A DNA stretch of 27,107 nucleotides. It comes from a virus. The notes under the pieces were generated by a model. That model had not been told where the DNA came from and did not search any database. It worked only from the letters and a program-made list of their open reading frames with translations. The DNA lies in the IMG/VR virus record IMGVR_UViG_3300027762_000032, positions 1 to 27,107 of that record; one strand, given 5' to 3'. Positions 1-27,107 of the stretch are shown here, piece after piece. Numbering within the stretch: position 1 is the first letter of the stretch; each line of letters opens with the position of its first letter. A program made the position numbers and the translations under genes.

Positions 1-83
1 CCGTCCGAGATGCGCTCTACAAGGGCTTCAAGCCCCCTCCCTTACTGTGCGTTGACTTACAGCGTTTTTAATAACGATTATAT
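1..83. other. GC-rich stretch at window edge; possible packaging-site region
   Basis: The first ~65 bases are far richer in G and C than the AT-rich genes beside them and contain the 13-base palindrome GGGCTTCAAGCCC (23-35). No reading frame that I recognise crosses it. It lies just downstream of the packaging-type HNH gene, where cos phages usually have their terminase genes and cohesive-end site. A cos site or the start of the terminase region is therefore an inference, not something the bases prove. Confidence 0.25.
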
Positions 84-923
84 CTATACTCTTATTATTA
101 TATCTTCTTGACTTCTTTCATAGTTAATCCACCACTTACTTACTCTATCAATCGTTTGTTGAACATCTTGTCTTCTATTGTCATTCTTTATTCTATTAAT
201 ACAAAAATTTACTGGCGTTTCCATTACTACAACTTTAGCTTTTAAAATATTTCTCCAATGATTTCTATGTTTAATCTTTGCTGCAGTGGTTATGAACCAA
301 ACTCTATTGTTGTTACATCTATATAAGTTTCTTAATATTTCATTGCGTTGTATTAATGCTAAATTAAGATACTGATTTGTATTATGGTAAATAGGTAAAT
401 TTGATAATTCTGAAATTATTAAGTCTACATCTATAACTAAATCATTATCTTTTTTATTTTGTTCTACATAATAACTTTTACCTGCACCTGATGGTCCACA
501 AACAACTATTACTGGACAATTTGGCTTTCTTATATCTGTAGGAAAGTATTGAACTTTATTAAAGGTTCCATCTTCTTTAGCTGTTTTTCTATCATGACAA
601 GATTTACAAAGTGATTGTAAGTTGTCATAGTCAACAAATATATTCCATAATCCTTTATGTGGGATTATATGGTCAACAATATTTGCTGTTACATATTCAT
701 CATATTTAAGACATTCTTGGCAAAGTGGTTCTTCTCCTAACTTTCTTTTCCTTATATTTGCCCATAATGATGTATTGTACCATTTATCATATTCAGGTCT
801 TATTCTTTTTTTACTTAAACTTTTTTTGTATTCTGTTCTATGAACAGCACATTTGGATTCACTACCATCAACTAAGGTATTACATCCAGGGTATGTGCAT
901 AATTTCTTTGGTCTATTTGGCAT
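84..923 (-). CDS. HNH endonuclease fused to a P-loop kinase-like domain (packaging-type HNH)
   Basis: The protein has about 279 residues. It has an N-terminal Cys/His cluster (C-x4-C, then KCAVH), an HNH nuclease at roughly 65-115 with zinc cysteines in CQEC and CKSC and the active-site run DHIIPH...N...H, and a C-terminal nucleotide-binding domain opening with Walker A GPSGAGKS at about 143-150. HNH proteins of this type (VDHIIPH / LCKSCHDRKTA) work with terminase at the cohesive ends of many Firmicutes and Proteobacteria phages, which suits its position at the edge of the missing packaging module. I place the start at ATG 923, preceded by AAAGGTG; a GTG three codons upstream is possible. 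The role of the fused P-loop domain is not evident: it resembles small kinase or AAA-like domains. The nuclease call is strong; the packaging role is inferred from family and position. Confidence 0.85.
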   Translation of the reverse strand: MPNRPKKLCTYPGCNTLVDGSESKCAVHRTEYKKSLSKKRIRPEYDKWYNTSLWANIRKRKLGEEPLCQECLKYDEYVTANIVDHIIPHKGLWNIFVDYDNLQSLCKSCHDRKTAKEDGTFNKVQYFPTDIRKPNCPVIVVCGPSGAGKSYYVEQNKKDNDLVIDVDLIISELSNLPIYHNTNQYLNLALIQRNEILRNLYRCNNNRVWFITTAAKIKHRNHWRNILKAKVVVMETPVNFCINRIKNDNRRQDVQQTIDRVSKWWINYERSQEDIIIRV

Positions 924-964
924 TTCATTCACCTTTATCTTTTTCCTAACGTCGGGAAAATGGT

Positions 965-1032
965 ATAAAAAAAACGAAGGTCCTATTCGGATCTGCTTAT
1001 CACAGCAGTAAACAGTCCGCCCTTCGTTTTAT
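965..1032 (-). terminator. Long nested hairpin ending in a T-run: terminator or small structured RNA
   Basis: A perfect 10-bp stem joins 971-980 (AAAACGAAGG) and 1021-1030 (CCTTCGTTTT). Inside are CGGA/TCCG (988-991 with 1016-1019) and CTGCT/AGCAG (993-997 with 1004-1008), so three helices stack in one arm. Read on the minus strand, the arm is followed by about eight T, as in an intrinsic terminator. It ends the cassette that finishes at 1123 and precedes the HNH gene. It is longer and more elaborate than a usual terminator, so a small RNA is also possible. Confidence 0.7.
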
Positions 1033-1114
1033 ATATGTATGAGGATTTCGCTAAACATAATTATCACATCATATTAATTGTATTATAGTTAAAATTTATA
1101 GTCAATTGGTCAAA

Positions 1115-1133
1115 TGGACACGCTATTTGGACA
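1115..1133. repeat. 19-bp direct repeat, copy 1 (left boundary of the PAPS/ParB cassette)
   Basis: TGGACACGCTATTTGGACA is identical to 3800-3818. Within each copy TGGACA occurs twice, 13 bp apart, as in a paired operator site. This copy covers the last codons of the ribbon-helix-helix gene. Confidence 0.85.
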
Positions 1134-1284
1134 CATTGTAGCTTTTAGTAATCATATTTTCTTCATCTAAACTAATCAAAAGCCTTAAATATTCACTTGT
1201 ATTCAGTCCAAGTATACTTGCTTGTTTTTCTGCTTTATCTTTTAGTTCTTTTGATAATCTTATCATTATTGGTTTATTCACCAT
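1123..1284 (-). CDS. Small ribbon-helix-helix (Arc/CopG-like) DNA-binding protein
   Basis: 53 residues. The segment KPIMIRLSKELKDKAEKQAS followed by LGLNTSEYLRLLI fits an RHH fold: a basic beta strand (IMIRLS), then two helices separated by a turn. ATG 1284 is chosen because AAAGGAG lies 7-8 bases upstream; an upstream in-frame start would lie deep inside the ParB-like gene. Its first 11 bases overlap the end of that gene, so the two are translationally coupled. It is the last gene of the cassette. RHH proteins usually repress their own promoter, and a perfect inverted repeat sits in the cassette promoter at 3751-3772, which makes it the likely regulator (inference). Its 3' end lies in a 19-bp repeat. 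Confidence 0.75.
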   Translation of the reverse strand: MVNKPIMIRLSKELKDKAEKQASILGLNTSEYLRLLISLDEENMITKSYNVSK

Positions 1285-1801
1285 TTTGCAATCTCCTTTT
1301 TTCGTAATCTTCCCAACTTTTACTAAACTCAAAATTTGCAAACGCTTCCTTTAAACCTGTTATTTGTTTTAATCTTATTACTTCATCTAAATCCATACCA
1401 AGCTTTTTGCAAATAGATATATCTTCCCAACCTTGTTTCGTTAATTCAAGAACAATATCACTCATACTTCTTATTTTATGTGTTCCTCTTGCTCTATTAT
1501 GTCTTATTGTACTACCCATTCTTTCATCCAATGTTTTATCTATTACAACTATTGGTACTACATCACTTTTTAAATAATCTTTTAAAATTGTATATCTGTG
1601 GAAACCATCTACTACTATATAAACATCATTTTCTTTATCATAGTAACAAACTATTGGCATTGTTACACCATCTAATTCTATTGATAATTTTAACAATTTC
1701 ATTTCAGGTGTTGCAACTTTGTTTGGATTATAATCATTTGAAATAACCTTTTCAATTGGTACTAATTTAACTTCTAAACATGGAAATTTGATTTTTATCA
1801 T
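1274..1801 (-). CDS. ParB/Srx-fold N-terminal domain protein (IbrB-like)
   Basis: About 175 residues. The N-terminal half has the ParB/sulfiredoxin-type core: VPIEKVISNDYNPN, then a helix (MKLLKLSIELDG), then VVDGFHRYTIL, which stands where ParB proteins have GxxR/DGxHR. The C-terminal part (MSDIVLELTKQGW...ICKKLGMDLDEVIRL) looks like a small helix-turn-helix. There is no ParA in the window, so plasmid-style partition is unlikely. Instead it lies in an operon with a PAPS-reductase-like protein, the pairing seen in IbrA/IbrB of E. coli prophages. ATG 1801 has the better ribosome site (AAGGGTGAG); GTG 1810 is the alternative and overlaps the GNAT stop. Substrate unknown. Confidence 0.75.
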   Translation of the reverse strand: MIKIKFPCLEVKLVPIEKVISNDYNPNKVATPEMKLLKLSIELDGVTMPIVCYYDKENDVYIVVDGFHRYTILKDYLKSDVVPIVVIDKTLDERMGSTIRHNRARGTHKIRSMSDIVLELTKQGWEDISICKKLGMDLDEVIRLKQITGLKEAFANFEFSKSWEDYEKRRLQNGE

Positions 1802-1802
1802 A

Positions 1803-2207
1803 TTACTCACCCTTTCTCAAATAAAAGTATCTTCCATTTTGACGATATACTTCAAATCCTTTTTCAAACCAATACTTTTTTAAGTATTCTTCTTTTGTAA
1901 TTACCTCAATTGATTTATTTTTTTCTTCTGCATATCTTAACCTTTCTTCATTTATTTGTTTCCAAACACCTTTTTGTCTGTATTCATCTTCTACATAAGA
2001 TGATTCAAATACTATTTTATTTTTTAATTCATTTAATGAACCAAAACCAACTAACTTATTTGATTCATATACTAAAAACCATATATTTGTTTCTTTATTA
2101 CTCATATAAGGCATTATTTTTTTGTACTGTGGCTCTGCAAAATATTTACCCATAATAGAATAAAATTTTTTCTTATCGTAGTTACCACAAAACATTTTAA
2201 CTTCCAT
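1803..2207 (-). CDS. GNAT-family N-acetyltransferase
   Basis: 134 residues, the usual length of a single GNAT domain. LVGFGSLNELKNKIVFESSYV forms the central strands, followed by the acetyl-CoA pyrophosphate loop in VEDEYRQKGVWKQINEERL (an R/Q-x-x-G-x type motif) and the late strand/helix YLKKYWFEKGFEVYRQ. ATG 2207 is preceded by GGGGAG and overlaps the end of the PAPS-like gene by 11 bases, the same overlap length as between the ParB-like and RHH genes. The substrate cannot be read from the sequence. Its position between the IbrA-like and IbrB-like genes suggests that it acts with them, on a protein or small molecule. Confidence 0.8.
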   Translation of the reverse strand: MEVKMFCGNYDKKKFYSIMGKYFAEPQYKKIMPYMSNKETNIWFLVYESNKLVGFGSLNELKNKIVFESSYVEDEYRQKGVWKQINEERLRYAEEKNKSIEVITKEEYLKKYWFEKGFEVYRQNGRYFYLRKGE

Positions 2208-3483
2208 TTAATTCTCCCCTTTCCCATCTTTCTAAATCTTTATCATAATCACCATCACCAAGTATTTTTTTGTATTTTTCTTTTAGTAAATTTAACTTTT
2301 CGACATCTTTTTTTGTAGATGAAAAACTTAACCTTTTCATCCAAAAATCATTTTTTTCTAATGATCTTGCTATTCTTCTCCATGTTGGTTTTTTCCTGTC
2401 TGCTTCAACACCACTTTCATCAATATAGTCTTTATAATTTTCAACTTTTTGACCTCTTTTTTCTTCCCACCACTTCATAAATGTTTTTATCTTATTATAA
2501 TAATGTTCTTCTAATTCAGGAGCATATAGTCTAATACTTTCTAATAAATAAATCGTGTATTGTTCCCATGTCATATGTTCAGGCTTTTCTGATTTTATAT
2601 TTCCTAAAAGTGAAGTTCTTGCATATATGTTACCAAAGTTTACTCCTTGAACTCTATTTAAAACCTTTTCCCATGTTTCAGGTTCTAGTGATTTAAATTG
2701 GTCCAATCCGTTCCTTTGGTCATCACCATAAGGTTGGCATAATCTAGCTTCATGTATTGATAATCCATTTTTATACATCAATTCGTAAATTTCATTAAAG
2801 CTAAAATTTAATTTAAAAACAGCAGTCCATATATCTTCTGTCCTCCAATCATAAAGAGGAAAAAAATTATATACATCTATTGGTTTATTATTTATTTTAA
2901 CTTGTGTAGTCCAACCTTTTTCTTTATATCTGATTTTTGTGTCATTTATTATAGTTGTAAATCTGTTTAAACTTTCATCAGACCTTATACCTATTCCTGT
3001 TGCAATAGTTGAAGTGTGTTTTTTTGAATACCAATCAGCAAATTTAATTATAAATTCTTCAAATTCCATACCACATTTAAACCAATCAAAAGGACAATTT
3101 GATTCATTTATAACATCATCAGGCATATCTCTAACCCATTTTTCTTTATCTTTTTCATCCCAACATATCCACTTTGGTTGTAATATACTTACTGCATTTC
3201 TTAATGATATTGGCAAACAAATATGATAAAAATTATTTATACATTCTAACTTTTTTATTTCTTCTATATGTTCAATTGTGGCTTTGTATTGTGCTTCTAA
3301 ATCTATATATAAAATATCAAATATTTTGTTTTTAGATTTTGCTATATTATTTGCTAATTGAATCATAACAGAACTATCTTTGCCACCTGATACACTAAAA
3401 TAGATATGTTCAAATTCATCAAATATAAAATTTAGTCTTTCAATTGATGATTGTAATACATTTTTGTTGTTATAAATTTTCAT
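2197..3483 (-). CDS. PAPS reductase/sulfotransferase-like ATP pyrophosphatase (IbrA-like, DUF3440-type)
   Basis: 428 residues from ATG 3483. The PP-loop SGGKDSS lies at 32-38 and binds the ATP pyrophosphate in adenylating N-type ATP pyrophosphatases. It is followed by DLEAQY at the second strand and GIGIRSDESLNR in the middle, typical of PAPS-reductase relatives. The C-terminal region (ARLCQPYGDDQRNGLDQF, then GNIYA) matches the DUF3440-type tail of IbrA rather than assimilatory CysH. Relatives include DndC of DNA phosphorothioation, so sulfur or adenylate transfer to a macromolecule is possible but unproven. The start overlaps the preceding small gene by 14 bases; ATG 3489 is an alternative. 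The family call is firm, the reaction unknown. Confidence 0.85.
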   Translation of the reverse strand: MKIYNNKNVLQSSIERLNFIFDEFEHIYFSVSGGKDSSVMIQLANNIAKSKNKIFDILYIDLEAQYKATIEHIEEIKKLECINNFYHICLPISLRNAVSILQPKWICWDEKDKEKWVRDMPDDVINESNCPFDWFKCGMEFEEFIIKFADWYSKKHTSTIATGIGIRSDESLNRFTTIINDTKIRYKEKGWTTQVKINNKPIDVYNFFPLYDWRTEDIWTAVFKLNFSFNEIYELMYKNGLSIHEARLCQPYGDDQRNGLDQFKSLEPETWEKVLNRVQGVNFGNIYARTSLLGNIKSEKPEHMTWEQYTIYLLESIRLYAPELEEHYYNKIKTFMKWWEEKRGQKVENYKDYIDESGVEADRKKPTWRRIARSLEKNDFWMKRLSFSSTKKDVEKLNLLKEKYKKILGDGDYDKDLERWERGELNGS

Positions 3484-3709
3484 TGCCATCAATCCAATCT
3501 TTTATTTTATCATAGTCTTTATCTTTCGTTTTTTCTAACCATGATTTAAAACTATCTACTAGCCTTTCTTTTCTATCCAAACATTTTAACATTCTTGAAT
3601 CTAAACTGTCATATGCATATAAATCAATTATATGTACATTTTTATTTTGACCAATTATATTTACTCTACCTTCGTGACCACAACTATAAGTTCCGTAATA
3701 CCATGCCAT
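3470..3709 (-). CDS. Small conserved phage-type protein with N-terminal Cys/His segment
   Basis: 79 residues from ATG 3709, which has GGAGG eight bases upstream; a TTG five codons earlier overlaps that ribosome site and is unlikely. It begins MAWYYGTYSCGHEGRVNIIG, a pattern familiar from small phage proteins that end with CPEC-type cysteines. Here the later cysteine pair is missing and the tail is acidic and charged, so it may be a diverged version that cannot form a full zinc site. First gene of the cassette, directly behind its promoter. Function unknown. Confidence 0.65.
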   Translation of the reverse strand: MAWYYGTYSCGHEGRVNIIGQNKNVHIIDLYAYDSLDSRMLKCLDRKERLVDSFKSWLEKTKDKDYDKIKDWIDGNENL

Positions 3710-3742
3710 ATCAACTGCCTCCAAATCATTTATTAATTATCT

Positions 3743-3778
3743 TAATATAATTGTATATCATTTGATATACAATGTCAA
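3743..3778 (-). promoter_or_regulatory. Cassette promoter with perfect inverted-repeat operator
   Basis: On the minus strand TTGACA (3778-3773), a 17-base spacer and TACAAT (3755-3750) give a near-consensus housekeeping promoter, with transcription expected from about 3743, 34 bases before the first ATG. The spacer and -10 are covered by a perfect inverted repeat: TTGTATATCA (3751-3760), two bases, TGATATACAA (3763-3772). A dimeric repressor bound there would block the promoter. The RHH protein at the end of the operon is the obvious candidate. Confidence 0.8.
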
Positions 3779-3799
3779 TATAAAACTTTAACTTTGATT

Positions 3800-3818
3800 T
3801 GGACACGCTATTTGGACA
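3800..3818. repeat. 19-bp direct repeat, copy 2 (right boundary of the PAPS/ParB cassette)
   Basis: Identical to 1115-1133. It lies 22 bases upstream of the cassette -35 box. The two copies bracket the five-gene cassette and its promoter, about 2.7 kb. They could be recombination scars or two operators for the same regulator. Confidence 0.85.
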
Positions 3819-3879
3819 TTTATGTTATAATATATTTGCATATTATGATTGAATATTGAAAGCAAAAATGATTCACACA

Positions 3880-3905
3880 AAAATGGGCTTATGCCTTTTT
3901 TTTGT
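3880..3905. terminator. Probable bidirectional terminator
   Basis: GGC-TTAT-GCC is flanked by A-runs on the left and nine T on the right, so it can act on the plus strand and more weakly on the minus strand (TTTTTG after the hairpin). It separates the small-gene operon ending at 3949 from the cassette promoter. Confidence 0.45.
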
Positions 3906-3948
3906 TTAACCCTGTTTACTTCATCATAAATATAATTTTTAAGATATT

Positions 3949-4143
3949 CTATTTTTTTTTAAGTTGTTCATTCTCTTTTATTATTTCACTAATTGTTTTA
4001 TTATCAATAACAATTAAATTATTTATATAATCTGTAAATTTTTCGCCTATTAATATACTTCCACAACTATCCGTGTATTGTTTTATTATAATTCTTTTAA
4101 TTCCATCTTCACATTTCACTACTTCACCTATTAAATCTTTCAT
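3949..4143 (-). CDS. Small hypothetical protein
   Basis: 64 residues with no family I recognise. The N-terminal half is beta-rich (IGEVVKCEDGIKRIIIKQY) with two cysteines; the C-terminus is a short charged helix (ISEIIKENEQLKKK) that may form a coiled coil. The start shares ATGA with the stop of the preceding gene, and GAGGTG lies upstream, so translation is coupled. Last gene before the terminator near 3890. Confidence 0.55.
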   Translation of the reverse strand: MKDLIGEVVKCEDGIKRIIIKQYTDSCGSILIGEKFTDYINNLIVIDNKTISEIIKENEQLKKK

Positions 4144-4328
4144 TTCTCCACCTCACAATTTTTATCATTCATATAAATAGCTTCTCCCATTGATTCATCT
4201 ATAACCGTTATCGGCTCAAACACCTTGCCAATATGTTGCAGTAAATCTCTTTTTTCATCCGATAAAGCAACAGGATAAACTTTGCCATCTTTAACATACA
4301 TTAATATTAGCCCATCTTTAATTTTCAT
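4140..4328 (-). CDS. Small hypothetical protein
   Basis: 62 residues from ATG 4328, chosen because AGGAGG lies seven bases upstream; the frame is open further upstream without a ribosome site. Begins MKIKDGLILMYVKDGKVYPVAL, with an acidic tail. Family unknown. Its stop overlaps the next start by four bases. Confidence 0.6.
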   Translation of the reverse strand: MKIKDGLILMYVKDGKVYPVALSDEKRDLLQHIGKVFEPITVIDESMGEAIYMNDKNCEVEK

Positions 4329-4445
4329 TTTAAATCCTCCTGTCATAAATATTTTGCATATTCCTTTTATCATTTTACACCTCATCGTTTTTTGTTTATA
4401 ATGTAAGTGAGCGATTGAATAATGTACTGCGTGATTAGTTTATTT

Positions 4446-4483
4446 AAACAAAAGATGGTTTGTCGGCTGTCTTTTGTTTTTTT
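4446..4483. terminator. Hairpin with T-run on the plus side
   Basis: AAACAAAAGA (4446-4455) pairs with TCTTTTGTTT (4470-4479) around a 14-base loop. On the plus strand it is followed by T to 4483, so it is a better terminator for rightward antisense transcripts. On the minus strand, following the gene that ends at 4489, the downstream bases are only moderately T-rich. Confidence 0.5.
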
Positions 4484-4488
4484 ATTAA

Positions 4489-4701
4489 TTAAACCCTTTC
4501 AGGCCAATTCCAATGTCCACCTAATGTACCCTGTTTAACTTTTTGATTTAAAAATATTCCTGTTGGATTCATTACAAATAAATCAACTTCATAATCGTTA
4601 TGTACTGCTGTTATAATTGCTGCCCTTGCTTCGCTTTTAAATTCTCCATTTGGGGTTCCATAACTAAAATAATGTACTATTCTTCCTATTGTTGGTTTCA
4701 T
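4489..4701 (-). CDS. Conserved small phage protein (KPTIGRIVHY / HWNWPERV type)
   Basis: 70 residues from ATG 4701, which has GGAGGTG five bases upstream. It starts MKPTIGRIVHYFSYGTPNGE and ends GTLGGHWNWPERV, with FVMNPTGIF in the middle. This arrangement recurs in small, functionally unassigned proteins of many Firmicutes and actinobacterial phages. It is probably a compact beta-barrel. Its upstream region is a 20-bp tandem repeat carrying extra copies of its ribosome site. Confidence 0.7.
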   Translation of the reverse strand: MKPTIGRIVHYFSYGTPNGEFKSEARAAIITAVHNDYEVDLFVMNPTGIFLNQKVKQGTLGGHWNWPERV

Positions 4702-4707
4702 TTTTTC

Positions 4708-4760
4708 ACCTCCACACAAATTTAACTATCTCCACACAAATTTCACTACCTCCACGCATA
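4708..4760. repeat. 20-bp tandem repeat containing ribosome-site copies
   Basis: Units at 4711-4730 and 4731-4750 differ at two positions, and a partial third begins at 4751. On the minus strand each unit carries GTGGAG(G/A)T, so the leader of the gene at 4489-4701 contains three Shine-Dalgarno-like cores in tandem. Only the last is near an ATG. Confidence 0.75.
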
Positions 4761-4838
4761 CATGCATCTTAATTTTTACTTAGACGCATTTTTTATGATT
4801 ATTGCAACGATAAATGCAATAATCGTTGTATTTCACGA

Positions 4839-5024
4839 TTAAACCTTGTTTGTCCCAGTTTGTCCTGTTTTGTCCTGTTCTGTCCGTTCAAGTAAATTCA
4901 ATATCCTATTCATACTAATTGTCAGTTGATAATCAATTTCAGCTAGCTGTTTCATATCTTTACTAATTTCAACTATATCTTCTTGTAGCATTTTAATGCT
5001 GTTTTCTATTTCATAATTTGTCAT
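4839..5024 (-). CDS. Small coiled-coil protein with repeat-encoded tail
   Basis: 61 residues from ATG 5024, which has GGAGG six bases upstream and overlaps the preceding gene by 14 bases. The body (IENSIKMLQEDIVEISKDMK, then ISMNRILNLLE) is an amphipathic helix with heptad spacing. The C-terminal tail RTEQDKTGQTGTNKV is encoded by four tandem 10-bp repeats and is hydrophilic. Family unknown. Confidence 0.6.
   Translation of the reverse strand: MTNYEIENSIKMLQEDIVEISKDMKQLAEIDYQLTISMNRILNLLERTEQDKTGQTGTNKV
4847..4885. repeat. 10-bp minisatellite in the 3' end of a small gene
   Basis: On the minus strand four 10-mers begin with GGACA (GGACAGAACA, GGACAAAACA, GGACAAACTG, GGACAAACAA). The period is not a multiple of three, so each repeat encodes different residues; change in copy number would shift the frame and the stop. 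Confidence 0.7.
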
Positions 5025-5250
5025 TGTTGACCTCCAAATCAAGTTTATTTATTTCAGCTAATTGCTTTTCATACAAAGCTTTTTTATCTGCAATCTTTAT
5101 TCTTGTTTTTCTATTCAAGTCCCTTAACAAATTTAAGGTAGCTTTTCTTTCTTCAATCCAATCACGTTCAAATTCAATCTTCTTTTTTAAGTCATCCGCA
5201 TGGGCTTCCAGTCTTATTAATTCAATAAGTGTTTTTTGATAGTCACTCAT
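5011..5250 (-). CDS. Small coiled-coil protein
   Basis: 79 residues, almost wholly helical and charged (LIRLEAHADDLKKKIEFERD, then LYEKQLAEINKLDLEVNN). ATG 5250 has GGGGG seven bases upstream and shares ATGA with the stop of the membrane microprotein at 5247-5324. No enzymatic motif. Possibly a structural or interaction partner; family unknown. Confidence 0.65.
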   Translation of the reverse strand: MSDYQKTLIELIRLEAHADDLKKKIEFERDWIEERKATLNLLRDLNRKTRIKIADKKALYEKQLAEINKLDLEVNNDKL

Positions 5251-5324
5251 TTTTCATCCCCCTTAAATAACAAAACAATACTAAATCCAATCCACCATAA
5301 CCCCACACCAATCCATCTAAACAT
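5247..5324 (-). CDS. Membrane microprotein (25 residues)
   Basis: MFRWIGVGLWWIGFSIVLLF followed by KGDEK: one hydrophobic helix with a short charged tail. The start is fused to the previous stop as TAATG, and its own stop is fused to the next start as ATGA, so it is coupled on both sides. This dovetailing is the best evidence that it is translated, since its own ribosome site is weak. Function unknown. Confidence 0.65.
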   Translation of the reverse strand: MFRWIGVGLWWIGFSIVLLFKGDEK

Positions 5325-5506
5325 TAGTCCACATCCCTGCCAGTCATTGCCCATTCTTGACCCCAAGAATCAAGAAATGAATCTTTGTTGTCATATTCTA
5401 TGTAAATATAATTAAGTGCGTGGGATAGTGCATCTTTCAATCCTTTGATTTGCAATTCAAGAATTTCAATTTCATCCATCAGCTCATGTATTGATTTTTC
5501 TTTCAT
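5324..5506 (-). CDS. Small hypothetical phage protein
   Basis: 60 residues; ATG 5506 has GGGGG seven bases upstream and follows the regulator gene by 12 bases. The N-terminal half is a leucine/isoleucine-rich helix (IHELMDEIEILELQIKGLKD), probably coiled coil; the C-terminal half is acidic and aromatic (FLDSWGQEWAMTGRDVD). Family unknown. Confidence 0.6.
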   Translation of the reverse strand: MKEKSIHELMDEIEILELQIKGLKDALSHALNYIYIEYDNKDSFLDSWGQEWAMTGRDVD

Positions 5507-5518
5507 ACTTCATCCCCC

Positions 5519-6079
5519 TTATAAAATTTCACTGCCTGCTATTTTTACTGACATTCGCCAAACTAATCTATTTCTATGTCTTCTCACTGTCCTTACATCA
5601 CAATTAAATTTATCTGCTATGTCAAAGTCATCCATATCTAGCCAGTATCTATATTCAATGACTTTATACCAGCTATCATCCTTCACTTTGGTTAGTGCCT
5701 TTTCTAATAAGTCTAAATACAGCTTGTCCTTTTCTATTTTTGATTGCAGATGTAAACATTTGCTATCAATCATTTGTTGTTCTGTAAGCCGATTTTGTGC
5801 CATACAAACGATGTCTGATGCAGTGGTTTTATTCTTTATTCCTATCTCAATATTTTTAAGTTTTTCTTCATTTTCGATTATGTTTTCTTCTAAAATTTCT
5901 TTTGCCCTTAGCAAGTCTTCTGTTTCCCTAAATATCTTTTTTTTATCTGTTTCACGCAAGCTTACAGCTGACACAAAAGCCCTTTTTACCGCAGTGTCTG
6001 CATAGTATGGTGCAGATTCAATAACGATAGCTTTTATATAACTTTTTTGATTCTCACTCAAAACCTCGGCTTTTTTCAT
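5519..6079 (-). CDS. ArpU/RinA-type phage transcriptional regulator with sigma-70 region 4-like HTH
   Basis: 186 residues from ATG 6079 (GGAGG five bases upstream, one base after the thermonuclease stop). Residues ~60-140 form long charged helices. The C-terminus holds VIEYRYWLDMDDFDIADKF...CDVRTVRRHRNRLVWRM, a helix-turn-helix like sigma region 4, as in ArpU/RinA late-gene activators. Such regulators switch on packaging, head and lysis genes in Firmicutes phages, which fits its place near the end of the early region. The call rests on architecture and the HTH; the target promoter is not visible in this window. Confidence 0.7.
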   Translation of the reverse strand: MKKAEVLSENQKSYIKAIVIESAPYYADTAVKRAFVSAVSLRETDKKKIFRETEDLLRAKEILEENIIENEEKLKNIEIGIKNKTTASDIVCMAQNRLTEQQMIDSKCLHLQSKIEKDKLYLDLLEKALTKVKDDSWYKVIEYRYWLDMDDFDIADKFNCDVRTVRRHRNRLVWRMSVKIAGSEIL

Positions 6080-6080
6080 G

Positions 6081-6485
6081 TTAACCTCCAATTTGAATAA
6101 TTTTATCAAAGTCTTTTTCATACCACTTTGGCTTGCAGTTTTTATATTCCTTTGCATACCCTTCTTCTAGTAGTTTTTCATTGATATTGTAGCTGTCTGA
6201 ATATAAGACACCCAAATACCTGTTATACATATCTTTTTTAATCTTCATACTACATAAAAATATTTCTTTGTTTGCTAATTCCTTAAAAAGTTTTACCCTT
6301 GCAATCTCTGCTGCCTGTTGTTCTTTTTCTGTTTCACCTTTAAGTTCAGGTGTATCAATATCAGCCAGCCTAATAGTCCTTGTAATTTTTACATCAAACC
6401 CTAAATCGATTGTTACAATAGCTGTATCACCATCAATTACCCTTACCAATTCAGACTTGTACACATACAAATACTTATCAACCAT
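6081..6485 (-). CDS. Thermonuclease-family (SNase-like) nuclease, cytoplasmic
   Basis: 134 residues of OB-fold nuclease. Landmarks are VIDGDT (17-21), IRLADIDTPEL (38-48, with the catalytic arginine and glutamate positions R39 and E47), and MYNRYLGVLY with the second arginine R89; LLEEGYAK closes the domain. There is no signal peptide, so it acts inside the cell. ATG 6485 has AGGGGTG seven bases upstream. It follows repeat array A and is one base from the ArpU-like gene. Possible roles are degradation of host DNA for nucleotides or replication-associated trimming; the sequence does not tell which. Confidence 0.9.
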   Translation of the reverse strand: MVDKYLYVYKSELVRVIDGDTAIVTIDLGFDVKITRTIRLADIDTPELKGETEKEQQAAEIARVKLFKELANKEIFLCSMKIKKDMYNRYLGVLYSDSYNINEKLLEEGYAKEYKNCKPKWYEKDFDKIIQIGG

Positions 6486-6532
6486 TTTGATACACCCCTT
6501 TTAATTTTTGTTTTTTCACTCCATTATGATGT

Positions 6533-6891
6533 AATCGTTTAATTTGGTTCATTCTCCATATTTTTTAAGTCAAAATCTTTGGTTCAATCCACCTACTTAT
6601 AAATCAAATACTGTGGTTCATTCTTTGATATTGAAAATCCCTAAATTTGGTTCATTCTATATCCTTTTTATCTTTTCCCGTGGTTCATTCATGTTTATAA
6701 TATTTATTACACTTTGTTCATTCATATGTATCTTAGTCACTTAATACGGTTCACTCATAGTCCTTTTGATTCTCATAATATGTTTCATTCTTGTAATATT
6801 AGTGTCCTTATTCTTAATTCATTTATCTCCTATTAATTCAATATCTTTAATTCATTCTCTATTAATAATCTTCGTTTGGTATGATTCATTC
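6533..6891. repeat. Repeat array A: 11 copies of the GGTTCATTC box at ~33.7-bp period
   Basis: Boxes begin at 6546, 6581, 6615, 6649, 6682, 6715, 6748, 6782, 6816, 6849 and 6883. Four are exact; the rest differ by one to three bases. Ten of the eleven have TC exactly nine bases before the box. The last box overlaps the stop of the sigma-like gene, and the array fills the whole 404-base gap to the thermonuclease gene. No coding frame survives because the steps alternate between 33, 34 and 35. Copies nearest the sigma-like gene are the most degenerate. Confidence 0.95.
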
Positions 6892-7573
6892 ACTTTTTAA
6901 AATAGTCACCTATAATACTCCACTCATTGAAATCTTCATTTTTTCTGTCTTCCTGGACATAATCACTTAACAGTCCAGTAAGTTTTTTTAAGGCACATTG
7001 CTTTATAAAGCTGACATTGCTAATTTTCATTTTGTTCTTATCTGCAATTTCTTTTATTGATAAATTCTCAATACAGCTTTCAACAATTACTGTTAATTCA
7101 ATCGGTGTAAGTTCATTTATTGCATTTTCAAAGTCCATTTTTGACACATATTTATTAATATCTATTTTTTTATCTTCAAGAAAAATTGCAAATGTGTCAG
7201 TTTCTTCATTTATAGTTTTGTCGTATGAAAATACACCCTTTCTTTTTTTGTAATCTTTTTGCATGTAGTACATTAATTTATATTTAATGTTGATGTATAA
7301 ATAAGTTGTAAATGTTTCATAGGTTTCTTTATTCAATTTATTTAGTGTTTTTATAACTATTTCAATTCCACAACTTATTAAATCATCAAGCTGATCTGGG
7401 TAATGGTATATGTGTTTTCTAGCTATATATATAATCAGGTACACGCTCCTGGCCACAAATTCATCTTTAGCCTGTTGGTCACCTGCTAGGATTTTGTCAT
7501 AATAGGGTATAAGTTCATCTTTTTGCAATGAAGTAAGTCCATTTTCTTTTAATGTTCTAATTAATTCTGTCAT
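6890..7573 (-). CDS. Sigma-70-family-like factor
   Basis: 227 residues. Region 2-like helix: YPDQLDDLISCGIEIVIKTL at ~58-77, preceded by ARSVYLIIYIARKHI. Region 4-like HTH: INELTPIELTVIVESCIENL, then SIKEIADKNKMKISNVSFIK at ~155-193. This is the architecture of short sigma factors and of phage sigma-like regulators. ATG 7573 has GAGG seven bases upstream. The gene sits between repeat arrays A and B; the array boxes touch its stop codon and come close to its ribosome site. It may redirect host RNA polymerase to phage promoters; whether it recognises the boxes is untested. Confidence 0.75.
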   Translation of the reverse strand: MTELIRTLKENGLTSLQKDELIPYYDKILAGDQQAKDEFVARSVYLIIYIARKHIYHYPDQLDDLISCGIEIVIKTLNKLNKETYETFTTYLYINIKYKLMYYMQKDYKKRKGVFSYDKTINEETDTFAIFLEDKKIDINKYVSKMDFENAINELTPIELTVIVESCIENLSIKEIADKNKMKISNVSFIKQCALKKLTGLLSDYVQEDRKNEDFNEWSIIGDYFKK

Positions 7574-7600
7574 GAAAATACCTCGCTCATAAATTTCTGT

Positions 7601-8497
7601 AATCTGTAAACTTGGCTCATTCCAACATAATTAAATTCTTTTTGTTTGTTTCATTTAATTGTTATGGCCGTCACAATATTTGGTTCAATCTTTCTTTTTT
7701 TTAAATCACATAGGATGGTTCATTCTTTTGTTTTTTATTCATCTTAATTGGTTCTATCCCTACTATTACGTAAATCATTAATTATGAATCATTCGCAGTA
7801 TTTATTAATCTTCCTCATTAATTCAATCTAATATAATTTAGTCATAGGCCTAGATTCATTCGTATGCCCTTTTGTTTCATCATCCTTGGTTCAATCGATA
7901 TATAATTACTCCCACATCATGGCTCATTCATCGGCTATTTAATCTGAATAGTTGATTCATTCTGTAATTATTAAATCTTTTGCAGTGGTTCATTCCTTCC
8001 CGCTTCAAATCATATTCCTTGGTTCAATCTTAAATATTAACAATCTTGCACCTGTGGTTCATTCGCTCAATTTGTTTTCAATTTCTTTGGTTCAATCCTT
8101 TTATATTTTTTCAATTACATTGGTTCATTCCTATACTATTTTCTTCAGTGGCTTCGGCTCATTCAATCTTCTTTAAATCCCATGATCTGGTTCATTCAAT
8201 TCCTATTTTTTCAATTACATTGGTTCATTCAAGTGTCGTGTTTATCTTTTGCCCTGGTTCATTCAGACATATTTACATCTCGCATCATGATTCATTCATG
8301 CTTTTTGCTTTTCAATTTTCATGGTTCATTCCATTATTTTTTAATCTTTGACTATGGTTCATTCTAATTACGTTTGAATCCAACCTTCTGATTCAATCCT
8401 TTTATTTTTATTCACTTTAAGTGGTTCATTCCAGATTCATAATTTCATGGTTTATGGTTCATTCACATTTCCTTATCTCATGTGATTTGATTCATTT
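7601..8497. repeat. Repeat array B: 27 copies of the GGTTCATTC box at ~33.7-bp period
   Basis: Boxes begin at 7614, 7648, 7682, 7717, 7750, 7786, 7820, 7853, 7888, 7921, 7954, 7987, 8021, 8056, 8089, 8122, 8156, 8189, 8222, 8256, 8289, 8323, 8356, 8390, 8423, 8456 and 8489. Eleven are exact GGTTCATTC and four are GGTTCAATC. Twenty-six have TC exactly nine bases before the box; 8056 has ten. Steps are 33-36. The last box overlaps the stop codon of the Transposase_20-domain gene, so the array fills the whole ~900-base gap. Bases 8104-8130 and 8204-8230 are identical, evidence of internal duplication by three units. Confidence 0.97.
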
Positions 8498-9362
8498 ATA
8501 CTACTTTTTTCATAAATTCATTAGCTTTTTTGAACACGTCATAAAACCAACCTTTTTCAACAGGTTCTTTAATTAATTCTGGCCTTTCTATCTTATGAAC
8601 ATGCCCTAAATGTGCTATGACATAAGGTGCTGGGGCAGGTTTTTTGTAATGCCATTCATACCAATATTCATGTAAGTGTGACAAAAACATTTTCACTGCA
8701 AATCTAGCAGCTCTTGCATTGATGTGTGCAGGTGGAAGCTTGCCAATACTGTAGTATTTATATGCTTCTGTATTCTTGCCCACTTGACTTTTTCTCACTT
8801 CTGCCAAATCTTTAAATGCTAATAGTTCATTTTGTTCAGTTTCCCATTCCTTTCTTTCCCTATACAACCGACCATAAAAGCTGTTTTCTTTATTGCTGTT
8901 TTTTATAAAACCTTGTCCAGCTTGCCAACAAATAGTCTTAAGCCTTGCATTCCATGGCCTTCTTTGTCCTTTTTCCCACTTAATGCTACTAACTAATCCA
9001 GCAAAGCTGTAAATGTGTCCTACTGTTGGTGCTTTTTCTATGTCTATGTGTGCCAACAAAGCTGCACTTACAACTGGTCCAATTCCTAACTGTTGATTCA
9101 TCCATTGGCCAACTGGATGATTAAGTGTGTAGTATTGCAAAATCTTTTTTATTTCTTTTTCAACTACATCAAATTGGCTTTCGTACCAGTTGAATAGTTC
9201 ATGTGGTTCTTTAGTTTTTGACATCATGTTTCTTTGGTTCCCTGACCTTACCCTTTGCTGTTGGATGGTGTAATAGTTATCAATAATCAGCCTTAATTCA
9301 TCTACATCAAGTGTTAGTGCTGCTTTTTTTATGTCTTTACTTAGCCTTTCAACAGTTTCCAT
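8496..9362 (-). CDS. Transposase_20 (IS110 C-terminal)-domain protein without RuvC domain
   Basis: 288 residues. The first ~85 are helical and charged, like the coiled-coil linker of IS110 transposases. GIGPVVSAALLAHI (93-106) and YSFAGLVSS (118-126) are the helix-hairpin-helix and following segment of Transposase_20; RRPWNARLKTICWQAG aligns with its next helix. The N-terminal DEDD RuvC-like domain is absent. Where IS110 enzymes have the catalytic serine (typically SSGG or SG after AGLVP), this protein reads IKWEKG, so the serine appears lost. No element ends flank it, so it is a phage gene rather than an insertion sequence, perhaps kept for DNA or RNA binding. ATG 9362 follows GGGGGG. It lies immediately upstream of array B in the direction of transcription. 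Confidence 0.75.
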   Translation of the reverse strand: METVERLSKDIKKAALTLDVDELRLIIDNYYTIQQQRVRSGNQRNMMSKTKEPHELFNWYESQFDVVEKEIKKILQYYTLNHPVGQWMNQQLGIGPVVSAALLAHIDIEKAPTVGHIYSFAGLVSSIKWEKGQRRPWNARLKTICWQAGQGFIKNSNKENSFYGRLYRERKEWETEQNELLAFKDLAEVRKSQVGKNTEAYKYYSIGKLPPAHINARAARFAVKMFLSHLHEYWYEWHYKKPAPAPYVIAHLGHVHKIERPELIKEPVEKGWFYDVFKKANEFMKKVV

Positions 9363-9370
9363 ATTTAGCC

Positions 9371-9445
9371 CCCCAAATTAAATTTTTGTTATTAATTGAA
9401 AACTACATAGTTTTGTTGTTTGCCAAATCCCCAAATTAAATTTTT
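9371..9445. repeat. 17-bp direct repeat covering a gene end and a ribosome site
   Basis: CCCCAAATTAAATTTTT occurs at 9371-9387 and 9429-9445, 58 bp apart. One copy lies in the ribosome-site region of the Transposase_20-domain gene; the other covers the stop of the preceding gene. It looks like a local duplication that created the 73-base spacer. Confidence 0.7.
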
Positions 9446-9693
9446 TCTTCTAATCTCAAAAACTGCGTAAAACTTATATTCTTTTGTCTACAGTAGTAAT
9501 AAAGTTTAGACCATACCAACTTGCCCCCACCGATCCCCTTTGTGATAAATTTATGCAAGTGACTATTTTCAATACCCATATCCTTTGAAAACTTTGTGAA
9601 ACTACCTTCATATTTGTATTTGCACCACTTACGCATATAATCCCTATCAATTTCAATTTCAACGTCATTTACATCATGTTCAAAAGTAATCAT
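9436..9693 (-). CDS. Small HTH-like phage protein
   Basis: 85 residues. The N-terminus is acidic (FEHDVNDVEIEIDRDY). The middle (FTKFSKDMGIENSHLHKFIT) reads as a helix-turn-helix, followed by WSKLYYYCRQKNISFTQFLRL, as in small phage DNA-binding proteins. ATG 9693 has GGGGAG seven bases upstream and overlaps the RusA gene by 14 bases. Target unknown. Confidence 0.55.
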   Translation of the reverse strand: MITFEHDVNDVEIEIDRDYMRKWCKYKYEGSFTKFSKDMGIENSHLHKFITKGIGGGKLVWSKLYYYCRQKNISFTQFLRLEEKI

Positions 9694-10057
9694 CCTTAAT
9701 CTCCCCCCATTTTCTTACTGTTATTTCTATTCGTGGTTTGTGTTTGTCCACTGTAAAGTCAATATCTCTTTCTAAAATGTTGCAATCATTGTCAACTATA
9801 ATGCCCTGCAGTGCATCATTAATGACTTTTTTCTGATTGCCAGTATCTCTTTTTCTTTTATCTGGCCAAAAGTAAGTGTATTCAAGAAACACTTTGCCTG
9901 TTGCCATCTTCCAATAATTATTGCTTGCTGCTATCTTTGCTAATAAAGACACTTGCTGTTGGTACTCCCTGCATTCAGTCGTTTTATAAACAACACCTCT
10001 TTTTGTATGCCTCCACATCTTATTGCCACTTGGAGCTATTGGCACAGTAAATTTCAT
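9680..10057 (-). CDS. rusA: RusA-family Holliday junction resolvase
   Basis: 125 residues, full length for RusA. The family signature is RDTGNQKKVINDALQGIIVD at ~70-89, with the acidic metal ligands (D71, D81, D89/D91) and the conserved lysine K77. It cleaves four-way junctions arising in phage replication and recombination, before or during packaging. ATG 10057 has AGGAGG five bases upstream. It follows the zinc-finger gene downstream of dnaB, so it sits in the replication/recombination block as expected. Confidence 0.9.
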   Translation of the reverse strand: MKFTVPIAPSGNKMWRHTKRGVVYKTTECREYQQQVSLLAKIAASNNYWKMATGKVFLEYTYFWPDKRKRDTGNQKKVINDALQGIIVDNDCNILERDIDFTVDKHKPRIEITVRKWGEIKDDYF

Positions 10058-10077
10058 ATCTACCTCCTGCTTGCATG

Positions 10078-10239
10078 TTAATAAAGAATGCCTGTATCAT
10101 GTAAGACTAATTTGCATTTTTTGGGGTATTCACAGCAATATACCAGGTACCCTTTTCTAGTTCCAAACTGATTTAAAGTTTTACTACCGCATACAATACA
10201 CTTGCCTTCAACTTCTTTTCTTTTTACTTCTGGCTTCAT
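10078..10239 (-). CDS. Small zinc-finger protein (53 residues)
   Basis: KCIVCGS near the N-terminus and YCCEYPKKCK near the C-terminus provide two cysteine pairs, enough for one zinc ribbon. ATG 10239 has AGGTGG seven bases upstream; that ribosome site overlaps the dnaB stop. Basic N-terminus (KPEVKRKEVEGK). Probably nucleic-acid binding; partner unknown. Confidence 0.7.
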   Translation of the reverse strand: MKPEVKRKEVEGKCIVCGSKTLNQFGTRKGYLVYCCEYPKKCKLVLHDTGILY

Positions 10240-10250
10240 TGATGCACCAC

Positions 10251-11522
10251 CTAAAAATAATCATAAAACTTAAACACATTAGGATAGTATTTCAGTTTAA
10301 AGTAACCAGTTGCCCCATTCCTTTGTTTTGCTACTATAACTTTTATTTTCATTTCAGTAGTTTCTTGCTCTTGATTTTCAGTTGCATTATGAAGCAAAAT
10401 AACATTATCAGCATCTTGTTCAATAGAACCTGATTCACGCAAGTCTGACATCTTTGGCTCCCTGTTGTCTTTATCATTAGACCTTGATAATTGGCACAAA
10501 CAAACTACAGGTATATGCAGATCTAATGCTATTTCTTTTAATAGCCTTGATATGTATTCAATTTCTAGTCTTTTTGAATCTATTTTTTTATGAGATGTAA
10601 GCAAGCCCAGGTAATCTACAAACAAAACTTCTAACTTGTTTTTTTCTTTAAGTCTTAAACAATAATCAAATATATCTTCTGACTTTGATATGTCATCATT
10701 TATTAGAATCGGCCATTCAGACATTGCACCTATTGCTTTCGAAATATCAATCCAGCAAGATTCAGTCAGTAGCTTAGGCTCTTTTATTTTTTGTCCATTG
10801 ATTTTTGAAATGCAACTAATTATCCTTTTTGCTATTTGTTTTTTTGCCATTTCCCTAGAAATAAATAGTACTTTAACACCTTTAGATGCTAAATTAATCA
10901 TCATATTTATTGCAAATGTAGTTTTACCTACAGCAGGCCTTGCCCCAATAATGGTTAGTTCTTGTTTATGTAGTCCAGCTGTCAACTTGTCATAACATTT
11001 CATCTTGGTATAGTACCTTTTATCATCTTTGCTGTTGTAGTCTTTTTCCATATCGTCAAATGCTTCTATCAGTATTGGTGCCAATTCATCGGTACTGTCA
11101 TTTTCTTTTATTTTAATGTCTAATAATTGTTTTGATTTGTTTAATAATTCAACAGTAGAATCAAAAGTACTTTCATATGCCATTTCTGCAATTTCTGTTG
11201 ACCGTCTTATTATTTGCCTTCTTATAGCATTATCTTTAACAATATCAACATAATGATTAATGTTTGCTGTTGTGAAGTTACACCCAGTAAGGCCACACAA
11301 ATAGTCTAGCTTTTCTTTTAAAATTTCATTTACACTAATTATGTTAATTACAGTTTTTTTATAATGCAAATTCTTAATAGTTTCATAAATCACTTTATGT
11401 TCACTATCCCAAAAGTCATCAACCTGTAACTTTTTCAACACATCAGATATGATTTCATTGTTAACTAACATAGTACCTAAAATTGCTTTTTCTGCTTCAA
11501 AATTATAAGGTTCAATACGCAA
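10251..11522 (-). CDS. dnaB: Replicative DNA helicase (DnaB family)
   Basis: 423 residues. The N-terminal DnaB domain begins EPYNFEAEKAILGTMLVN; the RecA-like motor has Walker A GARPAVGKT at 193-201 and Walker B EVLFVDYLGL with D304. LSRSNDKDNREPKMSDLRES and the C-terminal VAKQRNGATGYFKLKY give the other hexamer motifs. It unwinds DNA at the phage fork. The start is TTG 11522, with AAGGAGTG at the right distance and no better ATG nearby. It lies 13 bases after the initiator gene, so initiator and helicase form one unit; no separate loader gene is evident. Confidence 0.93.
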   Translation of the reverse strand: MRIEPYNFEAEKAILGTMLVNNEIISDVLKKLQVDDFWDSEHKVIYETIKNLHYKKTVINIISVNEILKEKLDYLCGLTGCNFTTANINHYVDIVKDNAIRRQIIRRSTEIAEMAYESTFDSTVELLNKSKQLLDIKIKENDSTDELAPILIEAFDDMEKDYNSKDDKRYYTKMKCYDKLTAGLHKQELTIIGARPAVGKTTFAINMMINLASKGVKVLFISREMAKKQIAKRIISCISKINGQKIKEPKLLTESCWIDISKAIGAMSEWPILINDDISKSEDIFDYCLRLKEKNKLEVLFVDYLGLLTSHKKIDSKRLEIEYISRLLKEIALDLHIPVVCLCQLSRSNDKDNREPKMSDLRESGSIEQDADNVILLHNATENQEQETTEMKIKVIVAKQRNGATGYFKLKYYPNVFKFYDYF

Positions 11523-11535
11523 TTTAAAACACTCC

Positions 11536-12336
11536 TTAGTCTAGGTCTTTGTGGTCTGGCCATTCCCAATCATCAGTGACTTCTTTGTACATGCTTTTTT
11601 CTGGCGAATCTTTCGACTTGTTACTTTTCTTTTTATTAAATTCTTTTTTTAGTGATTTATAATCATCAAGGGTTTTGATGCTGTCTGCTTGTAAGTTTAG
11701 TAAAGCCTGTTGGACCCATGCCCAATTTCTTTTATTTTGTTCGATTGCTTCTTTCATCTTTTGAATTATAAGATCTTCTTCTACCCCATCATCAATAAAA
11801 TGTTTGATGTTGTCTGCCATGTGTGGTGTGATTGCACCAAAGTTGTCATTATAAAATTTTTCTGGTGTTACATACAATCTACTTTCTTTTAATTTACTTT
11901 CATTTACTTTACTTTCATTTACTTTGTTATGTTTTGTTATAACACTGTTATTTTTTGTTATAACACTGTTATTATTTACCCATCTGGACTGCATTCCACG
12001 TTTACCTGCTTCTGACTTCAAACTTCTTTTTTGTTCTAATATTTGCTTGTTTTTTAGTACCCTATCACTCCAATATTTAATGTCATCTGTAACAAATAAT
12101 TCTATTGATATAGCTTCGTTATAGAATTGTTTTAACAGTGTTATATCAACGTTAAAACCTAAAGATAATCCTTCTAATAAAGCACAAGTTAATTTACCAT
12201 CTGATTGTTCATGCATAGTTTCTATAAACAGCCAATATAAACCATATCCACCTATTCCAAATTTATAAATAATATATTGGATTTTCTCATCATGTCTGGC
12301 ATTGCTATCGTGCGGGAAATAATATGCATCTTTCAT
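11536..12336 (-). CDS. Phage replication initiator / helicase-loader-type protein (DUF4373-like)
   Basis: 266 residues. The start KDAYYFPHDSNARHDEKIQY, then GIGGYGLYWLFIETMHEQ, matches the Lin1244/Lin1753-like (DUF4373) N-terminal domain, a winged-helix type found in Firmicutes phage initiators. A low-complexity linker (NNNSVITKNNSVITK, then VNESKVNESK) is encoded by tandem DNA repeats. The C-terminal part (YNDNFGAITPHMADNIKHFI) resembles the DnaD C-terminal domain. ATG 12336 has AGGGGTG upstream. Expected role: bind the origin, probably within its own gene, and recruit DnaB from the next gene. Confidence 0.8.
   Translation of the reverse strand: MKDAYYFPHDSNARHDEKIQYIIYKFGIGGYGLYWLFIETMHEQSDGKLTCALLEGLSLGFNVDITLLKQFYNEAISIELFVTDDIKYWSDRVLKNKQILEQKRSLKSEAGKRGMQSRWVNNNSVITKNNSVITKHNKVNESKVNESKLKESRLYVTPEKFYNDNFGAITPHMADNIKHFIDDGVEEDLIIQKMKEAIEQNKRNWAWVQQALLNLQADSIKTLDDYKSLKKEFNKKKSNKSKDSPEKSMYKEVTDDWEWPDHKDLD
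11885..11973. repeat. Iteron-like repeats inside the initiator gene; candidate replication origin
   Basis: AACACTGTTAT-centred units lie at about 11931-11952 and 11951-11973 (21-bp step, each with the near-palindrome AACACTGTT). A third AACAGTGTTATA lies at ~12133. Next to them ATTTACTTTC-type units recur over 11890-11925. Origins inside the initiator gene, marked by iterons, are usual in Firmicutes siphoviruses. The repeats also encode the low-complexity linker, so simple coding drift is an alternative. Confidence 0.55.
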
Positions 12337-12371
12337 TTTTAAGCACCCCTAAGATTAATATATAAGCCTTT

Positions 12372-12965
12372 TTATTTACTTTCTAAATCCTTTTTCAACT
12401 TGCCATATATTGCCCTGATTTGCTTGTCTGACATATCTTTAAACGACCTCTTACCTTGAATTGTTTCACCTTTGGCATTAGTAAAAGTGCTATATTGCTC
12501 CAGTAAATTAATAGCAACTGCATTATCATTGTTTGCCAGCTTCATTAACATTTCCCAAACTTTTATTGCTATATTTTCCCTTACTGGTTCTATTTCATTT
12601 GTTTTTGGTGTTTGTTTCTTTAGATCTTCTTTTTGATTATTGATTGCATTTGCGACTTCTTCTCTACTGCAGATTGCTTTTTTGATTTCAAAGCCTAGCA
12701 TTGCTAAGGCTCTGCCCACTGCGGATGTTTCCCCATTTTCAACATGACTTGTTTTATTAATATAACTACTGCCCTCTCGCTCCATCGCATGACCAGTAGC
12801 TGGTCGTGCATCGGCAGGATACCTATATGCATAGGCCTTGAATAATACAAATTTGTCATTCAGTTCTGTAATTTCTGTTTGTATGCTTCCTTCAGGGTAC
12901 TTCTGGTAAAACTTCTCAATGCGTTCATTGACTTGCACATATTCGTCCAAATTAAAGTTACCCAT
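12372..12965 (-). CDS. Probable single-strand annealing / Erf-like recombination protein
   Basis: 197 residues. The core includes FKAYAYRYPADARPATGHAM and, after GSSYINKTS, the segment ENGETSAVGRALAMLGF. The latter resembles the E-x-AxT-AxGRAL motif of Erf and related single-strand annealing proteins. The C-terminus is a variable lysine-rich region ending in KRSFKDMSDKQIRAIYGKLK. ATG 12965 has AAGGGGATG nearby. It sits between two conserved recombination-cluster proteins and the replication initiator. The Erf assignment is from the motif only; it may belong to a separate annealing-protein family. Confidence 0.55.
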   Translation of the reverse strand: MGNFNLDEYVQVNERIEKFYQKYPEGSIQTEITELNDKFVLFKAYAYRYPADARPATGHAMEREGSSYINKTSHVENGETSAVGRALAMLGFEIKKAICSREEVANAINNQKEDLKKQTPKTNEIEPVRENIAIKVWEMLMKLANNDNAVAINLLEQYSTFTNAKGETIQGKRSFKDMSDKQIRAIYGKLKKDLESK

Positions 12966-12989
12966 TATTTCATCCCCTTATATTTAGTT

Positions 12990-13083
12990 GTGTTAGGGGC
13001 AATTGCCCCTAACTATCCATGCCTTGCAATGCCGAGCCGCGCCTTGCCGTGCCTTGCCTCGCCTCGCCTAGCCTCGAAAATTT
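12990..13083. repeat. Intergenic GCCNN-pentamer module, copy 1
   Basis: Eleven pentamers in strict register (13021-13075), nearly all GCCNN (for example GCCTT, GCCGC, GCCTC), end in GAAAATTTAT at the preceding gene's stop. A 9-bp hairpin GTTAGGGGC/GCCCCTAAC (12992-13000 with 13005-13013) adjoins them. Order on the mRNA: stop, AAATTTTC, (NNGGC)n, hairpin, ribosome site, next ATG. Far richer in GC than its surroundings. Confidence 0.9.
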
Positions 13084-13085
13084 AT

Positions 13086-13559
13086 TTAAACTGCAATTTC
13101 ATCAATAATTTCAAATATTTTTTTGAACTCAACCAAATTACTATATTTGCGTTTAAAGTTTTCCAGTTCATTAATTGCTTGTTGTAATATTTGTTTCCTT
13201 AAATCATCATCAGACATAGCTCTACTTATAGCTATATAACTTGGTTTTTTCCCAAATTCTTCTGATTTAACACTTACATATGCCCTAGTTTCTATTCCTT
13301 TGTCAGATGTATCTTGTGTAGTTACAACTACTAATTTCCTTACCAATTCCTTTGCTTGTTCTACTCTATAGGATTCTGCAGCTTTCACATCATCCCACTC
13401 AAACACCTTATGAAATAACGAATTATTTGGTCTTGCTTCTTCAATAATAACTTTTGGTTCAATTGTTCCTCTTTCAGTTTGGATCCTTTCAAGTTCCCTA
13501 CCTGCTAAATTTGCATCAATACCATAAATATCAATAGACCATTTATAAATCATCCCCAT
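13086..13559 (-). CDS. Conserved phage recombination-cluster protein of unknown function
   Basis: 157 residues. MIYKWSIDIYGIDANLAGREL, then FEWDDVKAAESYRVEQA, then RAYVSVKSEEFG and INELENFKRKYSNL: an order I associate with a conserved unnamed phage family that travels with annealing proteins. ATG 13559 has AGGAGG six bases upstream. No catalytic motif. Flanked on both sides by pentamer modules, so it was probably acquired or shuffled as a unit with them. Possibly a partner of the annealing protein. Confidence 0.6.
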   Translation of the reverse strand: MGMIYKWSIDIYGIDANLAGRELERIQTERGTIEPKVIIEEARPNNSLFHKVFEWDDVKAAESYRVEQAKELVRKLVVVTTQDTSDKGIETRAYVSVKSEEFGKKPSYIAISRAMSDDDLRKQILQQAINELENFKRKYSNLVEFKKIFEIIDEIAV

Positions 13560-13583
13560 ATTGTGCCTCCTGTTAGTTTAGTT

Positions 13584-13680
13584 TTGTTAGGGGCTAATCG
13601 CCCCTAACTGTCCTCACCATGCCTCGCCCCGCCGCGCCGCACCGCGCCAAACCTCGCCAAACCGCGCCCCGAAAATTTAT
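13584..13680. repeat. Intergenic GCCNN-pentamer module, copy 2
   Basis: About twelve pentamers (13611-13670: TCCTC, ACCAT, GCCTC, GCCCC, GCCGC and so on) again run into GAAAATTTAT. Hairpin GTTAGGGGC/GCCCCTAAC (13586-13594 with 13600-13608) has the same stem as copy 1 but a different loop. Same position relative to stop and ribosome site. Confidence 0.9.
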
Positions 13681-13685
13681 TTAAA

Positions 13686-14369
13686 TTAGAAGTCTTTTTC
13701 AGTTGCTACATGAAATGTTCCAAAGTTGCCTTTTTTTTCAGGCCTCCAATCACCAATTCCCACTGAATAACCTCCATAATTTATTAAGGCTACAACTTTT
13801 TCTTTTGGGAATATTGCATTATTACATCTTACATCTAATTCCATTCTCCATTTTGAAAACATTGCCCTGTATCTAATATCAGCACTAGTTCTTTGCAATT
13901 TAACCATTTGTTCGTGCATTTCAGGTATACTCCCATCTATCTCCACTAAGTTGTTATCGCTTTTTATATTAAATAAAGCTAATACAGAAACAATATCTTT
14001 TGTTAATTGATTTCTACAACCTGCTGCAGCTGCAGCCATTTTAATACCTATTGAAGGAAATCCAAACCTAGCGCCGTTTTTAACAGCTTTTGCAAAAGCT
14101 TCTTCTGCTTCTTTTGTGCTACAGTCATAAGGTAATTCAGGTTTTTTAGTAATCCAGTATAAAGATTCAATGAAATCTATAACGGGATTCTTAGCCATCT
14201 TTTGTGAGACCTTGTTAGTTTGTTTATTCAAAATTTGTTCTTTTTGAAAATCAGAAAATCTATGACATAATAATGGTGTATCACCAACAATAGTTATTTT
14301 GAACTCCGTCATTTTAATTTCTGGTATTTCAATTTCTTCAAGTTTGATTTTTCCATCTTTCTTCGCCAT
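13686..14369 (-). CDS. Conserved phage protein of the recombination cluster
   Basis: 227 residues. Hallmarks: FKITIVGDTPLLCHRFSDFQ near the N-terminus, FPSIGIKMAAAAAG in the middle, LQRTSADIRYRAMFSKWRME, and near the C-terminus GGYSVGIGDWRPEKKGNFGT. This set recurs in unassigned phage proteins near recombination genes. The glycine-rich GxGDWRPE segment may be a nucleic-acid contact, but I see no known active site. ATG 14369 has AAGGGGG upstream. First large gene of the block, preceded by a pentamer module. Confidence 0.6.
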   Translation of the reverse strand: MAKKDGKIKLEEIEIPEIKMTEFKITIVGDTPLLCHRFSDFQKEQILNKQTNKVSQKMAKNPVIDFIESLYWITKKPELPYDCSTKEAEEAFAKAVKNGARFGFPSIGIKMAAAAAGCRNQLTKDIVSVLALFNIKSDNNLVEIDGSIPEMHEQMVKLQRTSADIRYRAMFSKWRMELDVRCNNAIFPKEKVVALINYGGYSVGIGDWRPEKKGNFGTFHVATEKDF

Positions 14370-14397
14370 AATTCATCCCCCTTTTTATTTAGTAGGT

Positions 14398-14482
14398 GAA
14401 GGGGAATTAACCCCTACCCTACTCCTTGCCATGCCGCGCCTTGCCGCGCCAAACCTCACCGGGCCCCGCCGCGCCTTGAAAA
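14398..14482. repeat. Intergenic GCCNN-pentamer module, copy 3
   Basis: Pentamers GCCAT, GCCGC, GCCTT, GCCGC, GCCAA, ACCTC, ACCGG, GCCCC, GCCGC, GCCTT occupy 14428-14477, then GAAAATTTAT. The adjoining hairpin is shorter (AGGGG/CCCCT, 14400-14404 with 14411-14415). It lies between the small zinc-ribbon gene and the 227-residue gene. Confidence 0.88.
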
Positions 14483-14483
14483 T

Positions 14484-14612
14484 TTATGCAAACTTTTTAT
14501 CCCTCTGTTCCCTAATCCACTTCCAAAGCAGATAGCATTCCTCACCACAAAAGTACCTGCCATATATATTGTCAATCAAATCAATCGGCCTACCGCACAC
14601 TATACAATTCAT
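14484..14612 (-). CDS. Small zinc-ribbon protein (42 residues)
   Basis: MNCIVCGRPIDLIDNIYGRY then FCGEECYLLWKWIREQ: two cysteine pairs (CIVC and CGEEC) about 20 residues apart, a compact treble-clef-like zinc site, with a basic tail. ATG 14612 has GGAG six bases upstream. A 7-bp hairpin TAAGGGG/CCCCTTA (14635-14641 with 14651-14657) precedes its ribosome site, like the hairpins of the pentamer modules. Probably nucleic-acid binding. Confidence 0.75.
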   Translation of the reverse strand: MNCIVCGRPIDLIDNIYGRYFCGEECYLLWKWIREQRDKKFA

Positions 14613-14700
14613 ACCGTTCTCCTTTTTTATTGGCTAAGGGGTTCACTACGCCCCTTAACCTTAACTGTCAAGGAAAGTTCCCACACAACCCTGACAATAA

Positions 14701-14889
14701 TTAGACATCACCTTTCAATTTATCTTGCAAAATAAACAAATACTTTATAACTAAAACTAATTCATCAGACATCCTGTTGCATTCATCTGCACATTCTGGT
14801 AGCTCTGCTGCTTCTTTCAGCTTTGTCAAAGCCATATTTATTTTACTTATAGCAAGTCCTACATTTCCGTATGCCATTAAATTATCCAT
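14701..14889 (-). CDS. Small helical hypothetical protein
   Basis: 62 residues from ATG 14889; the ATG three codons earlier abuts the ribosome site AAAGGGG and leaves no spacing. Helical with two cysteines (ELPECADECNRMSDEL). Overlaps the previous gene by eight bases. No family recognised. Confidence 0.6.
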   Translation of the reverse strand: MDNLMAYGNVGLAISKINMALTKLKEAAELPECADECNRMSDELVLVIKYLFILQDKLKGDV

Positions 14890-15205
14890 CTTGCTCATCC
14901 CCTTTTAGATATATTTCCAATTGGTTTACTGCTTGATGCCATCCAAAGTAGGATAGTTCTTTTTCAATATACTTTCTATTATGAATACCATGTAAACGAT
15001 GTTGTATAAATTCAACTGCTGTTGCCTTGTATTGGGTGTAAAGCGTTTCTAAGTCTTTTTGTAGAATTATTTTTTCATGTTCATCCATGCAGAACCTGTC
15101 CTTAACCTTTTCGATTTGTTGCTGGATCAGGTTCAAATCTGCACGCAATCCTTTTTCTTTCATTCTATGTGTAAAATTCTTAAATTCAGCAAATAAAAAT
15201 TTCAT
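14882..15205 (-). CDS. Hypothetical early phage protein
   Basis: 107 residues, mostly helical (LNLIQQQIEKVKDRFCMDEH, then ILQKDLETLYTQYKATAVEF), with a basic N-terminus. ATG 15205 has GGGGG seven bases upstream. It belongs to the chain of small early genes; I recognise no family. Confidence 0.6.
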   Translation of the reverse strand: MKFLFAEFKNFTHRMKEKGLRADLNLIQQQIEKVKDRFCMDEHEKIILQKDLETLYTQYKATAVEFIQHRLHGIHNRKYIEKELSYFGWHQAVNQLEIYLKGDEQDG

Positions 15206-15274
15206 TGTAAAACCCCCTAAAATACTGTATAATATACTTGTTCTTAATTGAAATTACTTGTTCAAACCCCTGAG

Positions 15275-15301
15275 AGCACTTCGCCAAAAGTGCTTTTTTT
15301 A
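15275..15301 (+). terminator. Plus-strand intrinsic terminator inside the leftward early operon
   Basis: AGCACTT (15275-15281) pairs with AAGTGCT (15288-15294) around CGCCAA, followed by seven T on the plus strand. On the minus strand there is no T-run, so it should stop rightward (antisense) RNA and not the early operon. No plus-strand gene lies just upstream. Confidence 0.65.
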
Positions 15302-15370
15302 TACCTCCAAAGCCTGTGCAATAGTAAGCACAATAAACCCGATGCACAGCAAAAAAAATGTAGCATACAT
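15299..15370 (-). CDS. Possible membrane microprotein (23 residues)
   Basis: MYATFFLLCIGFIVLTIAQA followed by LEV: a single hydrophobic helix. The start overlaps the stop of the preceding gene as TAATG, with AAAGGAAG about 12 bases upstream. The longer frame starting at 15389 overlaps this region but has an implausible composition. Function unknown. Confidence 0.45.
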   Translation of the reverse strand: MYATFFLLCIGFIVLTIAQALEV

Positions 15371-15525
15371 TATCCGCACTTCCTTTCATTCTTCAATTCT
15401 TTTGATATAAATCTCTCTAAAACAAATAAGTCATAAATTGATGAATCTAAATTTTCAGCATCAGCATAGTTGAAGTTCTGTTCGGCCTGTTGGTATTCTT
15501 CCAATAATTCCTCTAGCTTTGACAT
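15370..15525 (-). CDS. Small conserved early phage protein (51 residues)
   Basis: MSKLEELLEEYQQAEQNFNY, then ADAENLDSSIYDLFVLERFI: an acidic helical protein of a type common after the excisionase-like gene in Firmicutes phages. ATG 15525 overlaps no other gene and has GGGGG (AATTGAAC spacing) upstream. Function unknown. Confidence 0.6.
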   Translation of the reverse strand: MSKLEELLEEYQQAEQNFNYADAENLDSSIYDLFVLERFISKELKNERKCG

Positions 15526-15527
15526 GT

Positions 15528-15737
15528 TCAATTACCCCCTGATTCTTCTTTAGATTTTAACCACTGGCATAAACTATCCTTATTTACCAATAATCTTTTG
15601 CCAATCCGTATGCTTGGAAATCCTGTACTATTCATTAGTACATATGCATTTGATTTACTTATACTTAATGCAACCGCCAATTTTTCAGCACTAAGCATAT
15701 AGGGTATATCAGATAGTTGACTGTAAAAGTTAGACAT
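15528..15737 (-). CDS. Excisionase-like HTH protein (HTH_17 type)
   Basis: 69 residues. LSAEKLAVALSISKSNAYVL, then NSTGFPSIRIGKRLLV and LCQWLKSK: the compact winged-helix pattern of MerR-like excisionases (helix, wing ending in RIGKRLLV, final helix). ATG 15737 follows AGGGGG. Second gene of the early operon, after the Cro-like gene. It may be the directionality factor for the integrase at 16949-18121, or a regulator; position and fold permit both. Confidence 0.7.
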   Translation of the reverse strand: MSNFYSQLSDIPYMLSAEKLAVALSISKSNAYVLMNSTGFPSIRIGKRLLVNKDSLCQWLKSKEESGGN

Positions 15738-15767
15738 AATCCACCCCCTTTTTTATGCAAATTTAAT

Positions 15768-16025
15768 TTAAGCCTCTGTTTCTAAATTAAAAAATTCAGA
15801 TACAGGCATGTTAAAAATATTTGCTAATTTAACCATTCTTGATGCACTTGGTTCGATTTTTCCATTAATAAATGATTGATATGTTGGCGCTGATACACCC
15901 ATCATTTTTGCCATATCGGTGTAAGTGTAACCATTCCTCGCCATTTCTGCTCTGATAACAGAATCTTTGACCAAATAACTATAATTCCCTACTACCCTGT
16001 CCTTGCGAAAAATTAATCTTCCCAT
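15768..16025 (-). CDS. Cro-like XRE-family regulator
   Basis: 85 residues with a central HTH: YTYTDMAKMMGVSAPTYQSF, then INGKIEPSASRMVKLANIF. First gene of the leftward early operon, facing the repressor across a 226-base divergent control region, the usual place for Cro. ATG 16025 has GAGGGG ten bases upstream. Expected to repress the repressor promoter, its own promoter, or both. Confidence 0.8.
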   Translation of the reverse strand: MGRLIFRKDRVVGNYSYLVKDSVIRAEMARNGYTYTDMAKMMGVSAPTYQSFINGKIEPSASRMVKLANIFNMPVSEFFNLETEA

Positions 16026-16102
16026 AAAAACTTATCCCCTCACAAAGTTAGATTATTGAATTGTTCATAATTATTTTATTGAAAATTTGATATACTCGTT
16101 AC

Positions 16103-16138
16103 AATTCACATAATATATTTGAACTTTGATTATGTCAA
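16103..16138 (-). promoter_or_regulatory. Early leftward promoter (PR-type)
   Basis: Minus strand: TTGACA (16138-16133), 17 bases, TATTAT (16115-16110), start expected near 16103. It drives the Cro-like gene and the early operon. Candidate half-sites of the TTGAA/TTCA type occur around it (TTTGAAC 16118-16124, GAATTGTTCA near 16055), but I could not define operators with confidence. Confidence 0.8.
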
Positions 16139-16186
16139 TAGTTTTTTTATTTTATCATGATTTTTATGTAGTTCATGGCATTTACC

Positions 16187-16222
16187 TTGATTAGTAAACA
16201 AAAGTCTTGTATATTTATTTTG
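16187..16222 (+). promoter_or_regulatory. Repressor promoter
   Basis: TTGATT (16187-16192), 17 bases, TATATT (16210-16215), start near 16222. It is followed by AAAGGAG and the repressor ATG at 16252. It faces away from the early promoter, giving the standard divergent lysogeny switch. Confidence 0.75.
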
Positions 16223-16251
16223 TGAAATTTAAACAAAGGAGTTTAAATAAA

Positions 16252-16638
16252 ATGAAGTGGGATGGCAATAGACTTAAATACTTAAGGACTAAAAAAAAGT
16301 TAACCCAAGAAATTCTGGGTAAGAAATTAGACAAAGCAATGAGTACCATTTCAGGTTATGAAATTAACAACTCGGAACCTGATGTAGATACAATAGTTTT
16401 AATGGCCAACATTTTAGACACAACAACAGATTACTTGCTTGGTGTTTCAGATGAACCTGACATAAAAATATATCATTACAATGAATTACCTGAATTAGTA
16501 AAAGAAGCTGGTATAGAAAATTTAAGGTCACTAAAAGATTACAAACTAGAAGAACTGACACTGGATGAACTGACAGATTTAATAGAAGTAGCTAAGAAAA
16601 TAAAAGAAAGACAAAAAAGAGAAAAACCGTCTACTTAG
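16252..16638 (+). CDS. XRE-family lysogeny repressor (CI-like)
   Basis: 128 residues. N-terminal HTH: RLKYLRTKKKLTQEILGKKL, then MSTISGYEINNSEPDVDTIV and MANILDTTTDYLLG, a classic XRE domain. The C-terminus is acidic and helical (EELTLDELTDLIEVAKKIKE), with no LexA-type Ser/Lys protease, so induction would not be by RecA-stimulated self-cleavage. ATG 16252 is chosen for AAAGGAG ten bases upstream. Divergent from the Cro-like gene. Confidence 0.85.
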   Translation: MKWDGNRLKYLRTKKKLTQEILGKKLDKAMSTISGYEINNSEPDVDTIVLMANILDTTTDYLLGVSDEPDIKIYHYNELPELVKEAGIENLRSLKDYKLEELTLDELTDLIEVAKKIKERQKREKPST

Positions 16639-16652
16639 ACGGTTTTTTGTTT
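16622..16652 (+). terminator. Repressor terminator
   Basis: AACCGTCTA/TAGACGGTT hairpin followed by TTTTTTG. The repressor stop codon lies inside the stem, so the terminator is built into the gene end. It is largely symmetrical and the minus-strand ORF below also ends in it. Confidence 0.85.
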
Positions 16653-16741
16653 TGTAACGATATATTTGAGTTGATATTGATGTAAACAACGTTGCCAATC
16701 TTAATGCTGTAAATGGACTTGCTTTTAAGTTTTACATACAT
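16631..16741 (-). CDS. Possible 36-residue protein opposite the lysogeny genes
   Basis: MYVKLKSKSIYSIKIGNVVY, then INSNISLQNKKPSK. A strong ribosome site (GGAGGAG, five bases before ATG 16741) supports it; its stop lies in the repressor terminator. It is on the minus strand between two plus-strand genes, so it would need its own promoter, which I cannot identify. Basic, beta-prone, family unknown. Confidence 0.4.
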   Translation of the reverse strand: MYVKLKSKSIYSIKIGNVVYININSNISLQNKKPSK

Positions 16742-16948
16742 AACGGCTCCTCCATTCAAAGATATCTTGAAAGTATATTAATAAACTTATTTATGTAAAT
16801 CAATAGTATTTTCCAAACAACACAAATTTACCCTTGAAATGCATTATTTAATAAAAATAAGTGTAATAATATTTATTTGTTTATGATTATTGCATATTTG
16901 TAATTAAAATTGTATGATGTAATCATAATTTGTTAAGGGGTTTTGAAT

Positions 16949-18121
16949 ATGGGTAGAAAGAAAATAAAAGTTACAAGAAGAAGTAGAAACGAAGGCAATA
17001 TAAGATTGCGCGAAGATGGACTATATGAAGCAAGGGTCACACTTGGGACTGATCCAAATGGCAAGCAGATACAAAAAAGCTTATATAGTAAAGACAAAGC
17101 CAAATTAATAAGAAGGATGAATGAAACTATTTTAAGTGTTTACAAAGGTACATATGTAGAAGACTTGCCTATCACATTAGAAGTATGGATTAATAAGTGG
17201 CTAAATGATTATGCCAAATTCAACATTAAAGAAACTACATTAGAAGTCTATAAAATCTACACCAAGAATCATATTATACCTGAGCTTGGTTTCCATAAAC
17301 TAAGTTCTATAAAAACAGCAAACATTCAGGCATTTATAAATAAACTATCAGACAAAGGACTTTCCCCTGGCACCATTATTTATGTCATGCGAATACTTAA
17401 AGGTGCATTAAAGCAAGCCGTACTAGAAAGAATGTTGAATGATGATGTATCAAAGCATTGTGTACTTCCAAAGGACAAGCATAAAGAAATGAAAACATTA
17501 AAGCCTGAAGACTTAACAGCTTTTATCAAAGAAGCAAAGAATGATAGATTTTACGCATTGTTTATGCTTGAGCTTGCAACAGGATTAAGGCGTGGGGAAA
17601 TGTTAGGCCTTCGTTGGCAGGATATTAATTTTCAAGAAGGATACATACAGCTGCATCAGCAAGTAGTAATACATAAAAATAAACTACTAATTAAAGATCT
17701 AAAAACAACATACAGTAACAGAAAGTTATATTTACCTGAAGATGTTTTGAACCTGTTAGAAATACACAAGAAGGTCAAACCCAGAAAAAGAAAAGGTGTT
17801 ATTGAATTAGATACCGTTAAAAATAATAATGATTTAGTTTTCAAGAATATACATGGTGGGGTTATGCATCCAAAGAACCTACTAAGGTCCTTCAGGCGAA
17901 TATTAGAAAAAGCAAAGCTTGAAAAGATAAGATTCCATGATTTGCGCCATACATATGCCCTTAACTGTTTACATCAAGGAATAGACATAAAGACACTTCA
18001 AGAGAACCTTGGACATCATAAAGCAAGTTTCACAATAGAAAAGTATGGGCATAGTACAGCTGAAATGAAAAAAGATGCAGCTAAAAGAATCGGTAACTTT
18101 TTAAATGAACAAATAAAATAA
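16949..18121 (+). CDS. int: Tyrosine-recombinase integrase
   Basis: 390 residues from ATG 16949 (AAGGGG eight bases upstream; TTG two codons earlier possible). The N-terminal arm-binding domain (NIRLREDGLYEARVTLGTDP, then NGKQIQKSLYSKDKAKLIRR) is of the AP2-like type; the SAM-like core-binding domain spans ~65-165. The catalytic residues are visible: R214 (ATGLRRGE), the lysine in DLKTTYSNRKLYL, H330 and R333 (HDLRHT), H356 (LGHH) and nucleophile Y366 (EKYGH). It integrates the phage at a tRNA gene. attP lies 135 bases past its stop and its probable arm sites flank the core. All catalytic residues intact. Confidence 0.95.
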   Translation: MGRKKIKVTRRSRNEGNIRLREDGLYEARVTLGTDPNGKQIQKSLYSKDKAKLIRRMNETILSVYKGTYVEDLPITLEVWINKWLNDYAKFNIKETTLEVYKIYTKNHIIPELGFHKLSSIKTANIQAFINKLSDKGLSPGTIIYVMRILKGALKQAVLERMLNDDVSKHCVLPKDKHKEMKTLKPEDLTAFIKEAKNDRFYALFMLELATGLRRGEMLGLRWQDINFQEGYIQLHQQVVIHKNKLLIKDLKTTYSNRKLYLPEDVLNLLEIHKKVKPRKRKGVIELDTVKNNNDLVFKNIHGGVMHPKNLLRSFRRILEKAKLEKIRFHDLRHTYALNCLHQGIDIKTLQENLGHHKASFTIEKYGHSTAEMKKDAAKRIGNFLNEQIK

Positions 18122-18140
18122 TACATAAAAATTAAAATGA

Positions 18141-18186
18141 AAGTCTGTAGTTCAGTTCTAGTCTGAATTACAGGCTTATTTTTTTG
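18141..18186 (+). terminator. Integrase terminator
   Basis: AAGTCTGTAG-TTCAG pairs with CTGAA-TTACAGGCTT around a 7-base loop, with two G-T wobbles, followed by ATTTTTTT. It ends int transcription just before the first arm repeat. Confidence 0.85.
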
Positions 18187-18188
18187 TT

Positions 18189-18210
18189 GTAAGGGTACTT
18201 AAAGGGTACT
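18189..18210. repeat. Integrase arm-site pair, left of the core
   Basis: Two tandem AAGGGTACT boxes (18191-18199 and 18202-18210). The 22-bp block recurs at 18471-18492 with one mismatch, in the same direction, on the other side of the tRNA-derived core, as expected for arm-binding sites of a tyrosine integrase. Confidence 0.75.
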
Positions 18211-18256
18211 AGGTGAAAATGACTGGAATGTGAAAAGCTGAAAGCCTTGGTATTAC

Positions 18257-18301
18257 TGGTGAACGATACTGGGCTTGAACCAGTGACCCCTACCACGTCA
18301 A
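18257..18301 (-). other. attP core: 3' half of a tRNA-Val(GAC) gene
   Basis: On the minus strand this reads, 5' to 3': anticodon loop TTGACGT, stem GGTAG, variable GGGTC, T-arm ACTGG-TTCAAGC-CCAGT, acceptor ATCGTTC, A, CCA. The loop gives anticodon GAC (valine). The sequence stops matching a tRNA beyond the loop: the bases before it do not pair with GGTAG. So it is a half-gene, the usual attP form that restores the host tRNA on integration. It sits beside int between two arm-repeat pairs. Confidence 0.85.
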
Positions 18302-18470
18302 TATAGTAACCTCACAAAATTTGGTAATACTTTTTTGTTTTATTTCGTTCTAATACGTCTATTATGTGCTGTACTGTTGACCTTTGGCACTTGGTAAAAT
18401 TTAGTGGTATGTTTTAATAATTCTATTATCTTTCAATAAAATCATTGTTTTTTAATGTTTTTTTGAATTT

Positions 18471-18492
18471 GTAAGGGTACTTAAAGGGTAGT
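18471..18492. repeat. Integrase arm-site pair, right of the core
   Basis: GTAAGGGTACTTAAAGGGTA followed by GT, 21 of 22 bases identical to 18189-18210. Two AGGGTA cores 11 bp apart. The rest of 18302-18660 is AT-rich with no gene that I can support, apart from the promoter below. Confidence 0.75.
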
Positions 18493-18596
18493 AAATTAAT
18501 TTTTGTATGCTTTCTGCTATCTAACTTACAAGATTTTTTTTGTAATTTTTTTATCAATAAATAAGCATTTTTAAAAATTCATATAAGACAATAATT

Positions 18597-18645
18597 ACAA
18601 ATATTTGTATTGACTACTAAATACAATAATGTTATTATAAATATA
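18597..18645 (+). promoter_or_regulatory. Promoter of the lysogenic two-gene operon, with operator
   Basis: TTGACT (18610-18615), 17 bases, TATTAT (18633-18638). A perfect 7-bp inverted repeat TTGTATT (18605-18611) / AATACAA (18620-18626) overlaps the -35, and the palindrome ACAAATATTTGT lies at 18597-18608. These are likely operator sites for the RHH protein encoded just downstream. Confidence 0.75.
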
Positions 18646-18671
18646 AGTTGTAAAAGAAAGGAGATTTAAAA

Positions 18672-18872
18672 ATGAAAAAAGGACCCAAGGAACCAACAAA
18701 AACTTCATCAATCCCACAAGTTCGAATTTCAGAAATGGAAAAAGCAGAACTTGAAAAATGTCGTTTGATGATGAATGAAAGTATATCCGAATATATAAGA
18801 AGGTCTATTATTGAAAGAAATGCAAGAATCATTGAAGACTGGCACAAAAGAAAAGAATTTTTAGAAAGCTAA
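18672..18872 (+). CDS. Ribbon-helix-helix regulator
   Basis: 66 residues. SIPQVRISEMEKAELEKCRL, then NESISEYIRRSIIERNARII: beta strand plus two helices of an RHH repressor (S-x-S-E-Y-I-R-R-S-I helix). ATG 18672 has AAAGGAG upstream. First gene of a two-gene plus-strand operon between attP and the lysis block, the classic position for lysogenic-conversion genes. Its promoter contains inverted repeats that it may bind. Confidence 0.8.
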   Translation: MKKGPKEPTKTSSIPQVRISEMEKAELEKCRLMMNESISEYIRRSIIERNARIIEDWHKRKEFLES

Positions 18873-18888
18873 GTAAGGAGATTTAAAA

Positions 18889-19437
18889 ATGAATGAAATG
18901 AAATTTTATGAAACAAAATGGTTTACTTTTTTAATGCTATTCGTATTCGCACCTGTAGGCATATACTTACTCTGGAAAAACAAACACTTTAACAATAACA
19001 CATTAATGGTACTATCAATTATATTCGGACTATTGTTTATTAGCATTATAAATAGTTCTGACCACATCCAATCCAATAGTGACAAGTACAACTTTACATC
19101 ATCAGAAGAAGCAACACCTACACCCACAAAGACACCTAACCCAACTCCAACACCAAAAACAGAAGGTCAACTATTTGACGAATGGATTAAGTCACAATTC
19201 TCTGCATGGGATGGAAGCCATAGAGCTTTAGTTGACTTGGTTAAAGAAAACATGAATGACCCTAAAAGTTTTCAACATGCAAAAACTACATATACTATTG
19301 ATACGGACAAAAAGTCTATAAAGATTTATATGAAATATAGAGGAAAGAATGCCTTTGGTGGGTTAATACTAACATCAGTTACCGCGGTTGCCACCTATAA
19401 AGATAATTTACTTAAAGTTATAGAAACGGAAGAATAA
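18889..19437 (+). CDS. Membrane-anchored protein with P/T-rich linker (lysogenic-conversion candidate)
   Basis: 182 residues. Two hydrophobic helices (TKWFTFLMLFVFAPVGIYLL and TLMVLSIIFGLLFISI), a Pro/Thr linker (ATPTPTKTPNPTPTPKT) and a globular C-terminal domain with FSAWDGSHRALVDLVKENMN and YRGKNAFGG. A C-terminal domain of this kind occurs in uncharacterised Firmicutes membrane proteins. The leader AAGGAGATTTAAAAATGAA is a copy of that of the gene before it. Because it is placed to be expressed in the lysogen, a role in superinfection exclusion or envelope modification is plausible but not shown. Confidence 0.65.
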   Translation: MNEMKFYETKWFTFLMLFVFAPVGIYLLWKNKHFNNNTLMVLSIIFGLLFISIINSSDHIQSNSDKYNFTSSEEATPTPTKTPNPTPTPKTEGQLFDEWIKSQFSAWDGSHRALVDLVKENMNDPKSFQHAKTTYTIDTDKKSIKIYMKYRGKNAFGGLILTSVTAVATYKDNLLKVIETEE

Positions 19438-19443
19438 AAAATC

Positions 19444-19468
19444 AGGGCTGCAGCTGCAGCCCTTTTTA
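19444..19468. terminator. Bidirectional terminator between convergent operons
   Basis: GGGCTGC-AGCT-GCAGCCC with TTTTT on the plus side and a T-rich run on the minus side (rc of the As at 19435-19443). It separates the plus-strand lysogenic operon from the end of the leftward lysis operon. Confidence 0.9.
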
Positions 19469-19491
19469 TATGAAGTCATTTTTGGGGGACT

Positions 19492-19680
19492 TTAAAACTT
19501 TGTTTTGCTTGATGGGTTATTCAAGATCCCAATTAAAATTCCAATTTCTACAACTGCATCGATGATTACTTGTAGTGCGGTGTCTTGCAAACCCAGATAA
19601 TCTTGTAGTCCAAAGTGATTAATTACAATCAAAATAAAACTGCCCCATAGTACAGGTGACAACAAACGATTTTGTTTCAT
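19492..19680 (-). CDS. Holin-like small membrane protein
   Basis: 62 residues from ATG 19680 (GGAGG eight bases upstream). It begins MKQNRLLSPVLWGSFILIVI, has a second hydrophobic segment (LQVIIDAVVEIGILIGILNN) and a charged tail PSSKTKF. Two membrane helices and the GILNNP motif are typical of a family of small Firmicutes phage holins. Last gene of the late operon. With the BhlA-type protein upstream of the amidase, the phage has two holin candidates. Confidence 0.7.
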   Translation of the reverse strand: MKQNRLLSPVLWGSFILIVINHFGLQDYLGLQDTALQVIIDAVVEIGILIGILNNPSSKTKF

Positions 19681-19694
19681 GCTTAACACCTCCG

Positions 19695-20093
19695 TTAAAT
19701 TTTTTTTTGCTTTTCTTCTTCAACTTCCATTACCTTTTCCATCCCTGCATTAAACATTTCATCAATAATCTTTTCTCTTTCTGTGTCAATCATAGGCAAT
19801 ACACCTTTTCTTATGTATGGTTCTGGTTCAGTGTATTCTTCAACTTCTTCAACATCTTCAACATATTGATAATCAGGTTCTATTTCGGTTTCTTGAATCA
19901 CAAATTTGTTTTCATCCAGTCTATGCTCCCCACAATACTGATTGGGTAACATGATAGGAAATCCCCTTATAGTTGGTGCATTTCTGATACACCTTCCAAC
20001 CTGTATAAATCCTGTTGCATCTTCTTTCCCTTCAAAGAATATGCAGTTAAAACATTTAAGCCTATTCCTATTCCATTTTTCTATTTCAGACAT
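19695..20093 (-). CDS. Cys-rich hypothetical phage protein
   Basis: 132 residues. The N-terminus has a four-cysteine cluster (CFNCIFF, GRCIRNAP, then QYCGEH) typical of small zinc-binding phage proteins with CxxC...C...WCGE; a long acidic middle (VEDVEEVEEYTEPEP) and a charged helix follow. ATG 20093 has GGAG upstream. Lies within the lysis block; role unknown. Confidence 0.6.
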   Translation of the reverse strand: MSEIEKWNRNRLKCFNCIFFEGKEDATGFIQVGRCIRNAPTIRGFPIMLPNQYCGEHRLDENKFVIQETEIEPDYQYVEDVEEVEEYTEPEPYIRKGVLPMIDTEREKIIDEMFNAGMEKVMEVEEEKQKKI

Positions 20094-20105
20094 GTTAACA
20101 CTCCT

Positions 20106-20183
20106 TTACATTACATATTTTAAATTCATCATTATCATGTAAAGACAAAGAAGCCCACATAAGATGTATGTAATTTTTGTCAT
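20106..20183 (-). CDS. Membrane microprotein in the lysis block (25 residues)
   Basis: MTKITYILCGLLCLYMIMMN then LKYVM: one hydrophobic helix. GGGAG six bases before ATG 20183 and a stop just before the next ribosome site make it a good fit in the operon. It may assist lysis, but size and hydrophobicity are the only evidence. Confidence 0.5.
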   Translation of the reverse strand: MTKITYILCGLLCLYMIMMNLKYVM

Positions 20184-20193
20184 TGTAATCTCC

Positions 20194-21030
20194 CTAAGAA
20201 TTAAATTCAGCTACCTTTTTAAGAAGCCAGTAAAGGCCAGTGTCAGTTGTTGCTTTTTTAATCCAGCCCCTTTTATCACTTATCATCTGCTCTTTACCTT
20301 GCTTTTTCAATGAAGACAAAATATTTACTGACCTGTAGATTATAACCAATCTTTCATTCATCATAACTTCATCAAGTTTCTTTTTTGTTTCAGGTCCATA
20401 CACACCATCAGTATTTATTGACATACAATATTGAAAATCACTTAGATAGCCTTTTGTTTGTGGTCCAATAATTCCATCAATAGTTAATTTGTAACCTAGT
20501 TCATACAAGTTTTTTTGTAGTTTGATTTCTTCATTTTCTTTGTTGTTACTAATCGCCATCTTGAACCTCTCCCATCTAGCCCAATTATTTTGCATCATAG
20601 AAATAGGACATGGTTTTCTGCTTGCATCATAATGTCTAACCACTCTTTCTGCAGGTACATTCAAAGCATTCATAAGATGTTTAGTAAGTTCAATAGTCTT
20701 CTCAAAAGCTACATCATAGTTGCTATCAGGATTAACACATATTTCTATAGACACACTGTTTCTATTACTTATTCCATACCTGCTATGACCATCACCAACG
20801 GCCCATGTATAGAATTTAAAATAATCATTGATTTGTAATGTTTGTTTGTCATCAACAAAGAAATCGGCAGAAGCATTTTTGTTTCCGCCATTAAAATAAT
20901 TAAAGTGCATTTCTGCACCAGCACCCTTACTAAAATTAGCTGTATCGTGAATTACTATATATTGTATGTTGTTTGCTGTCCGAATCAAAGGCGTTCGATT
21001 GTAGTTAATTTGTTTAGAATTAATCTTCAA
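20194..21030 (-). CDS. Endolysin: N-acetylmuramoyl-L-alanine amidase (Amidase_2) with peptidoglycan-binding repeats
   Basis: 278 residues. The zinc ligands of a T7-lysozyme-type amidase are present: H28 (IVIHDT), H133 (VVRHYDA) and C141 (RKPCP). Two peptidoglycan-binding-like repeats follow: LQKNLYELGYKLTIDGIIGP and FQYCMSINTDGVYGPETKK. The start is TTG 21030, with AAGGGGG eight bases upstream, overlapping the BhlA stop. An in-frame extension to 21237 has a poor composition and would overlap the whole BhlA gene, so I reject it. It cleaves the bond between muramic acid and the stem peptide at the end of infection. No signal peptide, so it needs the holin. Confidence 0.9.
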   Translation of the reverse strand: MKINSKQINYNRTPLIRTANNIQYIVIHDTANFSKGAGAEMHFNYFNGGNKNASADFFVDDKQTLQINDYFKFYTWAVGDGHSRYGISNRNSVSIEICVNPDSNYDVAFEKTIELTKHLMNALNVPAERVVRHYDASRKPCPISMMQNNWARWERFKMAISNNKENEEIKLQKNLYELGYKLTIDGIIGPQTKGYLSDFQYCMSINTDGVYGPETKKKLDEVMMNERLVIIYRSVNILSSLKKQGKEQMISDKRGWIKKATTDTGLYWLLKKVAEFNS

Positions 21031-21227
21031 ATCTTCAACCCCCTTTTCTTCAGTTGTTCCTTTATCTCGCATAATTCCGCCTGTATCGTTTCCGATAGGG
21101 TCTTGATAACATCCTGGTATTTCTGCTCCCGTAGCGAATTTTCCTTTAGCACATAAAACAGCAGCCATACAAACAAGGCTGCAAAGATTCCGAATTGCAT
21201 CCCTTCTTTTATCAGCTCCACCGGCAA
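21027..21227 (-). CDS. BhlA/UviB-type holin
   Basis: 66 residues. One N-terminal membrane helix (MQFGIFAALFVWLLFYVLKE) followed by a charged amphipathic helix (SLREQKYQDVIKTLSETIQA), the layout of BhlA/UviB holin-like proteins. The start is TTG 21227 with GGGAGG upstream (GTG two codons later possible). Its stop overlaps the amidase TTG, as expected for a holin-endolysin pair. Confidence 0.8.
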   Translation of the reverse strand: MPVELIKEGMQFGIFAALFVWLLFYVLKENSLREQKYQDVIKTLSETIQAELCEIKEQLKKRGLKI

Positions 21228-21253
21228 TCTCTGACACCTCCCTTTACTTTTGC

Positions 21254-22420
21254 TTATTTCTTCCTAAAATAATTAATAAAATTATTATTTTTCTGTGTAC
21301 TAAAATTACTATCCTTACGCAAAATAGCTTTTACCCGCGTCATGAAGTATCCTTCATCCACAGTCTGACTATTACTCACATGGCGCATATTAACTTCTGT
21401 AAGGTTAAAGTAACTAGCCAATACACCAAGTTCAGGTAAGTTCACATATAGTTTTGTTTGTGGTTCAAAGGTAATGTCAAATGTATCAAACTCTATAGTC
21501 TTTGGCACATAAGGACTTTTCTTTAGTTCATTAGCCGCAATGTCATTAGCCTGTCTAGTAAATATGATTTCATCGCCAGATGTTTGTCCTGTTACAGTTT
21601 CGCAAACAGCAACATCAGGATCTGATTCACCATCTGTAATATAACTATAAATATCCCTGGTCTTATTCCAGAAATAATCACCTGTCACAAACGGATGTCC
21701 TGCCAGATAAATGTTGGTTGTATCAGTACTCGCTTCTGCCTCATACAAAGTAAATTCATCAATCCCACTGTCAAATGTTAATTTGCCATAAACACCACTG
21801 CCAGCGCATAATTCTTGCATTGCATTTTGTTCAGCCAAATCACCCTGTTGCACAAATACTGGTGTGCCGTAGGCATCATCACCACCAAGCACAAATGATT
21901 TGTTTGCATAATTTTCAATGTCATCAGATACAACCACATTTCTATAGTCAGTGAAATCCTCACTGCTAGAATCAATGTCATTATCCGCATCGGTTATAAC
22001 TGCAGGGTCTTGATAAAACTGCAATTGCATATCCTTATCTATAAACCACTGATAACCGCTTCTCTCTGCGCTTGTGTCTAATACATCGGCAATGTTTATA
22101 GCCCTTGTTTCCCAACCATTTTCTATTAATGAACCTGCATCAATAGTCCCTTGTTCAATCCCTTCTTGATACAAATAACTATCAACCATATCAGTTACAA
22201 CATCAGTGCCGTATTCATCACTAGCAGCATAGTCAATCATAACTGTACGCCTTGAAGGTATGCCATTGTATCCAGTGCAACTAACTTCAGTCTGTATATT
22301 ACCACCAGATTCATCATTCAATGACCTTGTAATGTTAGCAATAATGCCACCAAAATATAGTTCATAATTAATAAAAATCTTTACATACTGCCCAGCGTAT
22401 ACATCAAAATCAATAGCCAA
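21254..22420 (-). CDS. Tail hub / minor tail-like protein
   Basis: 388 residues. The start (FDVYAGQYVKIFINYELYFG then GIIANITRS) and TEVSCTGYNGIPSRRTVMID, then VVTDMVDSYLYQEGIEQGTI, match the middle of siphovirus hub/tail-associated proteins (GxxVKI...xFGGxI, ..RR.V.., IV..I...YL...GI..G.I). Such proteins usually start earlier, with a GSLSI-type strand; that missing front part is found at the N-terminus of the kelch protein two genes upstream. TTG 22420 has GAGGTG six bases upstream, so it is expressed as a separate protein. Likely part of the tail tip. Confidence 0.65.
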   Translation of the reverse strand: MAIDFDVYAGQYVKIFINYELYFGGIIANITRSLNDESGGNIQTEVSCTGYNGIPSRRTVMIDYAASDEYGTDVVTDMVDSYLYQEGIEQGTIDAGSLIENGWETRAINIADVLDTSAERSGYQWFIDKDMQLQFYQDPAVITDADNDIDSSSEDFTDYRNVVVSDDIENYANKSFVLGGDDAYGTPVFVQQGDLAEQNAMQELCAGSGVYGKLTFDSGIDEFTLYEAEASTDTTNIYLAGHPFVTGDYFWNKTRDIYSYITDGESDPDVAVCETVTGQTSGDEIIFTRQANDIAANELKKSPYVPKTIEFDTFDITFEPQTKLYVNLPELGVLASYFNLTEVNMRHVSNSQTVDEGYFMTRVKAILRKDSNFSTQKNNNFINYFRKK

Positions 22421-22425
22421 TCAAA

Positions 22426-23082
22426 TCACCTCTCTTGTAAGAGTTTAGGTAAATTAATGTCTTGTATTTGTTTTAGTTCAGGTAATGTATGGTTATAATC
22501 TTCAACCCACTGTATTAATTTGTCATGTTGTTTGATTTCAAGTAGTAAATTATGCCTTAATTCAATAGGTGTACATAGTATAAGTTCTAATACATTTTTC
22601 GTTATTCGACCGTTAGCCAAGTAATCTAAAGCGGCCATTTCCTTAATCTTATGTTCCCACATCATAATGTCTAACTTGTGCCTTTTTTCATCAGTCAATT
22701 CACCTATCTGTGATTTCAAAGCACAAGCCTGCTGATAAAATCTCTTAAATTCTCTTTCAGTTTCATCAATTGACTTATTCATTTCTTGTAAACTATAAAT
22801 TTTATTTTTCAAGTTAACTTTTTCACGTTTCAAATCCCATTCATCCATATCATATTTGGCATAACATTCTACCTTATGTGTCAATTCGTCTATATCAATT
22901 TCAAGTAGTTCTTTTTCTTTGTAATTTTCTTTCAGCCCACGCCATCTTTTGTATAGTTCACGCAATGACTGTTTATACATACCATATGTAGTACCACCAC
23001 TTCTGGTTGTTATAAAAAAGTCTTGCTGAAATTGGCTGTGTGCCGTTTGATTGTCTTTAAATAGATCTTCTAAATTATACAT
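22426..23082 (-). CDS. Coiled-coil protein of the tail-tip region, unknown function
   Basis: 218 residues, highly charged and helical; long heptad-like stretches (ELLEIDIDELTHKVECYAKY, then KREKVNLKNKIYSLQEMNKS). No signal, membrane segment or active site seen. The C-terminus includes LELILCTPIELRHNLLLEIK. ATG 23082 has GGGGG five bases upstream. It lies between the kelch protein and the hub-like protein and may be a partner of the kelch protein. Confidence 0.55.
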   Translation of the reverse strand: MYNLEDLFKDNQTAHSQFQQDFFITTRSGGTTYGMYKQSLRELYKRWRGLKENYKEKELLEIDIDELTHKVECYAKYDMDEWDLKREKVNLKNKIYSLQEMNKSIDETEREFKRFYQQACALKSQIGELTDEKRHKLDIMMWEHKIKEMAALDYLANGRITKNVLELILCTPIELRHNLLLEIKQHDKLIQWVEDYNHTLPELKQIQDINLPKLLQER

Positions 23083-23091
23083 ATTATCCCC

Positions 23092-24321
23092 CTATATTGT
23101 AGAAGCTACTAGATTACGTTTTGCTACTATCATATCAGTTTTTGAAGCCCAACTATCGCCAGTTTGGTCATATTCATCACAATCCGCATAATTACTACTA
23201 ACATATCCACCATAAACATACCCTTTCGCGTTAACTGTAGAAGCTGCTAAAATATATCTTGTGGGGTCTGGCATGTCAGTTTTCGAACTCCAACTATCAC
23301 TGCTTGCAGTATACTCATCACAATCTTTATAAGCCGTAGTACCTGACTGAAATCCAGCATAAACATACCCTTTAGAATTTATAGTAGAAGCAGCTAAATT
23401 TCTTCTAGTTGGGTCTGGTCCATCAGTTTTTGAAGCCCAGCTATTACTAATAGAATTATATTCAAACATTGTTTTTCTTCTCAACCCTGAATCCCAACCA
23501 TAAGCCAAATAGCCTTTGTCATCTATTGTAATTACTCCTGATTGCATTCTAGTATCTGAAACGTTAGTTTTTGAAGCCCAACTATTTCCCGTTTGGTCGT
23601 ATTCATCGTTATCATTAATATACCCACCATCAAAACCTCCAAAAATGTACCCCTTCTCTAAAATTGTTGTCCCGTTTGCACTATTCCTTGCGGGGTCTGG
23701 CATGTCAGTTTTCGAACTCCAACTATTACTGCTTGCAGTATACTCATCACAATCTTTTAATCGACTGGCATCATTTCCACAATAAATATATCCTTTAGAA
23801 CCTATTGTAGAAGCAGTTAAATCATTCCTTGCGGGGTCTGGCATGTCAGTTTTCGAACTCCAACTATCACCTGTTTGATTGTATTCATCTGTTTCTTTTA
23901 AATATTGGTTAGAAAAACCACCATATACATATGCAAATGCTGATGGTGCCTCATAAGTTGACTTTATCTGAAAACTAGCCTCATTCTCCCCACCTGCACG
24001 CTTGGTAATACTTAACGACCCAGCCCTTAAATATTCAGTCCTATCAATAAAACTATAAAGCCTTATTGTGTCCCCTTCTGTCATGCCTGTTATATCTGCC
24101 CCAACCACTTCAAGGGTATTAACATCAGTAAAAGTTACCTTCCTACCACCTCTTTCAGCGCTTGACTGTGACGTTGCCCGCCTAGTAGTGTTGACTATAA
24201 AGTCACCGCCACCAAGCCCATGTGCAGTTATTTTTATTGTATTGCCATCAGTCCCCGCTTCTGCTGTTGCTTCCCTTTGGAACTCTAATATTTGAAGTAT
24301 ACAATTATACGAATCAGCCAT
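23092..24321 (-). CDS. Kelch-like beta-propeller tail protein (six repeats)
   Basis: 409 residues. Residues 1-~135 look like the first domain of a tail hub protein (RTEYLRAGSLSITKRAGGEN). Residues ~135-409 hold six ~45-48-residue kelch-like units: GYVYGG-type strand, ..DCDEYD.T.., DSWSSKTDMPDP.R, then LAASTI.S. Six units would close a six-bladed propeller; the last ends with the protein. The repeats are also very similar as DNA (the GTCTGGCATGTCAGTTTTCG stretch recurs at about 23267, 23694 and 23838), so they expanded recently. Probable role: receptor or glycan binding at the tail tip. ATG 24321 has AAGGTGG upstream. Confidence 0.75.
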   Translation of the reverse strand: MADSYNCILQILEFQREATAEAGTDGNTIKITAHGLGGGDFIVNTTRRATSQSSAERGGRKVTFTDVNTLEVVGADITGMTEGDTIRLYSFIDRTEYLRAGSLSITKRAGGENEASFQIKSTYEAPSAFAYVYGGFSNQYLKETDEYNQTGDSWSSKTDMPDPARNDLTASTIGSKGYIYCGNDASRLKDCDEYTASSNSWSSKTDMPDPARNSANGTTILEKGYIFGGFDGGYINDNDEYDQTGNSWASKTNVSDTRMQSGVITIDDKGYLAYGWDSGLRRKTMFEYNSISNSWASKTDGPDPTRRNLAASTINSKGYVYAGFQSGTTAYKDCDEYTASSDSWSSKTDMPDPTRYILAASTVNAKGYVYGGYVSSNYADCDEYDQTGDSWASKTDMIVAKRNLVASTI

Positions 24322-24333
24322 TTTTACACCACC

Positions 24334-24374
24334 TTAAAAAGAATATACAGCCAAGCAATTGCCCAGCTGTATAT
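24334..24374 (-). terminator. Hairpin terminator between tape measure and kelch genes
   Basis: ATATACAGC (24343-24351) pairs with GCTGTATAT (24366-24374); the minus strand continues TTCTTTTTA. The loop contains the palindrome GCAATTGC. It may attenuate, not stop, transcription into the downstream tail and lysis genes, as no new promoter is obvious. Confidence 0.6.
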
Positions 24375-24380
24375 CATTGA

Positions 24381-26666
24381 TTAATAAACACCCGCATATT
24401 TAAGTTGTCTTACAATCTTATTGGCCATGTCCCTTGCTTCTTCATCACTTCCAGTAAATTTGTTGCCTGTTATGTTTATGACAATACCTTTACCACTGCC
24501 ACCACTTTCATTATACTTTTTAGGTACTACCGCCTCACCTTTGTGTAAGTATGCTAGCATATCATTTGGCACATAGTTAGTCCCTGTCGCAAATGGTGTT
24601 GCATAAGTACCACTTGGTGAATAACTTTTTTGACTGGTAGCATCTGCTTTCTTTCTTGAATAAGCTGTTGATATATTAGATATTTCAGGTATATTTATAA
24701 ATGGTAGTTTGTTGGCGGCTCTTATTATGCCATTAACAGAATCTATTATCTTGTTTGCTCTTTGTGCAATCTTGTCGGCCATTATATCAAATACACTACC
24801 AACACCGTCACCCATAATTCCCATGGCTCTTAGTATTCCATCTTTCATTATTCTAAAATGTTCGGCAATGCCTGATGTATAACCACCTGTCATTTGTTTT
24901 AATCCAGATAGCCACAAATCCCAATCGCCTGTTATTCCACCAATAACCATTTTTATAAAACCTTCTATAACCTCTAATGATGTTTCAATAGCATTACCAA
25001 TCAATCCCCAAGTTGTTTCTGTTGCTACCTTTATTAGTTCCCAATCTGTTTTAATTATTTCTGTAATTAGTGGACCCCATTTTTCCCAGAATATTTTTAT
25101 ATTATTTAATACATCTTCGATTATCTTTTGTATTTTACCCCATATTTCACTTGATTTTTCTTTTATATTATTCCATGCAGTAATAACAGCTTTTCTAAAT
25201 CCTTCATTTTTATTCCATAATATCAATAGTGCAACACCAAGGGCAACAATACCCGCAATAACCCAACCAACAGGACCCATTATAAGTAACATGGCCTCTC
25301 CCAGTGTTGCCGCGCCACCTGCCCATGCTGCAAATGCAAATGAAATAGTTTTAACAACTCCTATTATTGCAGCAATAGCTCCTCCAAATTTACCTATAAA
25401 AATCGCAACTTTACCAATGCTTTTTGCCAGACTACCAAATATAAATAAAAGTGGTCCAAGCGCCGCAACTATTCCAGCTACTAAAACTATTGTCTGTTGT
25501 GCTCTTGGTGATAGACTGTTTAATTTATCCACAATCTTTTGAACATATTTAGCAAAGTCTTTTAATGGTCCATTATTCGCATCATAAAGTTTTATCATAA
25601 AAGTTTCGATACTGCCCTTTAATTCTTCAACAGCACCTTTCAAATTGTTCATTTTTTCTTTTGCAACATCAGCCGCCTTGACTTTATCCATGGCATTGGC
25701 CATATTTGTTACACCTTTTTCCCCTTCTGCAAAAAGAATATTAGCAGCTCTTATTGCATCAGAACCAAATATGATTTCCATTGTTGCAAGCCTTTGAGCA
25801 TCAGTTAAACCTGCCATACTTGTTTTCAATGTGCCAGCAATGTCTTTCATGTTTTTCAATTTGCCTGCAGAATCAAAGAATGCCGAAGTCCCTTCTTTTG
25901 TAATTAAACCAAGTTTAGCAAAAGCCTTTCTTTGTTTATCTGTTGCAGGCTGTAAATTCATAAGCATAGTTTTAAGTGATGTACCCGCATCAGAACCTTT
26001 TAATCCATTTTGTGCGAATACTGCCAATGCTGTAGCTGTATCTTTAAATGTTAAACCAACGGCGGATGCAACAGCAGATGATGCAGCCAACCCAAATCTT
26101 AATTCTTTAACATCAGTTGCCGATGCATTCGCAGCACCTGCCAATATGTCTGCAGACTTAGCAACAGTCAAGTTATCTTTTTTGAATGCGTTCAATGCAG
26201 TGCTTGCAATCTCTGCCGCTTCTGCAAGTTCTATCCCACCTGCTGATGCAAGTGTTAATGCACCAGCTAATCCACCATTTAAAACTTGCTCTGTTGTCAA
26301 TCCAGCTTTTAAAAGTTCTTGTATCCCGTCAGCTGCTTCTTTTGCACTATACTTTGTTTCTTTTCCTAAATCTATCGCTAGTTTTTTCATTTTAGACATT
26401 TCACTAGCTGTTGCATTCGATACAGCTTTTATCCCACTCATGGCTTCCTCAAAATCCATTCCTGCTTTTAGTGCTGCCGCACCAAACCCAACTATAGGCA
26501 AGGTAAGACCTACACTCATTTTCTTTCCAAGGCTCGCCATGTTGCTTCCTATTTTATCCATGCTGTTGCCAAAGTCTTTTGTTTTCTTTTTTGCGACCTC
26601 TAAAGATTTCTGCAATTGACTTATATCCGCGCCAATTCTGACTACAATATTCCTGATAACAGCCAT
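24381..26666 (-). CDS. Tail tape measure protein (TP901-type)
   Basis: 761 residues. The N-terminal coiled coil (ISQLQKSLEVAKKKTKDFGN), the conserved TP901 core (FEEAMSGIKAVSNATASEMS, GLTTEQVLNGG, ALAVFAQNGLKGSDAGTSL), then hydrophobic helices (~390-490) and a C-terminal region ending in a glycine-rich GKGIVINITGNKF segment. It sets tail length and threads DNA at entry; at ~1.5 angstrom per residue the tail would be roughly 110 nm (inference). ATG 26666 has AAGGTGG seven bases upstream. It follows the G/GT chaperone genes as in most siphoviruses. Confidence 0.95.
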   Translation of the reverse strand: MAVIRNIVVRIGADISQLQKSLEVAKKKTKDFGNSMDKIGSNMASLGKKMSVGLTLPIVGFGAAALKAGMDFEEAMSGIKAVSNATASEMSKMKKLAIDLGKETKYSAKEAADGIQELLKAGLTTEQVLNGGLAGALTLASAGGIELAEAAEIASTALNAFKKDNLTVAKSADILAGAANASATDVKELRFGLAASSAVASAVGLTFKDTATALAVFAQNGLKGSDAGTSLKTMLMNLQPATDKQRKAFAKLGLITKEGTSAFFDSAGKLKNMKDIAGTLKTSMAGLTDAQRLATMEIIFGSDAIRAANILFAEGEKGVTNMANAMDKVKAADVAKEKMNNLKGAVEELKGSIETFMIKLYDANNGPLKDFAKYVQKIVDKLNSLSPRAQQTIVLVAGIVAALGPLLFIFGSLAKSIGKVAIFIGKFGGAIAAIIGVVKTISFAFAAWAGGAATLGEAMLLIMGPVGWVIAGIVALGVALLILWNKNEGFRKAVITAWNNIKEKSSEIWGKIQKIIEDVLNNIKIFWEKWGPLITEIIKTDWELIKVATETTWGLIGNAIETSLEVIEGFIKMVIGGITGDWDLWLSGLKQMTGGYTSGIAEHFRIMKDGILRAMGIMGDGVGSVFDIMADKIAQRANKIIDSVNGIIRAANKLPFINIPEISNISTAYSRKKADATSQKSYSPSGTYATPFATGTNYVPNDMLAYLHKGEAVVPKKYNESGGSGKGIVINITGNKFTGSDEEARDMANKIVRQLKYAGVY

Positions 26667-26697
26667 ATATTCACCACCTTATAAGTAAAGAAGGGGA

Positions 26698-26880
26698 TCA
26701 TCTCCCCCTCTTTGCTTTAGCTTCTTCGTGCTTTCTTTCTTCTTCTTCTAACAAGAAAAAGGCTTGCCATTCTGTTATTTCAGAACTACTAACCTTATCT
26801 AATAATTCACCGACCGTCATTTTCAATTCTTTGGCTAAACCAAAGTAGAATCTTCTTTCAGGTCGGTTTCGGAGTTTTTT
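26698..26880 (-). CDS. T part of the tail assembly chaperone, made as GT by -1 frameshifting
   Basis: From the slip site this frame reads LRNRPERRFYFGLAKELKMT, then VGELLDKVSSSEITEWQAFF, and ends EEERKHEEAKAKRGR with TGA at 26698: the typical T segment (RFYF.LAKEL.MTV.EL...SS.E.TEW.AFF). It has no ribosome site of its own. It is reached by slipping at A-AAA-AAC, giving a GT protein with about 58 extra residues. The T part recruits tape measure. Confidence 0.85.
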   Translation of the reverse strand, partial: KKLRNRPERRFYFGLAKELKMTVGELLDKVSSSEITEWQAFFLLEEEERKHEEAKAKRGR

Positions 26881-27107
26881 ACCATATCTTTTAAGTCCTG
26901 TTCCCCAATCCCTGATAATCTTTGAGCAATCGCAAAAACCTTATCAAGTGCTGAAGCACATTTTTTTGATAAAAGTTCTGCATCAGCATCGTTGAATAAC
27001 CTTTTGTTATCATCCCCAACAATAGTTCTGACAACCAGCTTTGCCCTTATGTTATTCATATCAACTGTTGCATCCTTGCCAGTACCTTTTACTATACTAG
27101 CTTCAAA
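26835..27107 (-). CDS. Tail assembly chaperone G (partial, start beyond the window)
   Basis: The frame is open to the right edge (FEASIVKGTGKDATVDMNNI), so the gene starts outside; the internal ATG at 27059 has no ribosome site and is not the start. RAKLVVRTIVGDDNKRLFND, then AELLSKKCASALDKVFAIAQ match G-type chaperones just before tape measure. It ends at TAG 26835 when no slip occurs. G and GT coat the tape measure protein during tail assembly. Confidence 0.85.
   Translation of the reverse strand, partial: FEASIVKGTGKDATVDMNNIRAKLVVRTIVGDDNKRLFNDADAELLSKKCASALDKVFAIAQRLSGIGEQDLKDMVKNSETDLKEDSTLV
26874..26880 (-). promoter_or_regulatory. -1 programmed ribosomal frameshift site
   Basis: The heptamer A-AAA-AAC lies in register with the G frame (GTA-AAA-AAC, codons 60-62). 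A one-base backward slip enters the T frame at CTC-CGA-AAC. This is a canonical X-XXY-YYZ slip site. Confidence 0.85.

Follow-up and report, generated by a model that had tools for sequence, protein, structure and literature searches.

An IbrA-IbrB pair with an optional acetyltransferase in a phage genome: a candidate adenylating system directed at DNA

The cassette described here has as its core the protein pair IbrA-IbrB plus an optional acetyltransferase, and is a variant of the already known IbrAB. It lies in a 27,107-nucleotide stretch of viral DNA (hereafter the window; positions 1 to 27,107 of the IMG/VR record IMGVR_UViG_3300027762_000032). A preliminary description, made from the sequence alone, had proposed a five-part system. 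All five of its open reading frames were found on the minus strand at the places given, but the five genes, though real, do not constitute such a system. We favor, at a probability of about 0.42, an adenylating pair that would be directed at DNA and serve for regulation or modification; to it, the GNAT-family acetyltransferase would be an option and the ribbon-helix-helix (RHH) gene a local addition. The features discussed are:

84..932, minus strand: HNH endonuclease and P-loop kinase-like protein, next transcription unit (profile matches)
1077..1105, minus strand: promoter-like TTGACT-N17-TACAAT upstream of the HNH gene (10/12 consensus matches)
1115..1133, minus strand: 19-bp repeat, copy B, which shares bases with the stop codon of RHH and lies 9 bases upstream of the promoter-like site that follows
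1123..1284, minus strand: RHH-like protein, 53 aa, candidate local regulator (NikA-like, 5e-5, below the cut-off)
1274..1801 (GTG 1810 possible), minus strand: IbrB-like ParB-fold protein, 175 aa, DGFHR and IRHNRARG motifs, C-terminal helix-turn-helix (HTH) (profile, alignment, fold)
1803..2207, minus strand: GNAT-family acetyltransferase, 134 aa, motif RQKGVW (Pfam Acetyltransf_10, 4e-7; position conserved in relatives)
2197..3483, minus strand: IbrA-like PP-loop (SGGKDS) protein, DUF3440, 428 aa (Pfam/PHROGs, alignment, fold)
3470..3709, minus strand: chimeric reading frame, 79 aa, in which the beginning of a CGHEGR protein of ~378 aa runs into the last part of an SNF2-family helicase (two HMMs, IMG/VR relatives, codon view)
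3750..3778, minus strand: promoter-like TTGACA-N17-TACAAT of the cassette (11/12 consensus matches)
3751..3772, no strand assigned: perfect palindrome TTGTATATCA-NN-TGATATACAA with 10-bp arms, candidate operator, overlapping the promoter-like site
3800..3818, minus strand: 19-bp direct repeat, copy A (exact), TGTCCAAATAGCGTGTCCA, 21 bases upstream of the cassette -35-like hexamer

Successive reading frames overlap by 14, 11, 8 and 11 bases if IbrB begins at GTG 1810, whereas a start at ATG 1801 replaces the 8-base overlap with a 1-base gap to the GNAT frame. Overlaps of 11 to 14 bases, as first described, are therefore present at three junctions and not at the one between GNAT and IbrB. The IbrA-like, acetyltransferase and IbrB-like ParB-fold calls were all confirmed by profile matches to the respective domains. 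In the next transcription unit, the P-loop kinase-like protein scores 8e-56 against phrog_4581, labeled terminase small subunit; used as a query for related phages, the HNH-kinase gene gave no match.

By computation, the pairing of IbrA with IbrB is obligate: IbrB adjoins IbrA in 109 of 111 loci, in either gene order, and the remaining two loci are cut by contig ends; the window was counted among the pairs though the GNAT gene sits in between, as in about 20 relatives. The family distances of the two proteins correlate with r = 0.81, a value reached in none of 2000 permutations. The pair was detected in 207-222 phage records, IbrA relatives are encoded on at least 538 IMG/VR stretches, and a phage ibrAB query matched 1,913 of 5,426 complete E. 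coli genomes, a range far beyond the E. coli prophage regulators as which alone the proteins had been introduced. In the subset of matching E. coli genomes that was opened, all ibrAB loci examined lie within genomic islands. Instead of the lack of a conserved neighborhood that the preliminary description had allowed for, we found IbrA and IbrB conserved as neighbors and the acetyltransferase recurring alongside. The surroundings of IbrA contain DNA replication and recombination genes, and 39 of the 111 loci include an SNF2 helicase. The E. coli IbrAB island (YbdN/YbdM in K-12) encodes the same DUF3440 PP-loop protein and IbrB-like ParB-fold protein; unlike it, the window has GNAT in between, RHH after and a helicase remnant before the pair. 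The two-protein pair is widespread, and IbrA is among the common phage genes labeled as auxiliary genes of sulfur metabolism. The closest relatives of the window's IbrA come from Firmicutes-type phages and genomes, and the genome carrying the cassette is that of an AT-rich temperate phage.

The acetyltransferase is a patchy and partly degenerate third part. It occurs at 21 of the 111 IbrA loci and is fused to IbrA in two (L006 and L012); Streptococcus phage D4276 carries the pair and lacks GNAT. In its CoA motif RxxGx(G/A), which reads RQKGVW in the window, R and G of RxxG are invariant in nine aligned sequences and the last residue is mostly bulky. The motif is gone in eight relatives holding the same operon position, and these motif-less, GNAT-like versions are homologous with 98.7% probability.

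The first reading frame had been taken for a small Cys/His protein belonging to the cassette. A zinc-finger component is ruled out, as the frame consists of two fused gene ends: residues 1-24 match the start of the ~378-aa protein and residues ~13-75 the end of the helicase, and both HMMs match the 79-aa product (first gene, 1-36 of 383, 2e-13; helicase, 361-424 of 430, 1e-13). Its IMG/VR relatives are long genes in 15 of 15 cases. Ahead of IbrA, the closest relatives of the window have both genes intact, and every one of the nearest relatives of its IbrA retains the helicase. Judged from these comparisons, the frame is the leftover of a ~2.3 kb deletion that removed the DNA helicase, as seen in one assembled record in which mis-assembly is possible. 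The ancestral operon would have run CGHEGR protein, SNF2 helicase, IbrA, (GNAT), IbrB, and ~2.3 kb would have been lost between short sequences common to the first two genes; the resulting fusion still overlaps IbrA and may couple to it translationally. Small "novel" phage proteins can, as a caution, be deletion scars.

IbrB matches ParB_N (1e-4) and phrog_2159 (5e-65), and D65, G66, H68, R69, R100, N102, A104 and G106 are invariant in the alignment. Sequence searches found no close solved relatives of IbrA or IbrB; structure models of moderate confidence were used (pLDDT 79-80; pTM 0.65 and 0.59). The modeled N-domain of IbrB is closest to KorB (Z 15.8), Noc (Z 15.2) and ParB (Z 15.1), superposes on Noc/ParB at 1.5-1.8 Å over 92-95 residues, and is followed by an HTH-like region at 110-172, the domain order of the ParB/Noc/KorB CTPases. 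The top matches of the IbrB profile, designed proteins of helical repeats such as 8cwy, were discarded as repeat artefacts. In contrast to those CTPases, IbrB carries DGFHR (65-69) where Noc has AGERR, the ParB box II counterpart, so that GERR is missing in this alignment, and HNRARG in place of ENxxR (the latter compared against the known ParB box III); the conserved neighbors of the pair include no ParA gene. DGFHR occupies the same place as DGVHR of SbnI and agrees with it rather than with AGERR of Noc, and the N-domain model resembles SbnI/SerK and sulfiredoxin at Z 8-10; these proteins differ from IbrB, which has an additional HTH and IbrA as its invariable partner. ParB-fold proteins bind ATP, CTP or GTP, among them a DndB-like one (ATP and GTP) and a ParB-acetyltransferase fusion (GTP); the main text of this 2025 PNAS survey (PMC12704722) mentions neither IbrB nor PAPS.

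These features leave room for a pure gene regulator, with IbrB a nucleotide-switched DNA binder of the VirB, KorB or Noc kind and IbrA sensing or turning over the nucleotide, nothing being modified. Its precedents are VirB, a ParB-type CTP-dependent regulator (PMC10770331), and IbrAB itself, genetically known to activate eib genes according to the passage of PMC7649339 that cites Sandt 2002; the whole-chain structural match of IbrB is likewise KorB/Noc. However, IbrB has DGFHR instead of the box II motif, and the complete PP-loop active-site residue set, retained throughout the IbrA family, exceeds what a passive sensor needs. We regard this reading as unlikely, although it is the leading alternative.

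IbrA matches DUF3440 (4e-29) and PAPS_reduct (6e-13) in Pfam, and its family has the invariant segments SGGKDS (S32-S37), GxR..ES..R and YP[IL]YDW..(E)DIW. Its model lies about equally near human FAD synthase (Z 12.5), ATP sulfurylase (Z 12.0) and APS reductase (Z 11.9). The SGGKDS-type ATP/adenylyl site, a feature of CysH, is thus present; neither the ECGxH motif of reductases nor CxxC occurs in any of 110 IbrA proteins, and the family alignment contains no invariant cysteine. Within the IbrA alignment, C107 is found in 81% and C249 in 90% of the sequences. C249 is missing in phage members from Streptococcus, Lactobacillus, Fusobacterium, Mycobacterium and Flavobacterium, all still paired with IbrB. 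From these frequencies, a role of cysteine confined to some branches is possible.

In the adenylating pair that we favor, IbrB would bind DNA by its HTH and hold a nucleotide in its ParB/sulfiredoxin-fold pocket (DGFHR, a SerK/SbnI-type motif), while IbrA, with the fold of ATP sulfurylase, FAD synthase and APS reductase and lacking the reductase cysteine, would spend ATP to adenylate a target presented by IbrB. Most simply, we infer, this target would be DNA or a DNA-bound partner, and the outcome altered expression or protection of phage or host DNA; GNAT may tune the reaction or serve as an adaptor in some lineages. A narrower version, in which IbrA-IbrB, with GNAT in some lineages, modifies nucleic acid of phage or host by an adenylation-dependent reaction that involves no sulfur, is rather unlikely. 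If true, it would define a separate kind of DNA/RNA-modifying system, mislabeled as PAPS reductase, in hundreds of phages and about one third of E. coli genomes. The absence of the reductase cysteine, together with a partner that is always a ParB-fold protein, suggests a testable chemistry carried out by two enzymes. The uneven distribution and partial degeneration of GNAT, the GNAT-IbrA fusions and the co-occurrence with a helicase offer handles on it.

The nearest structural families of IbrA act on sulfate, FMN and APS, and by analogy a small-molecule target is possible. IbrB might phosphorylate a hydroxyl, IbrA adenylate the phosphate and GNAT acetylate, yielding a signal, a cofactor or a counter-defence metabolite. 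The kinase-type DGxHR motif, the nearness of the IbrA fold to FMN adenylyltransferase and CysD, and the two GNAT-IbrA fusions would fit such a pathway; the C-terminal HTH of IbrB and the replication, recombination and helicase genes nearby argue against it, and we consider it distinctly unlikely.

Sulfur chemistry on DNA, proposed earlier by analogy to DndC, fares worse. DndC and DndB are likewise a PP-loop protein and a ParB-superfamily protein, and DndC has a conserved cysteine pair for sulfur transfer. A phosphorothioate-like or other sulfur modification could draw on the PP-loop of IbrA and its weak PADLOC match to the BREX type 4 PAPS-reductase-like BrxP (8e-6), on the frequent C107 and C249, and on the DGxHR type of motif in IbrB, which had been cited for DndB. 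Nevertheless, the family lacks ECGxH, CxxC and any invariant cysteine, the five phage groups without C249 keep IbrB, and the conserved neighbors include no desulfurase and no other Dnd/Ssp partner such as DndA, DndD or DndE. No Dnd/Ssp profile in PADLOC matched IbrA or 15 other window proteins scanned, and defence genes in the window gave weak matches at most. We consider this explanation improbable.

The label of PAPS reductase, a sulfur-assimilation auxiliary metabolic gene, stems from the Pfam match, PHROGs and published annotations (PMC10434257, PMC11318856). IbrA shares with CysH, CysD and FAD synthase the PP-loop core, GxR..ES..R, YP.YDW..DIW and the fold (Z about 11-12.5), but differs from them by a long C-terminal DUF3440 region, the absence of ECGxH and the constant IbrB partner. 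With the catalytic cysteine of CysH missing and IbrA constantly partnered by an HTH-bearing protein of the ParB fold, the label is probably wrong; a true reductase is very improbable.

The RHH protein weakly resembles NikA/RelB. It had been listed as the cassette's regulator; its gene is in none of the 111 IbrA neighborhoods and IMG/VR yielded no relative, which rules it out as a conserved component. It would have been added locally to the IbrA-IbrB operon. That GNAT and RHH are a toxin-antitoxin pair (TacAT/AtaRT kind) riding in the operon is scarcely credible. The two genes do belong to one operon, whose promoter-like site overlaps a palindrome, but IbrB separates them, whereas the TacAT type has an adjacent DUF1778 RHH antitoxin and GNAT toxin; the 53-aa RHH protein lacks a DUF1778 match; and about 20 relatives carry GNAT but no RHH, with two loci having GNAT fused to IbrA.

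The 19-bp repeat occurs twice in the window (two copies in 0 of 100 shuffles) and brackets the cassette, its copies lying just upstream of the promoter-like sites of the cassette and of the HNH/terminase side. Positions 1115 and 3818, the limits of the region singled out in the preliminary description, are the outer ends of this repeat pair, which was not mentioned there. No exact copy was found in IMG/VR, and the half-site pattern was in no other locus fetched; a known mobile-element end was accordingly rejected. Relatives showed no comparable flanking repeats, save four unrelated cases. The repeat may be an activator site, for which a sigma-like protein encoded at 5519-6157 is a candidate binder, or an insertion footprint. 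As for the cassette's own promoter, promoter-like sites are no commoner in this AT-rich region than in shuffles, so the site at 3778-3750 makes it no more than plausible. Through the shared 19-bp element the cassette may, we infer, be co-induced with the HNH/terminase-side genes. The palindrome is the sole copy in the window and appeared in none of the shuffles.

The five minus-strand ORFs at 1123-3709 are the IbrA-GNAT-IbrB form of a known, widespread gene pair. In the 27,107-base virus record, they are located between replication-side genes on one flank and an HNH/kinase-like gene on the other, in a genome whose content (tape measure, endolysin, integrase, DnaB-like and DnaD-like replication proteins) is that of a temperate tailed phage. 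The first entry below is an ORF call; the other four were assigned using Pfam, PHROGs and NCBIfam.

3470-3709, minus strand: first ORF, 79 aa
2197-3483, minus strand: IbrA-like PP-loop/DUF3440 protein
1803-2207, minus strand: GNAT protein
1274-1801, minus strand: IbrB-like ParB-fold protein
1123-1284, minus strand: RHH-like protein, weak likeness

The flanking gene (84-932) codes for an HNH endonuclease joined to a kinase-like P-loop domain, which matches a terminase small subunit family. The early region encodes a Staphylococcal-nuclease-like protein (6081-6485; SNase, 6e-13).

IbrA and IbrB form the conserved core of the cassette. We compared 111 loci, taken from IMG/VR, from GTDB genomes and from phages in GenBank; IbrB was adjacent to IbrA (direct neighbour or one small gene between them) in 109, the remaining two being cut by contig ends. 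Of the 107 complete pairs, 12 have the two genes in the opposite order, and distances among IbrA proteins correlate with those among IbrB proteins (r = 0.81; 0 of 2000 permutations reached this value). Thus, the conserved neighbourhood suspected in the preliminary description exists for the pair, but not for the RHH gene, which was counted as a member there and was found in none of the 111 neighbourhoods. Of these loci, 39 have an SNF2-type helicase in the vicinity; unbiased clustering of neighbours revealed no further conserved partner except ordinary phage DNA-metabolism genes. Nor is the pair restricted to E. coli prophages, the only setting named in the preliminary description: there are 207 and 222 matching phage records, and among the 5,426 complete genomes of E. 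coli, 1,913 contain a match, with ibrAB situated in genomic islands in all three genomes inspected. In Mycobacterium phage Nebkiss, the IbrB encoded by gene 104 (locus L033:6302-7198) is extended at its N-terminus by a further domain, another case of a domain joined to IbrB; the annotation in phage Gaia, a relative, is ectoine synthase/ParB multidomain protein.

The first ORF, previously described as a small Cys/His component of the cassette, instead joins the ends of two longer genes. Closest relatives carry, 5' of IbrA, genes for a protein of about 378 aa (CGHEGR protein, starting MAWYYGTYSCGHEGR) and an SNF2-family helicase of about 470 aa (phrog_62). One part of the 79-aa ORF resembles residues 1 to 24-36 of the former, the other part the helicase from motif VI to its end, and two independent HMMs match it (2e-13 and 1e-13, respectively). 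In codon view, both genes share the stretch GAA-GRT-AGA-GTA...ATT-GGN-C at the junction, and in seven relatives a distance of 2,257-2,305 bases separates the two equivalent points. Mis-assembly of this single virus record is a possible source of the fusion. However, a deletion in the window phage, of which the ORF would be the scar, is the simplest account, since the genes are full-length in all 15 IMG/VR relatives retrieved with the ORF, the two genes have a stretch in common at the junction, and a tree built from 110 IbrA proteins places the window IbrA among helicase-keeping rows. The CGHEGR protein (phrog_16123; L008:2333-3466 and relatives) is encoded nearby in 17 of the 111 loci, 5' of the SNF2 helicase; a Pfam search gave no match for it, and it may work together with the helicase.

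IbrA retains the PP-loop and substrate segments of the CysD/CysH/FAD-synthase group, and its model fits known folds about equally (FAD synthase, Z 12.5; ATP sulfurylase, Z 12.0; APS reductase, Z 11.9). Neither the CysH-type ECGxH motif nor CxxC occurs in any of 110 IbrA sequences, and C249 and C107, although frequent, are missing from members still paired with IbrB. These absences argue against PAPS reduction and against obligatory cysteine-based sulfur transfer, which weakens the sulfur chemistry on DNA modelled earlier on DndC and DndB. In IbrB, the N-domain of the model has a ParB fold and the C-terminal part is an HTH; its box II, DGFHR, is similar to DGVHR of SbnI and differs from the GERR type of ParB. 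According to a 2025 survey, ParB-fold proteins bind CTP, ATP or GTP; the nucleotides were ATP and GTP for a DndB-like member and GTP for a fusion of ParB with an acetyltransferase (PMC12704722). The most likely working of the pair, to which we assign a probability of roughly 0.4, would be DNA-directed and adenylating, not sulfur-based; the reaction itself is a proposal.

The acetyltransferase, regarded previously as a clue to the reaction, does recur beside the pair. Its gene mostly separates IbrA from IbrB, and two loci (L006, L012) have it fused to the IbrA C-terminus. It is present in 21 of 111 loci. Eight relatives encode, at the equivalent position, a protein that no longer has the RxxGx CoA motif but is still homologous to the GNAT proteins (hhalign probability 98.7%). 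On the IbrA tree, 14 changes are required to explain where a GNAT or GNAT-like gene is present. From these patterns, the acetyltransferase is an accessory component, and its catalytic role is probably not universal.

The window contains two copies of a 19-bp sequence, TGTCCAAATAGCGTGTCCA, that point the same way. One copy precedes the promoter-like site of the cassette by 21 bases, the other that of the HNH gene by 9 bases. The two copies could possibly be an insertion footprint. A shared activator site is plausible; among the proteins encoded by the phage are a sigma-70-family RNA polymerase sigma factor (6890-7573; TIGR02937, 3e-15) and a second region-4-like regulator (5519-6157; phrog_36). 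At 3751-3772 there is a palindrome that could be an operator bound by the RHH protein.

Further, TGGTTCAWTC is present in twenty exact copies (chance expectation 0.15), all on the plus strand and spaced mostly 33-35 bases, in an iteron- or centromere-like array; its blocks 6545-6690 and 7681-8464 flank the sigma-factor-like gene. Other IMG/VR contigs contain the motif as single pairs only. Adjoining the array, 8496-9362 encodes a protein matching phrog_4285 'transposase' (2e-43). Finally, the otherwise very AT-rich genome contains GC-rich blocks (13022-13081, 13612-13681, 14414-14473) of a repeated 10-base unit, e.g., CCTCGCCNNG and CCGCGCCTTG.

What the first reader, a model, noticed from the sequence alone, without database searches (positions are those of the whole stretch)
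6533..8497. Two large noncoding arrays of a 9-bp box at ~33.7-bp period around a sigma-like gene
I located 38 boxes by eye (11 in array A, 27 in array B) with consensus GGTTCATTC, 15 of them exact, at steps of 33-36 bp over about 1.25 kb. The mean step is 33.7 in both arrays although they are separated by a gene. The sequences between boxes differ from unit to unit, so this is neither a simple satellite nor a CRISPR. In compact phage DNA, keeping this much noncoding sequence implies a function: a multi-site scaffold for a protein, an origin or centromere-like element, a decoy for a host regulator, or an RNA carrying ~38 GAAUGAACC elements on the sense strand. I know of no described system of this form.
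Basis: seen in the sequence. Interest (0 to 1): 0.9.

Follow-up and report, generated by a model that had tools for sequence, protein, structure and literature searches.

The report
Phage guide-RNA array with TasA partner
The repeats are a long array of small guide RNAs in a phage, of the recently described TIGR-Tas kind, next to the gene for the protein that carries those guides to matching DNA; it is an unusual short-looped version of a known system, and how such nuclease-less versions act in nature is still open.

Summary
GGTTCATTC boxes lie in two arrays (6516-6891 and 7582-8497) at 33-36 nt steps, far beyond shuffled controls. Read on the minus (sense) strand they are the edge repeats (GAATGAACCA) of a TIGR array: edge, 8-nt spacer A, loop repeat, 8-nt spacer B, in 38 units (27+11).

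The adjacent 288-aa "Transposase_20" protein is a Tas protein. It matches NCBIfam TIGR_Tas at E=7e-55, and its model matches TasH/TasR structures at Z 20/18.5. It lacks the nuclease domain, so it is a TasA.

Of 98 relatives examined, 90 carry such an array, 85 of them with a 36-nt unit. The window's 33-35-nt unit is the shortest seen, and its loop has lost the box-C "CA" end (5/36 units) that 80 of 82 relative arrays keep. It is therefore a new variant of a published system (Faure et al. 2025), not an undescribed one. The sigma-like gene is not part of the system.

Targets of this array were not found. One lead comes from a relative: an Acidobacteriaceae prophage array has an exact 16/16 tandem-spacer match in the excisionase-like gene of another prophage in the same chromosome. 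It is suggestive, not proven.

The parts
8496..9362 (-). TasA gene (288 aa): Nop/coiled-coil Tas protein without a nuclease domain
   Evidence: NCBIfam NF052498 TIGR_Tas E=7e-55, 186 bits vs cut-off 100; PDB TasR 9mty E=1.6e-11 and TasH 21kl E=7e-8; AF2 model pLDDT 81.5 aligned to TasH 9w04 Z=20 over residues 16-265 and TasR 9mty Z=18.5 over 21-264; nuclease parts of those proteins are not covered
7582..8497 (-). TIGR array B, 27 units, directly downstream of tasA; first edge repeat overlaps the tasA stop codon, last (3'-truncated) edge GAGCGAG runs into the Shine-Dalgarno of the sigma-like gene
   Evidence: unit parsing, ends read from sequence; shuffle control
6516..6891 (-). TIGR array A, 11 units, downstream of the sigma-like gene; first edge overlaps that gene's stop codon, ends with 3'-truncated edge GAGTGA upstream of the SNase gene
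   Evidence: unit parsing, ends read from sequence
8456..8464 (-). example of an edge repeat (sense GAATGAACC followed by A); 36 parsed edges are on average 90% identical to GAATGAACCA
6890..7573 (-). sigma-70 family protein, 227 aa, between the two arrays; neighbour, not shown to belong to the system
   Evidence: TIGR02937 E=3e-15, above its cut-off; no homologue near Tas in the 98 relative loci

Best explanation
Two TIGR arrays and a nuclease-less Tas protein (TasA) form one co-directional phage gene block on the minus strand: tasA, array B, sigma-like gene, array A, SNase gene. The arrays are probably transcribed with their neighbours and cut inside the edge repeats into about 38 tigRNAs of 33-35 nt. 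[quoted passage not shown] Without a nuclease the complex would bind and bend DNA rather than cut it. The most likely use is silencing genes (replication or early genes) of competing phages or other mobile elements. Shown here: array anatomy, Tas membership, absence of a nuclease domain, conservation of the array-gene pairing, no self-targets above chance. Inferred from the published system: transcription, processing, RNA binding, tandem targeting. Inferred more weakly: that the targets are competing mobile elements.
For: Tas membership by curated HMM, by PDB sequence hits (profile E=5e-35 to TasR, 3e-22 to TasH) and by fold. Unit anatomy edge-8-loop-8 matches the dual-repeat layout of Faure et al.. 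90 of 98 relatives carry a parsed array, with unit 36 nt in 85. The Tas of Salicola phage CGphi29, named in the paper as the TasH example, and its array were re-found independently. An array with an 8-nt loop exists in a relative (L133, 34-nt unit). No self-target enrichment, so targets lie in trans. In a relative (Acidobacteriaceae KBS 96 prophage, 6 units), tigRNA2 matches 16/16 with no gap inside an HTH_17/excisionase-like gene of a second prophage in the same chromosome. The same element is the best of 196 host windows for the whole six-guide set.
Against: No expression, processing or binding data exist for this locus. The loop repeat is very degenerate and lacks the box-C C in 31 of 36 units, against a near-universal rule in relatives, so loading may be altered or the array decaying. 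No terminator was found, unlike typical arrays. No target of this array is known. 1,178 distinct tigRNAs showed no exact-match enrichment in 1.6 Mb of relatives' DNA. The KBS 96 match has a chance expectation of about 0.02 (no gap) to 0.06 (gap 0-2), and a second host (L065) tested with 4 patterns gave none.
Confidence: 0.85

Rival explanations
1. The locus is a decaying TIGR array: the edge repeats persist but the loop repeats have lost box C, so most units no longer make working guides.
For: Loop ends in CA in 5/36 units while edges do in 29/36; 79 of 82 relative arrays end both repeats in the same two nucleotides. Unit length varies 33-36. Loop identity to its own consensus is 0.66-0.76, in the lowest part of the range seen in relatives.
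Against: TasA is intact and keeps 77 of 90 conserved columns. Edges are 90% identical to consensus over 36 units, the GA start of the loop is kept in 34/36, and the 8-nt spacer A length is nearly constant: patchy decay would not spare these.
Confidence: 0.12
2. TasA with its tigRNAs acts on the phage's own genome or integration sites, as a regulator or recombination aid (a role suggested for TasA in the 2025 paper).
For: TasA lacks a nuclease; the array is co-directional with early/replication genes and a sigma-like gene; the solved TasR complex bends DNA about 180 degrees.
Against: Own-contig matches are not above mispaired controls: 11 vs 7.7 expected at 14/16 or better in the window, and no excess in nine relatives. 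The window is a fragment, so a missing part could hold targets.
Confidence: 0.12
3. The boxes are double-stranded DNA sites (iterons, centromere or decoy) for a phage or host protein.
For: Regular 33-34-bp spacing, close to three helical turns; location near replication genes.
Against: There is a second repeat at fixed 8-nt offset, spacers differ between units, relatives have a 36-nt period and other repeat sequences, and the array co-occurs with a Tas gene in 90 of 98 loci. In relatives the box sequence changes while the dual-repeat layout stays.
Confidence: 0.02

Closest known systems
TIGR-TasA, dual-repeat type (Flavonifractor plautii FpTIGR and other solo-Nop loci; Faure et al. 2025, PMC12045711)
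   Same: Solo Nop-domain Tas gene beside a dual-repeat array; edge repeat ending in CCA; two short spacers per unit; array downstream of the gene on the same strand; phage location; 3'-truncated terminal edge.
   Different: Unit 33-35 nt instead of 36; loop repeat shortened to 7-9 nt and without box C in most units; two subarrays separated by a sigma-like gene, 38 units in all (paper: most often 5-15); no terminator found.
TIGR-TasH of Salicola phage CGphi29 (SpTIGR)
   Same: Tas core fold (Z about 20) and 16-nt total spacer length per unit.
   Different: SpTasH has an N-terminal HNH nuclease that the window protein lacks; 36-nt unit with symmetric box C in edge and loop.
TIGR array of IMG/VR contig 3300035187_001612 (L133, found here)
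   Same: Shortened 8-nt loop (GAACATCA), 34-nt unit.
   Different: Its loop keeps the CA box C; repeats are much less degenerate.
IS110/IS621 bridge-RNA recombinases
   Same: Homologous Nop-like domain (Z about 13.6); source of the Transposase_20 label.
   Different: No DEDD transposase domain, no transposon ends, multi-unit array instead of a single bridge RNA.
CRISPR arrays
   Same: Conserved repeats separated by variable spacers.
   Different: Short alternating dual repeats, 8-nt split spacers, no Cas genes nearby.

Membership tests
TIGR-Tas | Tas protein with the Nop-like RNA-binding domain and coiled coil of the Tas family | tested here: met
   NF052498 E=7e-55; TasR/TasH profile hits; fold Z 18.5-20
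TIGR-Tas | Adjacent array of two distinct short repeats alternating with about 8-12-nt variable spacers | tested here: met
   Edge GAATGAACCA, 8-nt spacer A, loop GA(N)A, 8-nt spacer B
[quoted passage not shown]
   Box D-like GA is shared (33/36 edges, 34/36 loops); box C is not: CA in 29/36 edges but 5/36 loops, vs identical ends in 79/82 relative arrays. The paper says 'almost always', so this is a typical rather than a strictly defining feature; the claim is therefore 'variant'
TIGR-Tas | 36-nt unit giving 36-nt tigRNA | tested here: not met
   33-35 nt, with a single 36-nt unit; a relative with 34-nt unit exists (L133), so period is not strictly defining
TIGR-Tas | Array ends in a 3'-truncated edge repeat, usually followed by a terminator | tested here: inconclusive
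   Truncated edges present at both array ends (sequence); no terminator found by the scan
TIGR-Tas | Array RNA processed into tigRNAs bound by Tas, RNA-guided DNA binding | not testable with these tools
   Needs RNA-seq and binding assays
TasA subtype | No HNH or RuvC nuclease domain | tested here: met
   288 aa; no nuclease family in Pfam; TasH and TasR residues aligned start at 64 and 112, after their nuclease parts
IS110 transposase | N-terminal DEDD (RuvC-like) transposase domain plus Transposase_20 | tested here: not met
   Only a sub-threshold Transposase_20 hit; NF033542 19 bits vs cut-off 140
CRISPR-Cas | cas genes beside the array | tested here: not met
   Eight genes at and around the arrays (5.5-12.3 kb) searched in Pfam, none Cas-like

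The most novel reading that the evidence does not exclude
This is a short-loop, box-C-asymmetric TIGR subtype whose TasA reads a guide in which the loop repeat no longer mirrors the edge repeat, and TasA arrays of this family are RNA-guided silencers of rival prophages: they aim several tandem-spacer guides at the excisionase-replication region of a related phage sharing the host, as the KBS 96 pair suggests.
Probability: 0.3. Interest if true: 0.8.

Novelty: new variant of a known kind. Interest (0 to 1): 0.5.

Why it matters
TIGR-Tas was described in 2025, with the function of nuclease-less TasA and the natural targets of all TIGR arrays listed as open questions. This locus and its relatives give a comparative set (about 100 loci, about 1,200 distinct guides). 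They include a natural test of how much of the loop repeat a Tas dimer needs, and one concrete, testable candidate target pair (two prophages in one Acidobacteriaceae strain).

Tried and rejected
Search for the same edge-repeat pair in IMG/VR: 5 hits; none encodes Tas by tblastn, none shows more than two boxes in phase, and the two read in sequence (L004, L005) look like short local duplications. Single-sequence relative search in IMG/VR and a two-sequence search of bacterial genomes gave nothing; other alignment queries worked. Own-genome targets: none above mispaired controls. Guides against 1.6 Mb of relatives' DNA: no excess of 15/16 or 16/16 matches. Exact-target search in IMG/VR for one guide gave 33 hits, none homologous to the KBS 96 target gene, i.e. 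chance level. Relatives of the KBS 96 replication-type protein in IMG/VR: none. Host L065: four patterns, no hit. Rfam: no match in the window. Link of the sigma-like gene to Tas: no homologue near Tas in the 98 relatives. CRISPR, satellite, iteron and decoy readings rejected on anatomy.

Full report
OBSERVATION. The window is a 27,107-base IMG/VR virus record. Fifteen exact GGTTCATTC boxes occur, all on the + strand from 6546 to 8456. With up to one mismatch there are 9 boxes in array A and 21 in array B, 24 of the 30 with a neighbour 32-36 nt downstream. 1000 dinucleotide-preserving shuffles gave means of 0.17 and 0.56 boxes and at most one such step. Autocorrelation peaks at 33 nt (B) and 34 nt (A).

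ANATOMY. All genes around the arrays run on the minus strand, and so do the units. In the sense direction a unit is: edge repeat GAATGAACCA, 8-nt variable spacer A, loop repeat starting GA and ending A (7 nt in 18 units, 8 in 13, 9 in 4, 10 in one), 8-nt variable spacer B. Most of the length variation (33-36 nt) sits in the loop. 36 full units were parsed. Each array has one further unit that ends in a 3'-truncated edge repeat: GAGCGAG at 7588-7582, fused to the Shine-Dalgarno of the sigma-like gene, and GAGTGA at 6521-6516 (sequence printed). So there are 38 units, 27 in B and 11 in A. The first edge of each array overlaps the stop codon of the gene before it (tasA, sigma-like). No intrinsic terminator was found.

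THE PROTEIN. The 288-aa product of 8496-9362 has only a sub-threshold Transposase_20 hit in Pfam. It matches the curated NCBIfam model TIGR_Tas_endo at E=7e-55, 186 bits against a cut-off of 100. It also matches the solved sequences of TasR (9mty, E=1.6e-11) and TasH (21kl, E=7e-8); with a family profile these become 5e-35 and 3e-22. An AlphaFold2 model (pLDDT 81.5) aligns with TasH at Z=20 over residues 16-265, with TasR at Z=18.5 over 21-264, and with IS621 at Z=13.6. The HNH and RuvC parts of those proteins have no counterpart, so this is a TasA in the terms of Faure et al. (PMC12045711). The NCBI name "endonuclease" does not fit it.

RELATIVES. Alignment queries found 12 virus loci, 7 loci on bacterial contigs and 224 virus loci of which 80 were kept; 98 loci were analysed. 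A regular array was parsed in 90 of them. Its median unit is 36 nt in 85, and otherwise 35 (3), 37 (1) and 34 (1). The tblastn search also found two phages with Tas in annotated records, Microcystis phage Mvi-JY20 and Salicola phage CGphi29, and both carry visible arrays. The paper names CGphi29 as its TasH example.

WHAT IS UNUSUAL HERE. The window's unit is the shortest seen. The nearest case is L133, whose 34-nt unit has the 8-nt loop GAACATCA. In 80 of 82 relative arrays the next-to-last loop base is C in most units (median over arrays 100%), and in 79 of 82 the edge and loop consensus end in the same two bases. L012 shows this well: it has changed both ends to TG. In the window 29 of 36 edges end in CA but only 5 of 36 loops do (22 end in AA). 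The symmetric Tas dimer is thought to read both repeats in the same way, so this is a real departure from the described pattern. TasA differs from its relatives at 13 otherwise conserved columns. Whether that is compensation is unknown.

HOW IT MOST LIKELY WORKS. Transcription, cutting within edge repeats, guide loading and tandem-spacer targeting are inferred from the experiments in PMC12045711. From the published cut geometry I infer that a target strand reads spacer A followed by the reverse complement of spacer B, with a gap of 0-2. Without a nuclease the complex should bind and block.

TARGETS. Own contigs show no excess of matches over re-paired spacers in the window (11 vs 7.7 expected at 14/16 or better) or in nine relatives. 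1,178 distinct tigRNAs show no excess of 15/16 or 16/16 matches in 1.6 Mb of relatives' DNA. So the targets are likely in trans and mostly outside what is held here.

ONE LEAD FROM A RELATIVE. Acidobacteriaceae bacterium KBS 96 carries a prophage with TasA and a clean 6-unit array (L064:8777-8993). All six guides were searched in its genome record. One, TAAAAGCA/TTCGATTC, matches 16/16 without gap at G013:C1:6329962-6329977; the reversed-pattern control found nothing. The site lies near the start of the reading frame of an 86-aa HTH_17 protein (phrog_66 excisionase/regulator, E=3e-6). That gene belongs to another prophage-like element with an integrase, an HTH_3 repressor, a replication-type protein (weak PHROGs hits only) and a prohead protease. 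Two further guides have their best gap-free matches in the adjacent replication-type gene: 14/16 with both mismatches at the spacer edge, and 13/16. That protein's C-terminus is 62% identical to one in the TIGR-bearing prophage, whose own DNA differs at these sites in a rough alignment. Chance expectation for an exact hit is about 0.019 without gap, or 0.056 with gaps 0-2 (my calculation for six guides and 6.7 Mb). The element was chosen because of the first hit, so the fair test is the other five guides. It ranks first of 196 host windows (sum 64, next 62), and 3 of 120 pairings (the true one included) do at least as well. A second host (L065) tested with four patterns gave nothing. I rate this suggestive only.

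VERDICT. A real feature, correctly seen; a TIGR-TasA locus, so not categorically new; but a short-loop, box-C-asymmetric variant with a large split array. The sigma-like gene is a bystander as far as comparison shows.

Noticed in passing
L064 (KBS 96) array 8777-8993 and G013:C1:6329962-6329977 (L151:7963-7978): Exact 16/16 tandem-spacer match of a prophage TIGR guide inside an excisionase-like gene of a second prophage-like element in the same chromosome; the guide set as a whole also matches this element best among 196 host windows. Candidate natural TasA target.
   Followed up: partly
91 parsed TIGR arrays; in the window the units at boxes 8122 and 8222: Within arrays, 32 unit pairs share exactly one 8-nt spacer (16 A-only, 16 B-only) where about 0.5 would be expected, while only 6 share both. 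Half-units seem to be duplicated or re-partnered; relevant to how TIGR arrays grow.
   Followed up: partly
L013:4429-4505 and L018:7250-7326: Two phages with near-identical TasA have arrays in which a unit differs in both spacers while the flanking repeats and neighbouring units are kept; L015/L016 differ by one extra unit.
   Followed up: partly
L018:4315-6447: The TasA-family gene looks interrupted by an intein-like insert (711 aa; the near-identical L013 protein is 274 aa) at the conserved Cys-Trp (window C145).
   Followed up: no
L012:3700-5900 and 7140-7800: Very large degenerate TIGR arrays on both sides of Tas (more than 60 units) in which box C has changed to TG in both edge and loop repeats.
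   Followed up: partly
window 1274-3492 (-): ParB-like 178-aa gene and a DUF3440/PAPS-reductase-type gene (IbrB/IbrA-like pair) with an acetyltransferase-like gene between them, downstream in the same direction. The paper notes occasional TasA-ParB operons, but here several kb and several genes separate them from tasA.
   Followed up: no
L009:5878-7311: A TasA relative of 477 aa with a long extra C-terminal part in a 247-kb phage contig, beside a 36-nt array (AATGAATCA / ATAGTATCA).
   Followed up: no

What the first reader, a model, noticed from the sequence alone, without database searches (positions are those of the whole stretch)
7601..8497. Array units have a rigid two-part core and a flexible linker
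In 26 of 27 boxes of array B and 10 of 11 of array A, TC lies exactly nine bases before the box (WWTC-N9-GGTTCATTC, often AATC or ATTC). Inside the box the TC at positions 4-5 and the T at position 8 never vary. The ~22-bp core is fixed, while the 11-14 bp between cores absorbs all the variation in step. That is the signature of selection on each unit as a binding site, with the two contacts about one helical turn apart, and not of passive repeat decay.
Basis: seen in the sequence. Interest (0 to 1): 0.8.

Follow-up and report, generated by a model that had tools for sequence, protein, structure and literature searches.

The report
Phage guide-RNA array for TasA protein
The repeats are not DNA sites for a protein but a phage-borne bank of 38 tiny two-part guide RNAs of the recently described TIGR-Tas kind, with an unusually short, stretchy middle piece and an unexplained transcription-factor gene lodged between its two halves.

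Summary
This is the anatomy of a TIGR array (tandem interspaced guide RNA, PMC12045711). The gene directly upstream (8496-9362, minus) is a nuclease-less Tas protein (TasA): NCBIfam TIGR_Tas 186 bits against a cut-off of 100, fold matches to TasH Z 19.7 and TasR Z 17.9. Of 86 relatives, 80 carry a same-strand array beside tas under a strict detector. The loop is at the loose end of the range seen, and a period of 33 occurs in 0 of 102 scored arrays. A sigma-70-like gene lies between the two arrays; no other record checked has that. No targets were found.

The parts
8496..9362 (-). tasA gene: 288-aa Nop-domain Tas protein without a nuclease domain
   Evidence: NCBIfam NF052498 186.3 bits, cut-off 100; PDB TasR 9mty E 1.6e-11 and TasH 21kl E 6.9e-8, 1.3e-19 and 1.4e-13 by profile; fold Z 19.7 TasH, 17.9 TasR. 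The match begins at TasH residue 66 and TasR residue 112, i.e. after their N-terminal nuclease parts.
7581..8497 (-). TIGR array B: 27 units of GAATGAACCA - 8 nt - GA(WW..)A 7-10 nt - 8 nt, ending in a truncated edge GAGCGAGG (7588-7581); its first edge overlaps the tas stop codon (8496-8498) by 2 nt
6514..6891 (-). TIGR array A: 11 units of the same kind, ending in a truncated edge GAGTGAAA (6521-6514); its first edge overlaps the sigma gene's stop codon (6890-6892) by 2 nt
6890..7573 (-). sigma-70-like factor (227 aa, regions 2 and 4) lying between the two arrays, same strand
   Evidence: NCBIfam TIGR02937 56.1 bits, cut-off 42.9; PHROG 351 E 2.5e-14; Pfam sigma regions 2 and 4 below Pfam's cut-offs
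6081..6485 (-). staphylococcal-nuclease-like gene directly downstream of array A (context)
   Evidence: Pfam SNase E 6.3e-13

Best explanation
The two arrays are TIGR guide-RNA arrays of a TIGR-TasA system carried by a temperate-type tailed phage. The minus strand is transcribed through tasA, array B, the sigma-like gene and array A (inferred: same strand, overlapping junctions, no terminator-like site found between 6300 and 9500). The precursor would be cut within the edge repeats into 38 guide RNAs of about 33-36 nt. In each, two 8-nt spacers are held by the box C/D-like ends of the edge and loop repeats in the two halves of a TasA dimer, and pair with opposite strands of one DNA site (geometry taken from TasR/TasH in PMC12045711, not shown here). 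Without a nuclease domain, TasA would bind and bend target DNA rather than cut it, most likely blocking transcription or replication of competing elements or tuning phage or host genes. The elastic 'linker' is the loop repeat, whose middle makes no clear sequence-specific protein contact in TasR, so its length and sequence can drift while both spacers stay at 8 nt. Shown here: gene identity, array anatomy, family-wide association. Inferred: transcription, processing, targeting, effect. The confidence given is for the identity as a TIGR-TasA system; for binding without cutting as the mode of action about 0.6.
For: Tas identity by curated model, solved-structure sequences, and fold: the rows for TasH, TasR and the IS621/ISCro4 bridge-RNA recombinases (Z 13.4-19.7) stand clear of everything else (below 8). 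80 of 86 fetched relatives have a same-strand array adjacent to tas with a strict detector; 3 of the other 6 have one with a shorter loop (L079, L085, L092). Relatives' repeats are 10 nt, begin GA, mostly end CA, and are separated by 8 nt, matching GAATGAACCA and the 8-nt spacers of the window. Arrays begin and end in edge repeats, the last truncated, as the TIGR paper describes. The RNA is not unusually folded (median unit z +0.46; arrays z +2.9 and +0.5), as expected of guides.
Against: The loop repeat ends in A in most units and not in the CCA/CA box C of the edge and of nearly all relatives, so one half-site is weaker than the known rule. Its modal length, 7 nt, is below the 8-12 nt described. 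No terminator follows either array. No target was found: in the window the best scores match swapped-spacer controls, and for 1,870 spacer pairs from all loci there was 1 full match against 0-5 in controls. L060, L073 and L086 have a Tas relative but no clear array. No expression data exist.
Confidence: 0.93

Rival explanations
1. Direct-repeat DNA binding sites (iterons, partition centre, or sites for the sigma-like or another phage protein).
For: Rigid core and near three-turn period; a sigma-like gene lies between the arrays; replication genes are nearby.
Against: The repeats track Tas genes in phages without a sigma-factor match over the cut-off (0 of 80 records). Relatives' periods range from 34 to 37 with spacers kept at 8 nt, and both half-repeats change sequence between loci while keeping the GA/CA ends. 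The arrays overlap the tas and sigma stop codons and share the strand of tas.
Confidence: 0.04
2. Stem-loop type TIGR array (the other architecture in PMC12045711) rather than a dual-repeat one.
For: The loop side is variable in length and sequence, as described for stem-loop arrays (passages).
Against: The edge is a conserved non-palindromic 10-mer and the units do not fold better than shuffles; the closest Tas relatives have dual-repeat arrays.
Confidence: 0.05
3. A decaying, non-functional TIGR array whose loop repeats have eroded.
For: Loop consensus 0.75, second lowest of 66 (65 relatives plus window); the 5' end of array A has imperfect edges.
Against: GA at the loop start in 36 of 38 units, A at the loop end in 33 of 36, and both spacer lengths kept while the loop middle varies: random decay would not spare these alone. 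The tas frame is intact and keeps the columns invariant in 40 sequences.
Confidence: 0.06

Closest known systems
TIGR-TasA dual-repeat systems (Faure et al. 2025, PMC12045711; Flavonifractor plautii FpTIGR as example)
   Same: Solo Nop-domain protein, adjacent same-strand array, alternating edge/loop repeats, two short fixed-length spacers, truncated terminal edges.
   Different: Loop repeat 7-10 nt (modal 7), elastic, reduced to GA at the start and A at the end; period mostly 33; 8-nt spacers (FpTIGR has 9, from 18 nt in all); arrays on both sides of a sigma-like gene; no terminator found.
TIGR-TasH of Salicola phage CGphi29 (SpTIGR)
   Same: 8-nt spacers (16 nt in all); the phage was also found by tblastn of the window protein; TasH fold matches at Z 19.7 (that the solved TasH is the Salicola one was not checked).
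   Different: TasH carries an N-terminal HNH nuclease that the window protein lacks.
TIGR stem-loop arrays
   Same: Variable intervening sequence in place of a loop repeat.
   Different: The window keeps a conserved edge repeat and has no excess of hairpins.
IS110-family bridge-RNA recombinases (IS621)
   Same: Related Nop-like domain (fold Z 13.5).
   Different: No recombinase domain, and an array of short guides instead of one bridge RNA.

Membership tests
TIGR-Tas system | Tas protein with Nop domain | tested here: met
   NF052498 186.3 bits, cut-off 100; fold matches to TasH/TasR
TIGR-Tas system | Array of repeated units directly upstream and/or downstream of tas | tested here: met
   Array B starts inside the tas stop codon; 80 of 86 relatives likewise have adjacent arrays
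TIGR-Tas system | Two short variable spacers of fixed length per unit | tested here: met
   8 nt between edge and loop in 36 of 38 units; 8 nt between loop end A and next edge in 33 of 36 units
TIGR dual-repeat array | Two distinct alternating 8-12-nt repeats, conserved within the locus | tested here: inconclusive
   The edge is conserved (10 nt); the loop keeps only its ends, 7-10 nt, mean column consensus 0.75
TIGR dual-repeat array | Box D and box C motifs at the repeat ends, covarying between edge and loop | tested here: inconclusive
   Box D-like GA is shared by both; box C-like end is CCA in the edge but mostly AA in the loop
TIGR dual-repeat array | Terminal truncated edge repeat | tested here: met
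   GAGCGAGG at 7588-7581 and GAGTGAAA at 6521-6514
TIGR dual-repeat array | Rho-independent terminator after the array (described as typical, not as required) | tested here: inconclusive
   0 terminator-like sites in 6300-9500 by a simple consensus scan; paper's wording
TIGR-Tas system | Array processed to unit-length tigRNA bound by Tas | not testable with these tools
   Needs RNA sequencing
TasA subtype | No HNH or RuvC nuclease domain | tested here: met
   288 aa; only a Transposase_20-like hit in Pfam; alignment starts after the nuclease parts of TasH and TasR
TIGR stem-loop array | Palindromic, hairpin-forming edges | tested here: not met
   36 units, median z +0.46
sigma-70 family (gene 6890-7573) | Score above the curated cut-off of TIGR02937 | tested here: met
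   56.1 bits, cut-off 42.9

The most novel reading that the evidence does not exclude
The sigma-like factor encoded between the two arrays is a working partner of the nuclease-less TasA: the tigRNA-TasA complex would bring it, and RNA polymerase, to chosen sites, giving guide-RNA-directed transcription switching by a phage. The analogue that suggests this, nuclease-dead Cas12f with a sigma factor, is recalled from memory and was not found in the held library.
Probability: 0.06. Interest if true: 0.9.

Novelty: new variant of a known kind. Interest (0 to 1): 0.52.

Why it matters
The natural job of nuclease-less TasA proteins is an open question in the paper that described TIGR. This phage offers 38 guides, a single tas gene and an unusual gene order in one small operon, so RNA and binding experiments on it would bear directly on that question. 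The elastic loop also gives a natural test of which parts of a tigRNA Tas really needs: here both spacers stay at 8 nt and the edge at 10 nt while the loop varies from 7 to 10 nt.

Tried and rejected
Targets: the window's 36 complete spacer pairs against the window (best match per guide: 1 at 15 of 16, 10 at 14; swapped controls 0.5 and 7.3 per 36), and 1,870 unique spacer pairs from all loci against 2.49 Mb of held DNA, both strands counted (1 at 16 of 16, controls 0-5; self matches no different). Both negative; hosts and most phages were not searchable.

Sigma as a standard TIGR partner: in the first 80 records searched, none has a TIGR02937 match over the cut-off (23 of the 80 have only weak matches at E 0.01 or better). 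Of 50 further records 7 do, the nearest 15.6 to 56 kb from tas. L060, L120-L126, L184-L194 and the genome loci L113-L118 were not put through this search. The window's own sigma and nuclease proteins had no relative near tas in the other 91 loci compared (phmmer; L126 was not among them). Genes sandwiched by arrays elsewhere are unrelated to each other: endonuclease VII, GIY-YIG-like, CI-like repressor, others unknown, so a sandwiched gene need not be a partner. Apart from tas and frames read from the arrays themselves, no neighbour family reached more than 8 of the 57 non-redundant groups.

The only phage-collection match of the sigma protein (H1, L032, 28.7% identity) lies in a stretch that encodes bacterial-type sigma proteins (my reading of the frames) and was dropped. 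The structure prediction of the sigma protein without an alignment was poor (pLDDT 44) and not used. Rfam: no match in 6300-9500. Plasmids: no Tas relative. The first pattern scan brought 23 loci; the 33-bp pairs there are isolated pairs, mostly in coding sequence, and only L006, L014, L015, L020 and L022 looked like arrays. In one search, 39 loci could not be scored and the chains with periods 30 and 32 (L154, L163) were not inspected, 65 arrays could be scored, and L120 and L126 were framed out of phase by the script.

Full report
WHAT IS THERE. Listing all boxes and aligning them on the minus strand gives 11 units in array A and 27 in array B. GA stands at +18 from the start of GAATGAACC in 10 of 11 and 26 of 27, the minus-strand view of WWTC-N9-GGTTCATTC. 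The step is 33 in 18 of 36 cases, 34 in 13, 35 in 4, 36 in 1.

THE HIDDEN SECOND HALF. Aligned on the next box, position -9 is A in 33 of 36 units (P about 9e-9). So the variable 11-14 bp is not one free linker: its last 8 bases have a fixed length and free sequence, and only the piece in front of them is elastic. The unit is GAATGAACCA (10) - spacer A (8) - GA(WW..)A (7-10) - spacer B (8). The two 8-base spacers show almost no information by column.

WHAT IT IS. A pattern scan for two boxes brought up other viral contigs in which a second, well conserved box alternates with the GGTTCATTC-like one every 18 bp (L020, L006, L014). L020 and L015 encode a protein like the gene next to array B (phmmer E 2.6e-90 and 1.8e-84). 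That gene, 8496-9362 on the minus strand, matches NCBIfam TIGR_Tas at 186 bits (cut-off 100), TasR and TasH in the PDB by sequence, and both by predicted fold: model mean pLDDT 83.8, TasH Z 19.7 over 210 residues, rmsd 3.2; TasR Z 17.9 over 185, rmsd 2.6. The entry 9mty is titled as TIGR-TasR. The alignment starts after the nuclease parts of both, and Pfam finds no nuclease domain: it is of the TasA type. Of PMC12045711 I read the abstract and outline, sections 4, 6, 7, 10 and 24, and found passages; [quoted passage not shown]

FAMILY EVIDENCE. Of 235 viral relatives 80 were kept (L033-L112) and 6 came from genomes (L113-L118). A strict detector finds a same-strand array adjacent to tas in 80 of these 86 loci; L079, L085 and L092 have one with a shorter loop, and L060, L073 and L086 have no clear one. 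Many contigs are near copies: of 92 loci taken together, 86 with a usable tas frame make 57 non-redundant groups. Repeats are GA.....CA of 10 nt with 8-nt spacers. Loop length varies between loci: 8 nt GAACATCA (L085, L120, L126), 9 nt (L079, L122, L125), 10 nt in most.

HOW FAR THE WINDOW IS FROM ITS KIN. Modal periods over 102 non-redundant scored arrays: 36 in 85, 35 in 6, 34 in 4, 37 in 4, others 3, and 33 in none. Mean column consensus of the second repeat is 0.75 in the window against 0.69 (L135) to 0.99 in 65 scored relatives, so it is at the loose end of a range and not alone. Only 60% of the 20 units that the script scored in the window are at the modal length; L135 (54%) and L077 (60%) are similar.

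OPERON ORDER. On the minus strand: tasA, array B, sigma-like gene, array A, nuclease-like gene. The first edge of array B overlaps the tas stop codon and that of array A the sigma stop codon; each array ends in a truncated edge just before the next gene's start. No terminator-like site lies in 6300-9500 and promoter-like sites are fewer than in shuffles.

MECHANISM. From PMC12045711: a TasR dimer holds a tigRNA whose two spacers pair with opposite strands of one site, and the loop repeat's middle makes no clear sequence-specific contact. That would explain why the loop alone is elastic here. With no nuclease, binding and bending without cutting is the likeliest effect (inference; the paper offers the same as a possibility). 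Targets were sought and not found.

THE SIGMA GENE. It is a sigma-70-family protein by TIGR02937 (56.1 bits, cut-off 42.9). Its place between two arrays invites the idea of RNA-guided transcription. The evidence is against a general partnership: none of the first 80 records has one over the cut-off, and the 7 of 50 further records that do carry it 15.6-56 kb away. Other genes, unrelated to each other, lie between tas and an array or between two arrays in L054, L072, L075, L087 and L105. The words 'sigma factor' do not occur in the main text of PMC12045711, 'sigma' not in the review PMC12385481 (found passages only), and a four-term search gave no paper; this covers only the held open-access library.

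VERDICT. A TIGR-TasA system, unusual in its short elastic loop and gene order.

Noticed in passing
L122, minus strand 4342-6640: A 231-kb phage contig has two TIGR arrays (9-nt loop) flanking two ORFs of 130 and 213 aa downstream of a tas gene, another sandwiched arrangement.
   Followed up: partly
L126 246-1150: A TIGR array directly follows a staphylococcal-nuclease-like gene (my reading of its sequence), while array A precedes one in the window; no relative of the window's nuclease was found near tas in the other loci compared.
   Followed up: partly
L054, L072, L075, L087, L105: Genes lying between tas and an array or between two arrays: endonuclease VII, GIY-YIG-like T5orf172, CI-like repressor, and unknowns.
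   Followed up: partly
relatives' spacers (1,832 unique): Spacer position 1 is poor in G (18%) and C (19%) and position 2 poor in C (17%) against 25% and 22% overall; cause unknown.
   Followed up: no
window 13021-13068 and 13632-13668: Short GC-rich tandem repeats (20 bp and 10 bp units) in an AT-rich genome.
   Followed up: no
window 4708-4755 and 11876-11977: Short tandem repeats of 20, 15 and 21 bp.
   Followed up: no
window 5519-6157, minus strand: A second sigma-region-4-like transcription regulator (PHROG 36) two genes after the sigma-like gene.
   Followed up: no
window 8122 and 8222 units: Two units share the whole edge, spacer A and loop (ATGTAATT GAAAAAA) but differ in spacer B, suggesting duplication of part of a unit.
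   Followed up: no

What the first reader, a model, noticed from the sequence alone, without database searches (positions are those of the whole stretch)
8496..9362. Transposase_20-domain protein lacking RuvC domain and catalytic serine, next to the array
IS110-family recombinases need an N-terminal DEDD domain and a serine in the C-terminal domain, and are guided by a noncoding RNA from the element's own flanks. Here only the C-terminal domain and linker remain, the serine position reads IKWEKG, and ~900 bases of structured noncoding repeat start at the stop codon. A domesticated protein that binds the array or its transcript is an attractive hypothesis. No function is known for such stand-alone domains.
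Basis: partly seen in the sequence, partly recalled or inferred. Interest (0 to 1): 0.8.

Follow-up and report, generated by a model that had tools for sequence, protein, structure and literature searches.

The report
Phage TIGR-TasA RNA-guided DNA-binding system
The gene is not a broken transposase: it is TasA, the nuclease-free protein of the recently described phage RNA-guided TIGR-Tas system, and the repeats beside it are the arrays that encode its short two-part guide RNAs, so it is a new (slightly odd) member of a known but poorly understood kind.

Summary
ORF 8496-9362 (-) encodes an intact 288-aa stand-alone "Transposase_20" protein without a nuclease domain, with no serine at residues 127-134, and a periodic array starts at its stop codon. 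What it is: a TIGR-Tas system of the TasA type (Faure et al. 2025, PMC12045711). The protein passes NCBI's TIGR-Tas equivalog model (186 bits, cut-off 100) and fails the IS110 one (19 vs 140). Its best PDB matches are TasR and TasH. The array is a TIGR dual-repeat array: edge GA[A/T]TGAACCA, 8-nt spacer A, loop GA...A, 8-nt spacer B, 27 units. A second array of 11 units, not in the finding, follows the next gene (a sigma-like factor). Of 80 viral relatives, 70 carry such arrays, always on the tas strand. The array RNA is not unusually structured, and the protein was not "domesticated" by losing parts. One true oddity: the loop repeats lack box C and vary from 7 to 10 nt, unlike all 77 comparison arrays. 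Guides do not match their own phage. One related prophage array has an exact tandem target in another prophage of its host, a lead only. Likely function: RNA-guided DNA binding without cleavage. Targets unknown.

The parts
8496..9362 (-). tasA: 288-aa solo Nop-type (Transposase_20-like) TIGR-associated protein, no nuclease domain
   Evidence: NCBIfam NF052498 TIGR_Tas_endo 7e-55, 186.3 bits vs cut-off 100; profile match to TasR 9mty 1.6e-20 and TasH 21kl 1.5e-13
7590..8497 (-). TIGR dual-repeat array 1, 27 units of 33-36 nt, from the tasA stop codon (which the first edge repeat, 8488-8497, overlaps) to the ribosome-binding site of the next gene
   Evidence: Edge consensus GA[A/T]TGAACCA; loop GA 8 nt after the edge in 25/26 units; A 9 nt before the next edge in 25/26; loop block information 4.99 bits vs 0.99 in shuffles, none of 2000 as high; units listed
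6890..7573 (-). sigma-70-like factor gene lying between the two arrays
   Evidence: TIGR02937 sigma70-ECF 3.3e-15; PHROG 351
6512..6891 (-). TIGR dual-repeat array 2, 11 units, same edge repeat, from the sigma-gene stop codon to the ribosome-binding site of the next gene
   Evidence: the first unit listed there, at 6925, is spurious: it lies in the sigma gene

Best explanation
This is a phage-borne TIGR-TasA system. tasA and two arrays appear to be transcribed together in the leftward replication operon (no terminator was seen). The arrays' RNA would be cut within the edge repeats into 38 short guide RNAs (tigRNAs), each with two 8-nt spacers. A TasA dimer would hold each tigRNA by the edge and loop repeats. 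Spacer A would pair with one DNA strand and spacer B with the other, at adjacent 8-nt sites, bending and unwinding the target. TasA has no nuclease, so the likely outcome is blocking of transcription or replication at the target, probably on a competing mobile element rather than on its own genome. Shown here: protein family, dual-repeat arrays, conservation of the pairing with arrays, no nuclease domain, no self-targets. Inferred from the published systems: processing, binding, tandem pairing. Guess: silencing of other elements.
For: NCBIfam TIGR-Tas equivalog well over cut-off, IS110 model far below. PDB best hits are TasR and TasH. Dual-repeat anatomy with strict 8-nt spacers and GA/A anchors. 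16-unit chain vs 3-4 in shuffles. 70 of 80 viral relatives have arrays, mostly 10+8+10+8 = 36 nt, none on the strand opposite to tas. Salicola phage CGphi29, the published SpTIGR-TasH locus, is recovered by homology, and its array is found by the same parser. No self-target beyond permuted spacer pairs in the window for array 1, nor among 763 units of 54 arrays.
Against: The window's loop repeats lack box C (penultimate C in 6 of 37 loops, against 73-100% in the 77 comparison arrays) and vary in length, so tigRNA loading may differ or be weaker. The protein is a long branch with several substitutions at near-invariant positions (G101A, W118Y, K147Q, S151G). Targets of the window's guides are not known.
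Confidence: 0.88

Rival explanations
1. A degenerate IS110-family transposase remnant that by chance lies beside repeats.
For: Only Pfam hit is Transposase_20; PHROG 4285 is labelled 'transposase'.
Against: Fails NCBIfam IS110 (19 vs 140 bits) and passes TIGR-Tas (186 vs 100); open frame with conserved solo architecture in 80 relatives at 46-56% identity; arrays in 70 of them.
Confidence: 0.02
2. A TIGR-TasA locus that is decaying: the loop repeats have lost box C and regular length, the protein has drifted, and the system no longer loads guides well.
For: Loops without box C and 7-10 nt long, unlike 77 comparison arrays; long branch and breaks at 11 near-invariant sites.
Against: Open frame with the other conserved residues kept; spacer A is exactly 8 nt in 25/26 units and the 8-nt spacer B anchor holds in 25/26; both arrays are long and share the edge repeat. 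Decay should blur spacing and edges too.
Confidence: 0.12
3. TasA and its guides regulate the phage's own genome (for example bend DNA for its integrase or control its own genes) instead of acting on other elements.
For: TasR bends target DNA nearly 180 degrees, and an aid to phage integrases was suggested by the discoverers (PMC12045711). The window phage encodes an integrase.
Against: Array-1 spacer pairs match the phage genome no better than permuted pairs (mean best 12.96 vs 12.95 of 16); no exact own-contig target for 763 units.
Confidence: 0.1

Closest known systems
TIGR-TasA (FpTIGR, Flavonifractor plautii; Faure et al. 2025, PMC12045711)
   Same: Solo Nop-type protein, no nuclease, dual-repeat array next to the gene, phage or mobile-element context
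   Different: 8-nt instead of 9-nt spacers, 33-34-nt units, loop repeats of uneven length without box C; 38 units in two arrays around a sigma-like gene, no terminator seen
TIGR-TasH of Salicola phage CGphi29 (SpTIGR; PDB 21kl and others)
   Same: Homologous C-terminal domain (24% identity); 16 nt of spacer per unit as here
   Different: TasH carries an HNH nuclease at the N-terminus; the window protein does not
TIGR-TasR (PDB 9mty)
   Same: Best solved-structure match by sequence profile (1.6e-20)
   Different: TasR has a RuvC nuclease; box D 'UG' and box C 'CCA' in both repeats, here 'GA' and only the edge has CCA
IS110-family recombinases (IS621, PDB 8wt6)
   Same: Shared domain containing the Transposase_20 motif (4.7e-05)
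   Different: No DEDD domain, no conserved serine seen, no element ends or bridge RNA; guide array instead
box C/D snoRNP Nop5/Nop56/58
   Same: Nop fold and box C/D-like guide anchors, by the published comparison
   Different: No fibrillarin partner, no K-turn; DNA rather than RNA target; not compared here

Membership tests
TIGR-Tas system | Nop-type Tas protein recognised by the family model | tested here: met
   NF052498 186.3 bits vs cut-off 100; TasR/TasH best PDB matches. The Nop fold itself was not modelled
TIGR-Tas system | Adjacent array of two alternating repeats with two short spacers | tested here: met
   Edge 10 nt, spacer A 8, loop 7-10, spacer B 8; 27 + 11 units
TIGR-Tas system | Box C and box D in both repeats, covarying ('almost always' in the source, so not a strict requirement) | tested here: inconclusive
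   GA (box D position) in both repeats; CCA-type box C in the edge only, loops end mostly AA. A departure from the usual pattern, which the source does not make a condition of membership
TIGR-Tas system | Array conserved beside homologues | tested here: met
   70 of 80 viral relatives, none on the opposite strand
TIGR-Tas system | Array transcribed and cut into ~36-nt tigRNAs bound by the protein | not testable with these tools
   needs RNA sequencing of a pull-down
TIGR-TasA subtype | No HNH or RuvC nuclease domain | tested here: met
   288 aa, Tas model covers 23-234; no other Pfam domain
TIGR-Tas system | Spacers A and B pair with opposite strands of one target | tested here: inconclusive
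   No target known for the window; none in its own genome for array 1. One exact tandem match for a related array
IS110-family recombinase | N-terminal DEDD (RuvC-like) domain | tested here: not met
   absent
IS110-family recombinase | Catalytic serine in the C-terminal domain | tested here: inconclusive
   No Ser at 127-134 and the family motif is WxKG, but no structural superposition was possible
IS110-family recombinase | Curated IS110 model | tested here: not met
   19 bits vs cut-off 140

The most novel reading that the evidence does not exclude
TasA guides silence rival prophages: a TIGR-TasA array carried by one prophage names a site in the early (lytic) operon of another prophage in the same cell. 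In addition, the window shows an asymmetric form of the guide whose loop repeat has dispensed with box C, so only one protomer of the TasA dimer would read a full box C/D pair.
Probability: 0.2. Interest if true: 0.75.

Novelty: new member of a known kind. Interest (0 to 1): 0.45.

Why it matters
TasA is the commonest TIGR effector, and its targets and purpose are open questions in the founding paper. This locus adds a low-GC phage with 38 guides in two arrays and an unusual loop repeat, which tests how much of the box C/D code is needed. The surroundings give two usable results: guides of this clade are not aimed at their own phage, and an isolate (Acidobacteriaceae KBS 96) offers a concrete, checkable candidate target in a co-resident prophage.

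Tried and rejected
Self-targets in the window: none above permuted pairs for the 27 array-1 units, in either orientation or as a contiguous match; array-2 units were tested only within. Self- and cross-targets of 763 units in 46 phage contigs (not all complete in hand): no excess (exact, other contigs: 3 real vs 2.5 expected). The three exact cross-hits were inspected: two in coding sequence, one in an intergenic gap of a related phage; not above chance. Host targets in Propionivibrio (L187): none in three patterns. IMG/VR scan for the KBS 96 target 16-mer: 33 contigs, no homologue of the target gene. Conserved neighbourhood: none of the window's other genes recurs beside tasA in relatives except one ERF-like hit. 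Close relatives by single-protein patterns: none. Plasmids: none. Rfam: none. PADLOC: no hit for TasA. A link to the published TasParB operon was considered and dropped: the ParB-like gene at 1274-1810 is several kb away beside a DUF3440 gene, not in an operon with tasA. Short-loop arrays as one lineage: the tree needs six changes, so not one clade, and the window's place is unresolved.

Full report
WHAT IS THERE. The window is a 27,107-base IMG/VR virus record, 32% G+C, with integrase, repressor-like, replication, terminase-associated and tail genes. ORF 8496-9362 on the minus strand is intact, 288 aa. Its only Pfam hit is a weak Transposase_20 match.

WHAT THE PROTEIN IS. NCBIfam names it directly: NF052498, TIGR-Tas system RNA-guided endonuclease, 7e-55, 186.3 bits against a cut-off of 100. 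The IS110 equivalog gives 19 bits against 140. Among solved structures the best matches are TasR (9mty) and TasH (21kl and seven more entries); IS621 is a distant third. tblastn against phages recovers Salicola phage CGphi29, which is the published SpTIGR-TasH locus (PMC12045711). The protein has no nuclease domain, so it is of the TasA (solo Nop) type; the word 'endonuclease' in the model name does not apply to it.

THE ARRAYS. Read on the tasA strand, the 'periodic repeat' resolves into two alternating repeats: edge GA[A/T]TGAACCA (10 nt), spacer A (8 nt), loop GA...A (7-10 nt), spacer B (8 nt). The loop's GA stands exactly 8 nt after the edge in 25 of 26 units, and an A stands 9 nt before the next edge in 25 of 26. 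The loop block carries 4.99 bits against a shuffled mean of 0.99, with 0 of 2000 shuffles as high. Unit lengths are 33 (14), 34 (8), 35 (3) and 36 (1). Array 1 (7590-8497) has 27 units counting the last one. It begins inside the tasA stop codon and ends just before the ribosome-binding site of the next gene. That gene (6890-7573) is a sigma-70-like factor. It is followed, again from its stop codon, by array 2 (6512-6891; 11 units; same edge), which ends before the ribosome-binding site of a nuclease-like gene. The first unit listed by the parser for array 2 (6925) is spurious. No terminator was found nearby, so the arrays seem to be intergenic parts of one operon. The RNA of array 1 does not fold better than shuffles (z = -0.26), so 'structured' is not supported.

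CONSERVATION. A profile scan found 326 viral relatives, of which 80 were kept, 46-56% identical. Seventy of the 80 have at least four parsed dual-repeat units. None lies on the strand opposite to tas; arrays are downstream only in 54 loci, upstream only in 10, both in 6 (this count includes L003). Several of the ten without parsed arrays are contigs cut close to the gene. The usual relative is 10+8+10+8 = 36 nt with edges such as GAGCGAGCCA and loops such as GAGAGAACCA. Twelve relatives were found in bacterial and archaeal genomes, one of them in an isolate, Acidobacteriaceae KBS 96. The WxKG motif at the serine region is near-invariant, so these proteins are a family of their own rather than broken IS110 enzymes.

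WHAT IS UNUSUAL HERE. In the window's loops the penultimate base is C in 4 of 26 (array 1) and 2 of 11 (array 2). In the 77 comparison arrays the fraction is 0.73 or more, median 1.0. The window loops also vary in length. The protein carries substitutions at positions otherwise nearly invariant (G101A, W118Y, K147Q, S151G) and sits on a long branch with no resolved sister. The published account says box motifs 'almost always covary' between edge and loop, so this is either an asymmetric variant or partial decay; the strict 8-nt spacings speak for function. I did not test whether the protein and RNA changes are causally linked.

TARGETS. From the published cleavage geometry (8-nt 3' overhangs) I inferred the target as spacer A followed, after 0-2 nt, by the reverse complement of spacer B. 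The 27 array-1 pairs match the window no better than permuted pairs (mean best 12.96 vs 12.95 of 16). For 763 units of 54 arrays in 45 phage contigs, exact own-contig matches were 0, and exact matches to other contigs were 3 against 2.5 expected from permuted pairs. So the guides are not aimed at their own phage or, in general, at these other carriers.

A LEAD OUTSIDE THE WINDOW. In KBS 96 I searched all six pairs of the prophage array (L186) against its 6.7-Mb genome at gap 0, up to one mismatch. One pair matched exactly (TAAAAGCAGAATCGAA, 6329962-6329977), one with a single mismatch, four not at all; the reversed-pattern controls gave none. By base composition an exact match is expected about 0.001-0.003 times for that pair, roughly 0.01-0.02 over six (my estimate). 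The exact site lies in another prophage with integrase, repressor-like, replication-initiation-like and terminase genes. It falls about ten codons into a small gene (7743-8003 of L203) just upstream of the replication gene and divergent from the repressor-like gene. Against it: other units do not match that prophage beyond controls, the same 16-mer occurs in 33 viral contigs without homology to the target gene, and three pairs of a second host gave nothing. It is a single, after-the-fact observation.

HOW IT LIKELY WORKS. By the published systems, the array RNA is cut in the edge repeats into short tigRNAs, a Tas dimer holds one tigRNA, and the two spacers pair with opposite strands of one site, with strong DNA bending. 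TasA has no nuclease, so blocking of transcription or replication is the likely effect. The first part is inferred from close homology (about 0.85), the blocking role is a guess (about 0.4).

Expression is untested. The host of the window phage is unknown.

Noticed in passing
window 6512-6891 (-): Second TIGR array of 11 units behind the sigma-like gene, not mentioned in the finding.
   Followed up: yes
window 6890-7573 (-): Sigma-70-like factor gene lying exactly between the two guide arrays; not found beside tasA in the 80 relatives.
   Followed up: partly
L203 7963-7978 (Acidobacteriaceae KBS 96, 6329962-6329977): Exact 16-nt tandem target of unit 2 of the prophage TIGR array in the same genome (L186), inside the early operon of another prophage.
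   Followed up: partly
L187 about 3750-3939 (Propionivibrio): Two units with near-identical spacers (GAAATAAC/CACTGGTA and GAAGTAAC/CACTGGTA), as if aimed at variants of one target; no match in that genome.
   Followed up: partly
window 1274-1810 and 2197-3492 (-): ParB-like gene and a DUF3440/PAPS-reductase-like gene with an acetyltransferase-like ORF between, resembling an IbrA/IbrB pair (from memory).
   Followed up: no
window 23092-24321 (-): Tail-region protein with kelch-like repeats (YGGF...DEY...SW) downstream of the tape measure gene.
   Followed up: no
window 13021-13068: Short tandem repeat of unusually high G+C (GCCTTGCCATGCCGAGCCGC) in a low-G+C phage.
   Followed up: no
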